Assembly: GCA_947073765.1 (NCBI GenBank)
Contig: CAMTMZ010000001.1
Span: forward strand, 1-64,000
Reading direction: 5' to 3'
DNA: 64,000 nt
Origin: an uncultured Bacillota bacterium
Lineage (GTDB): Bacteria > Bacillota > Clostridia > Oscillospirales > Oscillospiraceae
A model generated the notes under the pieces. It was not told where the DNA came from, made no database searches, and saw only the letters and a list, made by a program, of their open reading frames with translations. Every line of letters begins with the position of its first letter. The first letter of the stretch is position 1. Both the position numbers and the translations under genes were made by a program. This document shows positions 1-64,000 of this stretch, piece after piece.

Positions 1-236
1 GGGGAAAAGTCCAACGGATTGGACTGAAAAACGGGGCCACAAACCTGGGTCGGATGTGTCTCGCTATGGATGCGAACCATGTGTTTGTCCTGCTAAGCTA
101 TTAAGGTCAACACTGTAAGACTGCATCATCATATAAACAGCTTCTCTATTATATCAGATTTTTCAGAATTGTAAAGGGGATTTTTCATCTTTCCTAAGAT
201 TCTGGAGAAAATCTCCAATCAATTATCCAAACTACA
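1..236. other. Leading intergenic region, no gene recognised
   Basis: I see no credible coding sequence here. There is a perfect 7-bp inverted repeat at 8-25 (AGTCCAA, 4-nt loop, TTGGACT), a small ATGG/CCAT hairpin near 76-92, and a 6-bp hairpin at 203-217. The first 110 bases could be part of a structured RNA or the 3' end of a transcript from outside the window, but I match them to no known family. Confidence 0.3.
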
Positions 237-265
237 TTGACATGGCAGGGAATTTCCACTAAAAT
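237..265 (+). promoter_or_regulatory. Sigma-A promoter for the antiporter gene
   Basis: TTGACA at 237-242 and TAAAAT at 260-265 are separated by exactly 17 nt. Transcription would begin near 272, giving a short leader. A TTG at 275 would sit on the transcript's extreme 5' end, which supports the GTG at 299 as the real start. Confidence 0.75.
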
Positions 266-298
266 AAAGGGAACTTGGGAGAAAAGGGAGGATTCGTT

Positions 299-1618
299 GT
301 GAATACACAAGAGAAAAAACCGCAGCAAAACGGGGCCGCGCTGCTGCCCATTGCAGTATTCCTGGTGTTGTACCTGGGGATGGGACTGATCTTTGAATAC
401 ATGATGGGCATTGAGATGGCCTTTTACAACATTCCAATCGTGGTAGTATTCATGGTGGCGCTTTTGGTGGCTTGCATACAGAACCGCGAGCTGAAGTTTG
501 ATGATAAGCTGGCGATTATGGCTCAAGGCGTTGGGGATAAGAATATTATGACCATGATATTTATTTTCCTGGTGGCCGGTGTGTTTGTGGGAGTGACCGG
601 GCGCAGCAGCGCGGAAGCGGTAGCTTATTTCCTGCTGTCCGTTACGCCGGCCTGGGCTTCCGTGGCGGTGTTGTTTGTGGCGGCCTGCTTTGTTTCCACC
701 GCAATGGGTACCTCGGTAGGTACCATTACGCTGATTACTCCCATTGCCGCAGCGGTGGCCAATGTATCCGGGTTTTCTCTGGCACTATGTGTAGGTTCTG
801 TAATGGGCGGAGCTATGTTTGGGGACAACCTGTCCTTTATTTCGGACACCACCATCGCAGCCTGCAACACCCAGGGCTGTGAGATGCGGGACAAATTCCG
901 CGCTAACTTCAAGATTGCTTTGCCTGCTGCTGTGGTGACTCTGGCGGTAATTCTGCTCCAGTCCATTAACGCGGGAGTGGGGAGCATCGAAATTCCAGAC
1001 TACAACTTGCTACTGCTTATCCCTTACGTGCTGGTGCTGATCGGCGGTATTGTGGGATTGAATGTATTTGTCGTGCTGCTGGTGGGGATCCTGGCTGGTG
1101 TGGCCATTGTGCTTCCCACCGGAACGGTGGACTTCATGAGCCTGCTGGGGAGCATGGGGTCTGGAGCTGCCGGCATGTTTGAGACTATCATGGTCACAGT
1201 GCTGGTATCCGCTATGTGTGCGCTGATTCGGGAGTTTGGCGGCTTTGAGGCGCTTCTGAGCTTTATCCGCCGGGTGTTTAAGGGCCGGGTAGGAGGACGG
1301 CTTGGTGTTGGATTACTGGTTGGGGCGATGGACATTGCCACCGCCAACAACACTGTGGCCATCGTTATGGCCGGCCCCATCGCCAAGGAGATCAGTGAGG
1401 AGTACAGTATCACCCCTAAGGAGTCGGCCTCCCTGCTGGACACCTTCTCCTGTGTATTCCAAGGTGTCATCCCCTACGGAGCCCAGATGCTGGTGGCTAT
1501 CTCCGCCTCGGGCGGTGTGGTTTCTGCCTTTCAGATCATGCCCTGTCTGTACTACCCCTATCTGCTGGCGGCAGCCTGTGTTGTTTACATCCTGGTGGGG
1601 GCAGGGAAAAAGAAGTAA
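299..1618 (+). CDS. nhaC: Na+/H+ antiporter, NhaC family
   Basis: A 439-residue polytopic membrane protein of the NhaC/ArsB-like antiporter superfamily, expected to exchange Na+ (or another cation or carboxylate) for protons across the cytoplasmic membrane. About ten to twelve hydrophobic segments run through the whole length. The family-like stretch around residues 160-195 reads GSVMGGAMFGDNLSFISDTT, with conserved Asp residues in a Gly-rich membrane turn. I chose GTG at 299 because AGGGAGGA lies 6 nt upstream; an in-frame TTG at 275 lacks a ribosome site. It is a single-gene unit with its own strong promoter and a hairpin downstream. NhaC homologues include malate/lactate exchangers, so the substrate is uncertain. 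Confidence 0.8.
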   Translation: MNTQEKKPQQNGAALLPIAVFLVLYLGMGLIFEYMMGIEMAFYNIPIVVVFMVALLVACIQNRELKFDDKLAIMAQGVGDKNIMTMIFIFLVAGVFVGVTGRSSAEAVAYFLLSVTPAWASVAVLFVAACFVSTAMGTSVGTITLITPIAAAVANVSGFSLALCVGSVMGGAMFGDNLSFISDTTIAACNTQGCEMRDKFRANFKIALPAAVVTLAVILLQSINAGVGSIEIPDYNLLLLIPYVLVLIGGIVGLNVFVVLLVGILAGVAIVLPTGTVDFMSLLGSMGSGAAGMFETIMVTVLVSAMCALIREFGGFEALLSFIRRVFKGRVGGRLGVGLLVGAMDIATANNTVAIVMAGPIAKEISEEYSITPKESASLLDTFSCVFQGVIPYGAQMLVAISASGGVVSAFQIMPCLYYPYLLAAACVVYILVGAGKKK

Positions 1619-1651
1619 AGTGTTATTATAAAAGTCACATGATATTAAAAA

Positions 1652-1681
1652 TCAGCCGTCTGGGTTGTCCCAGGCGGCTGA
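1652..1681 (+). terminator. Hairpin after nhaC, weak terminator
   Basis: TCAGCCG-T-CTGGG pairs with CCCAG-G-CGGCTGA around a short TTGT loop. The following tract (GGTTGTTTT) is only partly T-rich, so termination is plausible but not certain. Confidence 0.5.
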
Positions 1682-1789
1682 CGGTTGTTTTACCAGTACA
1701 CAAAAAATTTTCAATAAAAAAAGGAATCCAGAGAGATATTTCGTATAAGTAATCATAGCAGGATGATAAAGAAAAAAGGAGGCCTGGCC

Positions 1790-2794
1790 ATGACACTGCG
1801 TGAACAGCTCCAGCGGCGGGAGGACGCCGTGCTGTCTCCGCTGGCCTGTCGGTCGTCAAAGAGTCGGGGCAGAGCGTATCCGGAGGAGGAGTGCGGCGTA
1901 CGTACTCCATTCCAGCGGGACACTGACCGTATTGTCTATTCCAAGGCGTTTCGCCGGCTGAAGCAAAAAACACAAGTATTTCTTCAGCCGGAGGGCGACC
2001 ACTACCGCACCCGGATGACACACACGCTAGAGGTAAGCCGCATTGCCCGCACCATGGCCCGGGCTCTGTTTCTCAATGAGGATCTCACCGAGGCCATTGC
2101 CCTTGGGCACGATCTGGGGCACACCCCCTTTGGTCACGCCGGGGAGCGTTTGCTCAATGAGGTAATGCCCGGCGGTTTTGCCCATTATACCCAGTCTGTC
2201 CGGGTTGTGGAGCGGCTGGAAAAGGGAGGGATGGGACTGAATCTGACTTGGGAGGTGCGCAATGGCATTGCCTGCCACACCAGAGGTGTTCCAGCCGCCA
2301 CTCTGGAGGGACAACTGGTCCGCTTGGCTGACCACATCGCTTACATCAACCACGATATTGAGGATGCTATGAGAGGGGGCGTTATCTACCCTATGGACAT
2401 CCCATTGGATATCTCCCATGTGCTGGGCTTTACCCAAAGCGCCCGGGTAAACACTCTGGTGACCGACGCCATCCAGGCCAGTCAGGAGAAGGACCATATC
2501 TGCCAGTCGCCCCAGATGGAGGAGGCAATGGCGGCACTGCGGGAGTTTATGTTTGCCAGCGTGTACACCAACCCAGTAGCCAAAGGGGAGGAGGGGAAAG
2601 CCCAGGATATGCTGCGACGGCTGTTTGACTACTTTCATAGTCATCCGGACCGCCTGCCCGATGACTTTCAGTCTATCCGCTTGGAGGAGGGGATAGACCG
2701 GGCGGTATGTGACTATATCGCTGGCATGACCGACCCCTTTGCGGTGGAGACTTATAAAGAGATTTTTATTCCAAAAGGCTGGACAGTGCTGTAA
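1790..2794 (+). CDS. dgt: dGTPase-like deoxynucleoside triphosphate triphosphohydrolase
   Basis: A 334-residue HD-domain protein of the Dgt family, which removes intact triphosphate from dNTPs. The HD metal site is visible: RMTHTLEVSRIA supplies the first His and GHDLGHTPFGHAGE supplies the HD pair and further His. A later segment (RLADHIAYINHDIEDAM) supplies the last conserved Asp region. ATG at 1790 follows AAGGAGG by 7 nt, so I prefer it to the ATG at 1763, which overlaps that ribosome site. It lies 47 bp upstream of dnaG and rpoD, the arrangement seen in many clostridial macromolecular-synthesis operons, so it probably shares their transcript. The true dNTP substrate cannot be read from sequence. 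Confidence 0.88.
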   Translation: MTLREQLQRREDAVLSPLACRSSKSRGRAYPEEECGVRTPFQRDTDRIVYSKAFRRLKQKTQVFLQPEGDHYRTRMTHTLEVSRIARTMARALFLNEDLTEAIALGHDLGHTPFGHAGERLLNEVMPGGFAHYTQSVRVVERLEKGGMGLNLTWEVRNGIACHTRGVPAATLEGQLVRLADHIAYINHDIEDAMRGGVIYPMDIPLDISHVLGFTQSARVNTLVTDAIQASQEKDHICQSPQMEEAMAALREFMFASVYTNPVAKGEEGKAQDMLRRLFDYFHSHPDRLPDDFQSIRLEEGIDRAVCDYIAGMTDPFAVETYKEIFIPKGWTVL

Positions 2795-2841
2795 TTGGGA
2801 TAATTTAGTGATATACTGGATACAAATAGGGGGGAAAATCT

Positions 2842-4601
2842 TTGCCTTTGCCGGATCGGTTTTTGGACGAGCTGCTCTCCCGGACTGATATTGTGGACCT
2901 GGTATCTGAGTCGGTTCGGTTGACAAAAAAAGGAAACAGCTGGTGGGGCTGCTGTCCCTTTCATAGTGAAAAGACCCCATCCTTCCATGTGGTGCCAGAC
3001 CGGCAGATGTACAAGTGCTTTGGCTGCGGCAAGGGAGGAGGGGCTATCAACTACGTGATGGAGCTGGAGAACCTGCCTTTTCGTGACGCGGTGGCGGTGC
3101 TGGCCCAGCGGGCAGGGATGCAGATGCCCGAGATAGGCAGCTCCTCCCCTGGGGCCCGGGAGCGCCGGAACAAAATTTTAGAGATAAACAAACAGGCGGC
3201 CCGGGCCTTTCACCGGTGGCTCAATGGTCCCGAGGGGATCCGGGGGCTGTCTTATCTCCAGGCGCGGGGCCTTTCCAAAGGTGTTTTGGTCAATTTCGGC
3301 CTGGGCTTTGCCCCTGACAGCTGGAACGGCCTGATCACAGCTATGGCCGCGCTGGGCTATGACAAGCGGGATCTGCTGGACGCTGGTTTGGCTGTGAGCA
3401 GCAAGGACGGACGCATTTATGACCGCTTTCGCAATCGAGTGATATTCCCCATCATCGATGTCCGGGGGGATGTGATCGGTTTTGGCGGCCGGGTGATGGA
3501 TGACTCCACACCCAAATACCTCAACTCCCCGGATACCCCGGTGTATAATAAGAGCCGTAACCTCTTTGCCCTGAATCGAGCCAAAACTTCCAAAGCGGGG
3601 CGGGTTATCCTGACGGAGGGCTACATGGATACCATCTCCCTTCATCAGGCGGGGTTCGACAGCGCGGTAGCGTCTTTGGGCACTGCCCTGACTGAAGAAC
3701 ATGGCCAGCTGCTTTCCCGCTACTTCAAGGAAGCCGTCATCGCTTACGATAGCGACGGGGCCGGAGTGGCGGCCGCCCAGCGGGCTATTCCTCTGCTGGA
3801 GAAGGCCGGACTGAAGGTTAAAGTGCTGCGGATGCAGGGGGCCAAGGACCCGGACGAGTTTATCAAGGCCCGGGGCCGAGATGCGTTTGCCCAACTGCTG
3901 GACCAAAGCGAGAACCAGGTGGACTACCGCCTGGCTCAGATTCAGAAGAAATACGACCTGACCGACGACAGTCAGCGTGTGGCGTTCCTCCAGGAGGCGG
4001 CCCTGCTGGTATCTACTCTCCCCAGTGCGGTGGAGCGGGAGATCTACGGCGGCCACGCTGCGCAGACAGCGGAGGTGAGCCCGGAGACCATGAAGATGGA
4101 GGTGGACCGAGCCCTGAAAAGCCGCCTGCGCAGAGAGAGAAAACGTCAGGAGCGCCGGGAGCTGTCAACGGCTCAGCTTCAGCCCAGGGCGCGTACTCTG
4201 CGGTATGAAAACATCCGTTCCGCCCGGGCGGAGGAGGGGCTGCTCCGCCTGCTCATGCTGGATCCAAGCCTGGTGAAGCAGATGGAGGGAATAACAGGGG
4301 AGGAGTTTACCTCGTCCCTGCTGGGGCGGGCTTTTGACCGGCTGCGAGGGTTGGCTGAGGAGGGGCTGTCCACCCAGCTGGCCGTCCTTGCGGAGGGTTT
4401 CTCTGGCGAGGAGATGGACCATCTGGCCCAGGTGGCAGCCCAGCCCGAGTCAGTGGCTCACAGCGGCCGGGCTATAGAGGACTACATATCCCTTATCCGC
4501 GGCGAAAGGCTGCTGCGGGGAGGCGGCGCGGATGAGGCTGACCTGCTGCTGGCCGCGCAGAGGCGATTTCAACAGAAGAAAGCATATATGGAGGAGAGCA
4601 A

Positions 4602-4605
<4 letters not shown>
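2842..4605 (+). CDS. dnaG: DNA primase
   Basis: A 587-residue primase that makes RNA primers at the replication fork. The N-terminal CHC2 zinc finger uses Cys38, His41, Cys59 and Cys62. The TOPRIM catalytic fold follows, with its conserved Glu in ILTEGYMD and the acidic AYDSDGAG motif. The C-terminal third is the variable DnaB-helicase interaction region. Translation starts at TTG 2842 behind an AGGGGGG ribosome site; no ATG or GTG is better placed. Its last 4 nt overlap the rpoD start (ATGA), so the two are translationally coupled. Length and domain order are ordinary for the family. Confidence 0.96.
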
Positions 4606-5915
<1,310 letters not shown>

Positions 5916-5920
5916 ACAAG

Positions 5921-5958
5921 AGCGGGACCTCCTCTGTCTTGGCAGGGGAGGTCCCGCT
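5921..5958 (+). terminator. GC-rich hairpin after rpoD
   Basis: AGCGGGACCTCC pairs perfectly with GGAGGTCCCGCT over 12 bp, with extra G-U and G-C pairs inside. No T-run follows, so it may act as an attenuator or mRNA-stabilising 3' end rather than a classical intrinsic terminator. Confidence 0.5.
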
Positions 5959-5977
5959 TCATGCAAGTCAATGCCGA

Positions 5978-6006
5978 TTGACAAAATCGGAAAAGCGTTG
6001 TACCAT
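5978..6006 (+). promoter_or_regulatory. Sigma-A promoter for the SEL1-repeat gene
   Basis: Perfect TTGACA at 5978-5983, 17-nt spacer, and TACCAT at 6001-6006. It lies between the rpoD hairpin and the ribosome site of the SEL1 gene, so that gene is probably transcribed on its own. Confidence 0.55.
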
Positions 6007-6039
6007 ATTATCAAGATTAGAGAGAAGGAGCGGATCACC

Positions 6040-9000
6040 ATGGCGGATGAGCGAAACAAAAACCCGGAGTCCTTTGACCAGGACTCTGTCATGATATACA
6101 TAGACCCGAAGGTGATGAGCAGCCTGAACGATATGGCGGAGAAAAAGCAGGAGGACCTGAAGGCCCTTCAGGCCGCCGCGGAGGACGGCGACCTGGATGC
6201 GCAATACCGTCTGGGCCGCAGCTATTACTATGGGGAGGACGGCGCCCCAAAGGATGAGAAGAAAGCGTTTTACTGGTTCCATAAGGCCGCCGAGGGGGAC
6301 AGCATCGCCGCCCAGTATTATCTGGGGCTGTGCTGCCTGCGGGGGATAGGAACGGAAAAGGATATGTCCCGAGGGGCGGAGCTGATAGCCGCGGCGGCGG
6401 ATGAGGGGTATCTCCCTGCCGTTACCGAGTTGGGCTTGTGCTACGAGCTGGGTCACGGTGTGGAGATGGACAAGGGCAGGGCCGCCGAACTTTACCAGGA
6501 GGCCGCCGACCAGGATTACGCGCCTGCTCAGTGCAATTTGGGTTATTTCTATTACCAGGGTATCTACTTTGAGGAAAACAACGAGGCGGCGGCTAAGCTG
6601 TTTGCCAAATCCGCCCAACAGGGCTATCCCCGGGCCCAGGTGCTGATGGGGGAGTGCTTTGAAAACGGCTACGGCGTTGATAAGGATGTGGACAAGGCTC
6701 TGGAGCTCTACCGCGCCGCCTACGACCAGCACTACCCTGACGGCGCCTGCACCTTGGGCCTGTGCTATGAGTCGGGCGTAGGTGTGGAAGAGGACAAGGT
6801 GCGAGCAGTGGAGCTTTACCGGGAGGCCGCGGATCAGGGTTTTCCACCGGCCCAGTGCAACCTGGGGTTCTGCTATTACATCGGCATCGGTGTGGAGGAA
6901 GACCCCGCTCAGGCAGTGGAGTGGTTTACAAAGGCCGCTGAACGGGAGTACCCCCGCGCCATGTTCCTGCTGGGGGAGTGCTACGACCGGGGGTGCGGCG
7001 TAGAGCGCAACTATGACCGGGCCGTTAAGCTCTACCAGAGCGCCGTGGATAAGGAGTATGTCTCCGCTATGTGCTCCCTGGGGCTGTGCTACGAGCTGGG
7101 CCAGGGGGTGGAGCAGGACCTGGACAGGGCGGTGGAACTCTACCGCGAAGCTGCCGAGCAGGGTATGCCCCGCGCCCAGTGCAACCTGGGGTTCTGCTAC
7201 TACACCGGCATTGGAGTAGAGGAAAACGAGCAGGAGGCCGTCAAGTGGTTTGAAAAGGCGGCGGCAGAGAAGTACCCCCGCGCTATGCAGCTGCTTGGGG
7301 AGTGCTATGAAAATGGTTACGGTGTGAAGAAGGATGAGGCTCGGGCTGTGGAGCTGTACACCGAGGCCGCGGAGGCGGGGTATCCTCCCGCCATCTGTGC
7401 TTTGGGGCTGTGCTATGAGCTGGGCGCCGGAGTGGAGGAGGACAAGTCCCATGCTGTGGAGCTCTACCGCCAGGCAGCTGAGAAGGGGGATGCCCGTGCC
7501 CAGTGCAATCTGGGTTACTGCTACTATGTAGGCATCGGTGTGAAGGAGGACAACACGCAGGCGGCCATGTGGTTTGCCAAGGCCGCTGAAGAGGGACTCC
7601 CCCGTGCTATGCAGCTGCTGGGGGAGTGCTATGACAGGGGCTACGGTGTGGAGGAGGACCCTGTCAGGGCCTTCCAGCTCTACCAGCAGGCCAGCGAAAA
7701 GGGTAACGTGCCGGCTATGTGCTCCTTGGGGCTGTGCTATGAGCTGGGCCGGGGTGTGGAGGAGGACAAGGCTCAGGCCCTGTCGCTCTACCGCAAGTCC
7801 GCCGAGCGGGGCTATCCCCGTGCCCAGTGTAACTTGGGCTACTTCTACTACCAGGGTATCGCTGTGGAGGAGGACAACGACCAGGCGGTAGAGTGGTTTG
7901 CCAAAGCCGCCGAACAGGACTATCCCCGCGCTGTACAGCTGCTTGGGGAGTGCTACGAGAACGGCTACGGTGTGGAGAAGGATGAGTCGAAGGCGGTGGA
8001 ACTTTACAAAAAGGCCCATGAGGCCGGCTTTATCCCCGCCACTTGTGCCTTAGGCGTGTGCTACGAATACGGCGACGGTGTGGAGAAAGATGAGGTCCGG
8101 GCGGCGGAGCTCTACCGTATCGCTGCCGAGCGGAATATGGTTCGTGCCCAGTGCAACTTGGGGTTCTGCTACTACCGGGGTATTGGCGTGGAGGAGAATG
8201 ACGGCGAGGCTGTCAAATGGTTCTCAAAGGCCGCGGCTCAGGAGTATCCCCGTGCCATGTGCCTGTTGGGGGAGTGTTATGAAAACGGCTACGGTGTGGA
8301 GGAGGACATCTCCAAAGCGGTGGAGCTTTATAAACAGTCCGCTCAGGCTAATTATCCGCCCGCCCAGTGCAGTTTGGGCTTGTGCTATGAGCTGGGCATG
8401 GGAGTAGAGGAGGACAAAGTCCGGGCGCTGGAGCTCTACCGGGCAGCGGCGGAGCAGGGCCATGCCCGCTCCCAGTGTAATTTGGGGTTTTTCTACTACC
8501 AGGGAATCGCCGTGGAGGAGGATAACGATCAGGCCTTCCGGTGGTTTGAAAAGTCTGCCGCCCAGGGCTATCCCCGTGCCATGCAGCTGCTGGGGGAGTG
8601 CTATGAGAACGGCTACGGTGTGAAGCGGAACGTTCAGAAGGCGGTGGAGCTCTACCAGAAAGCGCATGAAAGGGGCAGCGCCTCCGGTACCTGCTCCTTG
8701 GGCCTGTGTTACGAATTGGGTATAGGGGTAGAGGAAGACAAGGCCAAAGCTGTGAAACTGTATCGCCAGGCGGCGGAGCGGGGATTGTCCCGTGCCCAAT
8801 GCAACTTGGGTTACTGCTGCTATGAGGGTATTGGTATGGCGCGGGACGACGACCAGGCATTTCACTGGTTCCTGAAGGCCGCTGAGGATGGTAATCCCCG
8901 CGCGCAATGTATGTTGGGCCTGTGCTATGAGATGGGTCGGGGAGTTCAGGAGGATAAGGTAAAGGCTACAGAGTATTACCGGCAGTCCGCCGAAAATGGC

Positions 9001-9360
9001 AATATCACCGCTATGTGCAACCTGGGCTACTGCTATTATCAGGGCATCGGCGTAGAGGAAAATGACGAGGAGGCCGTCAAGTGGTTCCGGAAGGCGGCCG
9101 AACTTGGTCAGCCCCGGGCGCTGTTCCTGCTGGGGGAGTGTTATGAGGAGGGCAACGGCGTAGCGGCGGACCTGCGGCGGGCCAGAGAGTACTATGGCCA
9201 GGCGGCGGACAAGGGCTATCAGGCCGCTCAGGAGGCGCTCCAGCGGCTGGACGGGCAGAAGTCGGCAGATATTTCCCGCAAGCCGGCCCCCGTTCCCCAG
9301 TCTCCAAAGGGGAAGGAGAAGCCCAAGAAGGGCGGATTGTTCGGGTTCTTTAAAAAGTAA
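6040..9360 (+). CDS. Large SEL1-like (TPR-related) repeat protein
   Basis: An 1106-residue protein made almost entirely of 36-residue SEL1-like repeats; I count 28. There is no signal peptide or membrane segment, so it is probably a cytoplasmic alpha-solenoid scaffold for protein-protein contacts. Residues 1-45 are a charged non-repeat head. The last 40 residues are a Pro/Lys-rich tail ending in GGLFGFFKK. The repeats fall into three subtypes in fixed order: A, beginning CNLG(F/Y)CYY; B, beginning LLGECYENGYGV; C, beginning LGLCYELG.GVEEDK. This gives a 108-residue higher-order unit. ATG 6040 follows AGAAGGAG; the frame is open from 5971 but has no ribosome site there. SEL1 proteins occur in signalling and host-interaction roles, but I cannot assign a partner. 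Confidence 0.85.
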   Translation: MADERNKNPESFDQDSVMIYIDPKVMSSLNDMAEKKQEDLKALQAAAEDGDLDAQYRLGRSYYYGEDGAPKDEKKAFYWFHKAAEGDSIAAQYYLGLCCLRGIGTEKDMSRGAELIAAAADEGYLPAVTELGLCYELGHGVEMDKGRAAELYQEAADQDYAPAQCNLGYFYYQGIYFEENNEAAAKLFAKSAQQGYPRAQVLMGECFENGYGVDKDVDKALELYRAAYDQHYPDGACTLGLCYESGVGVEEDKVRAVELYREAADQGFPPAQCNLGFCYYIGIGVEEDPAQAVEWFTKAAEREYPRAMFLLGECYDRGCGVERNYDRAVKLYQSAVDKEYVSAMCSLGLCYELGQGVEQDLDRAVELYREAAEQGMPRAQCNLGFCYYTGIGVEENEQEAVKWFEKAAAEKYPRAMQLLGECYENGYGVKKDEARAVELYTEAAEAGYPPAICALGLCYELGAGVEEDKSHAVELYRQAAEKGDARAQCNLGYCYYVGIGVKEDNTQAAMWFAKAAEEGLPRAMQLLGECYDRGYGVEEDPVRAFQLYQQASEKGNVPAMCSLGLCYELGRGVEEDKAQALSLYRKSAERGYPRAQCNLGYFYYQGIAVEEDNDQAVEWFAKAAEQDYPRAVQLLGECYENGYGVEKDESKAVELYKKAHEAGFIPATCALGVCYEYGDGVEKDEVRAAELYRIAAERNMVRAQCNLGFCYYRGIGVEENDGEAVKWFSKAAAQEYPRAMCLLGECYENGYGVEEDISKAVELYKQSAQANYPPAQCSLGLCYELGMGVEEDKVRALELYRAAAEQGHARSQCNLGFFYYQGIAVEEDNDQAFRWFEKSAAQGYPRAMQLLGECYENGYGVKRNVQKAVELYQKAHERGSASGTCSLGLCYELGIGVEEDKAKAVKLYRQAAERGLSRAQCNLGYCCYEGIGMARDDDQAFHWFLKAAEDGNPRAQCMLGLCYEMGRGVQEDKVKATEYYRQSAENGNITAMCNLGYCYYQGIGVEENDEEAVKWFRKAAELGQPRALFLLGECYEEGNGVAADLRRAREYYGQAADKGYQAAQEALQRLDGQKSADISRKPAPVPQSPKGKEKPKKGGLFGFFKK

Positions 9361-9365
9361 TACAT

Positions 9366-9403
9366 AAAAAATCGGCTTCCTGTCTTTAGGAAGCCGATTT
9401 TTT
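9366..9403. terminator. Bidirectional intrinsic terminator
   Basis: A6-TCGGCTTCCT pairs with AGGAAGCCGA-T6 around a 6-nt loop. The A6/T6 flanks give a U-tract on both strands. It sits between the convergent SEL1 gene and alpha-galactosidase gene and should end both transcripts. Confidence 0.85.
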
Positions 9404-11596
9404 CTACATGGTGGTGAGATAAAGCTGTGCAGCCTGGTAGTCATCCTGGAATAAGGACATAGGAATGGGCCAGCCGGCGTTCATAAGCATGTCACCGGGC
9501 CATCGGCCCTCCCCATTAATCCGGTAGCACAGGGCGGGGTCCAGCCCCTTAAGCCGCAGAGTGCGGAAGGCCGGGGAGGCGTGGGTGGTGCCGGTAACCA
9601 GCGATACCAGAGCCTCTTTGCGGTCCGGGGAGACATATTCCCAGGCGGTGAAGGGGCCGCCCTGGAAGGGATCGGACAGGCGGTAATAGTCCCCTCTCTG
9701 AATCAGATGGTAGTGCTCTTTGAAGAAGGCCACCTGCTCCCGTATGAGTTTCTTTTCCTCCGGAGTGGTGTTATTCAGGTCCATCTCATAGCCAAAAGTG
9801 CCCGACATGGCCACCACACCCCGGGTCCGGATAGAAACACTGCGTCCGGTCTGAGCGTTGGGCACAGCGGAGACGTGGGCCCCCATGGTGGAGACAGGGT
9901 AGCAGAAGGAGGTGCCGTACTGGATACGAAGCCGGTCAACGGCGTCGGTGTTGTCGCTGCACCAGATCTGGGGGGTGTAATAGAGCATTCCGGCGTCAAA
10001 CCGCCCGCCGCCGCCGGTGCAGCCCTCGATGAGGATGTGGGGGTAGTCCTGGCGCATCTGGTCCAGCATGTCGTAAACACCCAGGATGTAGCGGTGGAAA
10101 ACTTCTCCCTGGCGGTCAGCGGGCAGGGCGGCGGACCATACGTCGGTGAGGCTGCGGTTCATGTCCCACTTTACATAGGAGATGCTGGCGCTGTCCAGCA
10201 CTTTGCGCAGATCGGCGTAGACGTGATCCCGTACATCCTTACGGGAAAAGTCCAGGGTGAGCTGACTGCGGCCGCGGGTGTGAGGGCGGCCGGGAGGGCC
10301 CAGGACCCAGTCGGGGTGGGCACGGTAGAGGCTGCTGTCCTCGCTGACCATCTCGGGCTCAATCCAGATGCCAAAGGACATGCCCAGCTTCTGGATCCGG
10401 GGCACTAGAGCCTTCAATCCGCCGGGGAGCTTGTTTTCATTGACGGTCCAGTCCCCCAGCCCGCCTAAATCGCTGTCCCGAGTACCGAACCAGCCGTCGT
10501 CCATCACAAACAGCTCAATGCCCAGAGGAGCGGCGGAGCTGGCGATGTCCACCAGCTTATCGGCGTTAAAAGCAAATTCGGTGGCCTCCCAATTGTTGAT
10601 CAATACCGGGCGCTGCCTGCCCTGAAGGGGGTCATGAATCAGATGCTCCCGGATGGCCCGGTGATATTGCCGGCTCATCTGACCAAAGCCGGAGGGGGAG
10701 CATATCATGGCTGCCTCCGGGGTAGTGAAGGAGGCGCCGGGCTCCAGTGTCCAGCAGAAGTGATAAGGGTTGATCCCCAGCAGCAGCCGGTTGTGCTCCA
10801 GCTGGGTGCGCTCCACCGCGGCCAAAAAGTTGCCGCTGTATACCAGCGCAGTCCCATAGCAAATACCGTAGTCCTCGCTGGCCTGCCGTTCACAGAGGAT
10901 AACAAAGGGATTGTGGTGGTGGCTGGAGGTTCCCCGCACGCTCTCTACACTCTGGATACCCGGGCGGAGGGGAGAACGGTTCAGGTTGCGCTCCAGGGCA
11001 TGGCAGCCGTCGAAGGTGATAAAATCGTAGTCTCCGTCGTTCTGGAAGTCCAGGCACAGGGAGGCGCACCGCCTCAGGCGGACGACGCCTGTCCCACGGT
11101 TGGTTACCCGCACGGCCCGGGTGATGAGATCACAATTCTCCAGAACACCGTAGAACAGCTCCACCGACATCTGAGAGGCGGCGTCCTCCATGAAGATAAT
11201 CAGTGTCTCCCACTCGTCGCCGCCCCAGAAGGAGGGCAGACCCTCCAAACTATATTTGCCCTTGCGCAGCTCAAAGCCCACATACCGCAGATCGGCCAGG
11301 CGGCTGCCGTCCTCGGGCTCAAATTCAATGGATGGCAGACGAAAATCCCCCACCCCGCAGGTGGAGTATTCCTGGGGCAGTGTGTCCAGGGAGTAGTCCC
11401 GGCGGTGGCCCGCCTCATTGGGGTTGGGGGACAGGCCCCGGTCAGCGTATTGAATGAGGCAGGACAAATCGCCGCTCCGAATTCTGGGGCCATAATAGGT
11501 ATGGAGCAGTACGCAGTATTCATCCGCTTTCATCTGGTAGGTGGTGTTTTGGGTGTGCAGGGTAAAGACATTGTTTTCCTTATCAAGTACGATCAT
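9404..11596 (-). CDS. agaA: GH36 alpha-galactosidase
   Basis: A 730-residue retaining alpha-galactosidase that releases galactose from melibiose, raffinose and stachyose. The catalytic nucleophile is Asp478 in KWDMNR and the acid/base is Asp548 in CSDNTDAVDR. Both numbers coincide with those known for Geobacillus AgaA, whose length is almost the same. There is no signal peptide, so it acts on imported sugar in the cytosol. ATG 11596 follows GGGGGGAT. It is the last gene of a leftward set with an ABC uptake system, separated from it by 200 bp holding a 15-bp hairpin. With the amylosucrase-family gene at 15.3 kb it would convert raffinose to galactose plus sucrose and then split the sucrose. 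Confidence 0.93.
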   Translation of the reverse strand: MIVLDKENNVFTLHTQNTTYQMKADEYCVLLHTYYGPRIRSGDLSCLIQYADRGLSPNPNEAGHRRDYSLDTLPQEYSTCGVGDFRLPSIEFEPEDGSRLADLRYVGFELRKGKYSLEGLPSFWGGDEWETLIIFMEDAASQMSVELFYGVLENCDLITRAVRVTNRGTGVVRLRRCASLCLDFQNDGDYDFITFDGCHALERNLNRSPLRPGIQSVESVRGTSSHHHNPFVILCERQASEDYGICYGTALVYSGNFLAAVERTQLEHNRLLLGINPYHFCWTLEPGASFTTPEAAMICSPSGFGQMSRQYHRAIREHLIHDPLQGRQRPVLINNWEATEFAFNADKLVDIASSAAPLGIELFVMDDGWFGTRDSDLGGLGDWTVNENKLPGGLKALVPRIQKLGMSFGIWIEPEMVSEDSSLYRAHPDWVLGPPGRPHTRGRSQLTLDFSRKDVRDHVYADLRKVLDSASISYVKWDMNRSLTDVWSAALPADRQGEVFHRYILGVYDMLDQMRQDYPHILIEGCTGGGGRFDAGMLYYTPQIWCSDNTDAVDRLRIQYGTSFCYPVSTMGAHVSAVPNAQTGRSVSIRTRGVVAMSGTFGYEMDLNNTTPEEKKLIREQVAFFKEHYHLIQRGDYYRLSDPFQGGPFTAWEYVSPDRKEALVSLVTGTTHASPAFRTLRLKGLDPALCYRINGEGRWPGDMLMNAGWPIPMSLFQDDYQAAQLYLTTM

Positions 11597-11728
11597 AGGG
11601 ATCCCCCCTGAAAGAAAGATTTTACTGGCTGATTGTACGGGATTTCAAATTGAGAAGCAAGGATAGTATGGAAAAATAATCTACAAATCTCCACCCGGTT
11701 TTCACTGAAAAATCGTAGGTTTTTTAGG

Positions 11729-11767
11729 GGAACAGCTCCGGCACCTTAAAAATGCCGGAGCTGTTCC
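11729..11767. repeat. Perfect 15-bp inverted repeat between permease and alpha-galactosidase genes
   Basis: GGAACAGCTCCGGCA (11729-11743) and its exact complement (11753-11767) flank a 9-nt loop. Neither strand has a U-tract after the stem. It lies in the intercistronic gap of a leftward operon, so an mRNA-stabilising or processing hairpin that sets unequal expression of transporter and enzyme is more likely than a strict terminator. Confidence 0.6.
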
Positions 11768-11796
11768 ATAAAGGGGAAGGAGAGAAAGGAAAAAGC

Positions 11797-12636
11797 TTAT
11801 TTGCCGCCGGTGGTGGCGATGCCCTCGATAAACTGGCGCTGGAAGATTAGATACAAAATTACCATAGGCAGCATCGCCAGCAGGGAGCCAGCCATCAGCA
11901 CGGGGAAGTTGGTGGTAAACTGGCCGCGCAGGGTAGCCAGACCGGAGGAGAGCGTCATCATGTTTAAGTCGGAGTTAACGACCAAGGGCCACATCAGGTC
12001 GCTGTATGCGAACACGGCAGTGAAGATGGTCAGGGCGGCCACACTGGTGCCGGTCAGCGGAAACATCACCTTATAGAAGGTCTGCCACTGGTTGCAGCCG
12101 TCCAGGTAGGCGGCTTCTCCAATTTCCTTGGGGATACCCATGTAGGTCTGGCGGAGGAAGAACACGCCGAAGGCGCTGACAATGCCGGGGAAGACCAGGG
12201 CGAAAATGGTGTTGGCCAGACCCATCTTGGCCACCATCTGATATTGGGGAATGATGAAAATCTGAGAGGGCAGGGACATCTGCACCAGCACGATACCGAA
12301 CAGCAGCTTTTTGCCCCGGAAGTTCAGCATAGCAAAGGCATAGCCCGCCATTGAACTGAAAGCCACCGCGCAGATAACGCGGAAGAGAATCATCAAACCG
12401 GTGTTAAGGTACAGCTTGAGGAAGGGCAGGCTCTTCATAGCATCCCCGAAATTGGTGGTGATCATCTCTTTGGGGAAGATGGTGGGGGGCACCTGCATAC
12501 TTTCAGGAACGGTTTTCAGGCTGGTGAGGATCATCCATACAAAGGGGAAGATCATGAGAATAGCGCCGATAATCAGGGCGGTATAGGTGAGAACGGTCAT
12601 CCGCTTCTGGGAGGCCTCGAGAGAGCGATTTTTCAT
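11797..12636 (-). CDS. Sugar ABC transporter permease, MalG type
   Basis: A 279-residue inner-membrane permease of the carbohydrate uptake (CUT1) family with six predicted membrane spans. The cytoplasmic EAA loop that docks the ATPase is visible at about residues 175-197 (GEAAYLDGCNQWQTFYKV). The ATG follows AAGGAGG by about 6 nt. It is the second permease of the set, 12 bp after its MalF-type partner. No ATPase gene is present, as is common for Firmicute oligosaccharide importers that share one MsmK-type ATPase encoded elsewhere. The adjacent GH36 enzyme suggests alpha-galactosides as cargo. Confidence 0.9.
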   Translation of the reverse strand: MKNRSLEASQKRMTVLTYTALIIGAILMIFPFVWMILTSLKTVPESMQVPPTIFPKEMITTNFGDAMKSLPFLKLYLNTGLMILFRVICAVAFSSMAGYAFAMLNFRGKKLLFGIVLVQMSLPSQIFIIPQYQMVAKMGLANTIFALVFPGIVSAFGVFFLRQTYMGIPKEIGEAAYLDGCNQWQTFYKVMFPLTGTSVAALTIFTAVFAYSDLMWPLVVNSDLNMMTLSSGLATLRGQFTTNFPVLMAGSLLAMLPMVILYLIFQRQFIEGIATTGGK

Positions 12637-12648
12637 CTTGTTTCCTCC

Positions 12649-13539
12649 TTACACGTCGTAGTTGACCCACTTCTTCTGGCCGTAGAACTGAATCACAGTG
12701 ATCATGCCGATGAGCAGGACGGTCCAGATAACGATGGCGGAGCCGGTGCCGCGGCTGCCGGCAATGAAGGACTCCCGGTAGAACAGATACATCAGGCTCT
12801 GTACGCTGGTAACGGCCGGGTTGGTCTCCTCTACCATCATGTAGATCAGATCGTAGACCTTTACAGCGGACATCAGGCGCATAATCATAACCACAAACAG
12901 GGTGGGGGAGACCATAGGCAGGGTGATGGTGAAGAACTGCTTCACTTTGCCGGCGCCGTCGATGCTGTTGGCTTCATAGAGAGTCTTGGGGATGGTCTGG
13001 AGTCCGGCCAGGAGGAGGACGGCGTCGTAGCCGATGTTGCTCCAGATAGCCACTACGGCGCAGGCGATCATAACGAACCGGGCGTCGGTGATCCAGCCCA
13101 CGTGGGCGCCCAGCACCTGGTTGAGAATGCCGTACTCACCGTTGAAGATCCAGCGCCACACCATGGTAACGGCGGCGGGGGCGCAGACCATAGGAAGGAA
13201 GAAGATGGTGCGGAAGCCGCCCTTGAACTTGATCTTGGCGTTCAGCAGCATAGCGACCAACAGGGAGAGGAACAGGCCCAGAGGGACGGTAAGGATACAA
13301 AACAGAATGGTGTTCCAGGTGGCTTTCCAGAACTCAGGGGTCTGGAAAATCTCGGCGTAGTTGGCCAGGCCCACAAACTTATAGTGACCGAAGCCCAGAT
13401 GCTCGCAGAAGCTGGTGTAGATGGTCTGTACAAAGGGCCACAGGTTCAGCACGATCAGGCCGATGATGGTCGGGGCCACCATGATCCAGCCCCAGTTCTC
13501 TTCCCGCCGGGCGGCGGGGGACAATTTAAAACCTTTCAC
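12649..13539 (-). CDS. Sugar ABC transporter permease, MalF type
   Basis: A 296-residue CUT1-family membrane permease with six spans and an EAA loop (YEANSIDGAGKVKQFFTITL). The start is GTG at 13539 behind AGGAGGA; no ATG precedes it after the ribosome site. It lies 14 bp downstream of the solute-binding lipoprotein and 12 bp before the second permease, so all three should be co-transcribed and assemble into one importer. The short tail before the first span (residues 1-20) contains RREENWGW, normal for this subfamily. Confidence 0.9.
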   Translation of the reverse strand: MKGFKLSPAARREENWGWIMVAPTIIGLIVLNLWPFVQTIYTSFCEHLGFGHYKFVGLANYAEIFQTPEFWKATWNTILFCILTVPLGLFLSLLVAMLLNAKIKFKGGFRTIFFLPMVCAPAAVTMVWRWIFNGEYGILNQVLGAHVGWITDARFVMIACAVVAIWSNIGYDAVLLLAGLQTIPKTLYEANSIDGAGKVKQFFTITLPMVSPTLFVVMIMRLMSAVKVYDLIYMMVEETNPAVTSVQSLMYLFYRESFIAGSRGTGSAIVIWTVLLIGMITVIQFYGQKKWVNYDV

Positions 13540-13553
13540 AGAAAATCCTCCTC

Positions 13554-14852
13554 TCAGTCTCCCGCCAATTTCTTGGCGGTTTCAGTGTCGATGATATTCT
13601 GTATGTTGGCCATGGCGCTGTCCAGGCTCTGCTGGCCGTTGTAGACCTTGTTCAGCTCGTCCAGCACAGGACTCTTCCACTTGGGCTTGGCGGCGTTGTT
13701 CACGTTCTGCACGCCGTACTCAAACTGGTCCATGACGATCTCCACGTCGATGTCGTAGCCGGCCTTGTCAAAGGCGTCGAAGTAGGGCTGCTCGGTGCCG
13801 TTGTAGGCGGAGATGGCGGCGCCGTAGGAGCTGGCCAGCAGCTGAGCCTCCTCGGTGCCGAAGAACTTGATTACGTCCAGGGCGATATCCTTGGTTTTGC
13901 CGTGGGCGGCGGTGGAGTAGCACAGGCCGTTGGAGATGGTGGCCCGGCCGTCGCCGCTGACGGGATCGGGGCACTTGGGCATGGGGGCGATGTCCCACTT
14001 GCCGTCCATGTTGGGGAAGTTGATGCACTTGTTCATCAGTTCCCAGTTGCCCTCTACGTACATGGAGCCCACCTCGGAGAAGAAGGCGGTGCCGGGAGCG
14101 GTCTCGGCAAAATAGGTCTGCTTGGGACACCAGTCATAGTCCTGCATCCCCACATAGAACTCCATGCCCTTTTTGGTCCCGGGCTGGTCGAAGCCGGCTT
14201 TAGTCTTGTCCTCTGTCAGGATGCAGCCGCCGGCCTGATAGACGAAACTCCAGTAGCCCATCTGGTCGTCGTTGTAGGCCATGAAGCCGTATTTGCCGGT
14301 TTTGTCATAAATCTGGGCGGAGGCGGCAGTCAGGTCGTCCCAGGTCCAGCTCTCGTCGGGGTAGGCCACACCGGCGGCGTCGAACATCTCCTTGTTGTAC
14401 ACCAGGAAGATGTTGTCCTTGTCCTTGGGCACGCCGTACATCCGGCCGTTGCTGCCCTGGGCGTTGCCGATGGATATTTCAGAGAAATGATTCTGGTAGT
14501 AGTCGGTCTCCACGTCGTTGTAGAGGTCAGTGACGTCGGCCAGCATCCCGAAGTCGGAGTAGTACAGGATCTGGTTGGTATGCATCCAGAAGATGTCAGG
14601 CATGGTGTTGGATTCAGCGGCGGCCTCCAGCTTGGTCCAGTATTCGTTCCAGCTGGTGACCTGCACCTCGATGGTCACGTCGGGATTCTTGGCGGTGTAG
14701 GCATCGCAGATGGCCTGCATGCTGTCACGCTGGGCCACGTCCCATATCTGAAACTTAAGATGGATCTTGCCATCTGACGCGCCGCACCCAGCCAGGGACA
14801 GCAGCAGCGTTATGGCCAAGACAAGGGCTGTGACGCGGGGTATCTTTTTCAT
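13554..14852 (-). CDS. Sugar-binding lipoprotein of ABC importer
   Basis: A 432-residue extracellular solute-binding protein, family 1. The N-terminus has a lipoprotein signal peptide: MKKIPR, a hydrophobic core, and the lipobox LSLAGC with the modified Cys near residue 24. The mature part contains the usual aromatic-rich sugar-binding sequences (WNEYWTKLEA, DESWTWDDLTAA). ATG 14852 is chosen because GAGGAG lies 7 nt upstream; the frame stays open to 14879 but without a ribosome site. It heads the leftward transporter/alpha-galactosidase set. The substrate is inferred from neighbours to be raffinose, melibiose or stachyose. Confidence 0.92.
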   Translation of the reverse strand: MKKIPRVTALVLAITLLLSLAGCGASDGKIHLKFQIWDVAQRDSMQAICDAYTAKNPDVTIEVQVTSWNEYWTKLEAAAESNTMPDIFWMHTNQILYYSDFGMLADVTDLYNDVETDYYQNHFSEISIGNAQGSNGRMYGVPKDKDNIFLVYNKEMFDAAGVAYPDESWTWDDLTAASAQIYDKTGKYGFMAYNDDQMGYWSFVYQAGGCILTEDKTKAGFDQPGTKKGMEFYVGMQDYDWCPKQTYFAETAPGTAFFSEVGSMYVEGNWELMNKCINFPNMDGKWDIAPMPKCPDPVSGDGRATISNGLCYSTAAHGKTKDIALDVIKFFGTEEAQLLASSYGAAISAYNGTEQPYFDAFDKAGYDIDVEIVMDQFEYGVQNVNNAAKPKWKSPVLDELNKVYNGQQSLDSAMANIQNIIDTETAKKLAGD

Positions 14853-15173
14853 AACTCCACTCCTCTGCTTTTTTGTCACACTCAGAAACGTACGTAACTA
14901 TGGTGAAATAATAATACCGACTTTAGGCTGTGTAAATAGACTGGATTTAACGAAATATACCCGAATGTCAGAAACAACACATTGAATATAGTTTTGACTT
15001 ACATCTTGGGATATTTTTTGAAAATTCATTGGTTCTGCACAGTTGCAAGGGTTTCGTTTTGTGTAAAACGTAAAATTTTTGCTTCCAGACGGAAAAAAGA
15101 TAAAATCAGGATAAAAAATATATCTCTATGTGCTTTTTTATGTGCCGTGGTGCGTTGAAGGAATATTTCACTC
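14853..15173. other. AT-rich divergent control region
   Basis: This 320-bp stretch separates the leftward sugar importer from the rightward amylosucrase-family gene and must hold both promoters and any operators. It is far more AT-rich than the genes. For the leftward set I can propose only weak -10 elements (TATTAT near 14912-14917 on the minus strand) and no clear -35, consistent with activator-dependent expression. No regulator gene lies next to it. A TGTAAAACG near 15062 resembles a catabolite-response site but has one extra base. Confidence 0.4.
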
Positions 15174-15202
15174 TTGCGCTGCGAAAAACACTGTGGTATA
15201 GT
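15174..15202 (+). promoter_or_regulatory. Sigma-A-like promoter for amylosucrase-family gene
   Basis: TTGCGC at 15174-15179 and TATAGT at 15197-15202 with a 17-nt spacer. The -10 matches 5 of 6 consensus bases and the -35 matches 4 of 6, as expected for a regulated promoter. Confidence 0.55.
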
Positions 15203-15258
15203 ATCGAAACTAACACAGCTGATTGATCCGGCCTATTACATCGGAAGGAGAATACGAG

Positions 15259-17106
15259 ATGACAAGGAAAACGTCCCTTTTCAGCCGCCGTCTGGAGCGG
15301 CACTACGATGAACTGAAATGGCTCTATCAAGAGATCTATTGTGATGAGCAGGCGTTCAGCTACTTTCTTTCCATGCTGGAGCGGAGCTGGGGGGAACGAA
15401 AGCGTTCCCTCCGGGATCAGGACGCCCGCCGGGAGGCGGACCCGCACTGGTATCGCCGCCGGGATCTGCTGGGCATGATGCTCTATGTAGATGCCTTTGC
15501 CGGTAATCTGAAGGGGGTGGAAGCCAAGCTGCCCTATATTCAGGAGTGCGGGGTGAACTATCTCCATTTGATGCCTCTGCTCCAGTCCCCCAAGAGCCGC
15601 AGCGACGGTGGCTACGCTGTTTCTGACTTCCGTTCTGTTCAGCCCCAGCTGGGTACCATGGAGGACCTGGAGAGCCTGGCCGACGCCTGCCGCAGGAAGA
15701 AGCTGAGCCTCTGTCTGGACTTCGTGATGAACCATACCAGCGAAGATCACGAGTGGGCCAGAAAAGCACGGGCGGGGGAGCCGGGCTACCGGGAGCGGTA
15801 TTTTTTCTATGACAACTGGGATATCCCCCGCCAGTTTGAGAAGACTGTCCCCCAGGTGTTTCCCACTACCGCCCCCGGCTGCTTTACCCAGCTGGAGAAC
15901 GGTCAAATTGTCATGACCAATTTTTACCCCTATCAGTGGGACTTGAACTACTCCAACCCCACTGTTTTCAACGATATGACAGAGAATCTCCTCTTCCTGG
16001 CCAACCGGGGCGTCGACGTCATCCGCCTGGACGCGATCCCCTACATCTGGAAGGAACTGGGCACCGACTGCCGCAATCTGCCCCAGGTCCATACACTGGC
16101 CCGGATGCTGCGCATGGTGTGCGAGATTGTTTGTCCCAGCGTCCTGCTGCTGGGTGAGGTGGTGATGGAACCGGCTAAAGTGGCCCCCTATTTTGGCACC
16201 CCAGAAAAGCCGGAGTGCCATATGCTCTACAACGTCACTACCATGGCCACCACCTGGCACACGCTGGCCACCGGCGATGTCTCCCTTCTCGGGCGGCAGA
16301 TGGAGGCACTGTGCGCCCTGCCCAAGGACTTCCTGTTTTTAAACTATCTTCGCTGTCATGACGACATCGGCTGGGGGCTGGACTACCCCTGGCTCCAGGA
16401 GCGGTTCCGTATTTTTGAGGTTGCCCATAAGAAATACCTCAACGACTGGTTCACCAGCCGCTGGCCGGGCAGTCCGGCCCGGGGCGAGCTGTACAATGAT
16501 GATCCCAGCCTGGGAGATGCCCGCCTGTGCGGCACCACCGCCTCGCTGTGCGGCCTGGAGTCTGCCTCTCTCGCGGGTGACCCGTTCCGGCTGGAGCGGG
16601 CCGTTGCCTGCGATTTGACGCTTCACGCATGGATGTTGTCACAGAGCGGCATTCCGGTGATTTACAGTGGGGATGAGGTGGGCCGCTTTAACGAGTATAC
16701 CTATCACGACGACCCGGACAAGCGGGAGGACAGCCGTTATCTCCATCGGGGCGCCTTCCAGTGGGATTTGGCCCAGCTGCGAGCTGATCCGAATACATAT
16801 CAAGGCAAACTGTTCCAAGGTCTGCGCCGCCTGGAGGAGCTCCGGGCCAAGGAGCCCTGCTTCGACGCTGGGGCCGAGGTTCGAGTGGAGGACAGCGGAG
16901 ACCACCGGGTTTTGTCCCTGTGCCGCCGTTTCGAGGGCCGGGAGCTGCTGTGCCTGTTCAACTTCAGCAGTGATTTTGTCTATGCCGGAGCCGACCGGGA
17001 GGGCAGCTATACCGAGCTGATGTACGGTACTAAATACGACAGCATCCGCTCCGTTGAGCTGTGGCCCAACGGCTTTGCCTGGCTGCTCCGGAACGAGTCA
17101 GAATAG
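15259..17106 (+). CDS. GH13 amylosucrase-family sucrose-acting enzyme
   Basis: A 615-residue GH13 (subfamily 4-like) enzyme that splits sucrose, either transferring the glucosyl unit to a glucan or hydrolysing it. By alignment to Neisseria amylosucrase the nucleophile is Asp258 (VIRLDAI), the acid/base is Glu300 (LLGEVV) and the transition-state stabiliser is Asp368 in RCHDDIGW; that HDDIGW signature is typical of the family. There is no signal peptide. ATG 15259 follows GGAAGGAG by 8 nt. It is divergent from the alpha-galactoside uptake genes, so it probably consumes the sucrose left after galactose removal from raffinose. Whether it is a polymerase, hydrolase or phosphorolytic enzyme cannot be decided from sequence. 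Confidence 0.85.
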   Translation: MTRKTSLFSRRLERHYDELKWLYQEIYCDEQAFSYFLSMLERSWGERKRSLRDQDARREADPHWYRRRDLLGMMLYVDAFAGNLKGVEAKLPYIQECGVNYLHLMPLLQSPKSRSDGGYAVSDFRSVQPQLGTMEDLESLADACRRKKLSLCLDFVMNHTSEDHEWARKARAGEPGYRERYFFYDNWDIPRQFEKTVPQVFPTTAPGCFTQLENGQIVMTNFYPYQWDLNYSNPTVFNDMTENLLFLANRGVDVIRLDAIPYIWKELGTDCRNLPQVHTLARMLRMVCEIVCPSVLLLGEVVMEPAKVAPYFGTPEKPECHMLYNVTTMATTWHTLATGDVSLLGRQMEALCALPKDFLFLNYLRCHDDIGWGLDYPWLQERFRIFEVAHKKYLNDWFTSRWPGSPARGELYNDDPSLGDARLCGTTASLCGLESASLAGDPFRLERAVACDLTLHAWMLSQSGIPVIYSGDEVGRFNEYTYHDDPDKREDSRYLHRGAFQWDLAQLRADPNTYQGKLFQGLRRLEELRAKEPCFDAGAEVRVEDSGDHRVLSLCRRFEGRELLCLFNFSSDFVYAGADREGSYTELMYGTKYDSIRSVELWPNGFAWLLRNESE

Positions 17107-17117
17107 CGGCATTTCGG

Positions 17118-17148
17118 GGAGGCGCGTCCAGGTGCGTCTCCTCTTTTC
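17118..17148 (+). terminator. Intrinsic terminator after amylosucrase-family gene
   Basis: GGAGGCGC pairs with GCGTCTCC (one G-U) around an 8-nt loop, followed by TCTTTT. Confidence 0.6.
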
Positions 17149-17209
17149 CTGTCCGGTGTTAAGAAAGCGTACAAAAGGAATATTTCCTGTTCAGTGTTGG
17201 GATGCGGCC

Positions 17210-17237
17210 TTGACTTTACCGCTGAGGTTGCTATAAT
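17210..17237 (+). promoter_or_regulatory. Sigma-A promoter of the ATP synthase operon
   Basis: TTGACT at 17210-17215, 16-nt spacer, perfect TATAAT at 17232-17237. It is the only strong promoter before atpB, and no internal terminator is seen until 24322. Confidence 0.75.
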
Positions 17238-17308
17238 GTGGAAGGAATTAAGGCGTTTTGCTGACAGCGCCTTATATTTCTACAGTTGGAATTAAGAGAA
17301 GGGATGTT

Positions 17309-18115
17309 ATGAAGCAACACAAAAAAGCCCTAGTGCTGTGGATTGGAGCCGTACTGCTCCTGCTGATCGGGGCGCTGCTGGCCGGATTCCATGGCCGGAC
17401 AGAGAGCGTTCAGCAGGCTATGCGGGACGCGGTTCTCCATGATGTCAACCAGATCAGTCTGCTGGGCCTGAAGGCGGTGAACCCCGGTCTGATATCAGCG
17501 TTTTTGGTTACAGGGCTGATACTGCTTGCGGCGGCGCTGATTCGTGTCCTGGTTATCCCAAGGTTCCAATATATCCCAGGGAAATTTCAGTTGGCGCTGG
17601 AGGAGGCCGTAGGTCTGTTCCACGGAATGGCCCAAAACAGCAGTCCCCATCGATATGGTTTTGTGGGGGCGTACATTTTTGCGGCCGGGGCCTACATCTT
17701 TTTCGGTACCTTGTTTGAGCTGCTGGGACTTCAGGGCATCACGATCCACGGCCATCCTGTCACCCTGCCTGCCCCTCTGTCCGATGTCAACGCGGCTATC
17801 GCGCTGGGCACCCTCTCCTATCTGGTGATTCTCTCTGGGGGTATTGCCGCCAACGGCGCAAAGGGGGTGGGGAAAACCCTGAAGGAGTTCTCTTTGCCCA
17901 TCTCTATGAGCTTCCGTCTTTTCGGTGCCCTGCTCAGCGGGCTGCTGGTAACAGAGCTGGTTTATTATTATGTAAATCTAAGTTTTGTCCTTCCTGTTAT
18001 TGTGGGTGTAATGTTTACCCTGCTCCACGCGCTGATCCAGACCTATGTGCTCACAATGCTGGTGTCCATGTACTACGGTGAGGTGTCTGAGCCGTCCCAT
18101 AAGGCAAAGAGCTGA
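17309..18115 (+). CDS. atpB: F-type ATP synthase subunit a
   Basis: A 268-residue membrane subunit forming the ion half-channels next to the c-ring. The essential Arg lies in MSFRLFGALLSG, the counterpart of the RLFGN motif, inside the long penultimate helix. About five to six hydrophobic spans are visible. ATG 17309 follows AGAGAAGGG; the upstream in-frame ATG at 17258 would fall 20 bp after the -10 box and lacks a ribosome site. It is the first gene of the operon; no atpI-like assembly gene precedes it. The next gene is subunit c, 39 bp downstream. Confidence 0.93.
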   Translation: MKQHKKALVLWIGAVLLLLIGALLAGFHGRTESVQQAMRDAVLHDVNQISLLGLKAVNPGLISAFLVTGLILLAAALIRVLVIPRFQYIPGKFQLALEEAVGLFHGMAQNSSPHRYGFVGAYIFAAGAYIFFGTLFELLGLQGITIHGHPVTLPAPLSDVNAAIALGTLSYLVILSGGIAANGAKGVGKTLKEFSLPISMSFRLFGALLSGLLVTELVYYYVNLSFVLPVIVGVMFTLLHALIQTYVLTMLVSMYYGEVSEPSHKAKS

Positions 18116-18154
18116 ATTTAACAGAAATATCATAAAATTTGGAGGGCTTCTACT

Positions 18155-18511
18155 ATGAACAGGCTGTTGAAAAAAACATTTTTCCTGGCGTCTATTCTTA
18201 TGCTTGCCCTGGCCCTGGCTGTGCCCGCCTTTGCTGCCAGTGACAGCGGCCCTGAGGGGGACGCTGCCATGGTTCAGGAGGATAACACCATTGGCCTGAA
18301 GGCCATCGCCGCAGGTATCGCCGTAGGCATCGCCGCCGCCGGCGGCGCGGTAGGCATGGGACTGGCGACCGCCAAGTCTACAGAGAGCATTGCCCGCCAG
18401 CCTGAGGCGGAGGGCAAGGTCCGTACCACGCTGATGCTGGGCCTGGTCTTTATCGAAACAGCCATCATCTACGCTTTGCTGGTGGTTATTTTGATTATCT
18501 TCGTGTTGTAA
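18155..18511 (+). CDS. atpE: F-type ATP synthase subunit c with N-terminal signal-like extension
   Basis: A 118-residue proteolipid, longer than the usual 75-90. Residues 1-27 look like a cleavable signal peptide (basic start, hydrophobic core, AFA cleavage box), followed by an acidic linker and the two-helix hairpin with the conserved polar loop ARQPE. The ion-binding Glu is in FIETAIIYAL. Compared with Na+ c-subunits such as Ilyobacter, the Glu and the Tyr five residues on are kept and Ser66 is Thr. The helix-1 position of Gln32 is Met, so the Na+ site is incomplete and proton coupling is the more likely reading. The ribosome site GGAGGG precedes ATG by 9 nt. Confidence 0.9.
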   Translation: MNRLLKKTFFLASILMLALALAVPAFAASDSGPEGDAAMVQEDNTIGLKAIAAGIAVGIAAAGGAVGMGLATAKSTESIARQPEAEGKVRTTLMLGLVFIETAIIYALLVVILIIFVL

Positions 18512-18527
18512 GGCAGGTGGAATATAG

Positions 18528-19010
18528 ATGCCCTTAAACATTGATCTGCAGCAAATTTTGCTGCATTGGATGAATCTGGCCATCCTCACCGGAGGACTGT
18601 ACCTTCTGCTGTATAAACCGGTGAAGGACTTTATGACCAAGCGGGAGGAGCATTACCGCCAGCTGGACGAGCAGGCGGCGGAGAAGCTGGCTCAGGCGGA
18701 GCGGGTCCAGGCGGAGTACCAAGCCAGATTGGACGGGGCGGATGAGGAGATTCATCAGGCCCGTGCCCGTGCCCAGCAGGCCATCCAGCAGTCCACAGAG
18801 GACCAGCTGGCCAAGGCCAGGGAGCAGGCCCGGCAGATTGTGGCCCACGCCCAGACGGAGGCGGAGCACAGTCGGGAGCGAGTGCTGCGGGAGTCCCAGC
18901 GGGAGCTGCGCAAGCTGGCTGCCCAAGCTACCAAAAAGCTTGCCTTCCACGTTGATCCCTTCGACCAGTTCTTAGACCTGGCGGAGGAGGGGGAAGAGTA
19001 TGAGGAGTGA
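18528..19010 (+). CDS. atpF: F-type ATP synthase subunit b
   Basis: A 160-residue peripheral-stalk subunit: one N-terminal membrane span (about residues 10-30, LLHWMNLAILTGGLYLLLY) and a long charged coiled coil rich in Ala, Glu and Arg. Length is normal, and its C-terminus does not contain a delta domain, unlike the b-delta fusion of mycobacteria. Its 3' end overlaps the next gene by 11 nt, exactly where a separate atpH (delta) gene would normally stand. Confidence 0.92.
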   Translation: MPLNIDLQQILLHWMNLAILTGGLYLLLYKPVKDFMTKREEHYRQLDEQAAEKLAQAERVQAEYQARLDGADEEIHQARARAQQAIQQSTEDQLAKAREQARQIVAHAQTEAEHSRERVLRESQRELRKLAAQATKKLAFHVDPFDQFLDLAEEGEEYEE

Positions 19011-20752
19011 CAGAAGCCGCCTGACAGCTCAGCTGCGCAGCGCCAAGGAACCCACCCAGGACCAGCAGCGCCGCTTTGCCGAGTTCCTGTCAAAAAAATA
19101 TAAGCGCAAGGTGCCTCTGCGCTGGGAGGAGGACGCCTCCCTGCGCTCTGGCTTCCGCCTTCAGGTGGGGTCGGATATCTACGATTGGAGCCTGGAGGGG
19201 CGCATCCGTCAGTTCCAGGACCATCTGCGCCAGATCCAGCCGGGGCAGGAGGAGCTGATGCCCTTGATGCGCCAGGCTGTGGAAGACTGGACCCTGGCTG
19301 TGGTGCCCGAAGAGATTGGACGGGTGCTCACGGTAGACAGTGAGATTGCCACAGTAGATGGTCTGGAGCACGCCCAATATGGCGAGATACTCCTGTTTAC
19401 CGGTGGCATTCGGGGGATGGTCCAGGATCTGCGCCGGGACGCGGTGAGCTGCATTATTTTTGGCGACGCGGAGGAGATCAGCGCGGGCAGCCTGGTCCGC
19501 CGCACCAAAAAGACCGCCGGCATGCCGGTGGGCGACGGGTTTTTGGGCCGGGTGGTGGACGCCTTGGGCGTTCCGCTGGACGGCAAGGGCCGCATCCAGG
19601 CGGAAGGCCGCCGGCCTATCGAGGCCCCGGCGCCCAGTATTTTGGACCGCCAGAGCGTCAATGCTCCCATGGAGACCGGCCTTCTGGCTATCGACGCCAT
19701 GTTTCCCATCGGCCGGGGTCAGCGGGAGCTGATTATTGGCGACCGTCAGACCGGCAAGACGGCCATCGCCGTGGACACCATTCTGAACCAGAAGGGGAAG
19801 AATGTGGTGTGTATCTATGTGGCAATCGGCCAAAAGACCAGCTCAATCGCCCAATTAGTGGAAAACCTGTCCCGGCGGGGAGCCATGGAGTATACCACCG
19901 TCATCAGCGCCCCTGCGGGGGCATCGGCGGCCCTGCAGTATATCGCACCCTACGCCGGCTGTGCCTTGGCGGAGCATTTCATGTACCATGGTCAGGACGT
20001 GCTCATTGTCTATGACGATCTTAGCAAGCATGCGGTGGCCTACCGGGCGCTGAGCCTTCTGATGGGCCGTTCTCCGGGGCGTGAGGCCTATCCCGGCGAT
20101 GTGTTTTACCTCCACTCCCGACTTCTGGAGCGGGCCGCTCACCTCAGTGATGAGCTGGGGGGAGGCAGCATGACCGCCCTGCCTATTGCAGAAACGCAGG
20201 CGGGAGATGTCTCCGCCTATATTCCCACCAATATTATCTCTATTACTGATGGTCAGATTTTTCTGGAAAGCGACCTGTTTTTTGCCGGCCAGAGGCCCGC
20301 GGTCAACGTGGGTCTGTCAGTCTCCCGTGTAGGAGGCGATGCCCAAACAAAGGCTATGAAGAAGGCGGCGGGCACCCTTCGACTGGACCTGGCCCAATAC
20401 CGGGAGATGGAAGTATTCACTCAGTTCTCCAGCGATCTGGACGATGCCACCAAGCGTCAGCTGACCTACGGTCAGGGCCTAATGGCTTTGCTGCGCCAGC
20501 CCCAGTACCACCCGCAGTCGCAGTATCAGCAGGTAATTTTGCTGGTGGCGGCGCTGGGACATGTGATGCAGGAGGTCCCCATAGACGACATTGACTGCTT
20601 TGAGGACCAGCTGCTGGCCTTCACAGAGGAGCAGGCACCGGACCTGTGCCAGCGTTTGGACCTGTCCGGACAGCTGTCACAGGAGGACCGGGAGGAGATT
20701 CTGGAACTGGCTCGAGAATGTCTGGAGCAGTTCCAGGCGGGCGGAAAGCGCG

Positions 20753-20760
<8 letters not shown>
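19000..20760 (+). CDS. atpA: ATP synthase delta C-terminal domain fused to subunit alpha
   Basis: A 586-residue protein, about 85 longer than ordinary alpha. Residues from about 85 on are a normal alpha subunit: Walker A GDRQTGKTA, the Arg-finger region SVSRVGGDAQ, and the usual C-terminal domain. Residues about 8-78 instead resemble the C-terminal domain of delta/OSCP: LRSAKEPTQDQQ, FLSKKYKRKVPL, then DASLRSGFRLQVGSDIYD and SLEGRIRQF, matching the family pattern D-x-S-L-x-G-G-x-x-(I/V)-x-(I/V)-G-x-x-x-x-D-x-S. No separate atpH exists between atpF and here. The N-terminal delta domain, which normally grips the alpha N-termini, is absent from the operon, as if covalent linkage replaced it. An internal ribosome site at 19247 with ATG 19258 could also yield a free 500-residue alpha. 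Confidence 0.88.
19247..19260 (+). promoter_or_regulatory. Possible internal ribosome binding site and ATG for free alpha subunit
   Basis: AGGAGG at 19247-19252, 5-nt spacing, then ATG at 19258-19260, in frame with the delta-alpha gene (Met87). Starting here gives a 500-residue protein, the normal alpha length, without the delta-like domain. The GGAGGAG also encodes Glu-Glu, so coincidence is possible. Confidence 0.5.
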
Positions 20761-23062
<2,302 letters not shown>

Positions 23063-23063
<1 letters not shown>

Positions 23064-23476
23064 TGGAGACATTTCAGGTGCATATCCTGGCTGCTGACCA
23101 AACGTTTTACGAGGGACCCTGCGTCAGTCTGACCATTACCACCACCGACGGCGAGCGGGGCATTCTGGCCAACCACAGCAGCATGATTGCTGCTGTCAAG
23201 CCGGGCACTCTGCGCTATCAGGTGCCAGGGGAGGAGGCCAGGCTGGCCGCCGTCTCCCCTGGCATGGTAAAGGTGGAGGACAACGACGTGCTGGTGCTGG
23301 TAGACTCCGCTGAACGCCCGGAGGAGATTGATATTGTTCGGGCTCAGCGGGAGATTGACGAGGCCCGGGAGATTCTGCTCCAAAAAAAGACCCGGCAGGA
23401 ATACCAGATTGCCCAGGCCACTATGGCCCGGGCTCTGAACCGCCTGCGGGTAAAGAACATGGGTATCGGAAGATAA
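23063..23476 (+). CDS. atpC: F-type ATP synthase subunit epsilon
   Basis: A 137-residue central-stalk subunit: an N-terminal beta-sandwich (residues about 1-85, with TTDGERGILANHSSMIAAVKPG) and a C-terminal helical hairpin (EIDIVRAQREIDEAREIL) that can inhibit ATP hydrolysis. ATG overlaps the beta stop codon by one base (TGATG). It is the last recognised synthase subunit of the operon. Confidence 0.93.
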
Positions 23477-23491
23477 AGGAAGGGAGGTCCC

Positions 23492-24322
23492 ATGAATCAC
23501 CAGAGCAGAGCGATTCTCTACCACTATACCGACTTTCAGGCGGTTGACGGCATTCTGGGCCATGCGCAGCTTCGGGTAAATAACGTGCTGCGCATGAACG
23601 ACTCGGCGGAGATGCGCCACTTTATGGACCGGCTGTGCGCCGCAGTGTCCCAGCGTCTGGAGGAGGACGGTGATGATGAGCGGGTCGGCCGAGTCCGGCA
23701 GCTGTTCCGGGAGGAGATGAAAAAGGAGTACTCTGCCTTTGCCGCCTGTTTTTCTTTCCATAGGGACGATGCCGCTCAATGGGAGCGATACGGCAACCGG
23801 GGCCGGGGTGTGTGCATCGCCTTCCAAAGGGAATATTTGGAAAAAATGGCCACAGGGGCCCTGTCTCTTCAGTTGGTCTTTTATCAAAACGACATGGCCG
23901 GCCACCCCATGGTGGAGAAATTTTGCAGCTTGATTCGGGAGGGGGCGGACCTGCATGGGGAGGAGATCAGGCGGGCCATGTGTGAGGCCTGGGCCTGTTC
24001 GGTATCCTTTAAACATCCCTCCTTCCGCTCAGAGTATGAGATGCGGCTGGTCGTCTCCCCCTTTGAAAAGGAGGGGCTGGACATTCAGCCCTGCTATCAT
24101 GTGTCCAAGGAGCGAATAAAAAAATACTATCCGCTGGATCTGAAGGGTATGTGTGAGAGAATCGGTATTGACGTTGAGGACTTGGTTACCGAGCTGATCA
24201 TTGGGCCTGACTCCACCCAGTCCGCGGCCATTTTTCAGGACTATCTACGGGACCAGGGTTTGAACCGGCTGGCCCAGCGGGTGTCACTTTCAGATTGTCC
24301 CTTGCGGGTGTCGATGAAATGA
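23492..24322 (+). CDS. DUF2971 family protein
   Basis: A 276-residue soluble protein of the uncharacterised DUF2971 family. The recognisable start is LYHYTDFQAVDGILGHAQLR, followed by NDSAEMRHF and later CFSFHRDDAAQWERYG and GVCIAF. The family is often found near defence or stress genes but has no settled function that I can rely on. It begins 15 bp after atpC, with AAGGGAGG before the ATG, and is followed by the first strong terminator of the operon. It is therefore probably co-transcribed with the ATP synthase. Confidence 0.7.
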   Translation: MNHQSRAILYHYTDFQAVDGILGHAQLRVNNVLRMNDSAEMRHFMDRLCAAVSQRLEEDGDDERVGRVRQLFREEMKKEYSAFAACFSFHRDDAAQWERYGNRGRGVCIAFQREYLEKMATGALSLQLVFYQNDMAGHPMVEKFCSLIREGADLHGEEIRRAMCEAWACSVSFKHPSFRSEYEMRLVVSPFEKEGLDIQPCYHVSKERIKKYYPLDLKGMCERIGIDVEDLVTELIIGPDSTQSAAIFQDYLRDQGLNRLAQRVSLSDCPLRVSMK

Positions 24323-24350
24323 AAAGCTCCCTGGGCTCAGGGAGCTTTTT
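24322..24350 (+). terminator. Intrinsic terminator of the ATP synthase operon
   Basis: AAAAGCTCCCTG pairs perfectly with CAGGGAGCTTTT around a GGCT loop, followed by a T-run. Confidence 0.9.
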
Positions 24351-24364
24351 ACACGCTCCTGCGG

Positions 24365-24393
24365 TTGATTTTTCCAACTCTGCCAGGTATAAT
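24365..24393 (+). promoter_or_regulatory. Sigma-A promoter for C11 peptidase gene
   Basis: TTGATT at 24365-24370, 17-nt spacer, perfect TATAAT at 24388-24393, directly after the upstream terminator. Confidence 0.75.
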
Positions 24394-24428
24394 AGTTTGT
24401 AATTTTCAAAAAAGGAAGTGAACCGCGC

Positions 24429-26780
24429 ATGGAAAAACAGAGACCCAGAAGCCGGGAGAAAAACATTGCCGGCGCGGCAAAAACGGTAAACAAGCGGGGA
24501 GAAGGCCTGGGCACCGGCCCGGTGGGTGTTCCCAGAGATACAGGGAACGGAAACCGGGGAGCCTCGGCCCGCGCTTCTGGCAATACCCGCTCCGTGGGCG
24601 GCTTTAAGCTGATTATTCTGCTGGCCGCTCTGCTGTTGGGCGGCGGCGGTGGACTGATGACGATGCTGGGCGGGCAGTCCGGACAGACGGCTTCTCCGTC
24701 CGGCGGAGGTCTAAATGTCAGCTCACTGATTGGCAGCCTGGGCGGCGGAAGCGTGTCCGGCGGATGGCAGGGACAGCCTAATACCGGCAAACTGAACACC
24801 TCCGTAGATCCAGCCGCCAGGGAAAAACGGGTGAAGCTGCTGGGCGGCGGAAAGGACACCGTCACCATTATGGTGTACATGTGCGGCACCGACCTGGAGT
24901 CCCGGGCGGGAATGGGCACCTCCGATTTGCAGGAGATGCTGGCCGCTGACTTTGACAGCAATATCAACCTGCTGCTTTACACCGGCGGCTGCAAGAGCTG
25001 GAAGAACAACCAGGTGAGCAGCTCCACAAACCAGATCTGGCAGATTAAAAACGGCGGCATGGTCTGTCTGGAAAAGGATCTGGGGGCCGTCCCCATGACT
25101 GACCCAAAGATTCTGACCGGCTTTATCCAGTACTGTGAGGATAAATTCCCTGCCAGCCGCTATGAGCTCATCCTCTGGGATCATGGCGGAGGCTCCATCA
25201 GCGGCTATGGGTACGACGAAAAGTTTGCGCAGAGCGGCTCTATGGGCCTGGCGGGGATTGATCAGGCACTGACCAAAGCAGGGGTGGCCTTCGACTTTAT
25301 TGGCTTCGACGCCTGTCTTATGGCTACGGCAGAGAACGCCCTGATGCTCACCAAGCACGCAGATTATCTCATCGCCTCGGAGGAGACAGAGCCCGGTGTA
25401 GGCTGGTACTACACCAATTGGCTCACCTCCCTGGGCAAAGACCCCTCCATGCCTACCCTGGAGATCGGCAAGAACATCGCCGACGACTTTGTGGATGTCT
25501 GCGCACAGAGATGTGCCGGTCAGCTGACCACCCTGTCGGTGATCGACCTGGCGGAGCTGGAGGCCACCCTGCCGGACGACCTCAACGACTTCTCCAAGTC
25601 GGCCAGCCGGCTTATCGCCAACAAGGAGTATCAGACGGTGTCCAATGCCAGGAGCAACACCCGGGAGTTTGCCCAGTCCAGTAAAATCGACCACGTGGAT
25701 TTGGTCCACCTGGCCAAGAACCTGGGCAGCAAGGAGGCGGGTGAGCTGGCGGATACCTTGCTCAGCGCGGTGAAATACAACCGCACCTCCTCCAACATGG
25801 CCAACGCCTACGGTATTTCCATCTACTTCCCCTACCGCAACAACAGAGCCGCGGTGAGCAACGCGGTAAAGTCTTACCAGGCGGTGGGAATGGACAGCGA
25901 CTACATCCGCTGTATTCAGCAGTTCTCCGACATGAAGACTGCCGGCCAGCAGAGCAGCGGGGGAGCGGGCGCCATGAGTGCTCTGGAAGGAATATTGGGC
26001 ACCGGGGTTGACCTAGGGGATATATCTGGTTTTTTGCAGATGGCCATGCGGGACGGCCTGTTCAGTGACCGCTCTCTGGACCTGGAGCAGACAGCCCAGT
26101 ACATTTCGGAGCACCGCCTGAAAGGGGAGGAGCTGTGGTGGTCCGGCCACCAAGAGGACGGCACCCCGACCCTTCACCTCGATGAGGACCAGTGGTCCCT
26201 GGTGCAGAACCTGGATCTGAACGTATTTGTTGATGACGGCGGGGGTTATATCGACCTGGGGCTGGACAACGTCTTCGAGATCACTGCCAGCGGCGACCTG
26301 CTGGGGGTGTATGACGGCACCTGGCTCGCCATCAATGGCCAGCCCGTGGCCTACTACCACACCGGAACTGTGGACGACGGGGAGCGCTATACCATCACCG
26401 GCTACGTGCCGGTGCTCCACAACGGCCAGCGCTCCGAGCTGCTGCTCACCTTTGACAACGACCAGCCCTACGGCTACGTAGCCGGTGTCCGGGCGGTGTA
26501 TCCCGACGGTGAAACCGAGACGGTGGCCAAGAGTGACACCGACCTCCAGGAGGGGGATGTACTGGAATTTGTGTGCGACTACTATGGCTATGGCGCAAAC
26601 GCGGGGCCGCTGGAGGACTTCCACTATTTGGACAGCTACCTCCTGGGCGAGCCGTTAACAGTGGACGCAGAGGGGTTGACTATTTCCAATGTCCCCCTGG
26701 AGGGTACCGTCAGGGCCGCCTACCGCTTTACCGACCTGTACAACAACCAGTTCTGGACCGCGTCCATCCCAAAGGGATAG
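24429..26780 (+). CDS. Membrane-anchored clostripain-family (C11) cysteine peptidase
   Basis: A 783-residue protein. Residues 1-57 are basic and Gly/Arg-rich without a classical signal. One hydrophobic span follows (about 58-78, FKLIILLAALLLGGGGGL), then a Gly/Ser linker. The C11 catalytic domain (about 135-490) has His252 in LWDHGGGS and Cys296 in FDACLM, the clostripain dyad. The last 220 residues look like an appended beta-rich domain (IDLGLDNVFEITASGDLLG) that I cannot name. The long tail after a single N-terminal span suggests an extracytoplasmic protease tethered to the membrane. The target is unknown. It is a monocistronic unit with its own promoter and terminator. Confidence 0.85.
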   Translation: MEKQRPRSREKNIAGAAKTVNKRGEGLGTGPVGVPRDTGNGNRGASARASGNTRSVGGFKLIILLAALLLGGGGGLMTMLGGQSGQTASPSGGGLNVSSLIGSLGGGSVSGGWQGQPNTGKLNTSVDPAAREKRVKLLGGGKDTVTIMVYMCGTDLESRAGMGTSDLQEMLAADFDSNINLLLYTGGCKSWKNNQVSSSTNQIWQIKNGGMVCLEKDLGAVPMTDPKILTGFIQYCEDKFPASRYELILWDHGGGSISGYGYDEKFAQSGSMGLAGIDQALTKAGVAFDFIGFDACLMATAENALMLTKHADYLIASEETEPGVGWYYTNWLTSLGKDPSMPTLEIGKNIADDFVDVCAQRCAGQLTTLSVIDLAELEATLPDDLNDFSKSASRLIANKEYQTVSNARSNTREFAQSSKIDHVDLVHLAKNLGSKEAGELADTLLSAVKYNRTSSNMANAYGISIYFPYRNNRAAVSNAVKSYQAVGMDSDYIRCIQQFSDMKTAGQQSSGGAGAMSALEGILGTGVDLGDISGFLQMAMRDGLFSDRSLDLEQTAQYISEHRLKGEELWWSGHQEDGTPTLHLDEDQWSLVQNLDLNVFVDDGGGYIDLGLDNVFEITASGDLLGVYDGTWLAINGQPVAYYHTGTVDDGERYTITGYVPVLHNGQRSELLLTFDNDQPYGYVAGVRAVYPDGETETVAKSDTDLQEGDVLEFVCDYYGYGANAGPLEDFHYLDSYLLGEPLTVDAEGLTISNVPLEGTVRAAYRFTDLYNNQFWTASIPKG

Positions 26781-26846
26781 TTGTTTTCGTTTTTTGATAT
26801 TCGGTTGACAATAACTGGCCCTTCATTTGCGGCGGCTGTACCAGCC

Positions 26847-26882
26847 TCACCGGCACAGAATTTTCCGTGCCGGTGATTTTTT
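26847..26882 (+). terminator. Intrinsic terminator after C11 peptidase gene
   Basis: TCACCGGCAC pairs with GTGCCGGTGA around a 10-nt loop and is followed by T6. Confidence 0.85.
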
Positions 26883-26913
26883 ATAATTTTCGTTGAACAG
26901 TGTGAGCTGCCTC

Positions 26914-26942
26914 TTGAATTCTTAATTAAAATGTGCTATTCT
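26914..26942 (+). promoter_or_regulatory. Possible promoter for ROK gene
   Basis: TTGAAT at 26914-26919, 17-nt AT-rich spacer, TATTCT at 26937-26942. Transcription would start near 26950, which favours the GTG at 26978 over the one at 26933. Confidence 0.45.
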
Positions 26943-26977
26943 TACGGCAGAAATTTTTAATTGAAGAGGCGACGCGT

Positions 26978-28108
26978 GTGGATGATGTCATAACCGCCAC
27001 GGTTCTGCGGCAGACCAGCCGCCGGCGTGTTTTTCAATACATCTACAACAGCTCTCAGCCAGTCACTAGAAAAGAGATTGCTGAAGAGCTGTCTCTCAGT
27101 GTGCCAACGATAACAGGCAGCCTGTCTGAACTGGTGGAATTAGGGCTGGTGTCCTGTTCAGATGTCCAGGTCTCCACAGAGGAACGGAAGCCCAGAACCT
27201 ACGCACTGGAGCCTCTGGCCCGGGGGGCGGTGGGTCTTTCCATCCTGGACAATGAGGTGCGGATGCTGGCGATTGACATGCGTGCAAATGAGCTGGGTTT
27301 TCGAGCCTTGCCACTGCCCTTTACCCACACCGCCAGCTATTACGAGACCCTGACCCGCTGCCTGGAGGAGTTTCTGGATGATCTGGATCTGGACCGCAGC
27401 CGCCTTTTGGGGGTGGGGATTACTCTGCCTGGGATTATTGACCAGGAGGCGGGGAAGGTGGTAATGGCTCCAACCCTGGATCTTTGGGACGTTTCTCTGG
27501 ATGAGATATACCCCTATTTTTCCCGCTACCATTCCTTTATTGAAAACGATGCCAATGCCAGCGGATGCGCCGAACGGTGGATGGATAAAAGCCGGAGCAA
27601 TATGGTGTATCTGTATTTAGAGCGAGGTGTGGGGGGCGCTATTTTCTGGGATAATAAGCAGTACATCGGAGACCGAGGACGAGGAGGCGAGTTTGGTCAC
27701 CTGTGTATTGTACCGAACGGCAAACTGTGCCATTGCGGCCGGCGTGGCTGCCTGGAGGCCTATTGTTCCACTTCACGCCTCAGTGACGACCTGGGCGTTA
27801 CGCTGGAGGAATTTTTTGCCGCCCTGCGTGGAGGCGATGAGCAGGCCGCGGCCATTTGGGCGGAGTATTGCGACCACCTCACCGATGCGCTGAACAATTT
27901 GCGCACCAATTTTGATTGCGACATAGTCTTAGGTGGAACCCTGTCCTCTTATCTGGGGGATCTGTTTCCTGAGCTGTGCTGGGAACTGGGAGAAAAAACG
28001 CTCTTCAACGGTGACAGCTCCTTTCTCCATTTGGACCGGTTCGGTGCTCACAGTGCCTGTGCCGGTACGGCACTGCGGTTTATTGATGACTATCTTTGTT
28101 CGATTTGA
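26978..28108 (+). CDS. ROK-family transcriptional regulator
   Basis: A 376-residue NagC/XylR-type regulator. An N-terminal winged helix-turn-helix (about residues 10-65, PVTRKEIAEELSLSVPTITG) is followed by a ROK sugar-kinase-like domain. The ROK zinc motif is CHCGRRGCLEA, and the glycine-rich sequences GVGITLPGI and GRGGEFGHL are present. Such proteins bind a sugar or sugar phosphate and repress sugar genes. No sugar gene is adjacent, so the target is elsewhere; the sugar module at 9.4-17.1 kb lacks a regulator of its own and is a candidate. GTG 26978 follows GAAGAGG by 8 nt. Confidence 0.85.
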   Translation: MDDVITATVLRQTSRRRVFQYIYNSSQPVTRKEIAEELSLSVPTITGSLSELVELGLVSCSDVQVSTEERKPRTYALEPLARGAVGLSILDNEVRMLAIDMRANELGFRALPLPFTHTASYYETLTRCLEEFLDDLDLDRSRLLGVGITLPGIIDQEAGKVVMAPTLDLWDVSLDEIYPYFSRYHSFIENDANASGCAERWMDKSRSNMVYLYLERGVGGAIFWDNKQYIGDRGRGGEFGHLCIVPNGKLCHCGRRGCLEAYCSTSRLSDDLGVTLEEFFAALRGGDEQAAAIWAEYCDHLTDALNNLRTNFDCDIVLGGTLSSYLGDLFPELCWELGEKTLFNGDSSFLHLDRFGAHSACAGTALRFIDDYLCSI

Positions 28109-28144
28109 CATGGAGCCGGGTACGTGGTATCCGGCCCCTTTTTA

Positions 28145-28173
28145 TTGACGGCGGCAGGTCAGTGCGTTATAAT
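28145..28173 (+). promoter_or_regulatory. Sigma-A promoter for merR-VOC-mutS2
   Basis: TTGACG at 28145-28150, 17-nt spacer, TATAAT at 28168-28173. Confidence 0.75.
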
Positions 28174-28183
28174 AGACTTGAAA

Positions 28184-28197
28184 GTATTTAGAAATAC
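28184..28197. promoter_or_regulatory. Palindrome between promoter and merR, possible operator
   Basis: GTATTTAGAAATAC is a perfect inverted repeat of 6-bp arms with a 2-nt centre, starting 10 bp after the -10 box. A second dyad, AAAGTAAACTTT, lies at 28207-28218. MerR-type proteins bind such palindromes, so autoregulation is plausible. Confidence 0.4.
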
Positions 28198-28240
28198 CAG
28201 TATTTAAAGTAAACTTTAATTTGTCTCGGAGGATCTGTAT

Positions 28241-28708
28241 ATGTTTTATACCATTGGAGAGATGGCCCAGAGGCTGAACGTGGCTCCGTCCACTTTGCGT
28301 TACTATGATAAGGAGGGGCTGCTGCCCTTTTTGGAGCGGTCCAGCGGGGGCATGCGCATGTTTAAGGACGAGGATGTAGAGTGGCTGCAAATGCTGGGCT
28401 GCCTGAAAAAGGCGGGGATGCCCCTGCGGGAGATTAAGTCCTTCATGGAATTGTCCCGTCAGGGTGACGCCACCATTGGCGAGCGGCTGGAGATGATCGA
28501 ACAGCAGCGGCAGTCGGTGCTGGAGCAGAGGCGGCAGTTGGAGGACACATTGCTCATGTTAGACTATAAACAGTGGTACTACCAGACGGCTCAGGCGGCG
28601 GGGACCTGCACCGTGCTCAACACTCTGTCCCCGAAGCAGGTGCCGGAGCGGTTCCGGCCGCTGAAAGAGGAGTGGAAGGACGAGAAAGGTGGAAAGGAGC
28701 CGCAATGA
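28241..28708 (+). CDS. MerR-family transcriptional regulator
   Basis: A 155-residue regulator with the typical N-terminal winged helix (TIGEMAQRLNVAPSTLRYYDKEGLLP). A dimerisation coiled coil follows (about residues 80-110, ERLEMIEQQRQSVLEQRRQLED), and then a short C-terminal tail. The tail has no Cys-rich metal loop, so the effector is probably a small molecule or is sensed otherwise. The stop overlaps the next ATG by 4 nt, tying it to the VOC protein. Confidence 0.88.
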   Translation: MFYTIGEMAQRLNVAPSTLRYYDKEGLLPFLERSSGGMRMFKDEDVEWLQMLGCLKKAGMPLREIKSFMELSRQGDATIGERLEMIEQQRQSVLEQRRQLEDTLLMLDYKQWYYQTAQAAGTCTVLNTLSPKQVPERFRPLKEEWKDEKGGKEPQ

Positions 28709-29172
28709 AATTCACTGGTACTGTCATATCCGTGTCGGACGTCAACACCTCTAGAAAGTTTTATCAGGACCTGTTCGGCCTGGAGCTGTATCAGAACTAT
28801 GGGATCAATGTCTCTTTCACCTGCGGCTTGTCCCTCCAGCAGGAGTTTGACTGGCTGGTGTCTGTCCCTAAGGAAACAGTGCGGAAACGGCCTCACAACA
28901 TGGAGCTGGCCTTTGAGACCCGGGACTTTGACGGCTTTTTGGAGAAGATGAGGCAGTACCCCGGCATTGAATATCTTGGAGAAGTCATCGAACACAGCTG
29001 GGGACAGCGTGTGGTCCGCTTCTACGATCCAGACGGCCACCTCATTGAAGTGGGCGAGAAGATGAAGATGGTGGTCAATCGGTTTCTTGCTACCGGTATG
29101 ACAATGGAAGAGGTATCCGCCAGAATGGACATATCCATGAAAGATTTGACAAAACTATTGAACGACGAATAA
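28705..29172 (+). CDS. Glyoxalase/bleomycin-resistance (VOC) superfamily protein
   Basis: A 155-residue VOC-fold protein. Residues about 1-120 give the paired beta-alpha-beta-beta-beta modules, with Glu in MELAFETRDF and the closing segment FYDPDGHLIEVGE. The final 32 residues (from RFLATGMTMEEV) form a predicted helix-turn-helix-like tail that the minimal VOC fold lacks. ATG 28705 lies in the ATGA overlap with merR behind AAGGAG. The MerR/VOC pairing suggests a small resistance or sensing unit, but the substrate is unknown. Confidence 0.8.
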   Translation: MKFTGTVISVSDVNTSRKFYQDLFGLELYQNYGINVSFTCGLSLQQEFDWLVSVPKETVRKRPHNMELAFETRDFDGFLEKMRQYPGIEYLGEVIEHSWGQRVVRFYDPDGHLIEVGEKMKMVVNRFLATGMTMEEVSARMDISMKDLTKLLNDE

Positions 29173-29185
29173 CAGGAGAAAGCCT

Positions 29186-31552
29186 ATGAGCGAATTATTT
29201 GAAAAATCTATGGCCACTTTAGAGCTTCCCCGGGTGCTGGAGCTGCTGTCCGGGTGCGCCGTTACCGACGAGGGCCGGGAGCGGGCCCGAGAGCTGCGTC
29301 CCATGAACGACATCGACGATGTGCGCCGGGCTCAGGCAGAGACTACGGCGGCAGTGAAACTGCTAGTCCTCCGGGGGACCCCCGGCTTTGCCGGCATCAA
29401 ACCGGTGTCCGCCAGCCTCCAGCGGGCGGACATGGGTGGCAGCCTGAACACCCGGGAGCTGCTGGAAATCGCCGCCGTCCTGCGGGCGGCCCGCACCGCC
29501 TCCGACTACGGGGCGGGGGAGGAGAAGACCCCCATCTCCCACCTGTTCCGGGCCCTCACCACAAACCGCTTCCTGGAGGACACCATCACCAATTCTATTG
29601 TGGGGGAGGACGAGCTGGCCGACTCCGCCAGCCCGGAGCTGGCCTCCATTCGCCGGCATATGCGGGCCACTGAGGCCAAGGTGCGGGACATTTTGCAGAA
29701 GCTGATCTCTTCCAACCAGGCCAAATATTTGCAGGAGTCCATCATCACCATCCGTTCCGACCGGTACGTGGTGCCGGTGAAGTCGGAGCATAAAAACGCC
29801 ATCCCCGGCCTGGTTCACGACGTGTCCTCCTCCGGGTCCACCTTCTTCATCGAGCCTATGGGGGTGGTGAAGGCCAACAACGAGCTGCGGGAGCTGCTGG
29901 CCAAGGAGAAGAAGGAGATTGAGCGGATCTTGGCGGAGCTGTCCGCCCAGTGTGCCGCCCACAAGGAGGACATCGCCGAGGACTACCAGCTGTTAATCTG
30001 GCTGGACGCCATTTTTGCCCGGGCCAAGCTGTCCCTCAAACTAGAGTGCACCGAGCCGAAATTGTCGGACCGGTATCTGCACCTGCGGGGGGCGCGCCAC
30101 CCCCTGCTGGATGTGAAAAAGGCGGTGGCCAACGACCTGGAGCTGGGGGAGCGGTTCGACACCCTGGTCATCACCGGCCCCAACACCGGCGGCAAGACGG
30201 TCACCCTGAAAACCTTGGGCCTCATTACCCTCATGGCCCAGTGCGGCCTGCACGTCCCGGCCAAGGACGACTCCACCGTACGGGTATTCTCCCGGGTGCT
30301 GGCCGATATCGGCGACGAACAGTCTATTGCCCAGTCCCTGTCCACGTTTTCGTCCCACATGACCAACATTGTGGGTATTCTGGGGGAGGCGGACAGTAAC
30401 ACCCTAATCCTCTTTGACGAGCTGGGTGCGGGCACCGATCCGGTGGAGGGGGCCGCTTTGGCCGCGGCGATCATCGAGTCCGCCCGGGGGATTGGGGCGC
30501 AGGTGGCCGCCACCACCCACTACGCTGAACTGAAGGTGTACGCCATGACCACCCCAGGGGTGGAGAACGCCTCCTGCGAGTTCAACGTGGAGACCCTGGC
30601 CCCCACCTACCGGCTGGTGCTGGGTATTCCCGGCAAATCCAACGCCTTTGCCATTTCCCGGCGGCTGGGGCTGCCCGAGTATATCATCGAGAAGGCCGCC
30701 GCTCGGCTGGATGCGGAGAACGTCCGGTTTGAGGACGTGCTCACCCGCCTGGACCAGCAGCGGCAGGAGATGGAGAAAGAGCGGGCGGAGGCCCGGCGGC
30801 TCAAGCTGGATATGGAGCAGTCGGCGGAGAAGGCCCGGGAGTACCGGGAGAAGCTGGAGGCCGAGCGGGCCCGTGTGGTGGAGAAGGCCAACGCTGAGGC
30901 CCGGGCCATCATTGAGGAGGCCCGGGCGGCCAGCGACCTGGCCTTGGCCGAGCTGAAGGAGCTGAAAAAGCGCCAGGACCTGGATTGGCAACAGGTAAAC
31001 GACGGACGGGCGGAGGCCCGCCGCCTGCTCAATGAGGCGGAGCGGAACATCGGCGGAGCAGCCCCCGAGGTGGAGCCGCCGCCCCCCACCCGTCCGGCGG
31101 TGAAGGGGGACACGGTGGAGCTGGTGTCTATGGGCACCCGTGCCACGGTATTGTCGGTAAACAAAGACGGCACCCTCCAGCTCCAGGCGGGAATTTTGAA
31201 GATCTCCGCCAGGCAGGAGGAGGTCCGGGTGGTGGAGGGGGAGACCCAGGCTCAGAAGGAGACCCGCCGCATCATCGCCCGGGCGGAGCACACCCTGCGC
31301 ACCGCCGCCGTCCCGTCCCAAGTGGATCTGCGGGGGATGATGACCGACGAGGCTGTTGCCAACCTGGAGCGGTTCTTGGATACCGCCATGATGGGCAAGC
31401 TGGAGACCGTCACCATCGTCCACGGCAAGGGCACCGGCGCGGTGAGAAACGCCGTGCGCACCTATTTAAAGCGCAGCCGCTACGTAAAATCCTTCCGCCC
31501 CGGCCGCTACGGCGAGGGGGAGGACGGAGTCACTGTGGCGGAGCTGAAATAA
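29186..31552 (+). CDS. mutS2: Endonuclease/ATPase MutS2
   Basis: A 788-residue MutS2 protein. The MutS-type core has Walker A TGPNTGGKTVTLKT, and Walker B is LILFDELGAGTDP. A long coiled coil follows (about residues 520-630), and the C-terminal Smr nuclease domain carries VDLRG and HGKGTGAVR. MutS2 suppresses recombination and rescues collided ribosomes in Firmicutes. It starts 13 bp after the VOC gene behind AGGAGAAAG and ends at a strong hairpin. Confidence 0.95.
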   Translation: MSELFEKSMATLELPRVLELLSGCAVTDEGRERARELRPMNDIDDVRRAQAETTAAVKLLVLRGTPGFAGIKPVSASLQRADMGGSLNTRELLEIAAVLRAARTASDYGAGEEKTPISHLFRALTTNRFLEDTITNSIVGEDELADSASPELASIRRHMRATEAKVRDILQKLISSNQAKYLQESIITIRSDRYVVPVKSEHKNAIPGLVHDVSSSGSTFFIEPMGVVKANNELRELLAKEKKEIERILAELSAQCAAHKEDIAEDYQLLIWLDAIFARAKLSLKLECTEPKLSDRYLHLRGARHPLLDVKKAVANDLELGERFDTLVITGPNTGGKTVTLKTLGLITLMAQCGLHVPAKDDSTVRVFSRVLADIGDEQSIAQSLSTFSSHMTNIVGILGEADSNTLILFDELGAGTDPVEGAALAAAIIESARGIGAQVAATTHYAELKVYAMTTPGVENASCEFNVETLAPTYRLVLGIPGKSNAFAISRRLGLPEYIIEKAAARLDAENVRFEDVLTRLDQQRQEMEKERAEARRLKLDMEQSAEKAREYREKLEAERARVVEKANAEARAIIEEARAASDLALAELKELKKRQDLDWQQVNDGRAEARRLLNEAERNIGGAAPEVEPPPPTRPAVKGDTVELVSMGTRATVLSVNKDGTLQLQAGILKISARQEEVRVVEGETQAQKETRRIIARAEHTLRTAAVPSQVDLRGMMTDEAVANLERFLDTAMMGKLETVTIVHGKGTGAVRNAVRTYLKRSRYVKSFRPGRYGEGEDGVTVAELK

Positions 31553-31583
31553 GAAAAAGCGGCCAGAAGGCCGCTTTTTCTTA
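31551..31583. terminator. Bidirectional terminator after mutS2
   Basis: AAGAAAAAGCGGCC pairs over 14 bp with GGCCGCTTTTTCTT around a 4-nt loop; U-rich on both strands. Confidence 0.85.
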
Positions 31584-32180
31584 AAACTGATACACAAGCA
31601 GATAATGCGTCTCATCGTCTGCGAAGGCCGCCACATCGGCACCCACGCCGCCCAGGTCTATCACGTCGGTCAGTGTTCCGGTCTCCCGGTCATACAGCCA
31701 CTCCCGGCCGTTGGGGAACCCCTCACTGACCCGACCGGTAATCAGGGCCAGCTGGAAGTTATCGGACCAGGTGGCGCTGTCGGATTGCTCCAGCACAGCG
31801 GAGTCTACTCCGACTGGCAGGTCTTCCGTCTCGCCGGTGTCCAGGTGGTAGAGGAGGGGGGTGCTCCCTGTACTCCATCTGTGTCCCGGTGGACAGGCGG
31901 AGAAGCAGGGCGTCGTTTCGAGACGGGATCGGGGAAAAGTTCCAGTCCCGGGGACACTCCCCAGCCTCGTCCCATGTGCGGTGGTCCCCGGCGAAGGTGG
32001 GGCCCGGCAGAGCAGGCGGAGAAACGTCTCTTGGGTCACATCCTCCGCGTCGGCAGGCCGGCCCAGATATACCATGGCCAGACGGTAGACCGCCGCGCCA
32101 TAGGCGTTGTAGTCTGCGAAGAAGGCGGAAGGGGAACAAATTTTACTGGAACTGACGCATCCGCCGCAGTCTCGTACCAA
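31581..32180 (-). pseudogene. Remnant of an ECF sigma factor joined to the 3' end of another gene
   Basis: A reading frame of 199 codons stays open but looks composite. Its start (about 32125-32000) matches region 2 of an ECF sigma factor (YNAYGAAVYRLAMVYLG, then DAEDVTQETFLRLL). The match stops at about 32000. The next coherent protein sequence (FAGDHRTWDEAGE, DWNFSPIPSRNDALLLRL) is in a different frame until the C6 run at 31856-31861. It then continues in the original frame as LLYHLDTGETEDLPVG to the stop. This is best explained by a deletion fusing a sigma gene to the tail of a downstream, perhaps anti-sigma, gene, plus a one-base insertion in the C-run. I do not recognise the tail. Confidence 0.6.
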
Positions 32181-32361
32181 AAGGAGCGGAAATCAGCGGA
32201 AAAATTTCATGTTTGTGACAAATGCGGTTTTGTTTGGAAAAAAGGAGAATAATCAAAAAAAACGGAATATTTTCTGCGACACAGAGAAAAAATGGAGCAA
32301 AAGCGGCAATTTATCCTGTAAAAGCGGGTGAAATTTGGAGTAATATTTGTGCAATTGTCCA

Positions 32362-32391
32362 TTGACGAAACCAGGATAAATCTGTTATGCT
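32362..32391 (+). promoter_or_regulatory. Promoter for HPr gene
   Basis: TTGACG at 32362-32367, 18-nt spacer, TATGCT at 32386-32391. The region 32181-32361 upstream is AT-rich and I see nothing else in it. Confidence 0.6.
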
Positions 32392-32429
32392 TATCCCACA
32401 TCCTAATGAATAGGGCGGAGGTACGCGAT

Positions 32430-32693
32430 ATGTATAGTCAGGAAGCCGTCGTAAACAATCAGGTCGGTCTCCACGCCAGACCCGCTACATTTTTCATCCA
32501 GAAGGCCAACGAGTTTAAAAGCTCTATCTGGGTGGAGAAGGAGGAGCGCAAGGTCAACGCGAAGAGTCTGCTGGGCGTTCTGTCTCTTGGCATCGTAAAG
32601 GGCACTCCTATCAAGCTGATTGCTGATGGTCCCGATGAGAAGGAAGCGGTAGAGGCTCTGTACAAAATGATCTCTTCCGATTTCTCTGAGTAA
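32430..32693 (+). CDS. ptsH: HPr family phosphocarrier protein
   Basis: An 87-residue HPr. His15 in GLHARPA is the site phosphorylated by PEP-dependent enzyme I. Ser46 in AKSLLGVLSLG is the site used by HPr kinase for catabolite control. Both are present, so it is a true HPr and not Crh. No enzyme I gene is adjacent. ATG 32430 follows GGCGGAGG by about 8 nt. It is a single gene between its own promoter and terminator. Confidence 0.93.
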   Translation: MYSQEAVVNNQVGLHARPATFFIQKANEFKSSIWVEKEERKVNAKSLLGVLSLGIVKGTPIKLIADGPDEKEAVEALYKMISSDFSE

Positions 32694-32708
32694 ACATTCC
32701 CAATCATG

Positions 32709-32736
32709 AAAGGCGCCGCAACGCGGCGCCTTTTTT
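32709..32736 (+). terminator. Intrinsic terminator after ptsH
   Basis: AAAGGCGCCGC pairs with GCGGCGCCTTT around a 3-nt loop, then T6. Confidence 0.9.
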
Positions 32737-32764
32737 GACGCTTCCCAAGTAAGGAGGGACAGCC

Positions 32765-34585
32765 GTGACCTTTGACGAATTGAAAGACAAGGCCCACAGC
32801 CTGCCGTTGAAGCCTGGCGTCTATATCATGCAGGACGTCCAGAGTACAGTTATCTATGTGGGCAAGGCCAAGGCACTGAAAAATCGGGTGAGCCAGTATT
32901 TTCAGGACTCCGCCTCCCACACGGAAAAGACCCGGGCAATGGTGTCCCAGATTGACCACTTTGATGTCATCATTGCTGACAGCGAGTTCGAGGCCCTGGT
33001 GCTGGAGTGCTCTCTGATCAAGCGGCACCAGCCCCGGTACAATATTCTGTTAAAAGACAGCAAAGGTTACCCCTATGTCCGCCTGTCTAACGAGGCCTAT
33101 CCCAAATTTTCTCTGGCCTCCAAGGCGGCAGAGGACGGCGCCCGGTATTTTGGGCCTTACGCCGGCCGTCACAGCACCCAGGGTATCATTGACGCCCTGC
33201 GCACCGCCCTGCGCCTGCCCTCCTGCAATAAAAAATTCCCTAGGGATATTGGCAAGGAGCGTCCCTGCCTCAACTTCCATATGGGCAAGTGCGACGGATA
33301 CTGCCGGGGGGACGAACTCCAGGAGCAGCACGCCCAGGCCATCGCTCAGGCGGTTTCCCTTCTGGAGGGCCGCTTTAAGGATGTTCAGCGGGATCTGACA
33401 GCGGAGATGGAGCGGGCGGCGGAGGAACTGCGCTTTGAGCAGGCTGCCCAGCTCCGGGACCGGATGCGGGCCATCGAACTGCTGGGCAAGCGGCAGAAGG
33501 TAATCGCCGCCTCGTTGGCTGACACCGATGTGGCCGGCTTCTTCCGGGGTACGGCCAAGAGCTGCTTTGTGGTTCTCCACTTTGTAGACGGCGAGCTGGC
33601 CGCTAAAGACTTTGATCTGCTGGAAACCCCTATGGAGGAGGAAGAGGGAGTGGTACTCTCCTCCCTCATGCGGGAATACTACGTGGGCCGCACCCGGCTG
33701 CCCAAACAGATCCTGATTCCCTGTGAGCTGCCCGACCAGGCGCCCCTCACCCGAATGCTGTCCGAGCAGGTGGGATGCCGGGTGGAGCTGGTCACCCCCC
33801 AGCGGGGGGCCAAGATGGATCTGATTAAGCTGGCCAACCAGAACGCCCGGGAAGAGGTGGAGCGGGCAACCACCCATGAGGAGCGGCGGAACAAGCTGCT
33901 GGAGGCTTTGGGCAAGATGCTCAGCCTGGAAACTGCGCCCAAGCGGATGGAGTCCTACGACATCTCCAACACAGGGAGCAGCGATATTGTGGCCTCCATG
34001 GTGGTCTATGTGGACGGCAAGCCGCTGAAGCGGGACTACCGCCGGTTCAAGCTGAAGGACATGGTGGGGCCCAACGACTACGCCTCCATGGAGCAGGTGC
34101 TCACCCGGCGATTTCGCCGGTATCTGGACGGAGATGAGAAATTTTCCGGCAGACCGGACCTGCTCCTCATCGACGGCGGGCACGAGCATGTGAGGTTAGC
34201 GGCCCGGGTGCTGGAAACCCTGAATCTGGACATTCCTGCTTTCGGCATGGTGAAGGACGACCGTCACCGCACCCGGGCCCTGGTCCATCCGGACGGCCGG
34301 GAGATCGGAATCCAGTCCGTTCCGGCGGTGTTTGCCCTCATCGGGCAGATTCAGGAGGAGACCCACCGGTTTGCTATCGAGTACCACCGCCAGCTCCAGG
34401 CGGGACACGTAAAAACCTCCGTTCTGGACAAAATACCCGGGGTGGGGGAGAAGCGCCGGCAGCAGCTGCTGAAGCACTTTAAGACAGTCAAAGCCATCAA
34501 GGCCGCGTCCCTGGACCAGCTCCGGGAGGTTGTGCCTCAAAATACCGCCCAGGCGGTGTATAAATATTTTCGATCAGAAAAGTAA
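32765..34585 (+). CDS. uvrC: Excinuclease ABC subunit C
   Basis: A 606-residue nucleotide-excision-repair nuclease. In order: the GIY-YIG domain (GVYIMQDVQSTVIYVGKAKAL), the UVR motif that binds UvrB (about residues 200-235), the RNase H-like second nuclease domain with its acidic residues (ESYDISNTGSSD), and a C-terminal helix-hairpin-helix (KIPGVGEKRRQQLLKHF). The start is GTG 32765 behind AAGGAGGGA. It heads a tight rightward set with rsmD and coaD. Confidence 0.96.
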   Translation: MTFDELKDKAHSLPLKPGVYIMQDVQSTVIYVGKAKALKNRVSQYFQDSASHTEKTRAMVSQIDHFDVIIADSEFEALVLECSLIKRHQPRYNILLKDSKGYPYVRLSNEAYPKFSLASKAAEDGARYFGPYAGRHSTQGIIDALRTALRLPSCNKKFPRDIGKERPCLNFHMGKCDGYCRGDELQEQHAQAIAQAVSLLEGRFKDVQRDLTAEMERAAEELRFEQAAQLRDRMRAIELLGKRQKVIAASLADTDVAGFFRGTAKSCFVVLHFVDGELAAKDFDLLETPMEEEEGVVLSSLMREYYVGRTRLPKQILIPCELPDQAPLTRMLSEQVGCRVELVTPQRGAKMDLIKLANQNAREEVERATTHEERRNKLLEALGKMLSLETAPKRMESYDISNTGSSDIVASMVVYVDGKPLKRDYRRFKLKDMVGPNDYASMEQVLTRRFRRYLDGDEKFSGRPDLLLIDGGHEHVRLAARVLETLNLDIPAFGMVKDDRHRTRALVHPDGREIGIQSVPAVFALIGQIQEETHRFAIEYHRQLQAGHVKTSVLDKIPGVGEKRRQQLLKHFKTVKAIKAASLDQLREVVPQNTAQAVYKYFRSEK

Positions 34586-34597
34586 GGAGCGTTTAAT

Positions 34598-35155
34598 ATG
34601 CGCATCATATCTGGTTCCGCTCGGGGCAGAAAGCTGAAGGAGCCCCAGGGGATGGACACCCGGCCCACCACCGATAAAGTGAAGGAGGCGCTGTTCAACA
34701 TCATTCAGTTTGAGCTGGAGGGCAGGCGAGTGCTGGACCTCTACGCCGGAACCGGCCAGCTGGGACTGGAGGCGCTGTCCCGGGGGGCAGAGCACTGCAC
34801 CTTTGTGGATCAGCGGCGGGAGGCCGTGGCCCTGGTACGGGAGAACGTCAGGCTGTGCCGCTTTGAGTGCCGCTCTCAGGTGGTCCAGAAGGAGGCGCTG
34901 TCCTTTCTGTCTGTGTGCCGTGAGAAGTTCGGCGTGGTGTTTCTTGACCCGCCCTATCAAAGCGGATTGTTGGAAAAATCCCTGGAAGCGATGACACAGT
35001 TTGACATTTTACAGGAACATGGTATAATAGTTTGCGAAAGTGGGGTGGAGTGGACCGTTCCTCCCCTGGCGCCCCCCTATGAGGTGGGGCGGGAATACCG
35101 TTACGGACAGATTAAGTTGACGATCTGCCGCCGGGCCGGGAGTGTGAAGGGATGA
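34598..35155 (+). CDS. rsmD: 16S rRNA guanine-N2 methyltransferase RsmD
   Basis: A 185-residue SAM-dependent methyltransferase that modifies G966 of 16S rRNA. The signature N-terminus (RIISGSARGRKL), the SAM-binding LDLYAGTGQLGLEAL and the catalytic DPPY are present. It lies 12 bp after uvrC and overlaps coaD by 4 nt (ATGA). The rsmD-coaD pairing is widespread in bacteria. Confidence 0.94.
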   Translation: MRIISGSARGRKLKEPQGMDTRPTTDKVKEALFNIIQFELEGRRVLDLYAGTGQLGLEALSRGAEHCTFVDQRREAVALVRENVRLCRFECRSQVVQKEALSFLSVCREKFGVVFLDPPYQSGLLEKSLEAMTQFDILQEHGIIVCESGVEWTVPPLAPPYEVGREYRYGQIKLTICRRAGSVKG

Positions 35156-35649
35156 GCACAGCCATCTATCCGGGCAGCTTTGACCCAGTGACTCTGGGGC
35201 ACCTGAATATTATCAAGCGGGCCGCCGCCTGTTTCGACAAGGTGGTCGTGTGTGTTATGGTAAACTCAAAAAAAACAGGGCTTTTCAGTCCGGAAGAGCG
35301 GGTGGAGCTGCTGAAAAAGTCTACCGCCCGCTTCCCCAATGTAGAGGTGGACTACTCCAGCGAGCTGCTGGCGGCCTATGCCAAACGGCGGCGTGCTCAC
35401 GTGGTGGTGAAGGGCCTGCGGGCGGTGTCCGATTTTGAGCAGGAGGTCCAGATGGCGGTGATTAACCGTAAGCTGAACCCCAAGCTGGAGACGATGTTTC
35501 TGGCCTCCAGTGAAAAGTATACCTATCTCAGCTCCACAATTGTTAAGGAGATGGCCCGATACGGGGCTAATCTGGCGGAGTTTGTTCCCAGAGAAATTGT
35601 AGAAGACGTGAGCCGGCGTGTAAGTGAGATGGAAGAAAAGGGAGGGTGA
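35152..35649 (+). CDS. coaD: Phosphopantetheine adenylyltransferase
   Basis: A 165-residue nucleotidyltransferase that makes dephospho-CoA from phosphopantetheine and ATP. The N-terminal YPGSFDPVTLGHLNII contains the H-x-G-H-like TLGH ATP-binding motif. The second family motif is YLSSTIVKEMARYGANL. Translational coupling to rsmD through ATGA is evident. Confidence 0.96.
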   Translation: MSTAIYPGSFDPVTLGHLNIIKRAAACFDKVVVCVMVNSKKTGLFSPEERVELLKKSTARFPNVEVDYSSELLAAYAKRRRAHVVVKGLRAVSDFEQEVQMAVINRKLNPKLETMFLASSEKYTYLSSTIVKEMARYGANLAEFVPREIVEDVSRRVSEMEEKGG

Positions 35650-35653
35650 CCCA

Positions 35654-36181
35654 ATGGCAAGCGGTGTGGAAGAGCTTTTGGATATGCTGTTTGAGATGAT
35701 CGACGAGGCGAAGAACGCCCCTCTGTCCAGCGATAAATGTATTATCGAGCGGGATCAGGCCCTGGATCTGATTGACGATATCCGCAGTCAGTTTCCCATG
35801 GAGCTGACTGAGGCACGGAAGATGATGGCCCGCCGGGCGGAGATGGAGGCGGAGGCTAAGCGGAAGGCGGAGTCCATCGTCCGCTCGGCCGAGGAGCGGG
35901 CCAAGCAGATGCTGGCGGCGGACGCGTTGGCGCTCCAGGCCAAACAGCGTGCCAACGACATGATCCGGCAGGCGGAAGAACGCAGCAGGGCCTTGAAGCG
36001 CTCAGCCAATGAGTATTGTGAGGACGCCCTGCGCCGCACCGAGGAGGCAGTGGCTGAGGCATTTGAGGAGATTAAACAGTCCCGTTCTCGATTCCGGGCC
36101 GCGGCGGCCGCCGCTTTGAACAGCAGCCCCGGAGGTCCCGCTCAGAGCGGCAGGCCTGTATTTGACGCCGATAGGGATTGA
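35654..36181 (+). CDS. Coiled-coil protein downstream of coaD
   Basis: A 175-residue soluble protein. Residues 1-45 form a short folded head (LLDMLFEMIDEAKNAPLSSD). About 50-150 is a long Ala/Glu/Arg coiled coil resembling V- or F-type ATPase stalk subunits and DivIVA-like proteins. The tail is low-complexity Ala and Pro. It starts 4 bp after coaD with GGGAGGG 7 nt before ATG. Similar proteins of unknown role follow coaD in related Clostridia; I give no function. Confidence 0.75.
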   Translation: MASGVEELLDMLFEMIDEAKNAPLSSDKCIIERDQALDLIDDIRSQFPMELTEARKMMARRAEMEAEAKRKAESIVRSAEERAKQMLAADALALQAKQRANDMIRQAEERSRALKRSANEYCEDALRRTEEAVAEAFEEIKQSRSRFRAAAAAALNSSPGGPAQSGRPVFDADRD

Positions 36182-36184
36182 CAT

Positions 36185-36211
36185 AAAAACCGCCCGAAGG
36201 GGCGGTTTTTT
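36185..36211 (+). terminator. Intrinsic terminator after coaD operon
   Basis: AAAACCGCCC pairs with GGGCGGTTTT around GAAG, then T-run. Confidence 0.9.
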
Positions 36212-36289
36212 CATGTCACGTTTTTTCTCATTCCACATAGGATGAAACAGCCGTCAACGGCAAATCCAACAGGGAGGGGAGGCGTTTTC

Positions 36290-36361
36290 ATGGGTATCGT
36301 GGTGGTACGTTCCCCCCGGTGCCTGCGGGGGCTGCTGCGCAGGATTTTCAAGGTGAAATAG
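36290..36361 (+). CDS. spoVM: SpoVM-like sporulation peptide (23 aa)
   Basis: A 23-codon gene, too short for usual gene finders, with an excellent ribosome site (AGGGAGGGGAGG, 7 nt before ATG). The peptide begins MGIVVVRSPRCLRGLLRR and ends in a basic segment. It is a short amphipathic helix preceded by a beta-like VVV stretch, with Pro at position 9 exactly as in B. subtilis SpoVM (26 aa), where Pro9 is needed for function. SpoVM recognises the convex forespore membrane and recruits SpoIVA. Here the next genes are sipL and spoIVA, which strongly supports the assignment. It is probably expressed in the mother cell. Confidence 0.85.
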   Translation: MGIVVVRSPRCLRGLLRRIFKVK

Positions 36362-36364
36362 GGG

Positions 36365-36393
36365 TCATACATAGGAGCTCCCGGGCATACAGT
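36365..36393 (+). promoter_or_regulatory. Sigma-E-type promoter for sipL
   Basis: TCATACA at 36365-36371 and CATACAGT at 36386-36393 with a 14-nt spacer. The B. subtilis sigma-E consensus, from memory, is KMATATT-N13/14-CATACAHT; this matches 5 of 7 and 7 of 8. It lies directly after spoVM. Confidence 0.6.
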
Positions 36394-36436
36394 ATCAATA
36401 AAGCCAGGCTGATACTATAACAAGGGAGCGGACAAT

Positions 36437-37954
36437 ATGGAATTTGAACGCGATACCATTATCAACTACGACACAGTGGTGGAAGTGACCTTGTGTCAGG
36501 AGGAGACTTTGGAGAGCATCGTGCCCGATGCCTGCCCGGACATTCTGCGCATCGTGGATGTCTGCGGTCAGGCGACCATCAGCGGCAAGCAGGCAAGGGA
36601 AGGCGTTGCTCAGGTCACAGGCATGGTGCGCGCCTCCATTCTATACCAGCCGGAGGGGGGTGGAGGTCTGCGTCGGATGGAGGTGGGCCTGCCCTTTACC
36701 TGTCAAGCGGAAGCCCCCGGCCTCACCGAGCGGGGGACAGTGCTGGCCAGCCCTCGCCTGCGCTGCGCCGAGGCCCGGGCGCTGAACCCCCGGAAGGTAC
36801 TGCTGCGGGTGGATCTGGCCGTGGATATCACCGCCTGCCAGCCGGTGGAGCGCTCGATTTGCGGTGGAGTAACCGGTACTGATGAGGAGGGCCTGTGCCA
36901 GCGCCAGTTCCAGGGAGAGCACTATCAGCTGTGTGCTGTTCAGGAGAAGCCCTTTACGTTCTCCGACCAGGTGCGCATCCAAAGCGCAGGGGAATCCCCC
37001 ATGCTGCTGGCCGTCCGAGCTCAGCCGGTATGTACCGAGAACAAGCTTATTGGTTCCAAGCTCGTCTTCAAGGGAATGGTGGAGCTCTACCTCCTGCTTC
37101 AGGAAACAGGGGGCGGACTGTCCGCCAGCCATGAGTCCCTGCCATTCTCCCAGATTATTGAGGTGACTGGAGCCGGGGAGGAGGGGGACTGCCAGGTGGA
37201 GGTAGAAGTGGCCTCCCTTCAGTGCGAACAGTCCTCCGGCGACAGCCGGGCGCTGGACGTTACCCTGGAGCTGCTGGCCCAAGCCCAAGTATACAGCCGC
37301 CGGCCGGTAACCCTCCTGCAAGACCTTTACAGCACCAGCAATCTCATAGAGGTGGAACGGGAGAGCCAGCCTCTGTGCCGGCTGGTGGAGCAGTCAGTGC
37401 GGCCTCAGGCGGTACGGGAGCTGTTGGAGACAGGGGAGATGGTCCGCTCCGTTGTAGACGCCCGGCTGGCCCTGGGTCAGGTGCGCCAGAGCCGGGAGGG
37501 AAAGGAGCTGGTCCTTACCGCGGAGGCATGGATCACTGTGCTCTATCTGGATGAGAACGAACTGGTCCAGTGTGTCCGCCGGTCTCTCCCGGTAACTTGC
37601 CGCCTGGAGTGCCCCGAAGGGGTACGGTGCGGCTGCTTCTGCGCCTGTCCCGGGGAGGTATTTGCCGCCCCTGCCGCCGGAGGGGTGGAGGTGCGCTTCA
37701 CGGTAGAGTTCCATTGTCTGACCACCGAGACCCAGGCTGTCCCGGCAGTGACGGCCGCCCAGCTGGGAGAGCCACGAAACGGGGGAGAGGGACAGAGGCC
37801 CTCCATGGTGCTGCGCATGCCGGCCCCCGGTGAGGAGCTGTGGGACATTGCCAAAGCCCACGGCGCCACGATGGATCAGATTCTGCAGGCCAATGAGCTG
37901 GAGGAGGAGACCCTGCCCGCCGGGCGCATGCTCCTCATTCCCAGCACCCGATAA
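36437..37954 (+). CDS. sipL: SipL-like spore coat assembly protein (DUF3794 + LysM)
   Basis: A 505-residue protein with two or more DUF3794 beta-rich repeats. The first, residues about 5-180, starts with TLCQEETLESIVPDACPDIL, and related segments recur near 185-430. A C-terminal LysM domain spans about residues 457-504 (GEELWDIAKAHGATMDQIL, ending LIPSTR). This is the architecture of C. difficile SipL, whose LysM domain binds SpoIVA and is needed to encase the forespore. There is no signal peptide, in keeping with action in the mother-cell cytoplasm. It has a sigma-E-like promoter just upstream and lies between spoVM and spoIVA. Confidence 0.88.
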   Translation: MEFERDTIINYDTVVEVTLCQEETLESIVPDACPDILRIVDVCGQATISGKQAREGVAQVTGMVRASILYQPEGGGGLRRMEVGLPFTCQAEAPGLTERGTVLASPRLRCAEARALNPRKVLLRVDLAVDITACQPVERSICGGVTGTDEEGLCQRQFQGEHYQLCAVQEKPFTFSDQVRIQSAGESPMLLAVRAQPVCTENKLIGSKLVFKGMVELYLLLQETGGGLSASHESLPFSQIIEVTGAGEEGDCQVEVEVASLQCEQSSGDSRALDVTLELLAQAQVYSRRPVTLLQDLYSTSNLIEVERESQPLCRLVEQSVRPQAVRELLETGEMVRSVVDARLALGQVRQSREGKELVLTAEAWITVLYLDENELVQCVRRSLPVTCRLECPEGVRCGCFCACPGEVFAAPAAGGVEVRFTVEFHCLTTETQAVPAVTAAQLGEPRNGGEGQRPSMVLRMPAPGEELWDIAKAHGATMDQILQANELEEETLPAGRMLLIPSTR

Positions 37955-37956
37955 AA

Positions 37957-37994
37957 CCAGAAGGCAGACCCGCCCGGGCCTGCCTCTGTTTTTT
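37957..37994 (+). terminator. Terminator after sipL
   Basis: AGGCAG (37962-37967) pairs with CTGCCT (37980-37985), with inner CCCG/CGGG complementarity and a T6 run at 37989-37994. Confidence 0.65.
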
Positions 37995-38116
37995 GGGAAC
38001 TGCTCAATAAGCTGGATGTGATTGATTCTTCAAGACATTCCAAACGCTTATCATGGGGAAAAGGCCTTTTACAAAACATGAAACAAGAAGGAAAACAGGA
38101 GCGCGTTGCTTTCCTG

Positions 38117-38144
38117 TCATATTTCCCGGCCTGTCTCATACACT
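38117..38144 (+). promoter_or_regulatory. Sigma-E-type promoter for spoIVA
   Basis: TCATATT at 38117-38123 is a perfect KMATATT. After 13 nt, CATACACT at 38137-38144 is a perfect CATACAHT. The start codon of spoIVA follows 44 bp downstream. This is the best sporulation promoter in the window. Confidence 0.75.
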
Positions 38145-38188
38145 GTAAGGAACAAATACCGGCTCGCACAGCCGAAGGAGGAATTGCA

Positions 38189-39667
38189 GTGGAAGATCGC
38201 AAAATCTACGAGGATATTGCGCTCCGTACCGAGGGCGATATCTACATCGGCGTGGTAGGGCCGGTTCGAACAGGAAAATCCACCTTTATCAAACGCTTTA
38301 TGGAGACATTGGTGATCCCAAATATCGAGAATGTCTACCGCAGGGAGCGAGCCCGGGACGAGCTGCCTCAAAGCGGGTCGGGGCGCACCATTATGACGGC
38401 GGAACCGAAATTCGTTCCCGAGGACGCGGTCGCGGTGCAGGTAGATGGAGGCGCGGCCTTCCAGATGCGGATGATCGACTGCGTGGGCTACCTGGTGCCT
38501 GGGGCAGTGGGTCAGCTGGAGGGAGAGAATGAGCGGATGGTTACCACCCCATGGTTTGAGCATGAGATACCAATGGCGGAGGCGGCGGAGGTCGGAACCA
38601 GAAAGGTAATTTCCGAGCACTCCACCATCGGTGTGGTAGTCACGACCGACGGCACCATCACCGACATTCCCCGGGAGGACTATCTGGAAGCGGAGGAGCG
38701 GGTCATCTCCGAGCTGAAGGAGCTGGGCAAGCCATTTGTAGTGCTGCTTAACTCCGCCAACCCGTCCTCCGAGCGGGCCCGGGCCATCCGATCCGACATC
38801 GCCCAGCGCTACGATGTTACCTGCGTGGCGGCCAACTGCCTGGAGTTGGACCAGGAGGAGATCAACGCCATCCTGAAAAGCGTGCTCTACGAGTTCCCGG
38901 TGAAGGAACTGGACCTGTTCCTCCCCCCATGGGTGGATGCCCTTCCCCAGGAGCATCCTATCAAAGCGGCCCTCTACGCCGCCATCCGGGAGGGCACCGC
39001 TCAGCTGCGCCGGGTGCGGGATGTGGACAGCGCGGTTAATTCCTTCCGCAGCTGCGAAGTGGTCAGCGATGCCCGCATCTCCACCATCGACCTGGGCACC
39101 GGAGTGTCCGCCGCCTGTTTGGAGTTGCCGAGGTCACTGTTTTACAACACCCTTTCCCAGCAGTCCGGCTTTGAGATTGGCGACGACGGCGATCTCATGG
39201 CCCTTCTCACCGAGCTGGCCGGGGTGAAGAGATCCTATGACAAGGTGGCTGACGCCCTGCGGCAGGTGGAGGAGACAGGCTATGGCATTGTGGTGCCGCC
39301 TATAGATTCCCTGGTGCTGGAGGAGCCGGAGATCATGAAGCAGGGGGGACGTTACGGCGTGCGCCTGAAAGCCAGCGCTCCCTCCATCCATATGATCCGG
39401 GCCGATATCGAGACGGAGGTGTCCCCTATCGTAGGGGGAGAGAAGCAGAGCGAGGACATGATTCACTACCTCCTTCAGGAGTATGAAGGCGACTCCAGCC
39501 GCATCTGGGAGGCCAACATTTTTGGAAAATCCCTCCACGAGCTGGTAAACGAGGACCTGAACGCCAAAATCAATCGCATGCCAGAGGACGCCCGCACCAA
39601 ACTGCGGGAAACTCTTCAGCGCATTATCAATGAGGGCTCCGGCGGACTGATCTGCATTATCCTGTAA
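38189..39667 (+). CDS. spoIVA: Stage IV sporulation protein A
   Basis: A 492-residue ATPase, the same length as B. subtilis SpoIVA, that polymerises around the forespore as the base layer of the coat. Walker A is GPVRTGKST near the N-terminus. The GTPase-like switch (MIDCVGYLVPGA) and the conserved C-terminal end (GLICIIL) are visible. Translation starts at GTG 38189 with AAGGAGGA 6 nt upstream; the in-frame ATG at 38018 lies upstream of the sigma-E promoter and can be discarded. Neighbours spoVM and sipL encode its membrane anchor and its partner. Confidence 0.96.
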   Translation: MEDRKIYEDIALRTEGDIYIGVVGPVRTGKSTFIKRFMETLVIPNIENVYRRERARDELPQSGSGRTIMTAEPKFVPEDAVAVQVDGGAAFQMRMIDCVGYLVPGAVGQLEGENERMVTTPWFEHEIPMAEAAEVGTRKVISEHSTIGVVVTTDGTITDIPREDYLEAEERVISELKELGKPFVVLLNSANPSSERARAIRSDIAQRYDVTCVAANCLELDQEEINAILKSVLYEFPVKELDLFLPPWVDALPQEHPIKAALYAAIREGTAQLRRVRDVDSAVNSFRSCEVVSDARISTIDLGTGVSAACLELPRSLFYNTLSQQSGFEIGDDGDLMALLTELAGVKRSYDKVADALRQVEETGYGIVVPPIDSLVLEEPEIMKQGGRYGVRLKASAPSIHMIRADIETEVSPIVGGEKQSEDMIHYLLQEYEGDSSRIWEANIFGKSLHELVNEDLNAKINRMPEDARTKLRETLQRIINEGSGGLICIIL

Positions 39668-39673
39668 AAGCAT

Positions 39674-39697
39674 ATCCCCTGCCTGCGGGCAGGGGAT
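39674..39697 (+). terminator. Hairpin after spoIVA, lacks T-run
   Basis: ATCCCCTGCC pairs perfectly with GGCAGGGGAT around TGCG. The following sequence is not T-rich, so termination efficiency is uncertain. Confidence 0.5.
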
Positions 39698-39832
39698 GTC
39701 CTTGTCCAATAAATATACAGAATACGAGTGCGTACCGATGAGATGCCGCCTTGTGGAAATATGATAGCATCTGGATGGAGACGGCATTGGAAGTGAATAA
39801 GAAAGAAGATGACAGGGACGGCGGCGTCCCTG

Positions 39833-39861
39833 TTGATTTTTTTGAGAGAGCACATTATAAT
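39833..39861 (+). promoter_or_regulatory. Sigma-A promoter for the Hsp70/J-protein pair
   Basis: TTGATT at 39833-39838, 17-nt spacer, TATAAT at 39856-39861. No CIRCE-type inverted repeat is seen, so this chaperone pair is not obviously under HrcA. Confidence 0.7.
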
Positions 39862-39908
39862 GTAGAGGACAAAAACCGCCCTGGGGCGGTGAGAGCAGGT
39901 GGGCGCGT

Positions 39909-41645
39909 ATGGCAATCATTGGAATTGATCTGGGCACAACAAACAGCCTGGCGGCAGTATGGCGCGATGGAAAGAGCGAGCTGATCCCCAACGGGTTGGG
40001 GGAGTATTTAACGCCAAGCGTGGTCAGTGTGGACGACGATGGCTCCATTCTGGTGGGGGCCGCGGCCCGGGATCGGTTGATCTCCCACCCTGAGTATACC
40101 GCCGCAGGCTTCAAGCGCTCCATGGGCACCAGCCGCCGGTATGAGCTGGGGGGACGGTTTTTCACAGCGGAGGATCTGTCCTCTTTTGTGCTGCGCCGGC
40201 TGCGGGAGGACGCGGAGGCCTACCTGGGCGAAACGGTAGACGAGGCGGTGGTGAGCGTGCCCGCTTACTTTGCCGAGGCTCAGCGTGCCGCCACCAAGCG
40301 GGCTGGGGCCCTGGCCGGCCTTACGGTAGAGCGTCTGGTGAACGAGCCTTCCGCCGCCGCGGTGGCCGGCCACATCGGTGAGGGGGACGAGGATAAGGTC
40401 TGCCTGGTCTTTGATTTTGGCGGAGGCACCTTGGATGTATCTCTGGTAGAGAGGTTTGAAAATGTGGTAAGCGTTACCGCCGTCAGCGGGGACAACTACC
40501 TGGGAGGCCGGGATTTTGATGAGCTTATTGCCCGTGGATTCTGCCAGGACTGCGGCCTAAACTTTGACAGTCTGTCCCGACAGCGGCAGGAGACCCTGAG
40601 GCGGCAGGCGGAGACCTGCAAGATGGCTCTTACCGCCCAGGAGCCGGTAATAATGGCGGTGTCTGACGATGAAATTTCCGCGTCCCTGGCCCTTACCCAC
40701 GAGTGGGTCATCCGCAAGAGCAGTTCCCTGTTTCAGCGCATGCTGGTCCCAGTACGCAGGGTGTTTATGGATGCTGGCGTAGGGGCTGACGAGCTGGACG
40801 AGCTGGTGATGGTGGGCGGTTCCAGTCACATGCCGTCGGTGCGCCGGTACATCGCCCGGGCGTTGGACCGAGAGCCAGCTGCCGGAGCACGGCCGGACAC
40901 TGCCATCGCTGTGGGTGCGGGCATCTGCTCTGGAATGAAGGTCCGGGCCAGCGGCCTGCGGGAGCTGATCCTTACTGATGTATGCCCCTTCACTCTGGGG
41001 GTCAATGTGCTGAACCGGGCGGAGGAGAGCAGAGACCTGATGTCTCCCATTATTGAGCGCAACAGCGTGCTGCCCACCAGTAAGGAGGGCACCTATTACA
41101 CCGCCAGGGACAACCAGCGCTCCCTGGATGTTAAGGTGTACCAGGGGGAAAACCGCTATTGTGACGACAACACCTACCTGGGCCATGTGGAAATTGCCGT
41201 CCCGCCCGCACCTCGAGGGGAGCAGTACGTTCGGGTACGCTTTACTTACGACATCAACGGCCTGCTGGAGGTGGATGTAGTAGCCAAGGACGGCCAGAGC
41301 GGCCGTTTGGTCCTCCAGGGGGCCGGGATGACTGCGGAGGAGGTGGAGGAGCGCCTGAAGGAGCTGGAAGCCTTAAAGATGCACCCCAGGGATCAGGAGG
41401 GGCCCCGCACGCTTATCGCCCGGGGAGAGCGGCTGTACTCTATGCTGGTGGGAAATATGCGGGATCAGGTTGCCTACATGCTGGACTGGTACCAGATGCA
41501 GTTGTCCAGCCAGGAGAGCCTGCGAGTGGCCAAAGCCAGCCGCAGGGTGGCCGCCTTTTTTGACCAGGCAGAGGCCTACATCGGGGTGGGTGACCTGCCA
41601 CCCCTGGATTTGGACCCCTTGGAGGATGAGGAGGATGAGGCATGA
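39909..41645 (+). CDS. hscC: HscC-like Hsp70 chaperone
   Basis: A 578-residue specialised Hsp70. The ATPase domain begins IGIDLGTTNSLAAVW and contains FDFGGGTLDVSL and VMVGGSSHMP, the three nucleotide-binding motifs. The substrate-binding part is short, the lid is reduced, and the tail is acidic (ending EDEEDEA) rather than EEVD. Length and sequence style fit HscC better than DnaK. It overlaps the next gene, a J-like membrane protein, by 4 nt. In E. coli HscC works with dedicated DjlB/DjlC J-proteins, and the same pairing is seen here. Confidence 0.85.
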   Translation: MAIIGIDLGTTNSLAAVWRDGKSELIPNGLGEYLTPSVVSVDDDGSILVGAAARDRLISHPEYTAAGFKRSMGTSRRYELGGRFFTAEDLSSFVLRRLREDAEAYLGETVDEAVVSVPAYFAEAQRAATKRAGALAGLTVERLVNEPSAAAVAGHIGEGDEDKVCLVFDFGGGTLDVSLVERFENVVSVTAVSGDNYLGGRDFDELIARGFCQDCGLNFDSLSRQRQETLRRQAETCKMALTAQEPVIMAVSDDEISASLALTHEWVIRKSSSLFQRMLVPVRRVFMDAGVGADELDELVMVGGSSHMPSVRRYIARALDREPAAGARPDTAIAVGAGICSGMKVRASGLRELILTDVCPFTLGVNVLNRAEESRDLMSPIIERNSVLPTSKEGTYYTARDNQRSLDVKVYQGENRYCDDNTYLGHVEIAVPPAPRGEQYVRVRFTYDINGLLEVDVVAKDGQSGRLVLQGAGMTAEEVEERLKELEALKMHPRDQEGPRTLIARGERLYSMLVGNMRDQVAYMLDWYQMQLSSQESLRVAKASRRVAAFFDQAEAYIGVGDLPPLDLDPLEDEEDEA

Positions 41646-43777
41646 GCTGGCCCTGGAGCCAGCTGGGCCTGTCCGGGCCCTCTGACCTGCCGGAGATCCG
41701 CCGGGCCTACGCTGAAAAGCTGAAAATCACCCATCCGGAGGATGACCCGGAGGGGTTCCAGCGCCTTCACTCCGCCTACCAGCTGGCCAGCCGTATGGCA
41801 CGACAGCAGAGACGGGGGACCTCGCCCCCAGAGCCCCAGGCGGAGCATCTGTTGAAGGAGCCGAAACCGCCCCAGCCCCGGGAGGACGATTTTGACGAGC
41901 CGCTTCGGGATGGGGGCGAAGCCCTCCGCCGTCCCTGTGAGGACGGGAGGGAGAATTTCGACTTTGACGAGCTTCTTCAGGAAGGGGAGGAGATTTTCCG
42001 CCGTTCTGGCAGGGAGGACGAGGAGCAGGACTTCGATTTTGAACGTCTTCTTCAGGATGAAGAGGAGGCTCCCCACTGTTCCCGAGAGAAAGAGGAGGAG
42101 CGAGATTGGGACTATGAGCAGCTCTTTGCCGAGGGAGAAGCGGAGCGGGCGGAGGCCCGGCGCCGCCGGGGGGAGGAGCGCCGCCGAGCCCAGGCCCAGG
42201 CGCGCGCTTGGGCCCGAGAGCGACAGAAGGCCCAAGAATGGACCCAAAAGCGGGAGTGGTGGCAACGCCGTGAGGAACAAAATACATACGACCGGGAGCG
42301 ACAGGACCAATTCCGCCAGAAACAGGACCATTGGGAGAATACCGAGATTATCCTCCACACCATCGAAATGATGTACAATGCCCAGGCTGAGGTTGAGGCA
42401 TGGAAGCGGTTTTTCATGAGCCCTCTGTTCCAGCAGACGAGGAGCAGCCTGGACCTGGTCTTTGGTCTGGAGGACTTTGTCAGCACCAAGGACCTGCCCC
42501 AGGAGATCAAGCTGGCCCTGTTTATGGCCTATGGTTTCGACAAGGGGCCAGGGCGTCCTGAACTTCGGCCTCTATTCCAGATGCTGCTTCCCGCTTGGAA
42601 GGAGAAGCGAAGCCGAGACCGTCAGGGTTGGAAAAACCTGTTCCTGGGCCTGGGTGCGGCCGTAGTAATGTTTGTGCTGCTGAACGTGTCTCTGGATTCC
42701 ACCGCCTTTCTGGGTGTAGCGGCGGTTGCGGCAGTGTTCGGATTTGGGCTGCTGTTCCTTTGGTGTAAAACTTTGATCCAGCGGTTTGGACGAAGGAAAG
42801 CCGGCCTGCGGATGGCTGCTGGGGGAGCGCTGGTGCTGGCCCTGATTTTGATCCCCTCCCTGTGGAAGGAGCTTGGGGGGATAGGCCTGCGGGACATGAT
42901 ACCCGCCAGGGATCCCCGGGAGCAGACCTGCCGGTACATCACGAAGGACTTCGGCGTGAAGGTGGGTTCCCTGTACAACCTGAGCGAAGTGTATGCCAAT
43001 GACACCTATGGAAATGTGTTCTATCTGGAGGATGCCCCCGATAGTAAGCGGTTCCTGGCCGGTCCGGATGACGGCCGGGACCTGAAAAACGGCAAACCGG
43101 GCTATACTACCAACCTGCCGGAGATGCTGCTGCTGTGGGAACTGAAGGAGTTTGCCCAATCCCACAAGCTGGAGCCGGTGGACAGCCTGGACCAGGAGCT
43201 GGAAGCGTGGGAGACCACTGGCACGTTCCTTATCACGCTGCCCATCGACGGGGGAGAGGAGATTATCAGTGACCTTGGCGAGCTCTTGGAAGGGCTTCGT
43301 GAAGAGAAATGGTACCGATCTCTGGCGTCACGATGTGAGTTGGTGCTGTGCAGCCAAGAGATGGGGGAGGGCCGGGTGGTTCTGATCCGCACGCAGCCAG
43401 GCCTGACGCTGTACTCGGCGGAGCAGTGTTTAGAAATATATGAGGAGACCTTCGCTCATAAATGCTGCGCACAGATTCTCAAAGAACTGAAGCTGGACCG
43501 GGACTTTCTCAGTGAGGGGGAGGAACGTTACATTCTGACCAACGAGGGCAGAGCCTGGATGAAGGGGGTGGAATGTGTTAAGCTTTACGGCCTGAATGAG
43601 GACGGCGCAGTGGCCATGGAGTATTACATCTACCCCAAGGAGCGAAACATCTACTGCGTCCCGGGGAACTTCTGGGACACAGGAAACCGTGAGGATCAGA
43701 TTGGCTTTTACCGGCTGCTCCACTGGGGGGACAGGGGGACGTATAACCTGTTTTATCCCTGGCTGCGGGTAAGTTGA
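41642..43777 (+). CDS. Membrane J-domain-like partner of HscC with acidic repeats
   Basis: A 711-residue protein. Residues 1-55 resemble a minimal J domain of the DjlB/DjlC type (IRRAYAEKLKITHPEDDPEGFQ), but the catalytic HPD tripeptide reads HPE (31-33). Residues 82-165 hold four acidic/aromatic repeats about 25 residues apart (DFDE.L, FDFDELLQEGEE, FDFERLLQDEEE, WDYEQLFAEGE). A highly charged Arg/Glu helix follows (about 166-215). Three hydrophobic spans lie near 333-350, 356-376 and 392-408. The last 300 residues, which I cannot assign, are probably on one side of the membrane. Its start is coupled to hscC (ATGA). Client proteins are unknown. Confidence 0.7.
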   Translation: MSWPWSQLGLSGPSDLPEIRRAYAEKLKITHPEDDPEGFQRLHSAYQLASRMARQQRRGTSPPEPQAEHLLKEPKPPQPREDDFDEPLRDGGEALRRPCEDGRENFDFDELLQEGEEIFRRSGREDEEQDFDFERLLQDEEEAPHCSREKEEERDWDYEQLFAEGEAERAEARRRRGEERRRAQAQARAWARERQKAQEWTQKREWWQRREEQNTYDRERQDQFRQKQDHWENTEIILHTIEMMYNAQAEVEAWKRFFMSPLFQQTRSSLDLVFGLEDFVSTKDLPQEIKLALFMAYGFDKGPGRPELRPLFQMLLPAWKEKRSRDRQGWKNLFLGLGAAVVMFVLLNVSLDSTAFLGVAAVAAVFGFGLLFLWCKTLIQRFGRRKAGLRMAAGGALVLALILIPSLWKELGGIGLRDMIPARDPREQTCRYITKDFGVKVGSLYNLSEVYANDTYGNVFYLEDAPDSKRFLAGPDDGRDLKNGKPGYTTNLPEMLLLWELKEFAQSHKLEPVDSLDQELEAWETTGTFLITLPIDGGEEIISDLGELLEGLREEKWYRSLASRCELVLCSQEMGEGRVVLIRTQPGLTLYSAEQCLEIYEETFAHKCCAQILKELKLDRDFLSEGEERYILTNEGRAWMKGVECVKLYGLNEDGAVAMEYYIYPKERNIYCVPGNFWDTGNREDQIGFYRLLHWGDRGTYNLFYPWLRVS

Positions 43778-43838
43778 CCAATATCTTCCTGGAATTATGG
43801 TAACTATTCTGCCGTTTCTAAATTTTTCGGCAAAGTTC

Positions 43839-43858
43839 ACGAAAATTCATGATTTCGT
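43839..43858. promoter_or_regulatory. Dyad upstream of XRE gene, possible operator
   Basis: ACGAAA and TTTCGT flank ATTCATGA, itself centred on the palindrome TCATGA. It lies 41 bp before the XRE start, a position suited to autoregulation. Confidence 0.35.
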
Positions 43859-43898
43859 CACACATCGCCGTCATAATGGGGCAGAGGTGATTATTGTG

Positions 43899-44219
43899 AT
43901 GTTCAGCGAAAGACTCCGGCAGCTGCGGCAGGAGAAAAAAATGACTCAGGCGGTTTTAGGCCGTGCTATTGATATATCCCCCAGGATGATTAGCTTTTAT
44001 GAGAGCGGAAACCACTTTCCTCGGGATGAGATTATTTTGAAGAGGATGGCGGATTTGTTTGAAGTGAGTGTGGACTATCTGCTGGGCTATTCCGATCTAA
44101 GGGAGGAGGAGACACTGAAGAGGCTGTGCGCCGCATTTCGTGCGCTGCCGCCAGCAGACCGGGGAACGGTTATGTCCTTTATGGAGTTTTTGGCTGAAAA
44201 AAATCACCACCAGAATTGA
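43899..44219 (+). CDS. XRE-family helix-turn-helix regulator
   Basis: A 106-residue DNA-binding protein. The HTH covers residues about 4-60 (LRQLRQEKKMTQAVLGRAI, then SPRMISFYESGNHFP), followed by a linker typical of SinR/Xre proteins (FEVSVDYLLGYSD) and a short helical dimerisation tail. ATG 43899 follows GAGGTGA. It lies 121 bp after the J-like gene with a strong terminator behind it, so it is probably autonomous. Its targets are unknown. Confidence 0.85.
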   Translation: MFSERLRQLRQEKKMTQAVLGRAIDISPRMISFYESGNHFPRDEIILKRMADLFEVSVDYLLGYSDLREEETLKRLCAAFRALPPADRGTVMSFMEFLAEKNHHQN

Positions 44220-44222
44220 TTG

Positions 44223-44252
44223 AAAACCCACCGGGCTGCCGGTGGGTTTTTT
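44223..44252 (+). terminator. Intrinsic terminator after XRE gene
   Basis: AAAACCCACCGG pairs with CCGGTGGGTTTT around GCTG, then T-run. Confidence 0.9.
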
Positions 44253-44402
44253 CGTGAGTGATCACTTCTAGCATAGAAGGTCAAATATGCGGACATCATT
44301 TTGAATGACGGAAATTTCCACGTCAAAACGACGAAAGTTTTTTTATAATACGCTAATACTTTAATGAATAAAACAAAGTTATAAGATGCAGGACAATAAT
44401 AG

Positions 44403-44431
44403 TTGACTTGCAAAAAAAGACGTGGTAAGGT
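44403..44431 (+). promoter_or_regulatory. Possible promoter for glutamate dehydrogenase genes
   Basis: TTGACT at 44403-44408, 17-nt spacer, and a weak TAAGGT at 44426-44431. The preceding 44253-44402 is very AT-rich, which could be an UP-element-like or regulatory region; I see no riboswitch. Confidence 0.45.
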
Positions 44432-44459
44432 GGTAACACCCAAGAGGGAGAGAGAATAA

Positions 44460-45845
<1,386 letters not shown>

Positions 45846-45857
45846 GGAGGGACCTCT

Positions 45858-47201
45858 ATGAATAACTATGCGGCCCGCGTGTTGGAGCGGCTCCGGCAGA
45901 AGTACCCCGGCGAGGCGGAGTACCTCCAATCCGTTCAGACCTGGCTGGAGATGATTGATCCCGCTCTGGACGACCCCCGCTACGAGAAGCTGGACCTGCT
46001 TACCCGCATGGTAGAGCCGGAGCGGATGGTTACCTTTTTAGTGCCCTGGGTAGACGACCGGGGGAACGCGCACACCAGTCACGGCTACCGGGTGCAGTTT
46101 AACAGCGCCATCGGCCCCTACAAAGGGGGCCTGCGGTTCCATCCCTCGGTGAACACCAGCGTGGTAAAGTTTTTGGGCTTTGAACAGACCTACAAAAATG
46201 CCCTCACCGGCCTGCCCATCGGGGGGGCCTCCGGCGGGGCGGACTTTGACCCCAGAGGGAAGAGCGACAGGGAGATCATGCGGTTCTGCCAGTCCTTTAT
46301 GAACTCTCTGTACCGCTATATCGGTGCGGACACCGATGTCCCCGCCGGCGACATGGGCGTGGGGGCCAGAGAGATCGGCTACCTGTACGGACAATACAAG
46401 CGGCTGCTGGGCAAGGCGGAGAGCTCCGCCCTCACCGGCAAGGGCCTGACCTACGGCGGCAGCAAGGTCCGCCTGGAGGCCGCCGGGTCCGGTACCGTCT
46501 ATTTCCTGGCCCGGATGCTGGAGAGCAAAGGCGATACCCTGCAGGGCAAGACCATCGCCGTATCTGGTTTTGGAAACATGTCCTGGGGTGTGTGCCGCAA
46601 GGCTGCAGAGCTGGGGGCCAAGGTGGTCACCCTCTCCGGCCCCGACGGATGCGTCTATGACCCTGACGGGGTCGCTTCCCAAGAGAAGCTGGACTTCCTG
46701 CTGGAGATGCGTGAGGATGGCAAGGACAAGGTCTCCGCCTACGCCCGCAGATTTGGGGTTGAATTTTTCCCGGGAAAGAAGCCTTGGGAGATCAAAACCG
46801 ACATTGTGATCCCTTGTGCCACCCAGAACGAGTTGGACGTGGAGGATGCCATCTGCATTCTGGCCAACGATGTACACTACTATGTGGAGGGGGCCAATAT
46901 GCCCGCTACCGCCGAGGCGCTGAAGCTGCTACGGCTCAGCCCCAAGATCCTCACGGCAGGAGCCAAAGCCTCCGGCTCCGGCGGCGTGGCGGTGTCCGCC
47001 TTGGAGATGGCACAAAACTCGATCCGCTACAATTGGACCCGGGCCGAGGTGGACGACAAGCTGCGCCAGATTATGGGCTCTATTTATGACGCCTCCGCCG
47101 CCGCGGCCAAGGAATATGGCCTGGGGGATGATCTCATCGCCGGCAACGACATCGCCGCCTTCAAGAAGATTTCTGAGGCTATGATCGCCCAGGGTCTGTA
47201 A
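45858..47201 (+). CDS. Glutamate dehydrogenase paralogue with Ser at catalytic Lys125
   Basis: A 447-residue protein, clearly homologous to the upstream GDH along its whole length. By Clostridium symbiosum numbering, which matches its own, Lys89 (GPYKGGL), Lys113 (QTYKNAL) and Asp165 (DVPAGDMGVG) are kept. The catalytic Lys125 is Ser: GGASGGADFDP against [11 protein letters not shown] in the partner (codon TCC at 46230-46232). The dinucleotide motif is also altered (SGFGNMSWGV). The frame is intact and otherwise conserved, so it is not a decayed pseudogene. It may be an inactive regulatory subunit forming mixed hexamers with the first GDH, or an enzyme with a changed reaction. It starts 12 bp after gdhA behind AAGGAGGG. 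Confidence 0.9.
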   Translation: MNNYAARVLERLRQKYPGEAEYLQSVQTWLEMIDPALDDPRYEKLDLLTRMVEPERMVTFLVPWVDDRGNAHTSHGYRVQFNSAIGPYKGGLRFHPSVNTSVVKFLGFEQTYKNALTGLPIGGASGGADFDPRGKSDREIMRFCQSFMNSLYRYIGADTDVPAGDMGVGAREIGYLYGQYKRLLGKAESSALTGKGLTYGGSKVRLEAAGSGTVYFLARMLESKGDTLQGKTIAVSGFGNMSWGVCRKAAELGAKVVTLSGPDGCVYDPDGVASQEKLDFLLEMREDGKDKVSAYARRFGVEFFPGKKPWEIKTDIVIPCATQNELDVEDAICILANDVHYYVEGANMPATAEALKLLRLSPKILTAGAKASGSGGVAVSALEMAQNSIRYNWTRAEVDDKLRQIMGSIYDASAAAAKEYGLGDDLIAGNDIAAFKKISEAMIAQGL

Positions 47202-47212
47202 GTAAATTTTAA

Positions 47213-47241
47213 GGGACGCGCCTTGCGGCGCGCCCTTTCTT
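47213..47241 (+). terminator. Terminator after tandem GDH genes
   Basis: GGG-A-CGCGCC pairs with GGCGCGCCC (one bulged A) around TTGC, followed by TTTCTTTG. Confidence 0.65.
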
Positions 47242-47243
47242 TG

Positions 47244-47272
47244 TTGCTATTTACGCCGGAATCCTGTATAAT
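47244..47272 (+). promoter_or_regulatory. Sigma-A promoter for gamma-glutamyltransferase gene
   Basis: TTGCTA at 47244-47249, 17-nt spacer, TATAAT at 47267-47272. Confidence 0.65.
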
Positions 47273-47307
47273 AGTCCTCAAGAGACAATAAAAAGGAGCT
47301 GACTGTA

Positions 47308-48936
47308 ATGCCCAGGTATAATCCTTGCCAGTATACATATTCCTCACGCCGAAATGTGGTCTACGCCAAAAACGGTATGGTATGCACCTCGGTGCCCCTG
47401 GGGGCCCAGGTGGGCCTGGAGGTGCTGAAGGCCGGCGGCAACGCCATGGACGCCGCTGTGGCTGTGGCGGCGGGAATGCCCCTGTTTGAACCTACCGGCA
47501 ACGGCCTGGGCTCTGACGCCTTTGCCTTGGTGTGGGTGGAGAAGGAGAAAAAGCTCTACGGACTCAACGCCAGCGGTGTGGCCCCGGCGGCGCTGAACGC
47601 CCAGACTGTCCGGAGCCTGGGTTATGACCAAATGCCCAAAGAAGGCTGGATTCCCACCATGGTTCCAGGGGCGCCCGCCGGCTGGGCGGAGCTGCACCGC
47701 CGGTTTGGGACAAAGCCGCTGGAGGAGCTGTTTGCCCCGGCCATCTTCTATGCCAGGGAGGGCGTGCCTGTCCCCGTCAATGTGGCCAGGCAGTGGGCCA
47801 AGGACTCCCGAAGAATCCAAAAATCGATGGAGGCAAATCCCGCACCCCACGCCTACTGGTGGAAAGCCTTTATGAAGAGGGACGGATCTCCCTACGCCGC
47901 CGGAGACCTGTTCCGCTGGGAGGAGTACGCTGCCACCTTGGAAGAACTGGCCGTCACCGGCTGTGAGAGCTACTACCGTGGGGCGCTGATGGAAAAAATA
48001 GTGGCGTTCAGCCGTGAAACCGGAGGATTTTTTACAGAGGAGGATTTTTGCGGCTACCGTCCTCAGTGGGTGGAGCCCATTTCGGCCAATTACCGGGGTT
48101 ACACCGTCTGTGAGATCCCCCCAAATGGCCACGGAATTACGGTCCTCATGGCGCTGAACATCCTCAACGGATTGGAATTGTCCCCGGAGCGGGAGAACGC
48201 GGATATCTACCACAAGATGATGGAGGCCATCAAGCTGGCCTTTGCCGACACCAAGACCTATGTGGCCGATCCCCGGTATATGAAGACGAAGGTAGAAGAT
48301 CTGCTGTCAGAGGAGTATGCCGCCCGCCGGCGAGCTCTTATTTCGGATTGTGCACTGACTCCTGAGGCGGGCGATCCCTCCTGCGGGGGAACAATATACC
48401 TGTGTACCGCTGACGGTGAGGGAAATATGGTGTCTTGGATTCAGAGTAATTACACCACCTTCGGCGCGGGGGTGGCTGTTCCGGGAACGGGAATCTCCTT
48501 CCAGAACCGGGGGGCCAACTTCTCTTTGGACGAGAGCAGCGACAACTGTCTGGCTGGGGGAAAAAAGTCCTATCATACCATCATTCCCGGCTTCCTGCTG
48601 AAGGACGGGGAAGCGGTGGGCCCCTTCGGGGTGATGGGGGCCTTCATGCAGCCTCAGGGGCACGTTCAGGTGCTGATGAATACCATTGACTACCATATGA
48701 ACCCCCAGCAGGCCTTAGACGCCCCCCGCGCGCAGTGGATTGGGGGCAAGCATATCCAGCTGGAGCGGGAGGTTTCACCTGAGATTGCCGAGACACTGGC
48801 CGCCATGGGACACGAGGTGGAAGTCATCGACGACCCCATTAATATGGGCCGTGGGCAGATTATCTGGCGGACGGAGAACGGCCTGCTCATCGGCGGCACC
48901 GAATCCCGGTGTGACGGGACTGTGGCGGTGTGGTGA
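47308..48936 (+). CDS. Gamma-glutamyltransferase family protein
   Basis: A 542-residue Ntn-hydrolase of the GGT family, which transfers or hydrolyses gamma-glutamyl groups such as that of glutathione. The N-terminal signature (GLEVLKAGGNAMDAAVAVA) and the C-terminal small-subunit features (NRGANFSLD, and QGHVQVLMNTIDY) are present. The expected autoprocessing Thr is Thr362 in CGGTIYLCTADGEGN, although the usual T-T-H or T-S-H context is replaced by G-T-I-Y. There is no signal peptide, so it is predicted to be cytoplasmic, unlike classical exported GGTs. It follows two GDH genes, which suggests a glutamate-related role. The substrate is uncertain. Confidence 0.85.
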   Translation: MPRYNPCQYTYSSRRNVVYAKNGMVCTSVPLGAQVGLEVLKAGGNAMDAAVAVAAGMPLFEPTGNGLGSDAFALVWVEKEKKLYGLNASGVAPAALNAQTVRSLGYDQMPKEGWIPTMVPGAPAGWAELHRRFGTKPLEELFAPAIFYAREGVPVPVNVARQWAKDSRRIQKSMEANPAPHAYWWKAFMKRDGSPYAAGDLFRWEEYAATLEELAVTGCESYYRGALMEKIVAFSRETGGFFTEEDFCGYRPQWVEPISANYRGYTVCEIPPNGHGITVLMALNILNGLELSPERENADIYHKMMEAIKLAFADTKTYVADPRYMKTKVEDLLSEEYAARRRALISDCALTPEAGDPSCGGTIYLCTADGEGNMVSWIQSNYTTFGAGVAVPGTGISFQNRGANFSLDESSDNCLAGGKKSYHTIIPGFLLKDGEAVGPFGVMGAFMQPQGHVQVLMNTIDYHMNPQQALDAPRAQWIGGKHIQLEREVSPEIAETLAAMGHEVEVIDDPINMGRGQIIWRTENGLLIGGTESRCDGTVAVW

Positions 48937-48945
48937 CTGCCGCCG

Positions 48946-48974
48946 TTGTGCTTTCTCCAATTTTGCGGTATACT
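48946..48974 (+). promoter_or_regulatory. Sigma-A-like promoter for glpK
   Basis: TTGTGC at 48946-48951, 17-nt spacer, TATACT at 48969-48974, 29 bp before the start codon. Confidence 0.6.
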
Positions 48975-49002
48975 GTAGGAGAAGAAAGAAGAGGGGAACG
49001 CT

Positions 49003-50487
49003 ATGGAAAAGCGATACATTGCTGCGCTGGACCAGGGGACGACCAGCAGCCGCTGCATTCTCTTTGACCGGGAACAGAATATTGTCAGCGTGGCTCAGAA
49101 GGAGTTTACCCAGTTTTATCCCAGGCCCGGCTGGGTGGAGCACGACCCTATGGAGATTTGGTCCAGCCAGTACGGTGTGCTAATGGAGGCGCTGGCCCAG
49201 AGCGGAGTGGACATCCGGGAGCTGGCCGGTATTGGTATCACAAATCAGCGGGAGACCACCATCATCTGGGACAGGGAGACCGGCAAGCCGGTGTACAACG
49301 CCATTGTGTGGCAGTGCCGCCGGACGGCAGGACTGTGCGAGGAGCTGAAGTCTGACCCGGGCTTTGTGGAGTATGTGAAGCACTGCACAGGCCTGCTTAT
49401 TGACGCCTACTTTTCTGCCACCAAGATCAAGTGGATTTTGGATCATGTCCCTGGAGCCCGGGAGGGGGCGGAGTCGGGCAGGCTCCTCTTTGGCACGGTG
49501 GACAGCTGGCTGATCTGGAAGCTCACAGGTGGGGCGGTCCACGTCACCGACTGTACCAACGCCAGCCGCACTATGCTGTATAATATCAGGGAACTGTGCT
49601 GGGACGAGACCATCTGCGGGCGGCTGGAGATCCCTATGGCTATGCTGCCCCAGGTACGCTCCTCCAGCGAGGTTTATGGCTATGTGAACATCCAGGGGGT
49701 GGAGGTGCCGATCGCGGGGATCGCCGGGGACCAGCAGGCCGCCCTGTTCGGCCAGACCTGCTTTGCGCCGGGAGAGGCAAAAAACACCTATGGCACCGGA
49801 TGTTTTCTGCTGATGAACACCGGGGAGAAGCCTTTTACCAGCAAAAATGGTCTGCTTACCACGATTGCTGTGAGCCTGAAGGGAAAAGTGTGGTACGCTT
49901 TGGAGGGCAGTATCTTTGTGGGCGGGGCGGTGGTGCAGTGGCTGCGGGACGAGCTGGGGCTCATCTCCGACTCCTCGGATACCGAATATTTTGCCCAAAA
50001 GGTGGAGGACACCGCCGGAGTCTATGTAGTGCCCGCCTTCACCGGACTGGGCGCGCCCCACTGGGACATGAACGCTCGGGGGGCCATTTTAGGCCTGACC
50101 CGCGGTGCGGGCCGAAACCATGTGATCCGGGCGGCCCTGGAGTCCATCGCCTACCAGACCGCCGATGTCCTCCGGGCTATGGAGGAGGACACAGGGATCC
50201 CCCTGCTGGAGCTTCGGGTGGACGGAGGCGCCTCGGCCAACAACTTTCTGATGCAGTTCCAGGCGGATATTATAGACCGTCCTCTGCGCCGGCCCAGGGT
50301 TCGGGAGACTACCGCTCTGGGGGCCGCCTATCTGGCCGGGCTGGCGACCGGGGTTTGGAAAAGCCTGGACGATATCCAGGGCAGCTGGACGCTGGGCCGG
50401 CTCTATGAGCCCGCAATGGCGGCGGACCGTCGGGAGATGCTGCTGACCGGGTGGCACGACGCGGTGGACAGGGTGAGGAGTAAATAA
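49003..50487 (+). CDS. glpK: Glycerol kinase
   Basis: A 494-residue FGGY-family kinase making glycerol 3-phosphate. The N-terminal phosphate loop is [13 protein letters not shown]. The catalytic Asp region ([12 protein letters not shown]) and the C-terminal ATP-binding [19 protein letters not shown] are visible. In low-GC Firmicutes such as Enterococcus and Bacillus a loop containing DYHF(F/Y)G carries the His phosphorylated by HPr. Here the same place (about residues 226-232) reads YVNIQG with no His and is shorter, so PTS control of this type is probably absent. The ATG follows GAGGGGAA. The next gene starts one base after the stop. Confidence 0.95.
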
Positions 50488-50488
50488 C

Positions 50489-51103
50489 ATGGTACAAGAG
50501 ACAAAGCGGTTTTTGTCCTATATCTGCCCCAACTGCATGCAGTCGGTGATTGTGGAGCGGGACCTGTTTTCTTTGGCGGCGGCCCCGGCCCGCATCAAAT
50601 GCCCCTGCGGCAAGTCGGAGCTGGGGTTGGAGTTCCTCCCCAGCCGGGTCAGGATGAGGGTGCCCTGTCTATTCTGTGGACGGGAGCACACGGTGTCATG
50701 CTCATCCCACGCCTTTATCCGGGAAAGGGCTCTGGCCTTTTCCTGTGCGGCTTCCGGACTGGACTGCTGCTATGTGGGGGAGGAGGGGCCGGTTTACGCC
50801 GCCACCGCCCGGCTGGAACAGGCGGTGGACAAGCTGGGGGAGGATACAGCCCAACAGGGGACCTTTCTGGATGAAATTGTCATGGAGGAGATCCTCTCGG
50901 AACTGAAGGATATCGCCGCCCGGGGGGGCGTCTCCTGTACCTGCGGCAGCAAAAGGTGGGGCTTTGATGTGAATTTCAGCTCGGTAGACCTGTACTGTGA
51001 GGACTGCGGCGGCAAATACCGCATCCCCGCCGCCACCGCTGACGACATTGATGATCTGTGCTGTAAAACATCTATTTTGATTCGAGGTAAGGAACAACAA
51101 TGA
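50489..51103 (+). CDS. Uncharacterised cysteine-rich (zinc-ribbon) protein
   Basis: A 204-residue soluble protein with five CxxC-type pairs: CPNC near residue 13, CPCG near 37, CLFC near 56, CTCG near 151 and CEDC near 170. It probably holds at least two zinc ribbons, one at each end of an Ala/Leu-rich middle. I know no function for it. It is wedged between glpK (1-bp gap) and an acyl-ACP thioesterase (4-nt overlap), so the three are almost certainly co-translated; a link to lipid or glycerol metabolism is only inference. The ribosome site is weak (GTGAGGAG inside the glpK end). Confidence 0.65.
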   Translation: MVQETKRFLSYICPNCMQSVIVERDLFSLAAAPARIKCPCGKSELGLEFLPSRVRMRVPCLFCGREHTVSCSSHAFIRERALAFSCAASGLDCCYVGEEGPVYAATARLEQAVDKLGEDTAQQGTFLDEIVMEEILSELKDIAARGGVSCTCGSKRWGFDVNFSSVDLYCEDCGGKYRIPAATADDIDDLCCKTSILIRGKEQQ

Positions 51104-51843
51104 GCACATTTTTTGAGCATGAAATTCGCTTAAACGGCCTGGATGTGGACGGACGGGGCCAGTGTAAGGCATCCGCTCTGCTGAACCATCTGCAAAACGC
51201 CGCTACCCTGGCGGCGGAGGACGGGGGATTTTCCCGGGAAACTCTTGTGGAGCGGTACGGGGCTTTCTGGATGCTGGCCCGGTCATGGTACCGGCTCTCC
51301 CGGCCCCTGGGGTATGAGGACAAGCTCACAATCCGTACTTGGCACCGGGGAGGCAAGGGGGCCGTCATGTACCGGGATTATGATATCCTGGCCAACGGCC
51401 AGCCAGTGGGGGAGTCGGTGTCCGCCTGGGTGCTGGCCAGCTTGGACAGCCACAAGCTGGTGCGGCTGAGCGCCATCCCTGAGCTGGAGGGTACTGGCGG
51501 GGGGGCCCTGTGCAAGACTATGACCTTGGCTAAGCTCCGTCAGCCCGGTGATCTGCGGGAGGCGGAACGCCGCCCCATGCGGTACAGCGACTCCGATTTG
51601 AACGGCCATGTGAACAATACCCGCTACGCCGACTTTGCCTGCGACGCTGTGGGAATGGAGAATCTTCCCCAGGACCGCTACCTGGCTGAACTGCGTATCG
51701 GCTACCTGGCTGAGTGCCGCCCCGGCGAGGTGCTGTCCATCCAGACCAGCGGCCTTGGGGACAGCCGGTTCGTCCGAGGAGTGGACCTGGAGGGCAAGCC
51801 CCGGTTTGAGTCTGCTCTGTTTTTCGGAGAGACACCGTTTTAA
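51100..51843 (+). CDS. Acyl-ACP thioesterase
   Basis: A 247-residue double hot-dog thioesterase (FatA/FatB-like bacterial family) that releases fatty acid from acyl-ACP. The N-terminal hot-dog has ALLNHLQNAATLAAED. The second carries the active-site-like DLNGHVNNTRYADF, with the conserved Asn and His. Its start overlaps the zinc-ribbon gene by 4 nt. Chain-length specificity cannot be read. Confidence 0.88.
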   Translation: MSTFFEHEIRLNGLDVDGRGQCKASALLNHLQNAATLAAEDGGFSRETLVERYGAFWMLARSWYRLSRPLGYEDKLTIRTWHRGGKGAVMYRDYDILANGQPVGESVSAWVLASLDSHKLVRLSAIPELEGTGGGALCKTMTLAKLRQPGDLREAERRPMRYSDSDLNGHVNNTRYADFACDAVGMENLPQDRYLAELRIGYLAECRPGEVLSIQTSGLGDSRFVRGVDLEGKPRFESALFFGETPF

Positions 51844-51857
51844 TTCAGGAGATTGGC

Positions 51858-52120
51858 ATGACTTGTTTAATACACAAAGGTGGTGATTTTCTTCAAAAAT
51901 GGATGTGGAAGATTCTGCTGTGTTTAGGGTGCGTCCCGTTTTTGATCGCCGTTGGCTTCTGCCTCGTGACCTGCCTAACGGACAGCTGGTGGTCATTTTG
52001 GGACTGTCTCATTCTATATAGTTTTTTATATTGGCCAACGTATGTGATTGGAATTGTTTTGATTGTACTATCGGTTGTAAAAATCAGAAAGAAACATTTT
52101 ATTTCGGAGGAACATAATTT

Positions 52121-52124
<4 letters not shown>
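51858..52124 (+). CDS. Small two-span membrane protein, unknown
   Basis: An 88-residue protein with two hydrophobic segments (about residues 17-38 and 50-72) and a basic C-terminal tail (KIRKKH). A shorter version from ATG 51903 is possible, as AGGTGGTG precedes it. Base composition is clearly more AT-rich than the neighbouring thioesterase and guaB. It overlaps the DUF3795 gene by 4 nt, so both are probably one recent acquisition. No family recognised. Confidence 0.55.
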
Positions 52125-53999
<1,875 letters not shown>

Positions 54000-54005
54000 T
54001 TTTAA

Positions 54006-54040
54006 AACCGGCAGGGAGATACTCCCCGCCGGTTCTTTAT
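54006..54040 (+). terminator. Intrinsic terminator after guaB
   Basis: AACCGGC-A-GGGAG pairs with CTCCC-C-GCCGGTT around a 3-nt loop, followed by CTTTATTTTT. Confidence 0.85.
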
Positions 54041-54128
54041 TTTTGGCAGCCATATTTTTCCTGTGTGAACAAAAGGCTTGAGAGAAGGTCAGGGTAGCGG
54101 ACCGGGACTTTTCTTTTGAACAGAGCTG

Positions 54129-54137
54129 TGCTATACT
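54129..54137 (+). promoter_or_regulatory. Extended -10 promoter for addB operon
   Basis: TGC-TATACT fits the extended -10 pattern TGn-TATAAT; no good -35 lies 17 nt upstream. The start codon is 38 bp downstream. Confidence 0.4.
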
Positions 54138-54174
54138 GAAAGCTGATAATTTAGTGAGGTATGGGGGGCTGTTT

Positions 54175-57100
54175 ATGTTCAAGCTGCTGTTGGGGAGAGC
54201 TGGAACTGGAAAGACTACCGCTGTACTGAAGCGGTTGTGCCGGGCGGGAGCGGAGCGCCCCCAGGTGCTGTTGGTGCCGGAACAGCAGTCCCATGAGACG
54301 GAGCGGGCCCTGTGCACCGTAGGCGGGCCGCAGGTCAGCCTGTATGCCGAGGTGCTGTCCTTCAGCCGGCTGGCAAACCGTATATTTCAGACGGCGGGGG
54401 GACTGGGAGAAGAGGAGCTGGAGAGCGGCGGACGGCTGCTGCTGATGTATCGAGCGGTGCGGGGCGTGTCTCCAGCGCTGAAGGTATACGGCCAGCCCTC
54501 CAAGCGGCCTGCTTTCCTCAACTCACTGCTGGTGACGGTGGATGAGCTGAAGAGCTGCCGGGTAAGCTATGAGACCCTGATTCAGGCAGGAGAGGATTGC
54601 CCCGGCCCTGAGGGGGATAAGCTGCGGGACCTGGGGCTTATTTTCGGAGAGTATGAGGCTTTAGTTGCCCGGACAGCCCTGGATCCCCGAGACCGCCTTA
54701 CCCGGGCAGCGGACAAGCTGCGGGACAGCCATTGGGCCCAGGGAAAGGATATCTGGCTGGATGGTTTTACCGACTTTACGCCCCAGCAGAGAGAGCTTCT
54801 GGAGCTGCTGATGGCGCAGTCGGTGTCCATGACTGTTGCCTTGACATGCGACCACCTGGAGGACAACGAGGGGGGGACAGGTATCTTCTCTCCTGCCCGG
54901 CACACAGCCCAAACCCTGCTGCGGCTGGCCAGGGAGAGGGGCGTTGCCTGTGAGGTGGAACACCTTGTGCCTGGAGAGACAGGAAAAGCGGCGGCGCTGG
55001 TTTGGCTGGAGGAGGCACTTTTTGGAGCGTTCGGATGCCAGCCTGGGGTGTGTGAGGGGGCAGTGGAGCTGTTTCAAGCCGCTACTCCAAGGGGAGAGGT
55101 AGAGTGGACCGCCGGGCGTATTCTGCGAATGGTGCGGGAGGAGGGCTACCGCTTTCGAGACATCGGTGTGGCCGCCCGAAATTACGGTGCCTACCGGGAT
55201 ATTGTGGAGACGGTGTTCGGTCGGTACGGCGTGCCGGTGTTCTCCTCCGCTATGACAGATATTTTGGAGAAGCCGGTGCTGGCCCTGGTAACTGCCGCTT
55301 TGGATGCCACCGCGGGGGGCTACCGGTACGACGACGTGTTCCGTTATTTAAAGACCGGCCTGACAGGCCTGCTCCAGGAGGACACCGATCTGCTGGAAAA
55401 TTACGTATTAAAATGGGATATCCGGGGAAGCCGCTGGATCCAGGCCAAGGACTGGAGCTGGCACCCGAAGGGCTACGGCTTGAAGTGGACCCAGGAGGAC
55501 CGAGACCTGGTGGAGCGGGTGAATCGAACTCGCCGCCAGGTGACCGGGCCGTTGGAGGCACTGCGGAAAAATCCGGACAGGACCGGACGGGGGCAGGCGG
55601 TGGCCCTTTACACCTTTTTGGAGGAGATCGGCCTGCCGGATCGCTTAGAGGAGCGGATGGATCAGCTGGCCCGGTGGGGCCAGCTGGCGCTGGCAGAGGA
55701 GTATAGGCAGCTGTGGGACATCCTGTGCGGTGCGCTGGAGCAATGCGCCCGCCTGTTGGGAGAGGCGGCCATGGAGCTGGAAGAGTTCGCCCTGCTGTTT
55801 CGGCTGGTGTTGTCCCAGTATGATGTGGGATCCATCCCGGTTTCTCTGGACAGAGTGACGGCGGGAGAGACCACAAGGCAGACCGGGCACCGGGTGAAGG
55901 CGCTGTTTCTATTGGGAGCGGACGACGCATCCCTTCCTCAGGTGGGGACGGCGCCAGGACTGCTGTCTGACGGCGATCGGGCCCTGCTGGCCACCTATGG
56001 GTTGGAGCTGGGCCAGTCTCAGCGGGAGCTGCTCTACCGGGAGATGACCACAATCTATCAGATCTGTGCCCGGCCCAGCCAAAAGCTGGCGGTGACCTGG
56101 CCCGCCCAGGGGACAGGAGGGGAGGAGCGGCGCCCCAGTTTTCTGGTGGAGCGGCTGGGATTGCTGTTTTCCGATTTGAAGACGGTGTGGGAGGAGGATT
56201 TGAACGGTTCTTTCCGCCTGGAGGCGCCCTTACCTGCGCTGGAACAGGCGGGGCGGGACAAAAAGGCCCGCTGGGCGCTGGAACGCCTTGCCGTTTATGC
56301 CGACCAGGTGGCCCGGCTGGACAGGGCCGCCGCCTGGGAGCGGGGGAGACTGTCCCGGCAGACGGTGGATAGGCTGTATGGAAAGCGGGTGGCCATGTCC
56401 GCCTCCCGAATGGATCAATATAAGTCCTGTCACTTCTCATACTTTATGCGCTACGGCCTGGCGGCGGAGCCCCGCAAGCCGGCCGGCTTTACTGCGCCAG
56501 AGTACGGAACCTTTGTCCATTATGTGCTGGAGCGAGTGCTTCGGGATGAGATGTTTGCCCAGACGGTTCTCCCAGGTGTAACGGAGGGAGATGAGGCTCG
56601 AAGCAGAAAGCTGCGGCGGCTGACCCGGGAGGCAGTGGATAGCTATGTAGCCGAGGAATTGGGAGGACTAGAGGGTCAGAGTCCCAGGTTTCAGTACCTG
56701 TTCCGCCGGCTGCTGCGTACGGTGCAGGCGGTGGTGGACAACGTGGCGGAGGAGCTGCTCCACTCTCAGTTCAAACCCATCTCATTTGAACTGGGGTTTG
56801 GAAAGGACGGGGATTTGCCCCCCGTGGAGCTGACCTATGGGGGTGTGACGGTCAGTGTGACCGGCTTTGTGGACCGGGTGGACGGCTGGATTGACAAGGA
56901 GAGGCTCAACCTGCGGGTGGTGGACTACAAGACGGGCCGAAAGACCTTTGATCTTACTGAGGTGTGGAACGGCTTGGGTCTGCAGATGCTGCTCTACCTC
57001 TTTACCCTGGAGAAGAGAGGACAGGCTCTCTATGGATTGCCGGTAGAGGGGGCAGGGGTGCTCTATCTTCCGGCCCGGGAAGCGGTGATCCGGGCTGGAC

Positions 57101-57543
57101 GGGGGATCAGCGACGAGGAGCTGCGGAAAAAGACAGACCGGGAGCTGAGGCGTAGCGGCCTTGTGGTGAATGACCGGCGGGTGTTGGACGCCATGGAACC
57201 CCAGGGGGAAGGGGGATACCGCTTTTTGCCGCTGAAAGTGAGCCGGTCCACCGGAGAGATCACGGGAGAGGCACTGGCCTCCGCTGAGCAGCTGGGAAAG
57301 CTGGGAAAGCACGTCCAGCGGGTTCTGGAGGATATCTGTAAGGAGCTGGCCAGCGGCAGCATCGCCGCTGATCCGTTCTGGCGCGGACCGGAGAAAAACG
57401 CCTGCCGTTTCTGCGACTATGGGGCTGCCTGTCACTTTGAACCGGGGCGGAACGGAGACTGCAGGCGGTGGCTGACTGGGATGGATGCCCAGGTATTTTG
57501 GGAACAGATTGAGAGGGAAAGGGAGGGTTCTGAATGGAACTGA
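54175..57543 (+). CDS. addB: ATP-dependent helicase/nuclease subunit B
   Basis: The 1122-residue AddB subunit of the AddAB double-strand-break repair complex. The N-terminal phosphate loop is GRAGTGKTT. The C-terminal RecB-type nuclease has VVDYKTGRKTF. The iron-sulfur cluster cysteines are all present: one in QYKSCHFSY and three in ACRFCDYGAACHF (C-x2-C-x5-C). ATG 54175 is preceded by GGGGGG at suitable distance, better than ATG 54154. Two unrelated genes lie between it and addA. Confidence 0.95.
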   Translation: MFKLLLGRAGTGKTTAVLKRLCRAGAERPQVLLVPEQQSHETERALCTVGGPQVSLYAEVLSFSRLANRIFQTAGGLGEEELESGGRLLLMYRAVRGVSPALKVYGQPSKRPAFLNSLLVTVDELKSCRVSYETLIQAGEDCPGPEGDKLRDLGLIFGEYEALVARTALDPRDRLTRAADKLRDSHWAQGKDIWLDGFTDFTPQQRELLELLMAQSVSMTVALTCDHLEDNEGGTGIFSPARHTAQTLLRLARERGVACEVEHLVPGETGKAAALVWLEEALFGAFGCQPGVCEGAVELFQAATPRGEVEWTAGRILRMVREEGYRFRDIGVAARNYGAYRDIVETVFGRYGVPVFSSAMTDILEKPVLALVTAALDATAGGYRYDDVFRYLKTGLTGLLQEDTDLLENYVLKWDIRGSRWIQAKDWSWHPKGYGLKWTQEDRDLVERVNRTRRQVTGPLEALRKNPDRTGRGQAVALYTFLEEIGLPDRLEERMDQLARWGQLALAEEYRQLWDILCGALEQCARLLGEAAMELEEFALLFRLVLSQYDVGSIPVSLDRVTAGETTRQTGHRVKALFLLGADDASLPQVGTAPGLLSDGDRALLATYGLELGQSQRELLYREMTTIYQICARPSQKLAVTWPAQGTGGEERRPSFLVERLGLLFSDLKTVWEEDLNGSFRLEAPLPALEQAGRDKKARWALERLAVYADQVARLDRAAAWERGRLSRQTVDRLYGKRVAMSASRMDQYKSCHFSYFMRYGLAAEPRKPAGFTAPEYGTFVHYVLERVLRDEMFAQTVLPGVTEGDEARSRKLRRLTREAVDSYVAEELGGLEGQSPRFQYLFRRLLRTVQAVVDNVAEELLHSQFKPISFELGFGKDGDLPPVELTYGGVTVSVTGFVDRVDGWIDKERLNLRVVDYKTGRKTFDLTEVWNGLGLQMLLYLFTLEKRGQALYGLPVEGAGVLYLPAREAVIRAGRGISDEELRKKTDRELRRSGLVVNDRRVLDAMEPQGEGGYRFLPLKVSRSTGEITGEALASAEQLGKLGKHVQRVLEDICKELASGSIAADPFWRGPEKNACRFCDYGAACHFEPGRNGDCRRWLTGMDAQVFWEQIEREREGSEWN

Positions 57544-57908
57544 AGGTGCTGCAGCAGGAATTTACTGTTTGTAAGGTCAAGGAACTGTCGGAGTGTGACT
57601 TACGGGGGGAGTTTTGCTTTGTTGGCAAGACGGACGAGGAGCTGTCTCTGGTATGTGCGGTAGATAGGGCGCCGAAAGAGACTTTGGAGCGGGAGGATGG
57701 ATGGCGCGCGTTTCGCATCCAAGGGGTGCTGGATTTTTCTCTGGTGGGCATCTTGGCCAGAATATCCAGCCTTTTAGCGGAAAAGGGCGTAGGAATTTTT
57801 GCCATTTCTACCTTTAATACAGACTACATTTTAATCAAGAATGAGCAGTTTCCCAAAGCAATCGCGGCGCTGAAGGAAGCTGGATATCACATGATTGGAG
57901 ACAAATAA
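57534..57908 (+). CDS. ACT-domain protein (CASTOR-like)
   Basis: A 124-residue protein with two ACT-type folds: residues about 1-60 (a diverged copy, with DELSLVCAVD) and 65-120 (GVLDFSLVGILARISSLLAEKGVGIFAISTFNTDYILIK). This is the small stand-alone ACT family (COG3603) proposed to sense amino acids. It overlaps the addB 3' end by 10 nt and lies 2 bp before a pyridoxamine kinase-like gene, so it is embedded in the addB-addA operon. Ligand unknown. Confidence 0.85.
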   Translation: MELKVLQQEFTVCKVKELSECDLRGEFCFVGKTDEELSLVCAVDRAPKETLEREDGWRAFRIQGVLDFSLVGILARISSLLAEKGVGIFAISTFNTDYILIKNEQFPKAIAALKEAGYHMIGDK

Positions 57909-57910
57909 TC

Positions 57911-58744
57911 ATGCCGGAGAGCAAAAATATTTTAATAATTGGTGACATGCCTGGCTATGGCAAGATGGGATTGGCGGGAATGCTGCCTATTTTGTCCAGC
58001 ATGGGACACAGTATCTATAATCTGCCCACCGCTCTGGTTTCCAACAACTTTGACTATGGGAAATTTTCCGTTTTGGATACCACTCAGTACATGGAAGAGA
58101 CCATTCAGGTGTGGAGAACCATGGGCTTTCGGTTTGACTGTATTACTACCGGGTTTCTGGCCTCAGCGGCTCAGGCCGGCCTGCTCCGGGATTTTATTGA
58201 TAGCCAGCGCAGGAAGGACCTGCTGGTGGTGACAGATCCCATTATGGGGGACGGCGGTAAGCTGTACAATGGCTCTACCCGGGAAACGGTGGACAATATG
58301 CGCCGCTTTGTGGGAGCGGCGGATGTGATTGTTCCCAATTTGACGGAGGCACAGTTCCTTACGGGGCTGTGTATGGGCCAGGAGGCACTGACGGCGGAGG
58401 AGGTCCGCCAAGTACTGGACGGGCTGCGGGGATTGGGACCAAGGTCGGCGGTGATCACCAGCGGCCGGGAGGAGGAGACAGGCCGGCACGTGGTATGGGG
58501 CTTTAATGGCGGAACGGAGGAATACTTTACCGTGCCCTACCGTTTTATCAAGGCCCATTTTCCAGGAACTGGGGATATATTTACCTCGCTGCTCACCGGG
58601 CAGCTGTTGAAAGGACAGGCTCTTCCCCAGGGGGTGAAACGGGCGGTGGATCTGCTGGAACGATTGATTTTCCTGGAGCAGGATGTGGCGGAGCGGAATA
58701 ATGGCATCCGCATTGAGAAGTATCTGAGCATTTTGACAGAGTAA
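57911..58744 (+). CDS. Pyridoxamine/pyridoxal kinase-like protein
   Basis: A 277-residue ribokinase-fold kinase that probably phosphorylates a B6 vitamer in salvage of pyridoxal phosphate. The N-terminal GDMPGYGKMGLAGMLPIL is typical of clostridial pyridoxamine kinases. LVVTDPIMGDGGKLY is the family's DP-MGD signature, and PGTGDIFTSLL carries the anion hole and catalytic Asp. Its place between addB/ACT and addA is unusual functionally; co-transcription seems certain from the 2-bp and 45-bp gaps. Confidence 0.88.
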   Translation: MPESKNILIIGDMPGYGKMGLAGMLPILSSMGHSIYNLPTALVSNNFDYGKFSVLDTTQYMEETIQVWRTMGFRFDCITTGFLASAAQAGLLRDFIDSQRRKDLLVVTDPIMGDGGKLYNGSTRETVDNMRRFVGAADVIVPNLTEAQFLTGLCMGQEALTAEEVRQVLDGLRGLGPRSAVITSGREEETGRHVVWGFNGGTEEYFTVPYRFIKAHFPGTGDIFTSLLTGQLLKGQALPQGVKRAVDLLERLIFLEQDVAERNNGIRIEKYLSILTE

Positions 58745-58789
58745 AAGGCTTCCCCAGTTAGAAAGGAAATATTGTGAGGAGGTAGCCCT

Positions 58790-61700
58790 ATGCCGTTTCC
58801 CTTGACGGATGAACAGCGGAAAATTGTGGACGACCGGGGTGGAGAGCTGCTGGTGTCCGCCGCGGCCGGTTCCGGTAAGACCCGGGTGCTGGTGGAGCGG
58901 CTGTTGGATCGGGTGGCGCGGGAAGAAGTGGATATCGACCGATTCCTGGTGATTACATACACCAGAGCTGCCGCCGCGGAGCTGCGGGGAAGAATTGCCC
59001 AGGAACTGTCTGACCGGCTGGCGCGAACCCCCAACGACCGCCATCTGCGCCGACAGGCTACCTTGGTCTACCGAACCCAGATTTCTACCGTCCACGCCTT
59101 TTGTGCCGCCCTCCTGCGGGAAAACGGCCATGTGCTGGATCTGGACCCGGATTTCCGCCTGTGCGATGAGGGGGAGGGTCAGGCACTGATGCTGCAGGTG
59201 CTGGAGGAGGTGCTGGACCGACGCTATGAGGACTTGACGGAAGAAAGCCCCTTCGCCCAGCTGGTGGACACGCTGTCCGCCGGGCGGGACGACAGCCGGC
59301 TGGCCCAGATTACCGTGGATATCTTTGCCCGGGTGCAGAGCCACCCAGATCCTGCCCGCTGGCTTGAAGCGCAAAAAGAGCTGTGGAGGCTGGAGGGTGT
59401 GTCTGATCTGTCACAGACCGTCTGGGGCGCCCCTCTGCTGGAGGATGCTCACCGGCAGGCGCTCGTCTGCCGGGAGAGGCTGCTTCAGGCTTTGGAGCTG
59501 TGCCAGGGGGACGAGCTGCTGGAGGGCAATTACGCTCCCTCCCTTTCCGCCACCCTGGAGGGACTGGAGAATTTTCTTCGGGCGGACAGCTGGGATGGGG
59601 CCTGCGCCTGCCTGCCTATCCCCTTTCCCGCGGCGGGACGGAAGCGGAAGCGGACCGCCTCGCTCAGCCCCTTTGAAGAGGAGCGGGCCGCCTGGGCGGG
59701 AGAGCGTATGAAGTCGATCCGAGAGCGCTGCAGAGATACGCTGAAAAAGATGGCGGAACCCTTTGAAGGGGACACTGCCGCCCAGCTGGAGGAGTTGGCT
59801 CTGTCCGCCCCGGCGGTGGGAGCACTGATGGACCTGGTGCTGGACTTTCAGACCGCCTTTTCTCGGGAAAAGGCCCGGCGAGGGCTGGTGGATTTCTCTG
59901 ATTTAGAGCACTTTGCGGTCAAGCTGCTCACCGATGAACAGGGAGAGCCCTCTGAGCTGGCGGAGTATTGGGGGGGACAGTATGATGAGGTGTTGGTGGA
60001 TGAGTATCAGGATACCAACCAGGTACAGAACGCTATTTTCCATGCCATCTCCGGCGGGGGACGCAGGTTGTTTCAGGTGGGGGACGTGAAGCAGTCTATC
60101 TATCGGTTTCGCCTGGCCGACCCCTCCATCTTCCTGAAGAAGTTCCGGGCTTATCCCGATGGGGACGGCGCGGCGGAGGGAACGCCCAGAAGGCGGATGC
60201 TGTCCCGGAATTTTCGTTCCCGGGCCCAGGTGCTGGAGGGATGCAACGATCTGTTTAGAAATATTATGTCGGCTGAGTTTGGCGAATTGGACTACACCGA
60301 CGACCAAGCCCTGGTACCAGGGAAAGAATTTGCGGGAGCGGCCAGCGAAGGCGGTCCCAATGACCCTTACGCCCTGGAACTGGATGTTCTGGATCTGTCC
60401 TTTTTGGGCAGCCGGGAGGGGGAGAAAGAAAGCAAGGATCTGCTGGAGGCCCGGTTTGCCGCAAGGCGGGTTCGGTCAATGCTGGAGGCCCCCTTGATGG
60501 TGGAGGAGGGGGAGGGCGTCCGGCCGCTGCGTCCCTCAGACGTGATGATTCTTCTGCGCAGCCCCGGGCCGGTGCTGCACTGCTATCTCCAAGCGCTGAA
60601 TGAGGAGGGGCTCCCATGGACTGCCGACGGCGGGGGGGACCTTTTTGAGACCACGGAAGTTAATGTGGCGATGGCAATTCTCCAGATTGTAGACAATCCC
60701 CGGCAGGATGTGGCCCTCATTGCGGCCCTGCGCTCCCCGGTGTACGGCTTTTCCGGGGACAAGCTGGCTCTGCTTCGGGCGGCCAGCACCGGGGATTTTT
60801 ACAGCGCCCTGGTCTATGCGGCAGGGCAGGGAGACGGGGAGTGCCAGGACTTTTTAGACAGTTTGGAGCAGCTGCGCTTCGGCGCGGGGGACCGAACCTG
60901 CCGGCGGCTGATGTGGCATATCTTTGAAAAGACCAACATGCTGGGTGTGTTTGGGGCAATGGAAGGGGGAGAGGCCCGGCAGGACAATCTGCTGGCTCTC
61001 TACGCGCTGGCCGGACAACTGGAGGACAGCGGCTGCCGTACCCTGTTCCAGTTTCTGCTCCGTTTGGAGCGGCTGAAAAATACCGGAGCCAGGTTGGGGG
61101 CCGGTGGCCGGGGAGGACGGGATGGGGACGGGGTGTCCATTTTGTCCATCCACCGTGCCAAGGGGCTGGAGAAACCGGTGGTGCTGGTGTGCGGCCTTAC
61201 CCGCCGTCTCAACCGGGACGATCTGATGCGCCCGGTGCTGTTCCATCCGGAATTGGGTGTGGGGCCCCGGGGACTGGACCGGAAGAGGATGGTGGAATAT
61301 CCCACCTTGGCCCGGCGGGCGGTGGCCCGGCGTCTGGAGCGAGAGATGATGGCGGAGGAGTTGAGACTGCTCTATGTGGCCATGACCCGGGCCAGGGAAA
61401 AGCTGATTCTTACCATGGCTCTGCCCGATGGGGCAGGTGCCTTGGAGCGGCTGGGGGAGTATTTGCCTGTCTCTCCCCTGGCGCTGGAACAGCAACAGAG
61501 CGTGGGGGCCTGGGTATTGCTCCATGCCCTCACCCGGCCTGAGGGAGACTCTTTTAGAGCCCTGGCCGGTGTGCCGGAGCAGGCTGTGGAGGGGATGGGC
61601 CCCGCTTGGGACATCCTCTGGGTGGACGGCATTCCGCTGGGGGAGGCCCACCATGGTAGTGAGGGGAGCTACGGGGATTTGACCTCAGAGGAGGAGGCGG

Positions 61701-62416
61701 ATGAGGATCTGGTGGAACGGCTGGCTTGGGTCTATCCCCACAAAGCGGCAGCCGATCTGCCCTCGAAACTCACAGCCACCCAGATTAAAGGACGTACTCT
61801 GGATCAAGAGGCGGCGGAGGAGACGGTTCCGCCCCTCCGCAGGGGACAGCCTGTTACCCGACCCAATTTTATCGCGGAGGAGCGGGGGTTGACTCCCGCC
61901 CAGCGGGGCACCGCCCTCCATCTGGCGATGCAGTACCTCTCCTTGGAGGGGGACAGCAGCCCCGCTGCGGTGGGGGAGGAGCTGGACCGGTTGACTCAGG
62001 CGGGGTTTTTGACTCGGCTGCAGCGTCAGGCCGTGGAGCCGGAGCGGCTGTCTGCTTTTTTAACCAGTCCCTTGGGCCGGGAGATGGCCGCGGCAAAGGA
62101 AAAGTGCCGCCGGGAATTTAAGTTTTCCGTTCTGGATTCCGCACTGAACTACTTTCCGGATGGGAAGGGAGAGGAGATTCTCCTCCAGGGTGTGATAGAC
62201 GCGTGGTTTGAGGGGGAAGATGGCGCTGTTACTGTGGTGGACTTTAAGAGCGACCGGATATGCCCCGGCGGGGAGCGGAAACAGGCGGAGGAGTACCGGC
62301 CCCAGCTCAATGCTTATGCCCTGGCCCTGTCCTCCATTTTAGGAAAACCTGTGAGCCGTCAGGTGCTGTGGTTCTTTGCGACAAATACGGCGGTGGAGCT
62401 GCAGGAGGGGGAATAA
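58790..62416 (+). CDS. addA: ATP-dependent helicase/nuclease subunit A
   Basis: A 1208-residue UvrD-like helicase fused to a RecB nuclease. Walker A is SAAAGSGKTRVLV, motif II is VLVDEYQDTN, motif III is GDVKQSIYRFR, and motif VI is LLYVAMTRAREKL. The C-terminal nuclease has VVDFKSDR. With AddB it resects DNA ends and responds to Chi-like sites. ATG 58790 follows GAGGAGG. The last gene of the operon; the 206 bp after it to ylmC hold no recognisable gene or strong terminator. Confidence 0.95.
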   Translation: MPFPLTDEQRKIVDDRGGELLVSAAAGSGKTRVLVERLLDRVAREEVDIDRFLVITYTRAAAAELRGRIAQELSDRLARTPNDRHLRRQATLVYRTQISTVHAFCAALLRENGHVLDLDPDFRLCDEGEGQALMLQVLEEVLDRRYEDLTEESPFAQLVDTLSAGRDDSRLAQITVDIFARVQSHPDPARWLEAQKELWRLEGVSDLSQTVWGAPLLEDAHRQALVCRERLLQALELCQGDELLEGNYAPSLSATLEGLENFLRADSWDGACACLPIPFPAAGRKRKRTASLSPFEEERAAWAGERMKSIRERCRDTLKKMAEPFEGDTAAQLEELALSAPAVGALMDLVLDFQTAFSREKARRGLVDFSDLEHFAVKLLTDEQGEPSELAEYWGGQYDEVLVDEYQDTNQVQNAIFHAISGGGRRLFQVGDVKQSIYRFRLADPSIFLKKFRAYPDGDGAAEGTPRRRMLSRNFRSRAQVLEGCNDLFRNIMSAEFGELDYTDDQALVPGKEFAGAASEGGPNDPYALELDVLDLSFLGSREGEKESKDLLEARFAARRVRSMLEAPLMVEEGEGVRPLRPSDVMILLRSPGPVLHCYLQALNEEGLPWTADGGGDLFETTEVNVAMAILQIVDNPRQDVALIAALRSPVYGFSGDKLALLRAASTGDFYSALVYAAGQGDGECQDFLDSLEQLRFGAGDRTCRRLMWHIFEKTNMLGVFGAMEGGEARQDNLLALYALAGQLEDSGCRTLFQFLLRLERLKNTGARLGAGGRGGRDGDGVSILSIHRAKGLEKPVVLVCGLTRRLNRDDLMRPVLFHPELGVGPRGLDRKRMVEYPTLARRAVARRLEREMMAEELRLLYVAMTRAREKLILTMALPDGAGALERLGEYLPVSPLALEQQQSVGAWVLLHALTRPEGDSFRALAGVPEQAVEGMGPAWDILWVDGIPLGEAHHGSEGSYGDLTSEEEADEDLVERLAWVYPHKAAADLPSKLTATQIKGRTLDQEAAEETVPPLRRGQPVTRPNFIAEERGLTPAQRGTALHLAMQYLSLEGDSSPAAVGEELDRLTQAGFLTRLQRQAVEPERLSAFLTSPLGREMAAAKEKCRREFKFSVLDSALNYFPDGKGEEILLQGVIDAWFEGEDGAVTVVDFKSDRICPGGERKQAEEYRPQLNAYALALSSILGKPVSRQVLWFFATNTAVELQEGE

Positions 62417-62622
62417 GATATCGCGAAGGATATAAACAAGTGGGCTGTTTTCTATTATTTGTCCGATGGTTAGGTTAAGGGCCTGGGGAATGGATGTCAC
62501 TATCAATATGTTGTTGGCGCCTCCCCTGTCCAGGTGCCCAGAAAGAGTGAGTGCCTGGCCTGCGGAGGGGACTGTATTTTCCGGTGAATCATATGATCCT
62601 ATCTGGGGCAGAGGGGGGGAGC

Positions 62623-62877
62623 TTACAGGTCAGACTGCAGGGGGTGTTCCTGCACTAAAATAATGTCCTCTCCAAAGCGGCGCACCGCTTTCCAGGGGAT
62701 TACCTTGTCCTCCTCCCGGCCAAACAGGCCGAAAAATCGCCGGCGTCCGGGAACCACCAGCGCTCGGACCTGGCCGGTGTCCAAGTCTACCTCCATGTCA
62801 CCAACATAGCCGTAGCGGGCGCCGTCCTCCACACTGATCACTTCCTTATACCGCAGCTCCGCGATCCTGGTGTCCAT
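62623..62877 (-). CDS. YlmC/YmxH-family PRC-barrel sporulation protein
   Basis: An 84-residue PRC-barrel protein of the YlmC/YmxH family, found in spore formers and annotated as sporulation-related although its molecular role is unknown. The barrel features are GYVGDMEVDLDTGQVRALVVPG and VIPWKAVRRFGEDIILV. AGGAGGGA precedes the ATG on the minus strand. It is convergent with addA. Confidence 0.88.
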   Translation of the reverse strand: MDTRIAELRYKEVISVEDGARYGYVGDMEVDLDTGQVRALVVPGRRRFFGLFGREEDKVIPWKAVRRFGEDIILVQEHPLQSDL

Positions 62878-62940
62878 ATCTGTCCCTCCTAATAATTTGT
62901 TGATTCAGGATATGAGCGGAGGGGGCTGTCCTATACGCAT

Positions 62941-62970
62941 GAAAACGGGCCGGTGCTTCCACCGGCCCGT
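62941..62970 (-). terminator. Terminator for the osmoprotectant transporter gene (leftward)
   Basis: An 11-bp perfect stem (ACGGGCCGGTG / CACCGGCCCGT, CTTC loop) reads into a short T-run on the minus strand. Confidence 0.75.
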
Positions 62971-62981
62971 CAATGCTGTTG

Positions 62982-64000
62982 TTATTGTGTCAAAAGGCCC
63001 TTTTTGACTAAAAATTCGCGGGCTACCTCCGCCACAGGGCGTCCGTTCACGTCCACAGCGTAGGTAAGTTCGACCATGTCCTCACTGCTCACCTGACCGG
63101 TGAGAAGCTCCAGCACCTGCTCCAGATTGGGAGCCGCATCATAAAAGTCCGCAAAAAGATTATCCCGTATCAGAAAAGCGCCGTAATACTCGGGGAAAAA
63201 GCCAAAATCGTCCTCCAGAATGGTGAGTCCCGCCCGCTTGTTCAGGCCGTCGGTGGCGTAGACCACCATGACATCGAAGGCCCCGCCCTCCACTGCGTTG
63301 TACTTGAGGACTACATCCACCGGCTTGGCGGACTTGAACTGCAGGCCATAAAAGTCCACAAAGGGCTGGTATTTCATGCTGCCCTCCTCGGTGTAAAACT
63401 CGTGCTCCGCGCCGAAGTTCAGTTGACCGGCGATGGGAAGAAGATCGGAGATTTTGGATACGCCGTACTGATCGATGACGGAGTGGGTGACGCCGATGGA
63501 GTAAGTGTTGTTCAAACCAACTTTGCCCAGCAGACGCAGGCCCTCCCGCTCCTGAACAGTTTTGTTGACAAAGTCATAGAGAGTTTCTCCCGGCGGAATG
63601 TTGCTGGTATCCAGCCCCAGGAAGGTGGTGAGCACCGTGCCGTCGTAGCTGAACATCAAATCGCAGCTGGGGTTGGTCCCCTTCAGCTCGTTGTGGTTGT
63701 TCACCTGGGTCATCTGATCCAGAATGACGACCTCCAGGTCGGTTTTGTCCTCTACCAGCAGCTCTACCATGGCGTGCATCAGCTTGACCTCGGAGTAGTC
63801 CCCATCGTAGAGGGTGAGCTGGCCAGAAGTATCGGAGGGGAGAAGCATGGACACGACCAAAGCTGCACTGGCCAGGACCAGGGCCATTCCTCCCGCCGCC
63901 TTTAGGGAAAGGGGCAGCTTGCTGCGCCGGTTGCCGGACATGCGCCGCTCCACCCAGCCCAGGCCGGCGTCCAGAGCCAGAGCCATGGCCATGAGGACGG
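62982..64000 (-). CDS. Osmoprotectant ABC transporter permease/substrate-binding fusion (partial)
   Basis: The C-terminal 339 residues of a protein that continues past the window edge; the frame is open to base 64000. The visible start (LALDAGLGWVERRMSG) looks like the end of an OpuCB/ProW-type permease. A hydrophobic span (about 30 residues in, AAGGMALVLASAALVVSMLL) leads to a type 2 periplasmic-binding domain of the glycine betaine/choline family, with GVTHSVIDQYGVSKISDL, the family's T-x-x-x-x-x-x-G-x-x-x-I-S-D-L region. Fused permease and binding domains are known in Firmicute Opu systems. The ligand is a quaternary ammonium compound by family, not proven. Confidence 0.82.
   Translation of the reverse strand, partial: VLMAMALALDAGLGWVERRMSGNRRSKLPLSLKAAGGMALVLASAALVVSMLLPSDTSGQLTLYDGDYSEVKLMHAMVELLVEDKTDLEVVILDQMTQVNNHNELKGTNPSCDLMFSYDGTVLTTFLGLDTSNIPPGETLYDFVNKTVQEREGLRLLGKVGLNNTYSIGVTHSVIDQYGVSKISDLLPIAGQLNFGAEHEFYTEEGSMKYQPFVDFYGLQFKSAKPVDVVLKYNAVEGGAFDVMVVYATDGLNKRAGLTILEDDFGFFPEYYGAFLIRDNLFADFYDAAPNLEQVLELLTGQVSSEDMVELTYAVDVNGRPVAEVAREFLVKKGLLTQ

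Follow-up and report, generated by a model that had tools for sequence, protein, structure and literature searches.

That an F-type ATP synthase has one peripheral stalk and one a-subunit for each rotor is close to dogma, and c-subunit number is taught to be evolution's means of setting the H+/ATP ratio. Mycobacteria retain a second, separate b-type gene. Their b-delta fusion (PDB 7jg5; PMC5709465) resembles the locus considered here in joining delta to another stator subunit, but there delta sits on b, so that each complex holds one copy (in a chain of 445 residues). A closer counterpart is man-made: Ueno et al. (2025; PMC12229609) built a delta-deltaN-alpha fusion in the FoF1 of Bacillus PS3 (PDB 9jc1), and their paper argues that the delta N-terminal domain (NTD), which lies on the threefold axis of F1, restricts stalks to one, a limit that the designed protein breaks. 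Specifically, the engineered enzyme averaged about two stalks and a-subunits, with a maximum of three, had an H+/ATP ratio of 5.8, and with its added stalks produced ATP at a weaker proton gradient; its activity was also reduced, it shed stalks while grids were being prepared, and it had no epsilon C-terminal domain. Nature is suggested there to have done likewise, and the natural delta-alpha cases cited are Acidaminococcus fermentans, in which the delta NTD is stated to be missing as it is in our locus (a comparison that follows the paper's description), and UniProt G4Q3K6 and A0A1I2C5T3, with "similar features". A sequence-only reading of our locus knew of no described delta-alpha fusion; the engineered and natural cases in that source show otherwise.

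Here we compare with these systems a fusion found in a 64,000-nucleotide stretch of DNA from an uncultured member of the Clostridia (the whole stretch is called the window below). Its ATP synthase features, with the evidence for each and with CTD denoting the C-terminal domain, are as follows.

17309..18115, + strand: a subunit (searched as 17303-18112, the start codon being approximate; PF00119, E 1e-15)
18155..18511, + strand: c subunit with a long hydrophobic N-terminal extension (PF00137, E 3.7e-15, residues 51-114 of 118)
18528..19010, + strand: b subunit, a single separate gene, 160 aa (PF00430, E 4.9e-15)
19000..20760, + strand: delta CTD-alpha fusion gene, 586 aa (PF00213 at residues 2-76; PF02874, PF00006 and PF00306; TIGR00962 at residues 83-570)
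19000..19230, + strand: delta/OSCP CTD, residues 1-77 of the fusion (PF00213 positions 97-172 of 172; predicted fold; Foldseek)
19231..19311, + strand: linker and retained alpha N-terminal helix, residues 78-104 (predicted helix 86-96; alignment to 9jc1_I)
19246..19260, + strand: purine-rich stretch followed by an ATG (M87), which might serve as an internal start but is not conserved among the relatives (codons)
19312..20760, + strand: alpha subunit core (Pfam, TIGR00962 and alignment to 9jc1_I)
20762..21652, + strand: gamma subunit, start codon assumed (PF00231, E 2.9e-89)
21660..23063, + strand: beta subunit (TIGR01039, 768 bits)
23063..23476, + strand: epsilon subunit with both domains, 137 aa (PF02823 and PF00401)

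The gene order a-c-b-[delta CTD-alpha]-gamma-beta-epsilon is the one first read from the sequence, every subunit scores above its Pfam cut-off, and the 3' end of the b gene shares 11 bases with the 5' end of the fusion gene. Delta is here fused to alpha and not to b, which is a gene of its own. The c subunit carries about 48 additional N-terminal residues in the form of a hydrophobic, signal-peptide-like stretch, and c subunits of 120-125 aa also occur in several close relatives. Like the window, the N-ATPases (alternate F1F0) have no separate delta gene, but their operon order differs, and membership of that family was rejected: the fusion scores 615.7 bits against the alpha model TIGR03324 (cut-off 750.5), and TIGR03305, TIGR03306, TIGR03321, TIGR03322, TIGR03323 and TIGR03166 also stay under their cut-offs.

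That a delta CTD is joined to alpha is borne out by two profile matches within one open reading frame, in which the residues quoted by the sequence-only reading are present. Residues 2-76 match the C-terminal half of the OSCP profile over its cut-off (E 4.5e-11, 43.6 bits versus 22.3), as the proposed check had anticipated, and residues 83-570 match TIGR00962 (atpA) at 720.2 bits versus 484.45; delta is not a separate polypeptide but shares a single reading frame with alpha. The N-terminal extension had been put at about 85 residues; the extension is real, and its length is about 77, since the alpha N-terminal segment (about 79-104) is retained. An AlphaFold model of residues 1-99 (mean pLDDT 77.3, pTM 0.59) has the order strand-helix-three strands-helix (E10-14, H20-34, E40-44, E53-56, E59-62, H65-78). 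When this model was searched against PDB structures, ranks 1-47 in Foldseek and ranks 1-46 in VIA-align were all chains of F-type ATP synthase entries, followed in both lists by V-ATPase or complex I. These lists give entry titles; several of the chains are named delta or b-delta by the other PDB searches, and the remaining F-type chains we take to be delta/OSCP. A profile from 48 fused sequences (residues 1-99) found 12 PDB sequences at E <= 0.01: delta, b-delta (one labelled "Multifunctional fusion protein") and the engineered delta-alpha.

The missing NTD and the missing delta gene could also be read from the rest of the genome (2.33 Mb in 61 contigs, a 96% complete draft). The N-terminal part of PF00213 is unmatched in the fusion gene and in the remainder of the genome; six candidates were scored, one matched, and it is the fusion gene itself, so that a delta NTD encoded elsewhere was rejected. 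No complete atpH, which would have spoken against the sequence-only reading, was found in this 96% complete genome, nor was any other alpha above the TIGR00962 cut-off. Two adjoining ATPase frames (592 and 463 aa; G000:C14:37605-40015) match the alpha model below its cut-off and probably belong to a V/A-type ATPase present in addition to the F-type enzyme. Also over cut-off are two genes for RnfC and two for the beta subunit of a Na+-pump decarboxylase (G000:C37:4563-5849, C5:30376-31641, C18:332-1393 and C1:114995-116062), which suggests ion-motive fermentation.

By sequence, then, the window protein is of the delta-deltaN-alpha type, i.e., a delta CTD on the alpha N-terminus, with no NTD and no separate delta gene. 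The whole-protein model is only fair (pLDDT 68.8, pTM 0.53), and a Foldseek search with it of 350,542 PDB chains returned the engineered chains 9jc1_I, 9jc1_J and 9jc1_K as the top three (565-574 alignment columns). Window residues 14-563 are co-linear with residues 10-563 of 9jc1_I, with gaps of 1 and 3 residues, the engineered junction being 3 residues longer; the two proteins thus share a delta CTD on alpha, the absence of a delta NTD, and a spacing equal to within 3 residues. They differ in that the PS3 enzyme is man-made and had its epsilon C-terminal domain removed, whereas the window epsilon keeps both domains.

The junction is conserved in relatives. In a scan of named genomes with N-terminal alignment, which used a query designed to find such fusions, all 80 named loci, these being the best 80 of 504 relatives, have a frame that continues from the delta CTD into alpha uninterrupted by a stop; alpha is complete in 74 of the 80 and incomplete in six, five of which lie at a contig end. 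Carriers include Flintibacter muris DSM 110149, Colidextribacter sp. OB.20, Neglectibacter sp. X58, Acutalibacter sp. 1XD8-33 and 1XD8-36, and Anaeromassilibacillus senegalensis An867. Across 81 sequences (the window included), 22 residues within positions 1-104 are at least 95% conserved, and NG86, a simple method for which dS is partly saturated here, gives median dN/dS values of 0.29 for the delta CTD, 0.41 for the linker and 0.16 for the alpha core; on these ratios the delta CTD is under purifying selection. A draft in 61 contigs might raise the suspicion of an assembly or annotation artefact, or of a decaying pseudo-fusion. We give that explanation almost no weight, given selection on the domain and a junction held in one frame at every named locus, strain-named isolates among them; assembly error and a missed stop are rejected because all 80 loci read through delta CTD into alpha.

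Beyond these loci, the fusion belongs to a natural series. OSCP and gamma are present in the same 40 of 60 close genomes, and one genus code holds separate delta, full delta-alpha and CTD-alpha. In the order, 207 of 394 genomes match the junction profile (plain alpha included), and delta and alpha lie in one frame in at least 70 of the 394; the corresponding one-frame counts are 34 of 391 genomes for the class and 14 of 398 for the phylum (both at E <= 1e-25). The one-frame counts come from manual reading of rows with no stop inside the matched stretch, and the three draws overlap in some genomes. Full-length delta-alpha fusions that retain all or most of the NTD occur at five loci (L031, L032 and L205-L207), and a stand-alone delta CTD of 72 residues adjoins an unfused alpha at L041 and L209. 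The latter (G278:C1:1701000-1710500) is in a single-contig genome with two F-ATPase operon copies; in the copy with the 72-aa delta CTD gene the alpha frame is broken. L207 has tandem c-subunit genes of 73 aa each (L207:6485-6961, - strand) inside its full delta-alpha operon. A 675-aa frame at L204:3041-5068 (+ strand) places a tandem pair of delta CTDs (two OSCP stretches) ahead of alpha, a form that would give six delta CTDs per F1. More than one junction-profile match was seen in G127, G409, G415, G287, G412, G309, G294, G369, G329, G265 and G214. One match is fused and, in most of these genomes, a second looks like a conventional pair of separate delta and alpha genes (both matches are fused in G415); these genomes probably hold two F-type ATP synthases of different design.

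The series extends to proteins in which b, delta CTD and alpha form one polypeptide, found in 17 genomes of the order. In 16 loci the length is 735-767 aa; the 17th (G178) is cut by a contig end. A 787-aa frame in G002 (L038) was rejected as a b fusion, since that locus lacks c and b, and the portion of the frame ahead of the delta CTD overlaps a in a different frame; it is counted as CTD-alpha. The 16 loci, each with the protein in one frame, are:

L039:3979-6210, + strand: b-delta CTD-alpha
L040:3607-5817, - strand: b-delta CTD-alpha
L190-L203: b-delta CTD-alpha

Their operons hold a (cut by the contig start in L203), c, b' (138-152 aa), the long protein, gamma and beta, with atpI in 11 of the 16 and epsilon in 15. 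At 83-121 aa, versus 137 in the window, this epsilon perhaps has no C-terminal domain, judging by length. The second b-type gene (b') is separate, as in mycobacteria. In all 16 the long protein opens with a hydrophobic stretch (Kyte-Doolittle averages of 2.0 to 2.8 across 19 residues) and a motif known from b subunits, after which come a charged region, the delta CTD and alpha. Among the eight proteins scanned, OSCP is over cut-off in all and PF00430 (b) in five (L039, L040, L190, L193 and L198); L203 falls just below (27.4 versus 28), L195 and L199 clearly below, and we read these three N-termini as b from their BLAST similarity, their hydrophobicity and the motif. No alpha other than the long protein exceeds the cut-off in 13 of the 16 genomes examined, four of the 13 being 62-87% complete (G201, G366, G372 and G344); G127, G409 and G415 have a second F-ATPase alpha. 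Because it is the only alpha found in those 13, each alpha of these enzymes would be tied to its own membrane b helix, unless the protein is processed. The sections of Ueno et al. (2025; PMC12229609) covered here make no mention of a b-delta-alpha protein, and our literature search, which covered mostly titles and abstract openings and few subscription papers, found none in print; among its results PMC12229609 and PMC5709465 alone concerned the fusion. Within the literature searched, four variants are new: the spread in Clostridia, the intermediates of full length, the tandem form and, most of all, b-delta CTD-alpha.

How the series arose was examined in trees of alpha. From 135 chosen loci, three had no alpha match (L044, L076 and L112) and 24 were removed (duplicates, near-duplicates by judgement, and the incomplete L173 and L209), leaving 108 rows for a quick tree; a careful, unrooted tree used the alpha core alone from 69 hand-picked rows, without the long branches L041, L042 and L045. 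The careful tree falls into three blocks: separate delta (16 rows), b-delta CTD-alpha (16 rows, support 100/100) and the rest, within which CTD-alpha forms a single clade (99/98) with the tandem form inside it. Full delta-alpha rows lie outside this clade, one of them as its sister (98/93); given this placement of the full-length fusions, it is most likely that fusion preceded the loss of the NTD. Among the full fusions stand three rows with a separate delta (L008, L009 and L012), so fission or refusion also took place. In the quick tree, L045, a long-branch CTD-alpha row, falls outside the clade beside the long branch L041, and three changes are then required for CTD-alpha, which counts against a single NTD loss; the position of the b-delta CTD-alpha clade has a support of only 22 there. 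A branch in the careful tree (97/92) sets all fused rows and the three separate rows on one side, so that the trees are compatible with one origin of fusion or with several. The suggestion that covalent linkage had replaced the NTD survives in part: the NTD is absent here, but simple replacement does not fit full-length fusions that keep all or most of it.

What the fusion means for stalk number depends on whether every alpha carries the delta CTD. Were unfused alpha made through an internal start or proteolysis, a single CTD-bearing alpha per complex could preserve the usual one-delta stoichiometry, which we regard as improbable. The purine-rich stretch of the window precedes the ATG of codon 87, where the alpha helix begins, and a Flintibacter muris locus (L082) shares its five codons; in addition, codon 90 is an ATG in 60 of the 81 loci, of which 17 have an SD of at least 5 in a loose count, and among the b-delta CTD-alpha loci any start codon with an SD of at least 4 precedes alpha in 5 of 16 (control mean 2.9). 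The loose count yields an excess at codon 90 (17/60 versus 8.7% of internal ATG/GTG codons) and at codon 109 (50/62), the latter of which looks like the effect of a preceding conserved Glu-Glu codon pair that resembles an SD. When spacing is required, however, codons 80-97 show an ATG with an SD of at least 5 in 2 of 81 loci (control mean 2.4) and an SD of at least 4 in 10 of 81 (control mean 7.3), ATG with an SD of at least 5 occurs in 0 of the 16 b-delta CTD-alpha loci (control mean 0.8), and true starts have an SD of at least 5 in 64 of 81 (loose count). A conserved internal start is not supported, as the spacing-limited test of codons 80-97 gives no excess.

We lean towards the view that the window gene encodes the sole alpha of an F-type ATP synthase, that an NTD-less delta became the alpha N-terminal domain, and that the enzyme accepts more than one stalk. 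Each of the three alpha chains would offer a delta CTD to bind the C-terminus of a b2 dimer and, because no delta NTD occupies the threefold axis, F1 could take more than one b2 stalk, each with an a-subunit, up to three. The extra stalks would raise the ions moved per ATP, such that ATP could be made at low ion-motive force. Gene structure, conservation, the lack of another delta match and co-linearity with the engineered protein are direct observations; a stalk number above one we infer from the likeness to the engineered design and from entries for a native enzyme, that of Chloroflexus aurantiacus (PDB 9itj series). Six of those entries contain 18 alpha, 6 gamma and 12 delta chains and 18 entries contain 72 b chains, i.e., 3 alpha, 1 gamma, 2 delta and 4 b per entry on average by PDB chain counts, from which this native F-ATPase seems to have more than one stalk. 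Its delta has the same CTD fold as the window protein but is a separate 157-residue chain, whereas the window delta CTD is fused, so this support is by analogy and from chain counts. Likewise, the multi-stalk state was demonstrated for the engineered PS3 enzyme and is predicted for the window enzyme.

Fusion in itself does not imply several stalks, since the full-length fusions keep all or most of the NTD, the very domain thought to limit stalks to one. The main alternative, an ordinary single stalk, with one fused delta CTD holding b2, the other two idle or packed on F1, and fusion only tightening assembly and saving a gene, would accord with this, with the one a gene and one b gene of the window operon, and with the statement in PMC12229609 that every ATP synthase known so far has just one a-subunit. 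We nevertheless think it rather unlikely: the engineered counterpart held, on average, about two stalks, the Chloroflexus entries have two delta and four b per gamma, and b-delta CTD-alpha would be left with two idle membrane helices. The multi-stalk reading would be fitted best by the b-delta CTD-alpha relatives, because in them a stalk helix would be attached to each alpha. The stoichiometry problem raised by the sequence-only reading (three alpha but one delta), and the reorganised peripheral stalk to which it pointed, are supported.

For the family as a whole, we advance as a tentative but quite possible claim that F-type ATP synthases in which two or three stalks are matched by an equal number of a-subunits occur widely among gut Clostridia, by way of delta-alpha fusion and NTD loss, and that one lineage also fused b, making three stalks built-in and no longer optional. 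To the engineered protein the present data add a series from nature that includes strain-named bacteria (Flintibacter muris, Acutalibacter, Neglectibacter, Colidextribacter and Anaeromassilibacillus), in which b-delta CTD-alpha is the stronger natural test, its three stalk helices being tied to three alpha unless processed. RnfC and the Na+-pump decarboxylase would suit a low-energy fermenter, in which a high ion/ATP ratio would pay. If the claim is true, the number of stalks would, together with the size of the c-ring, set the ion/ATP ratio.
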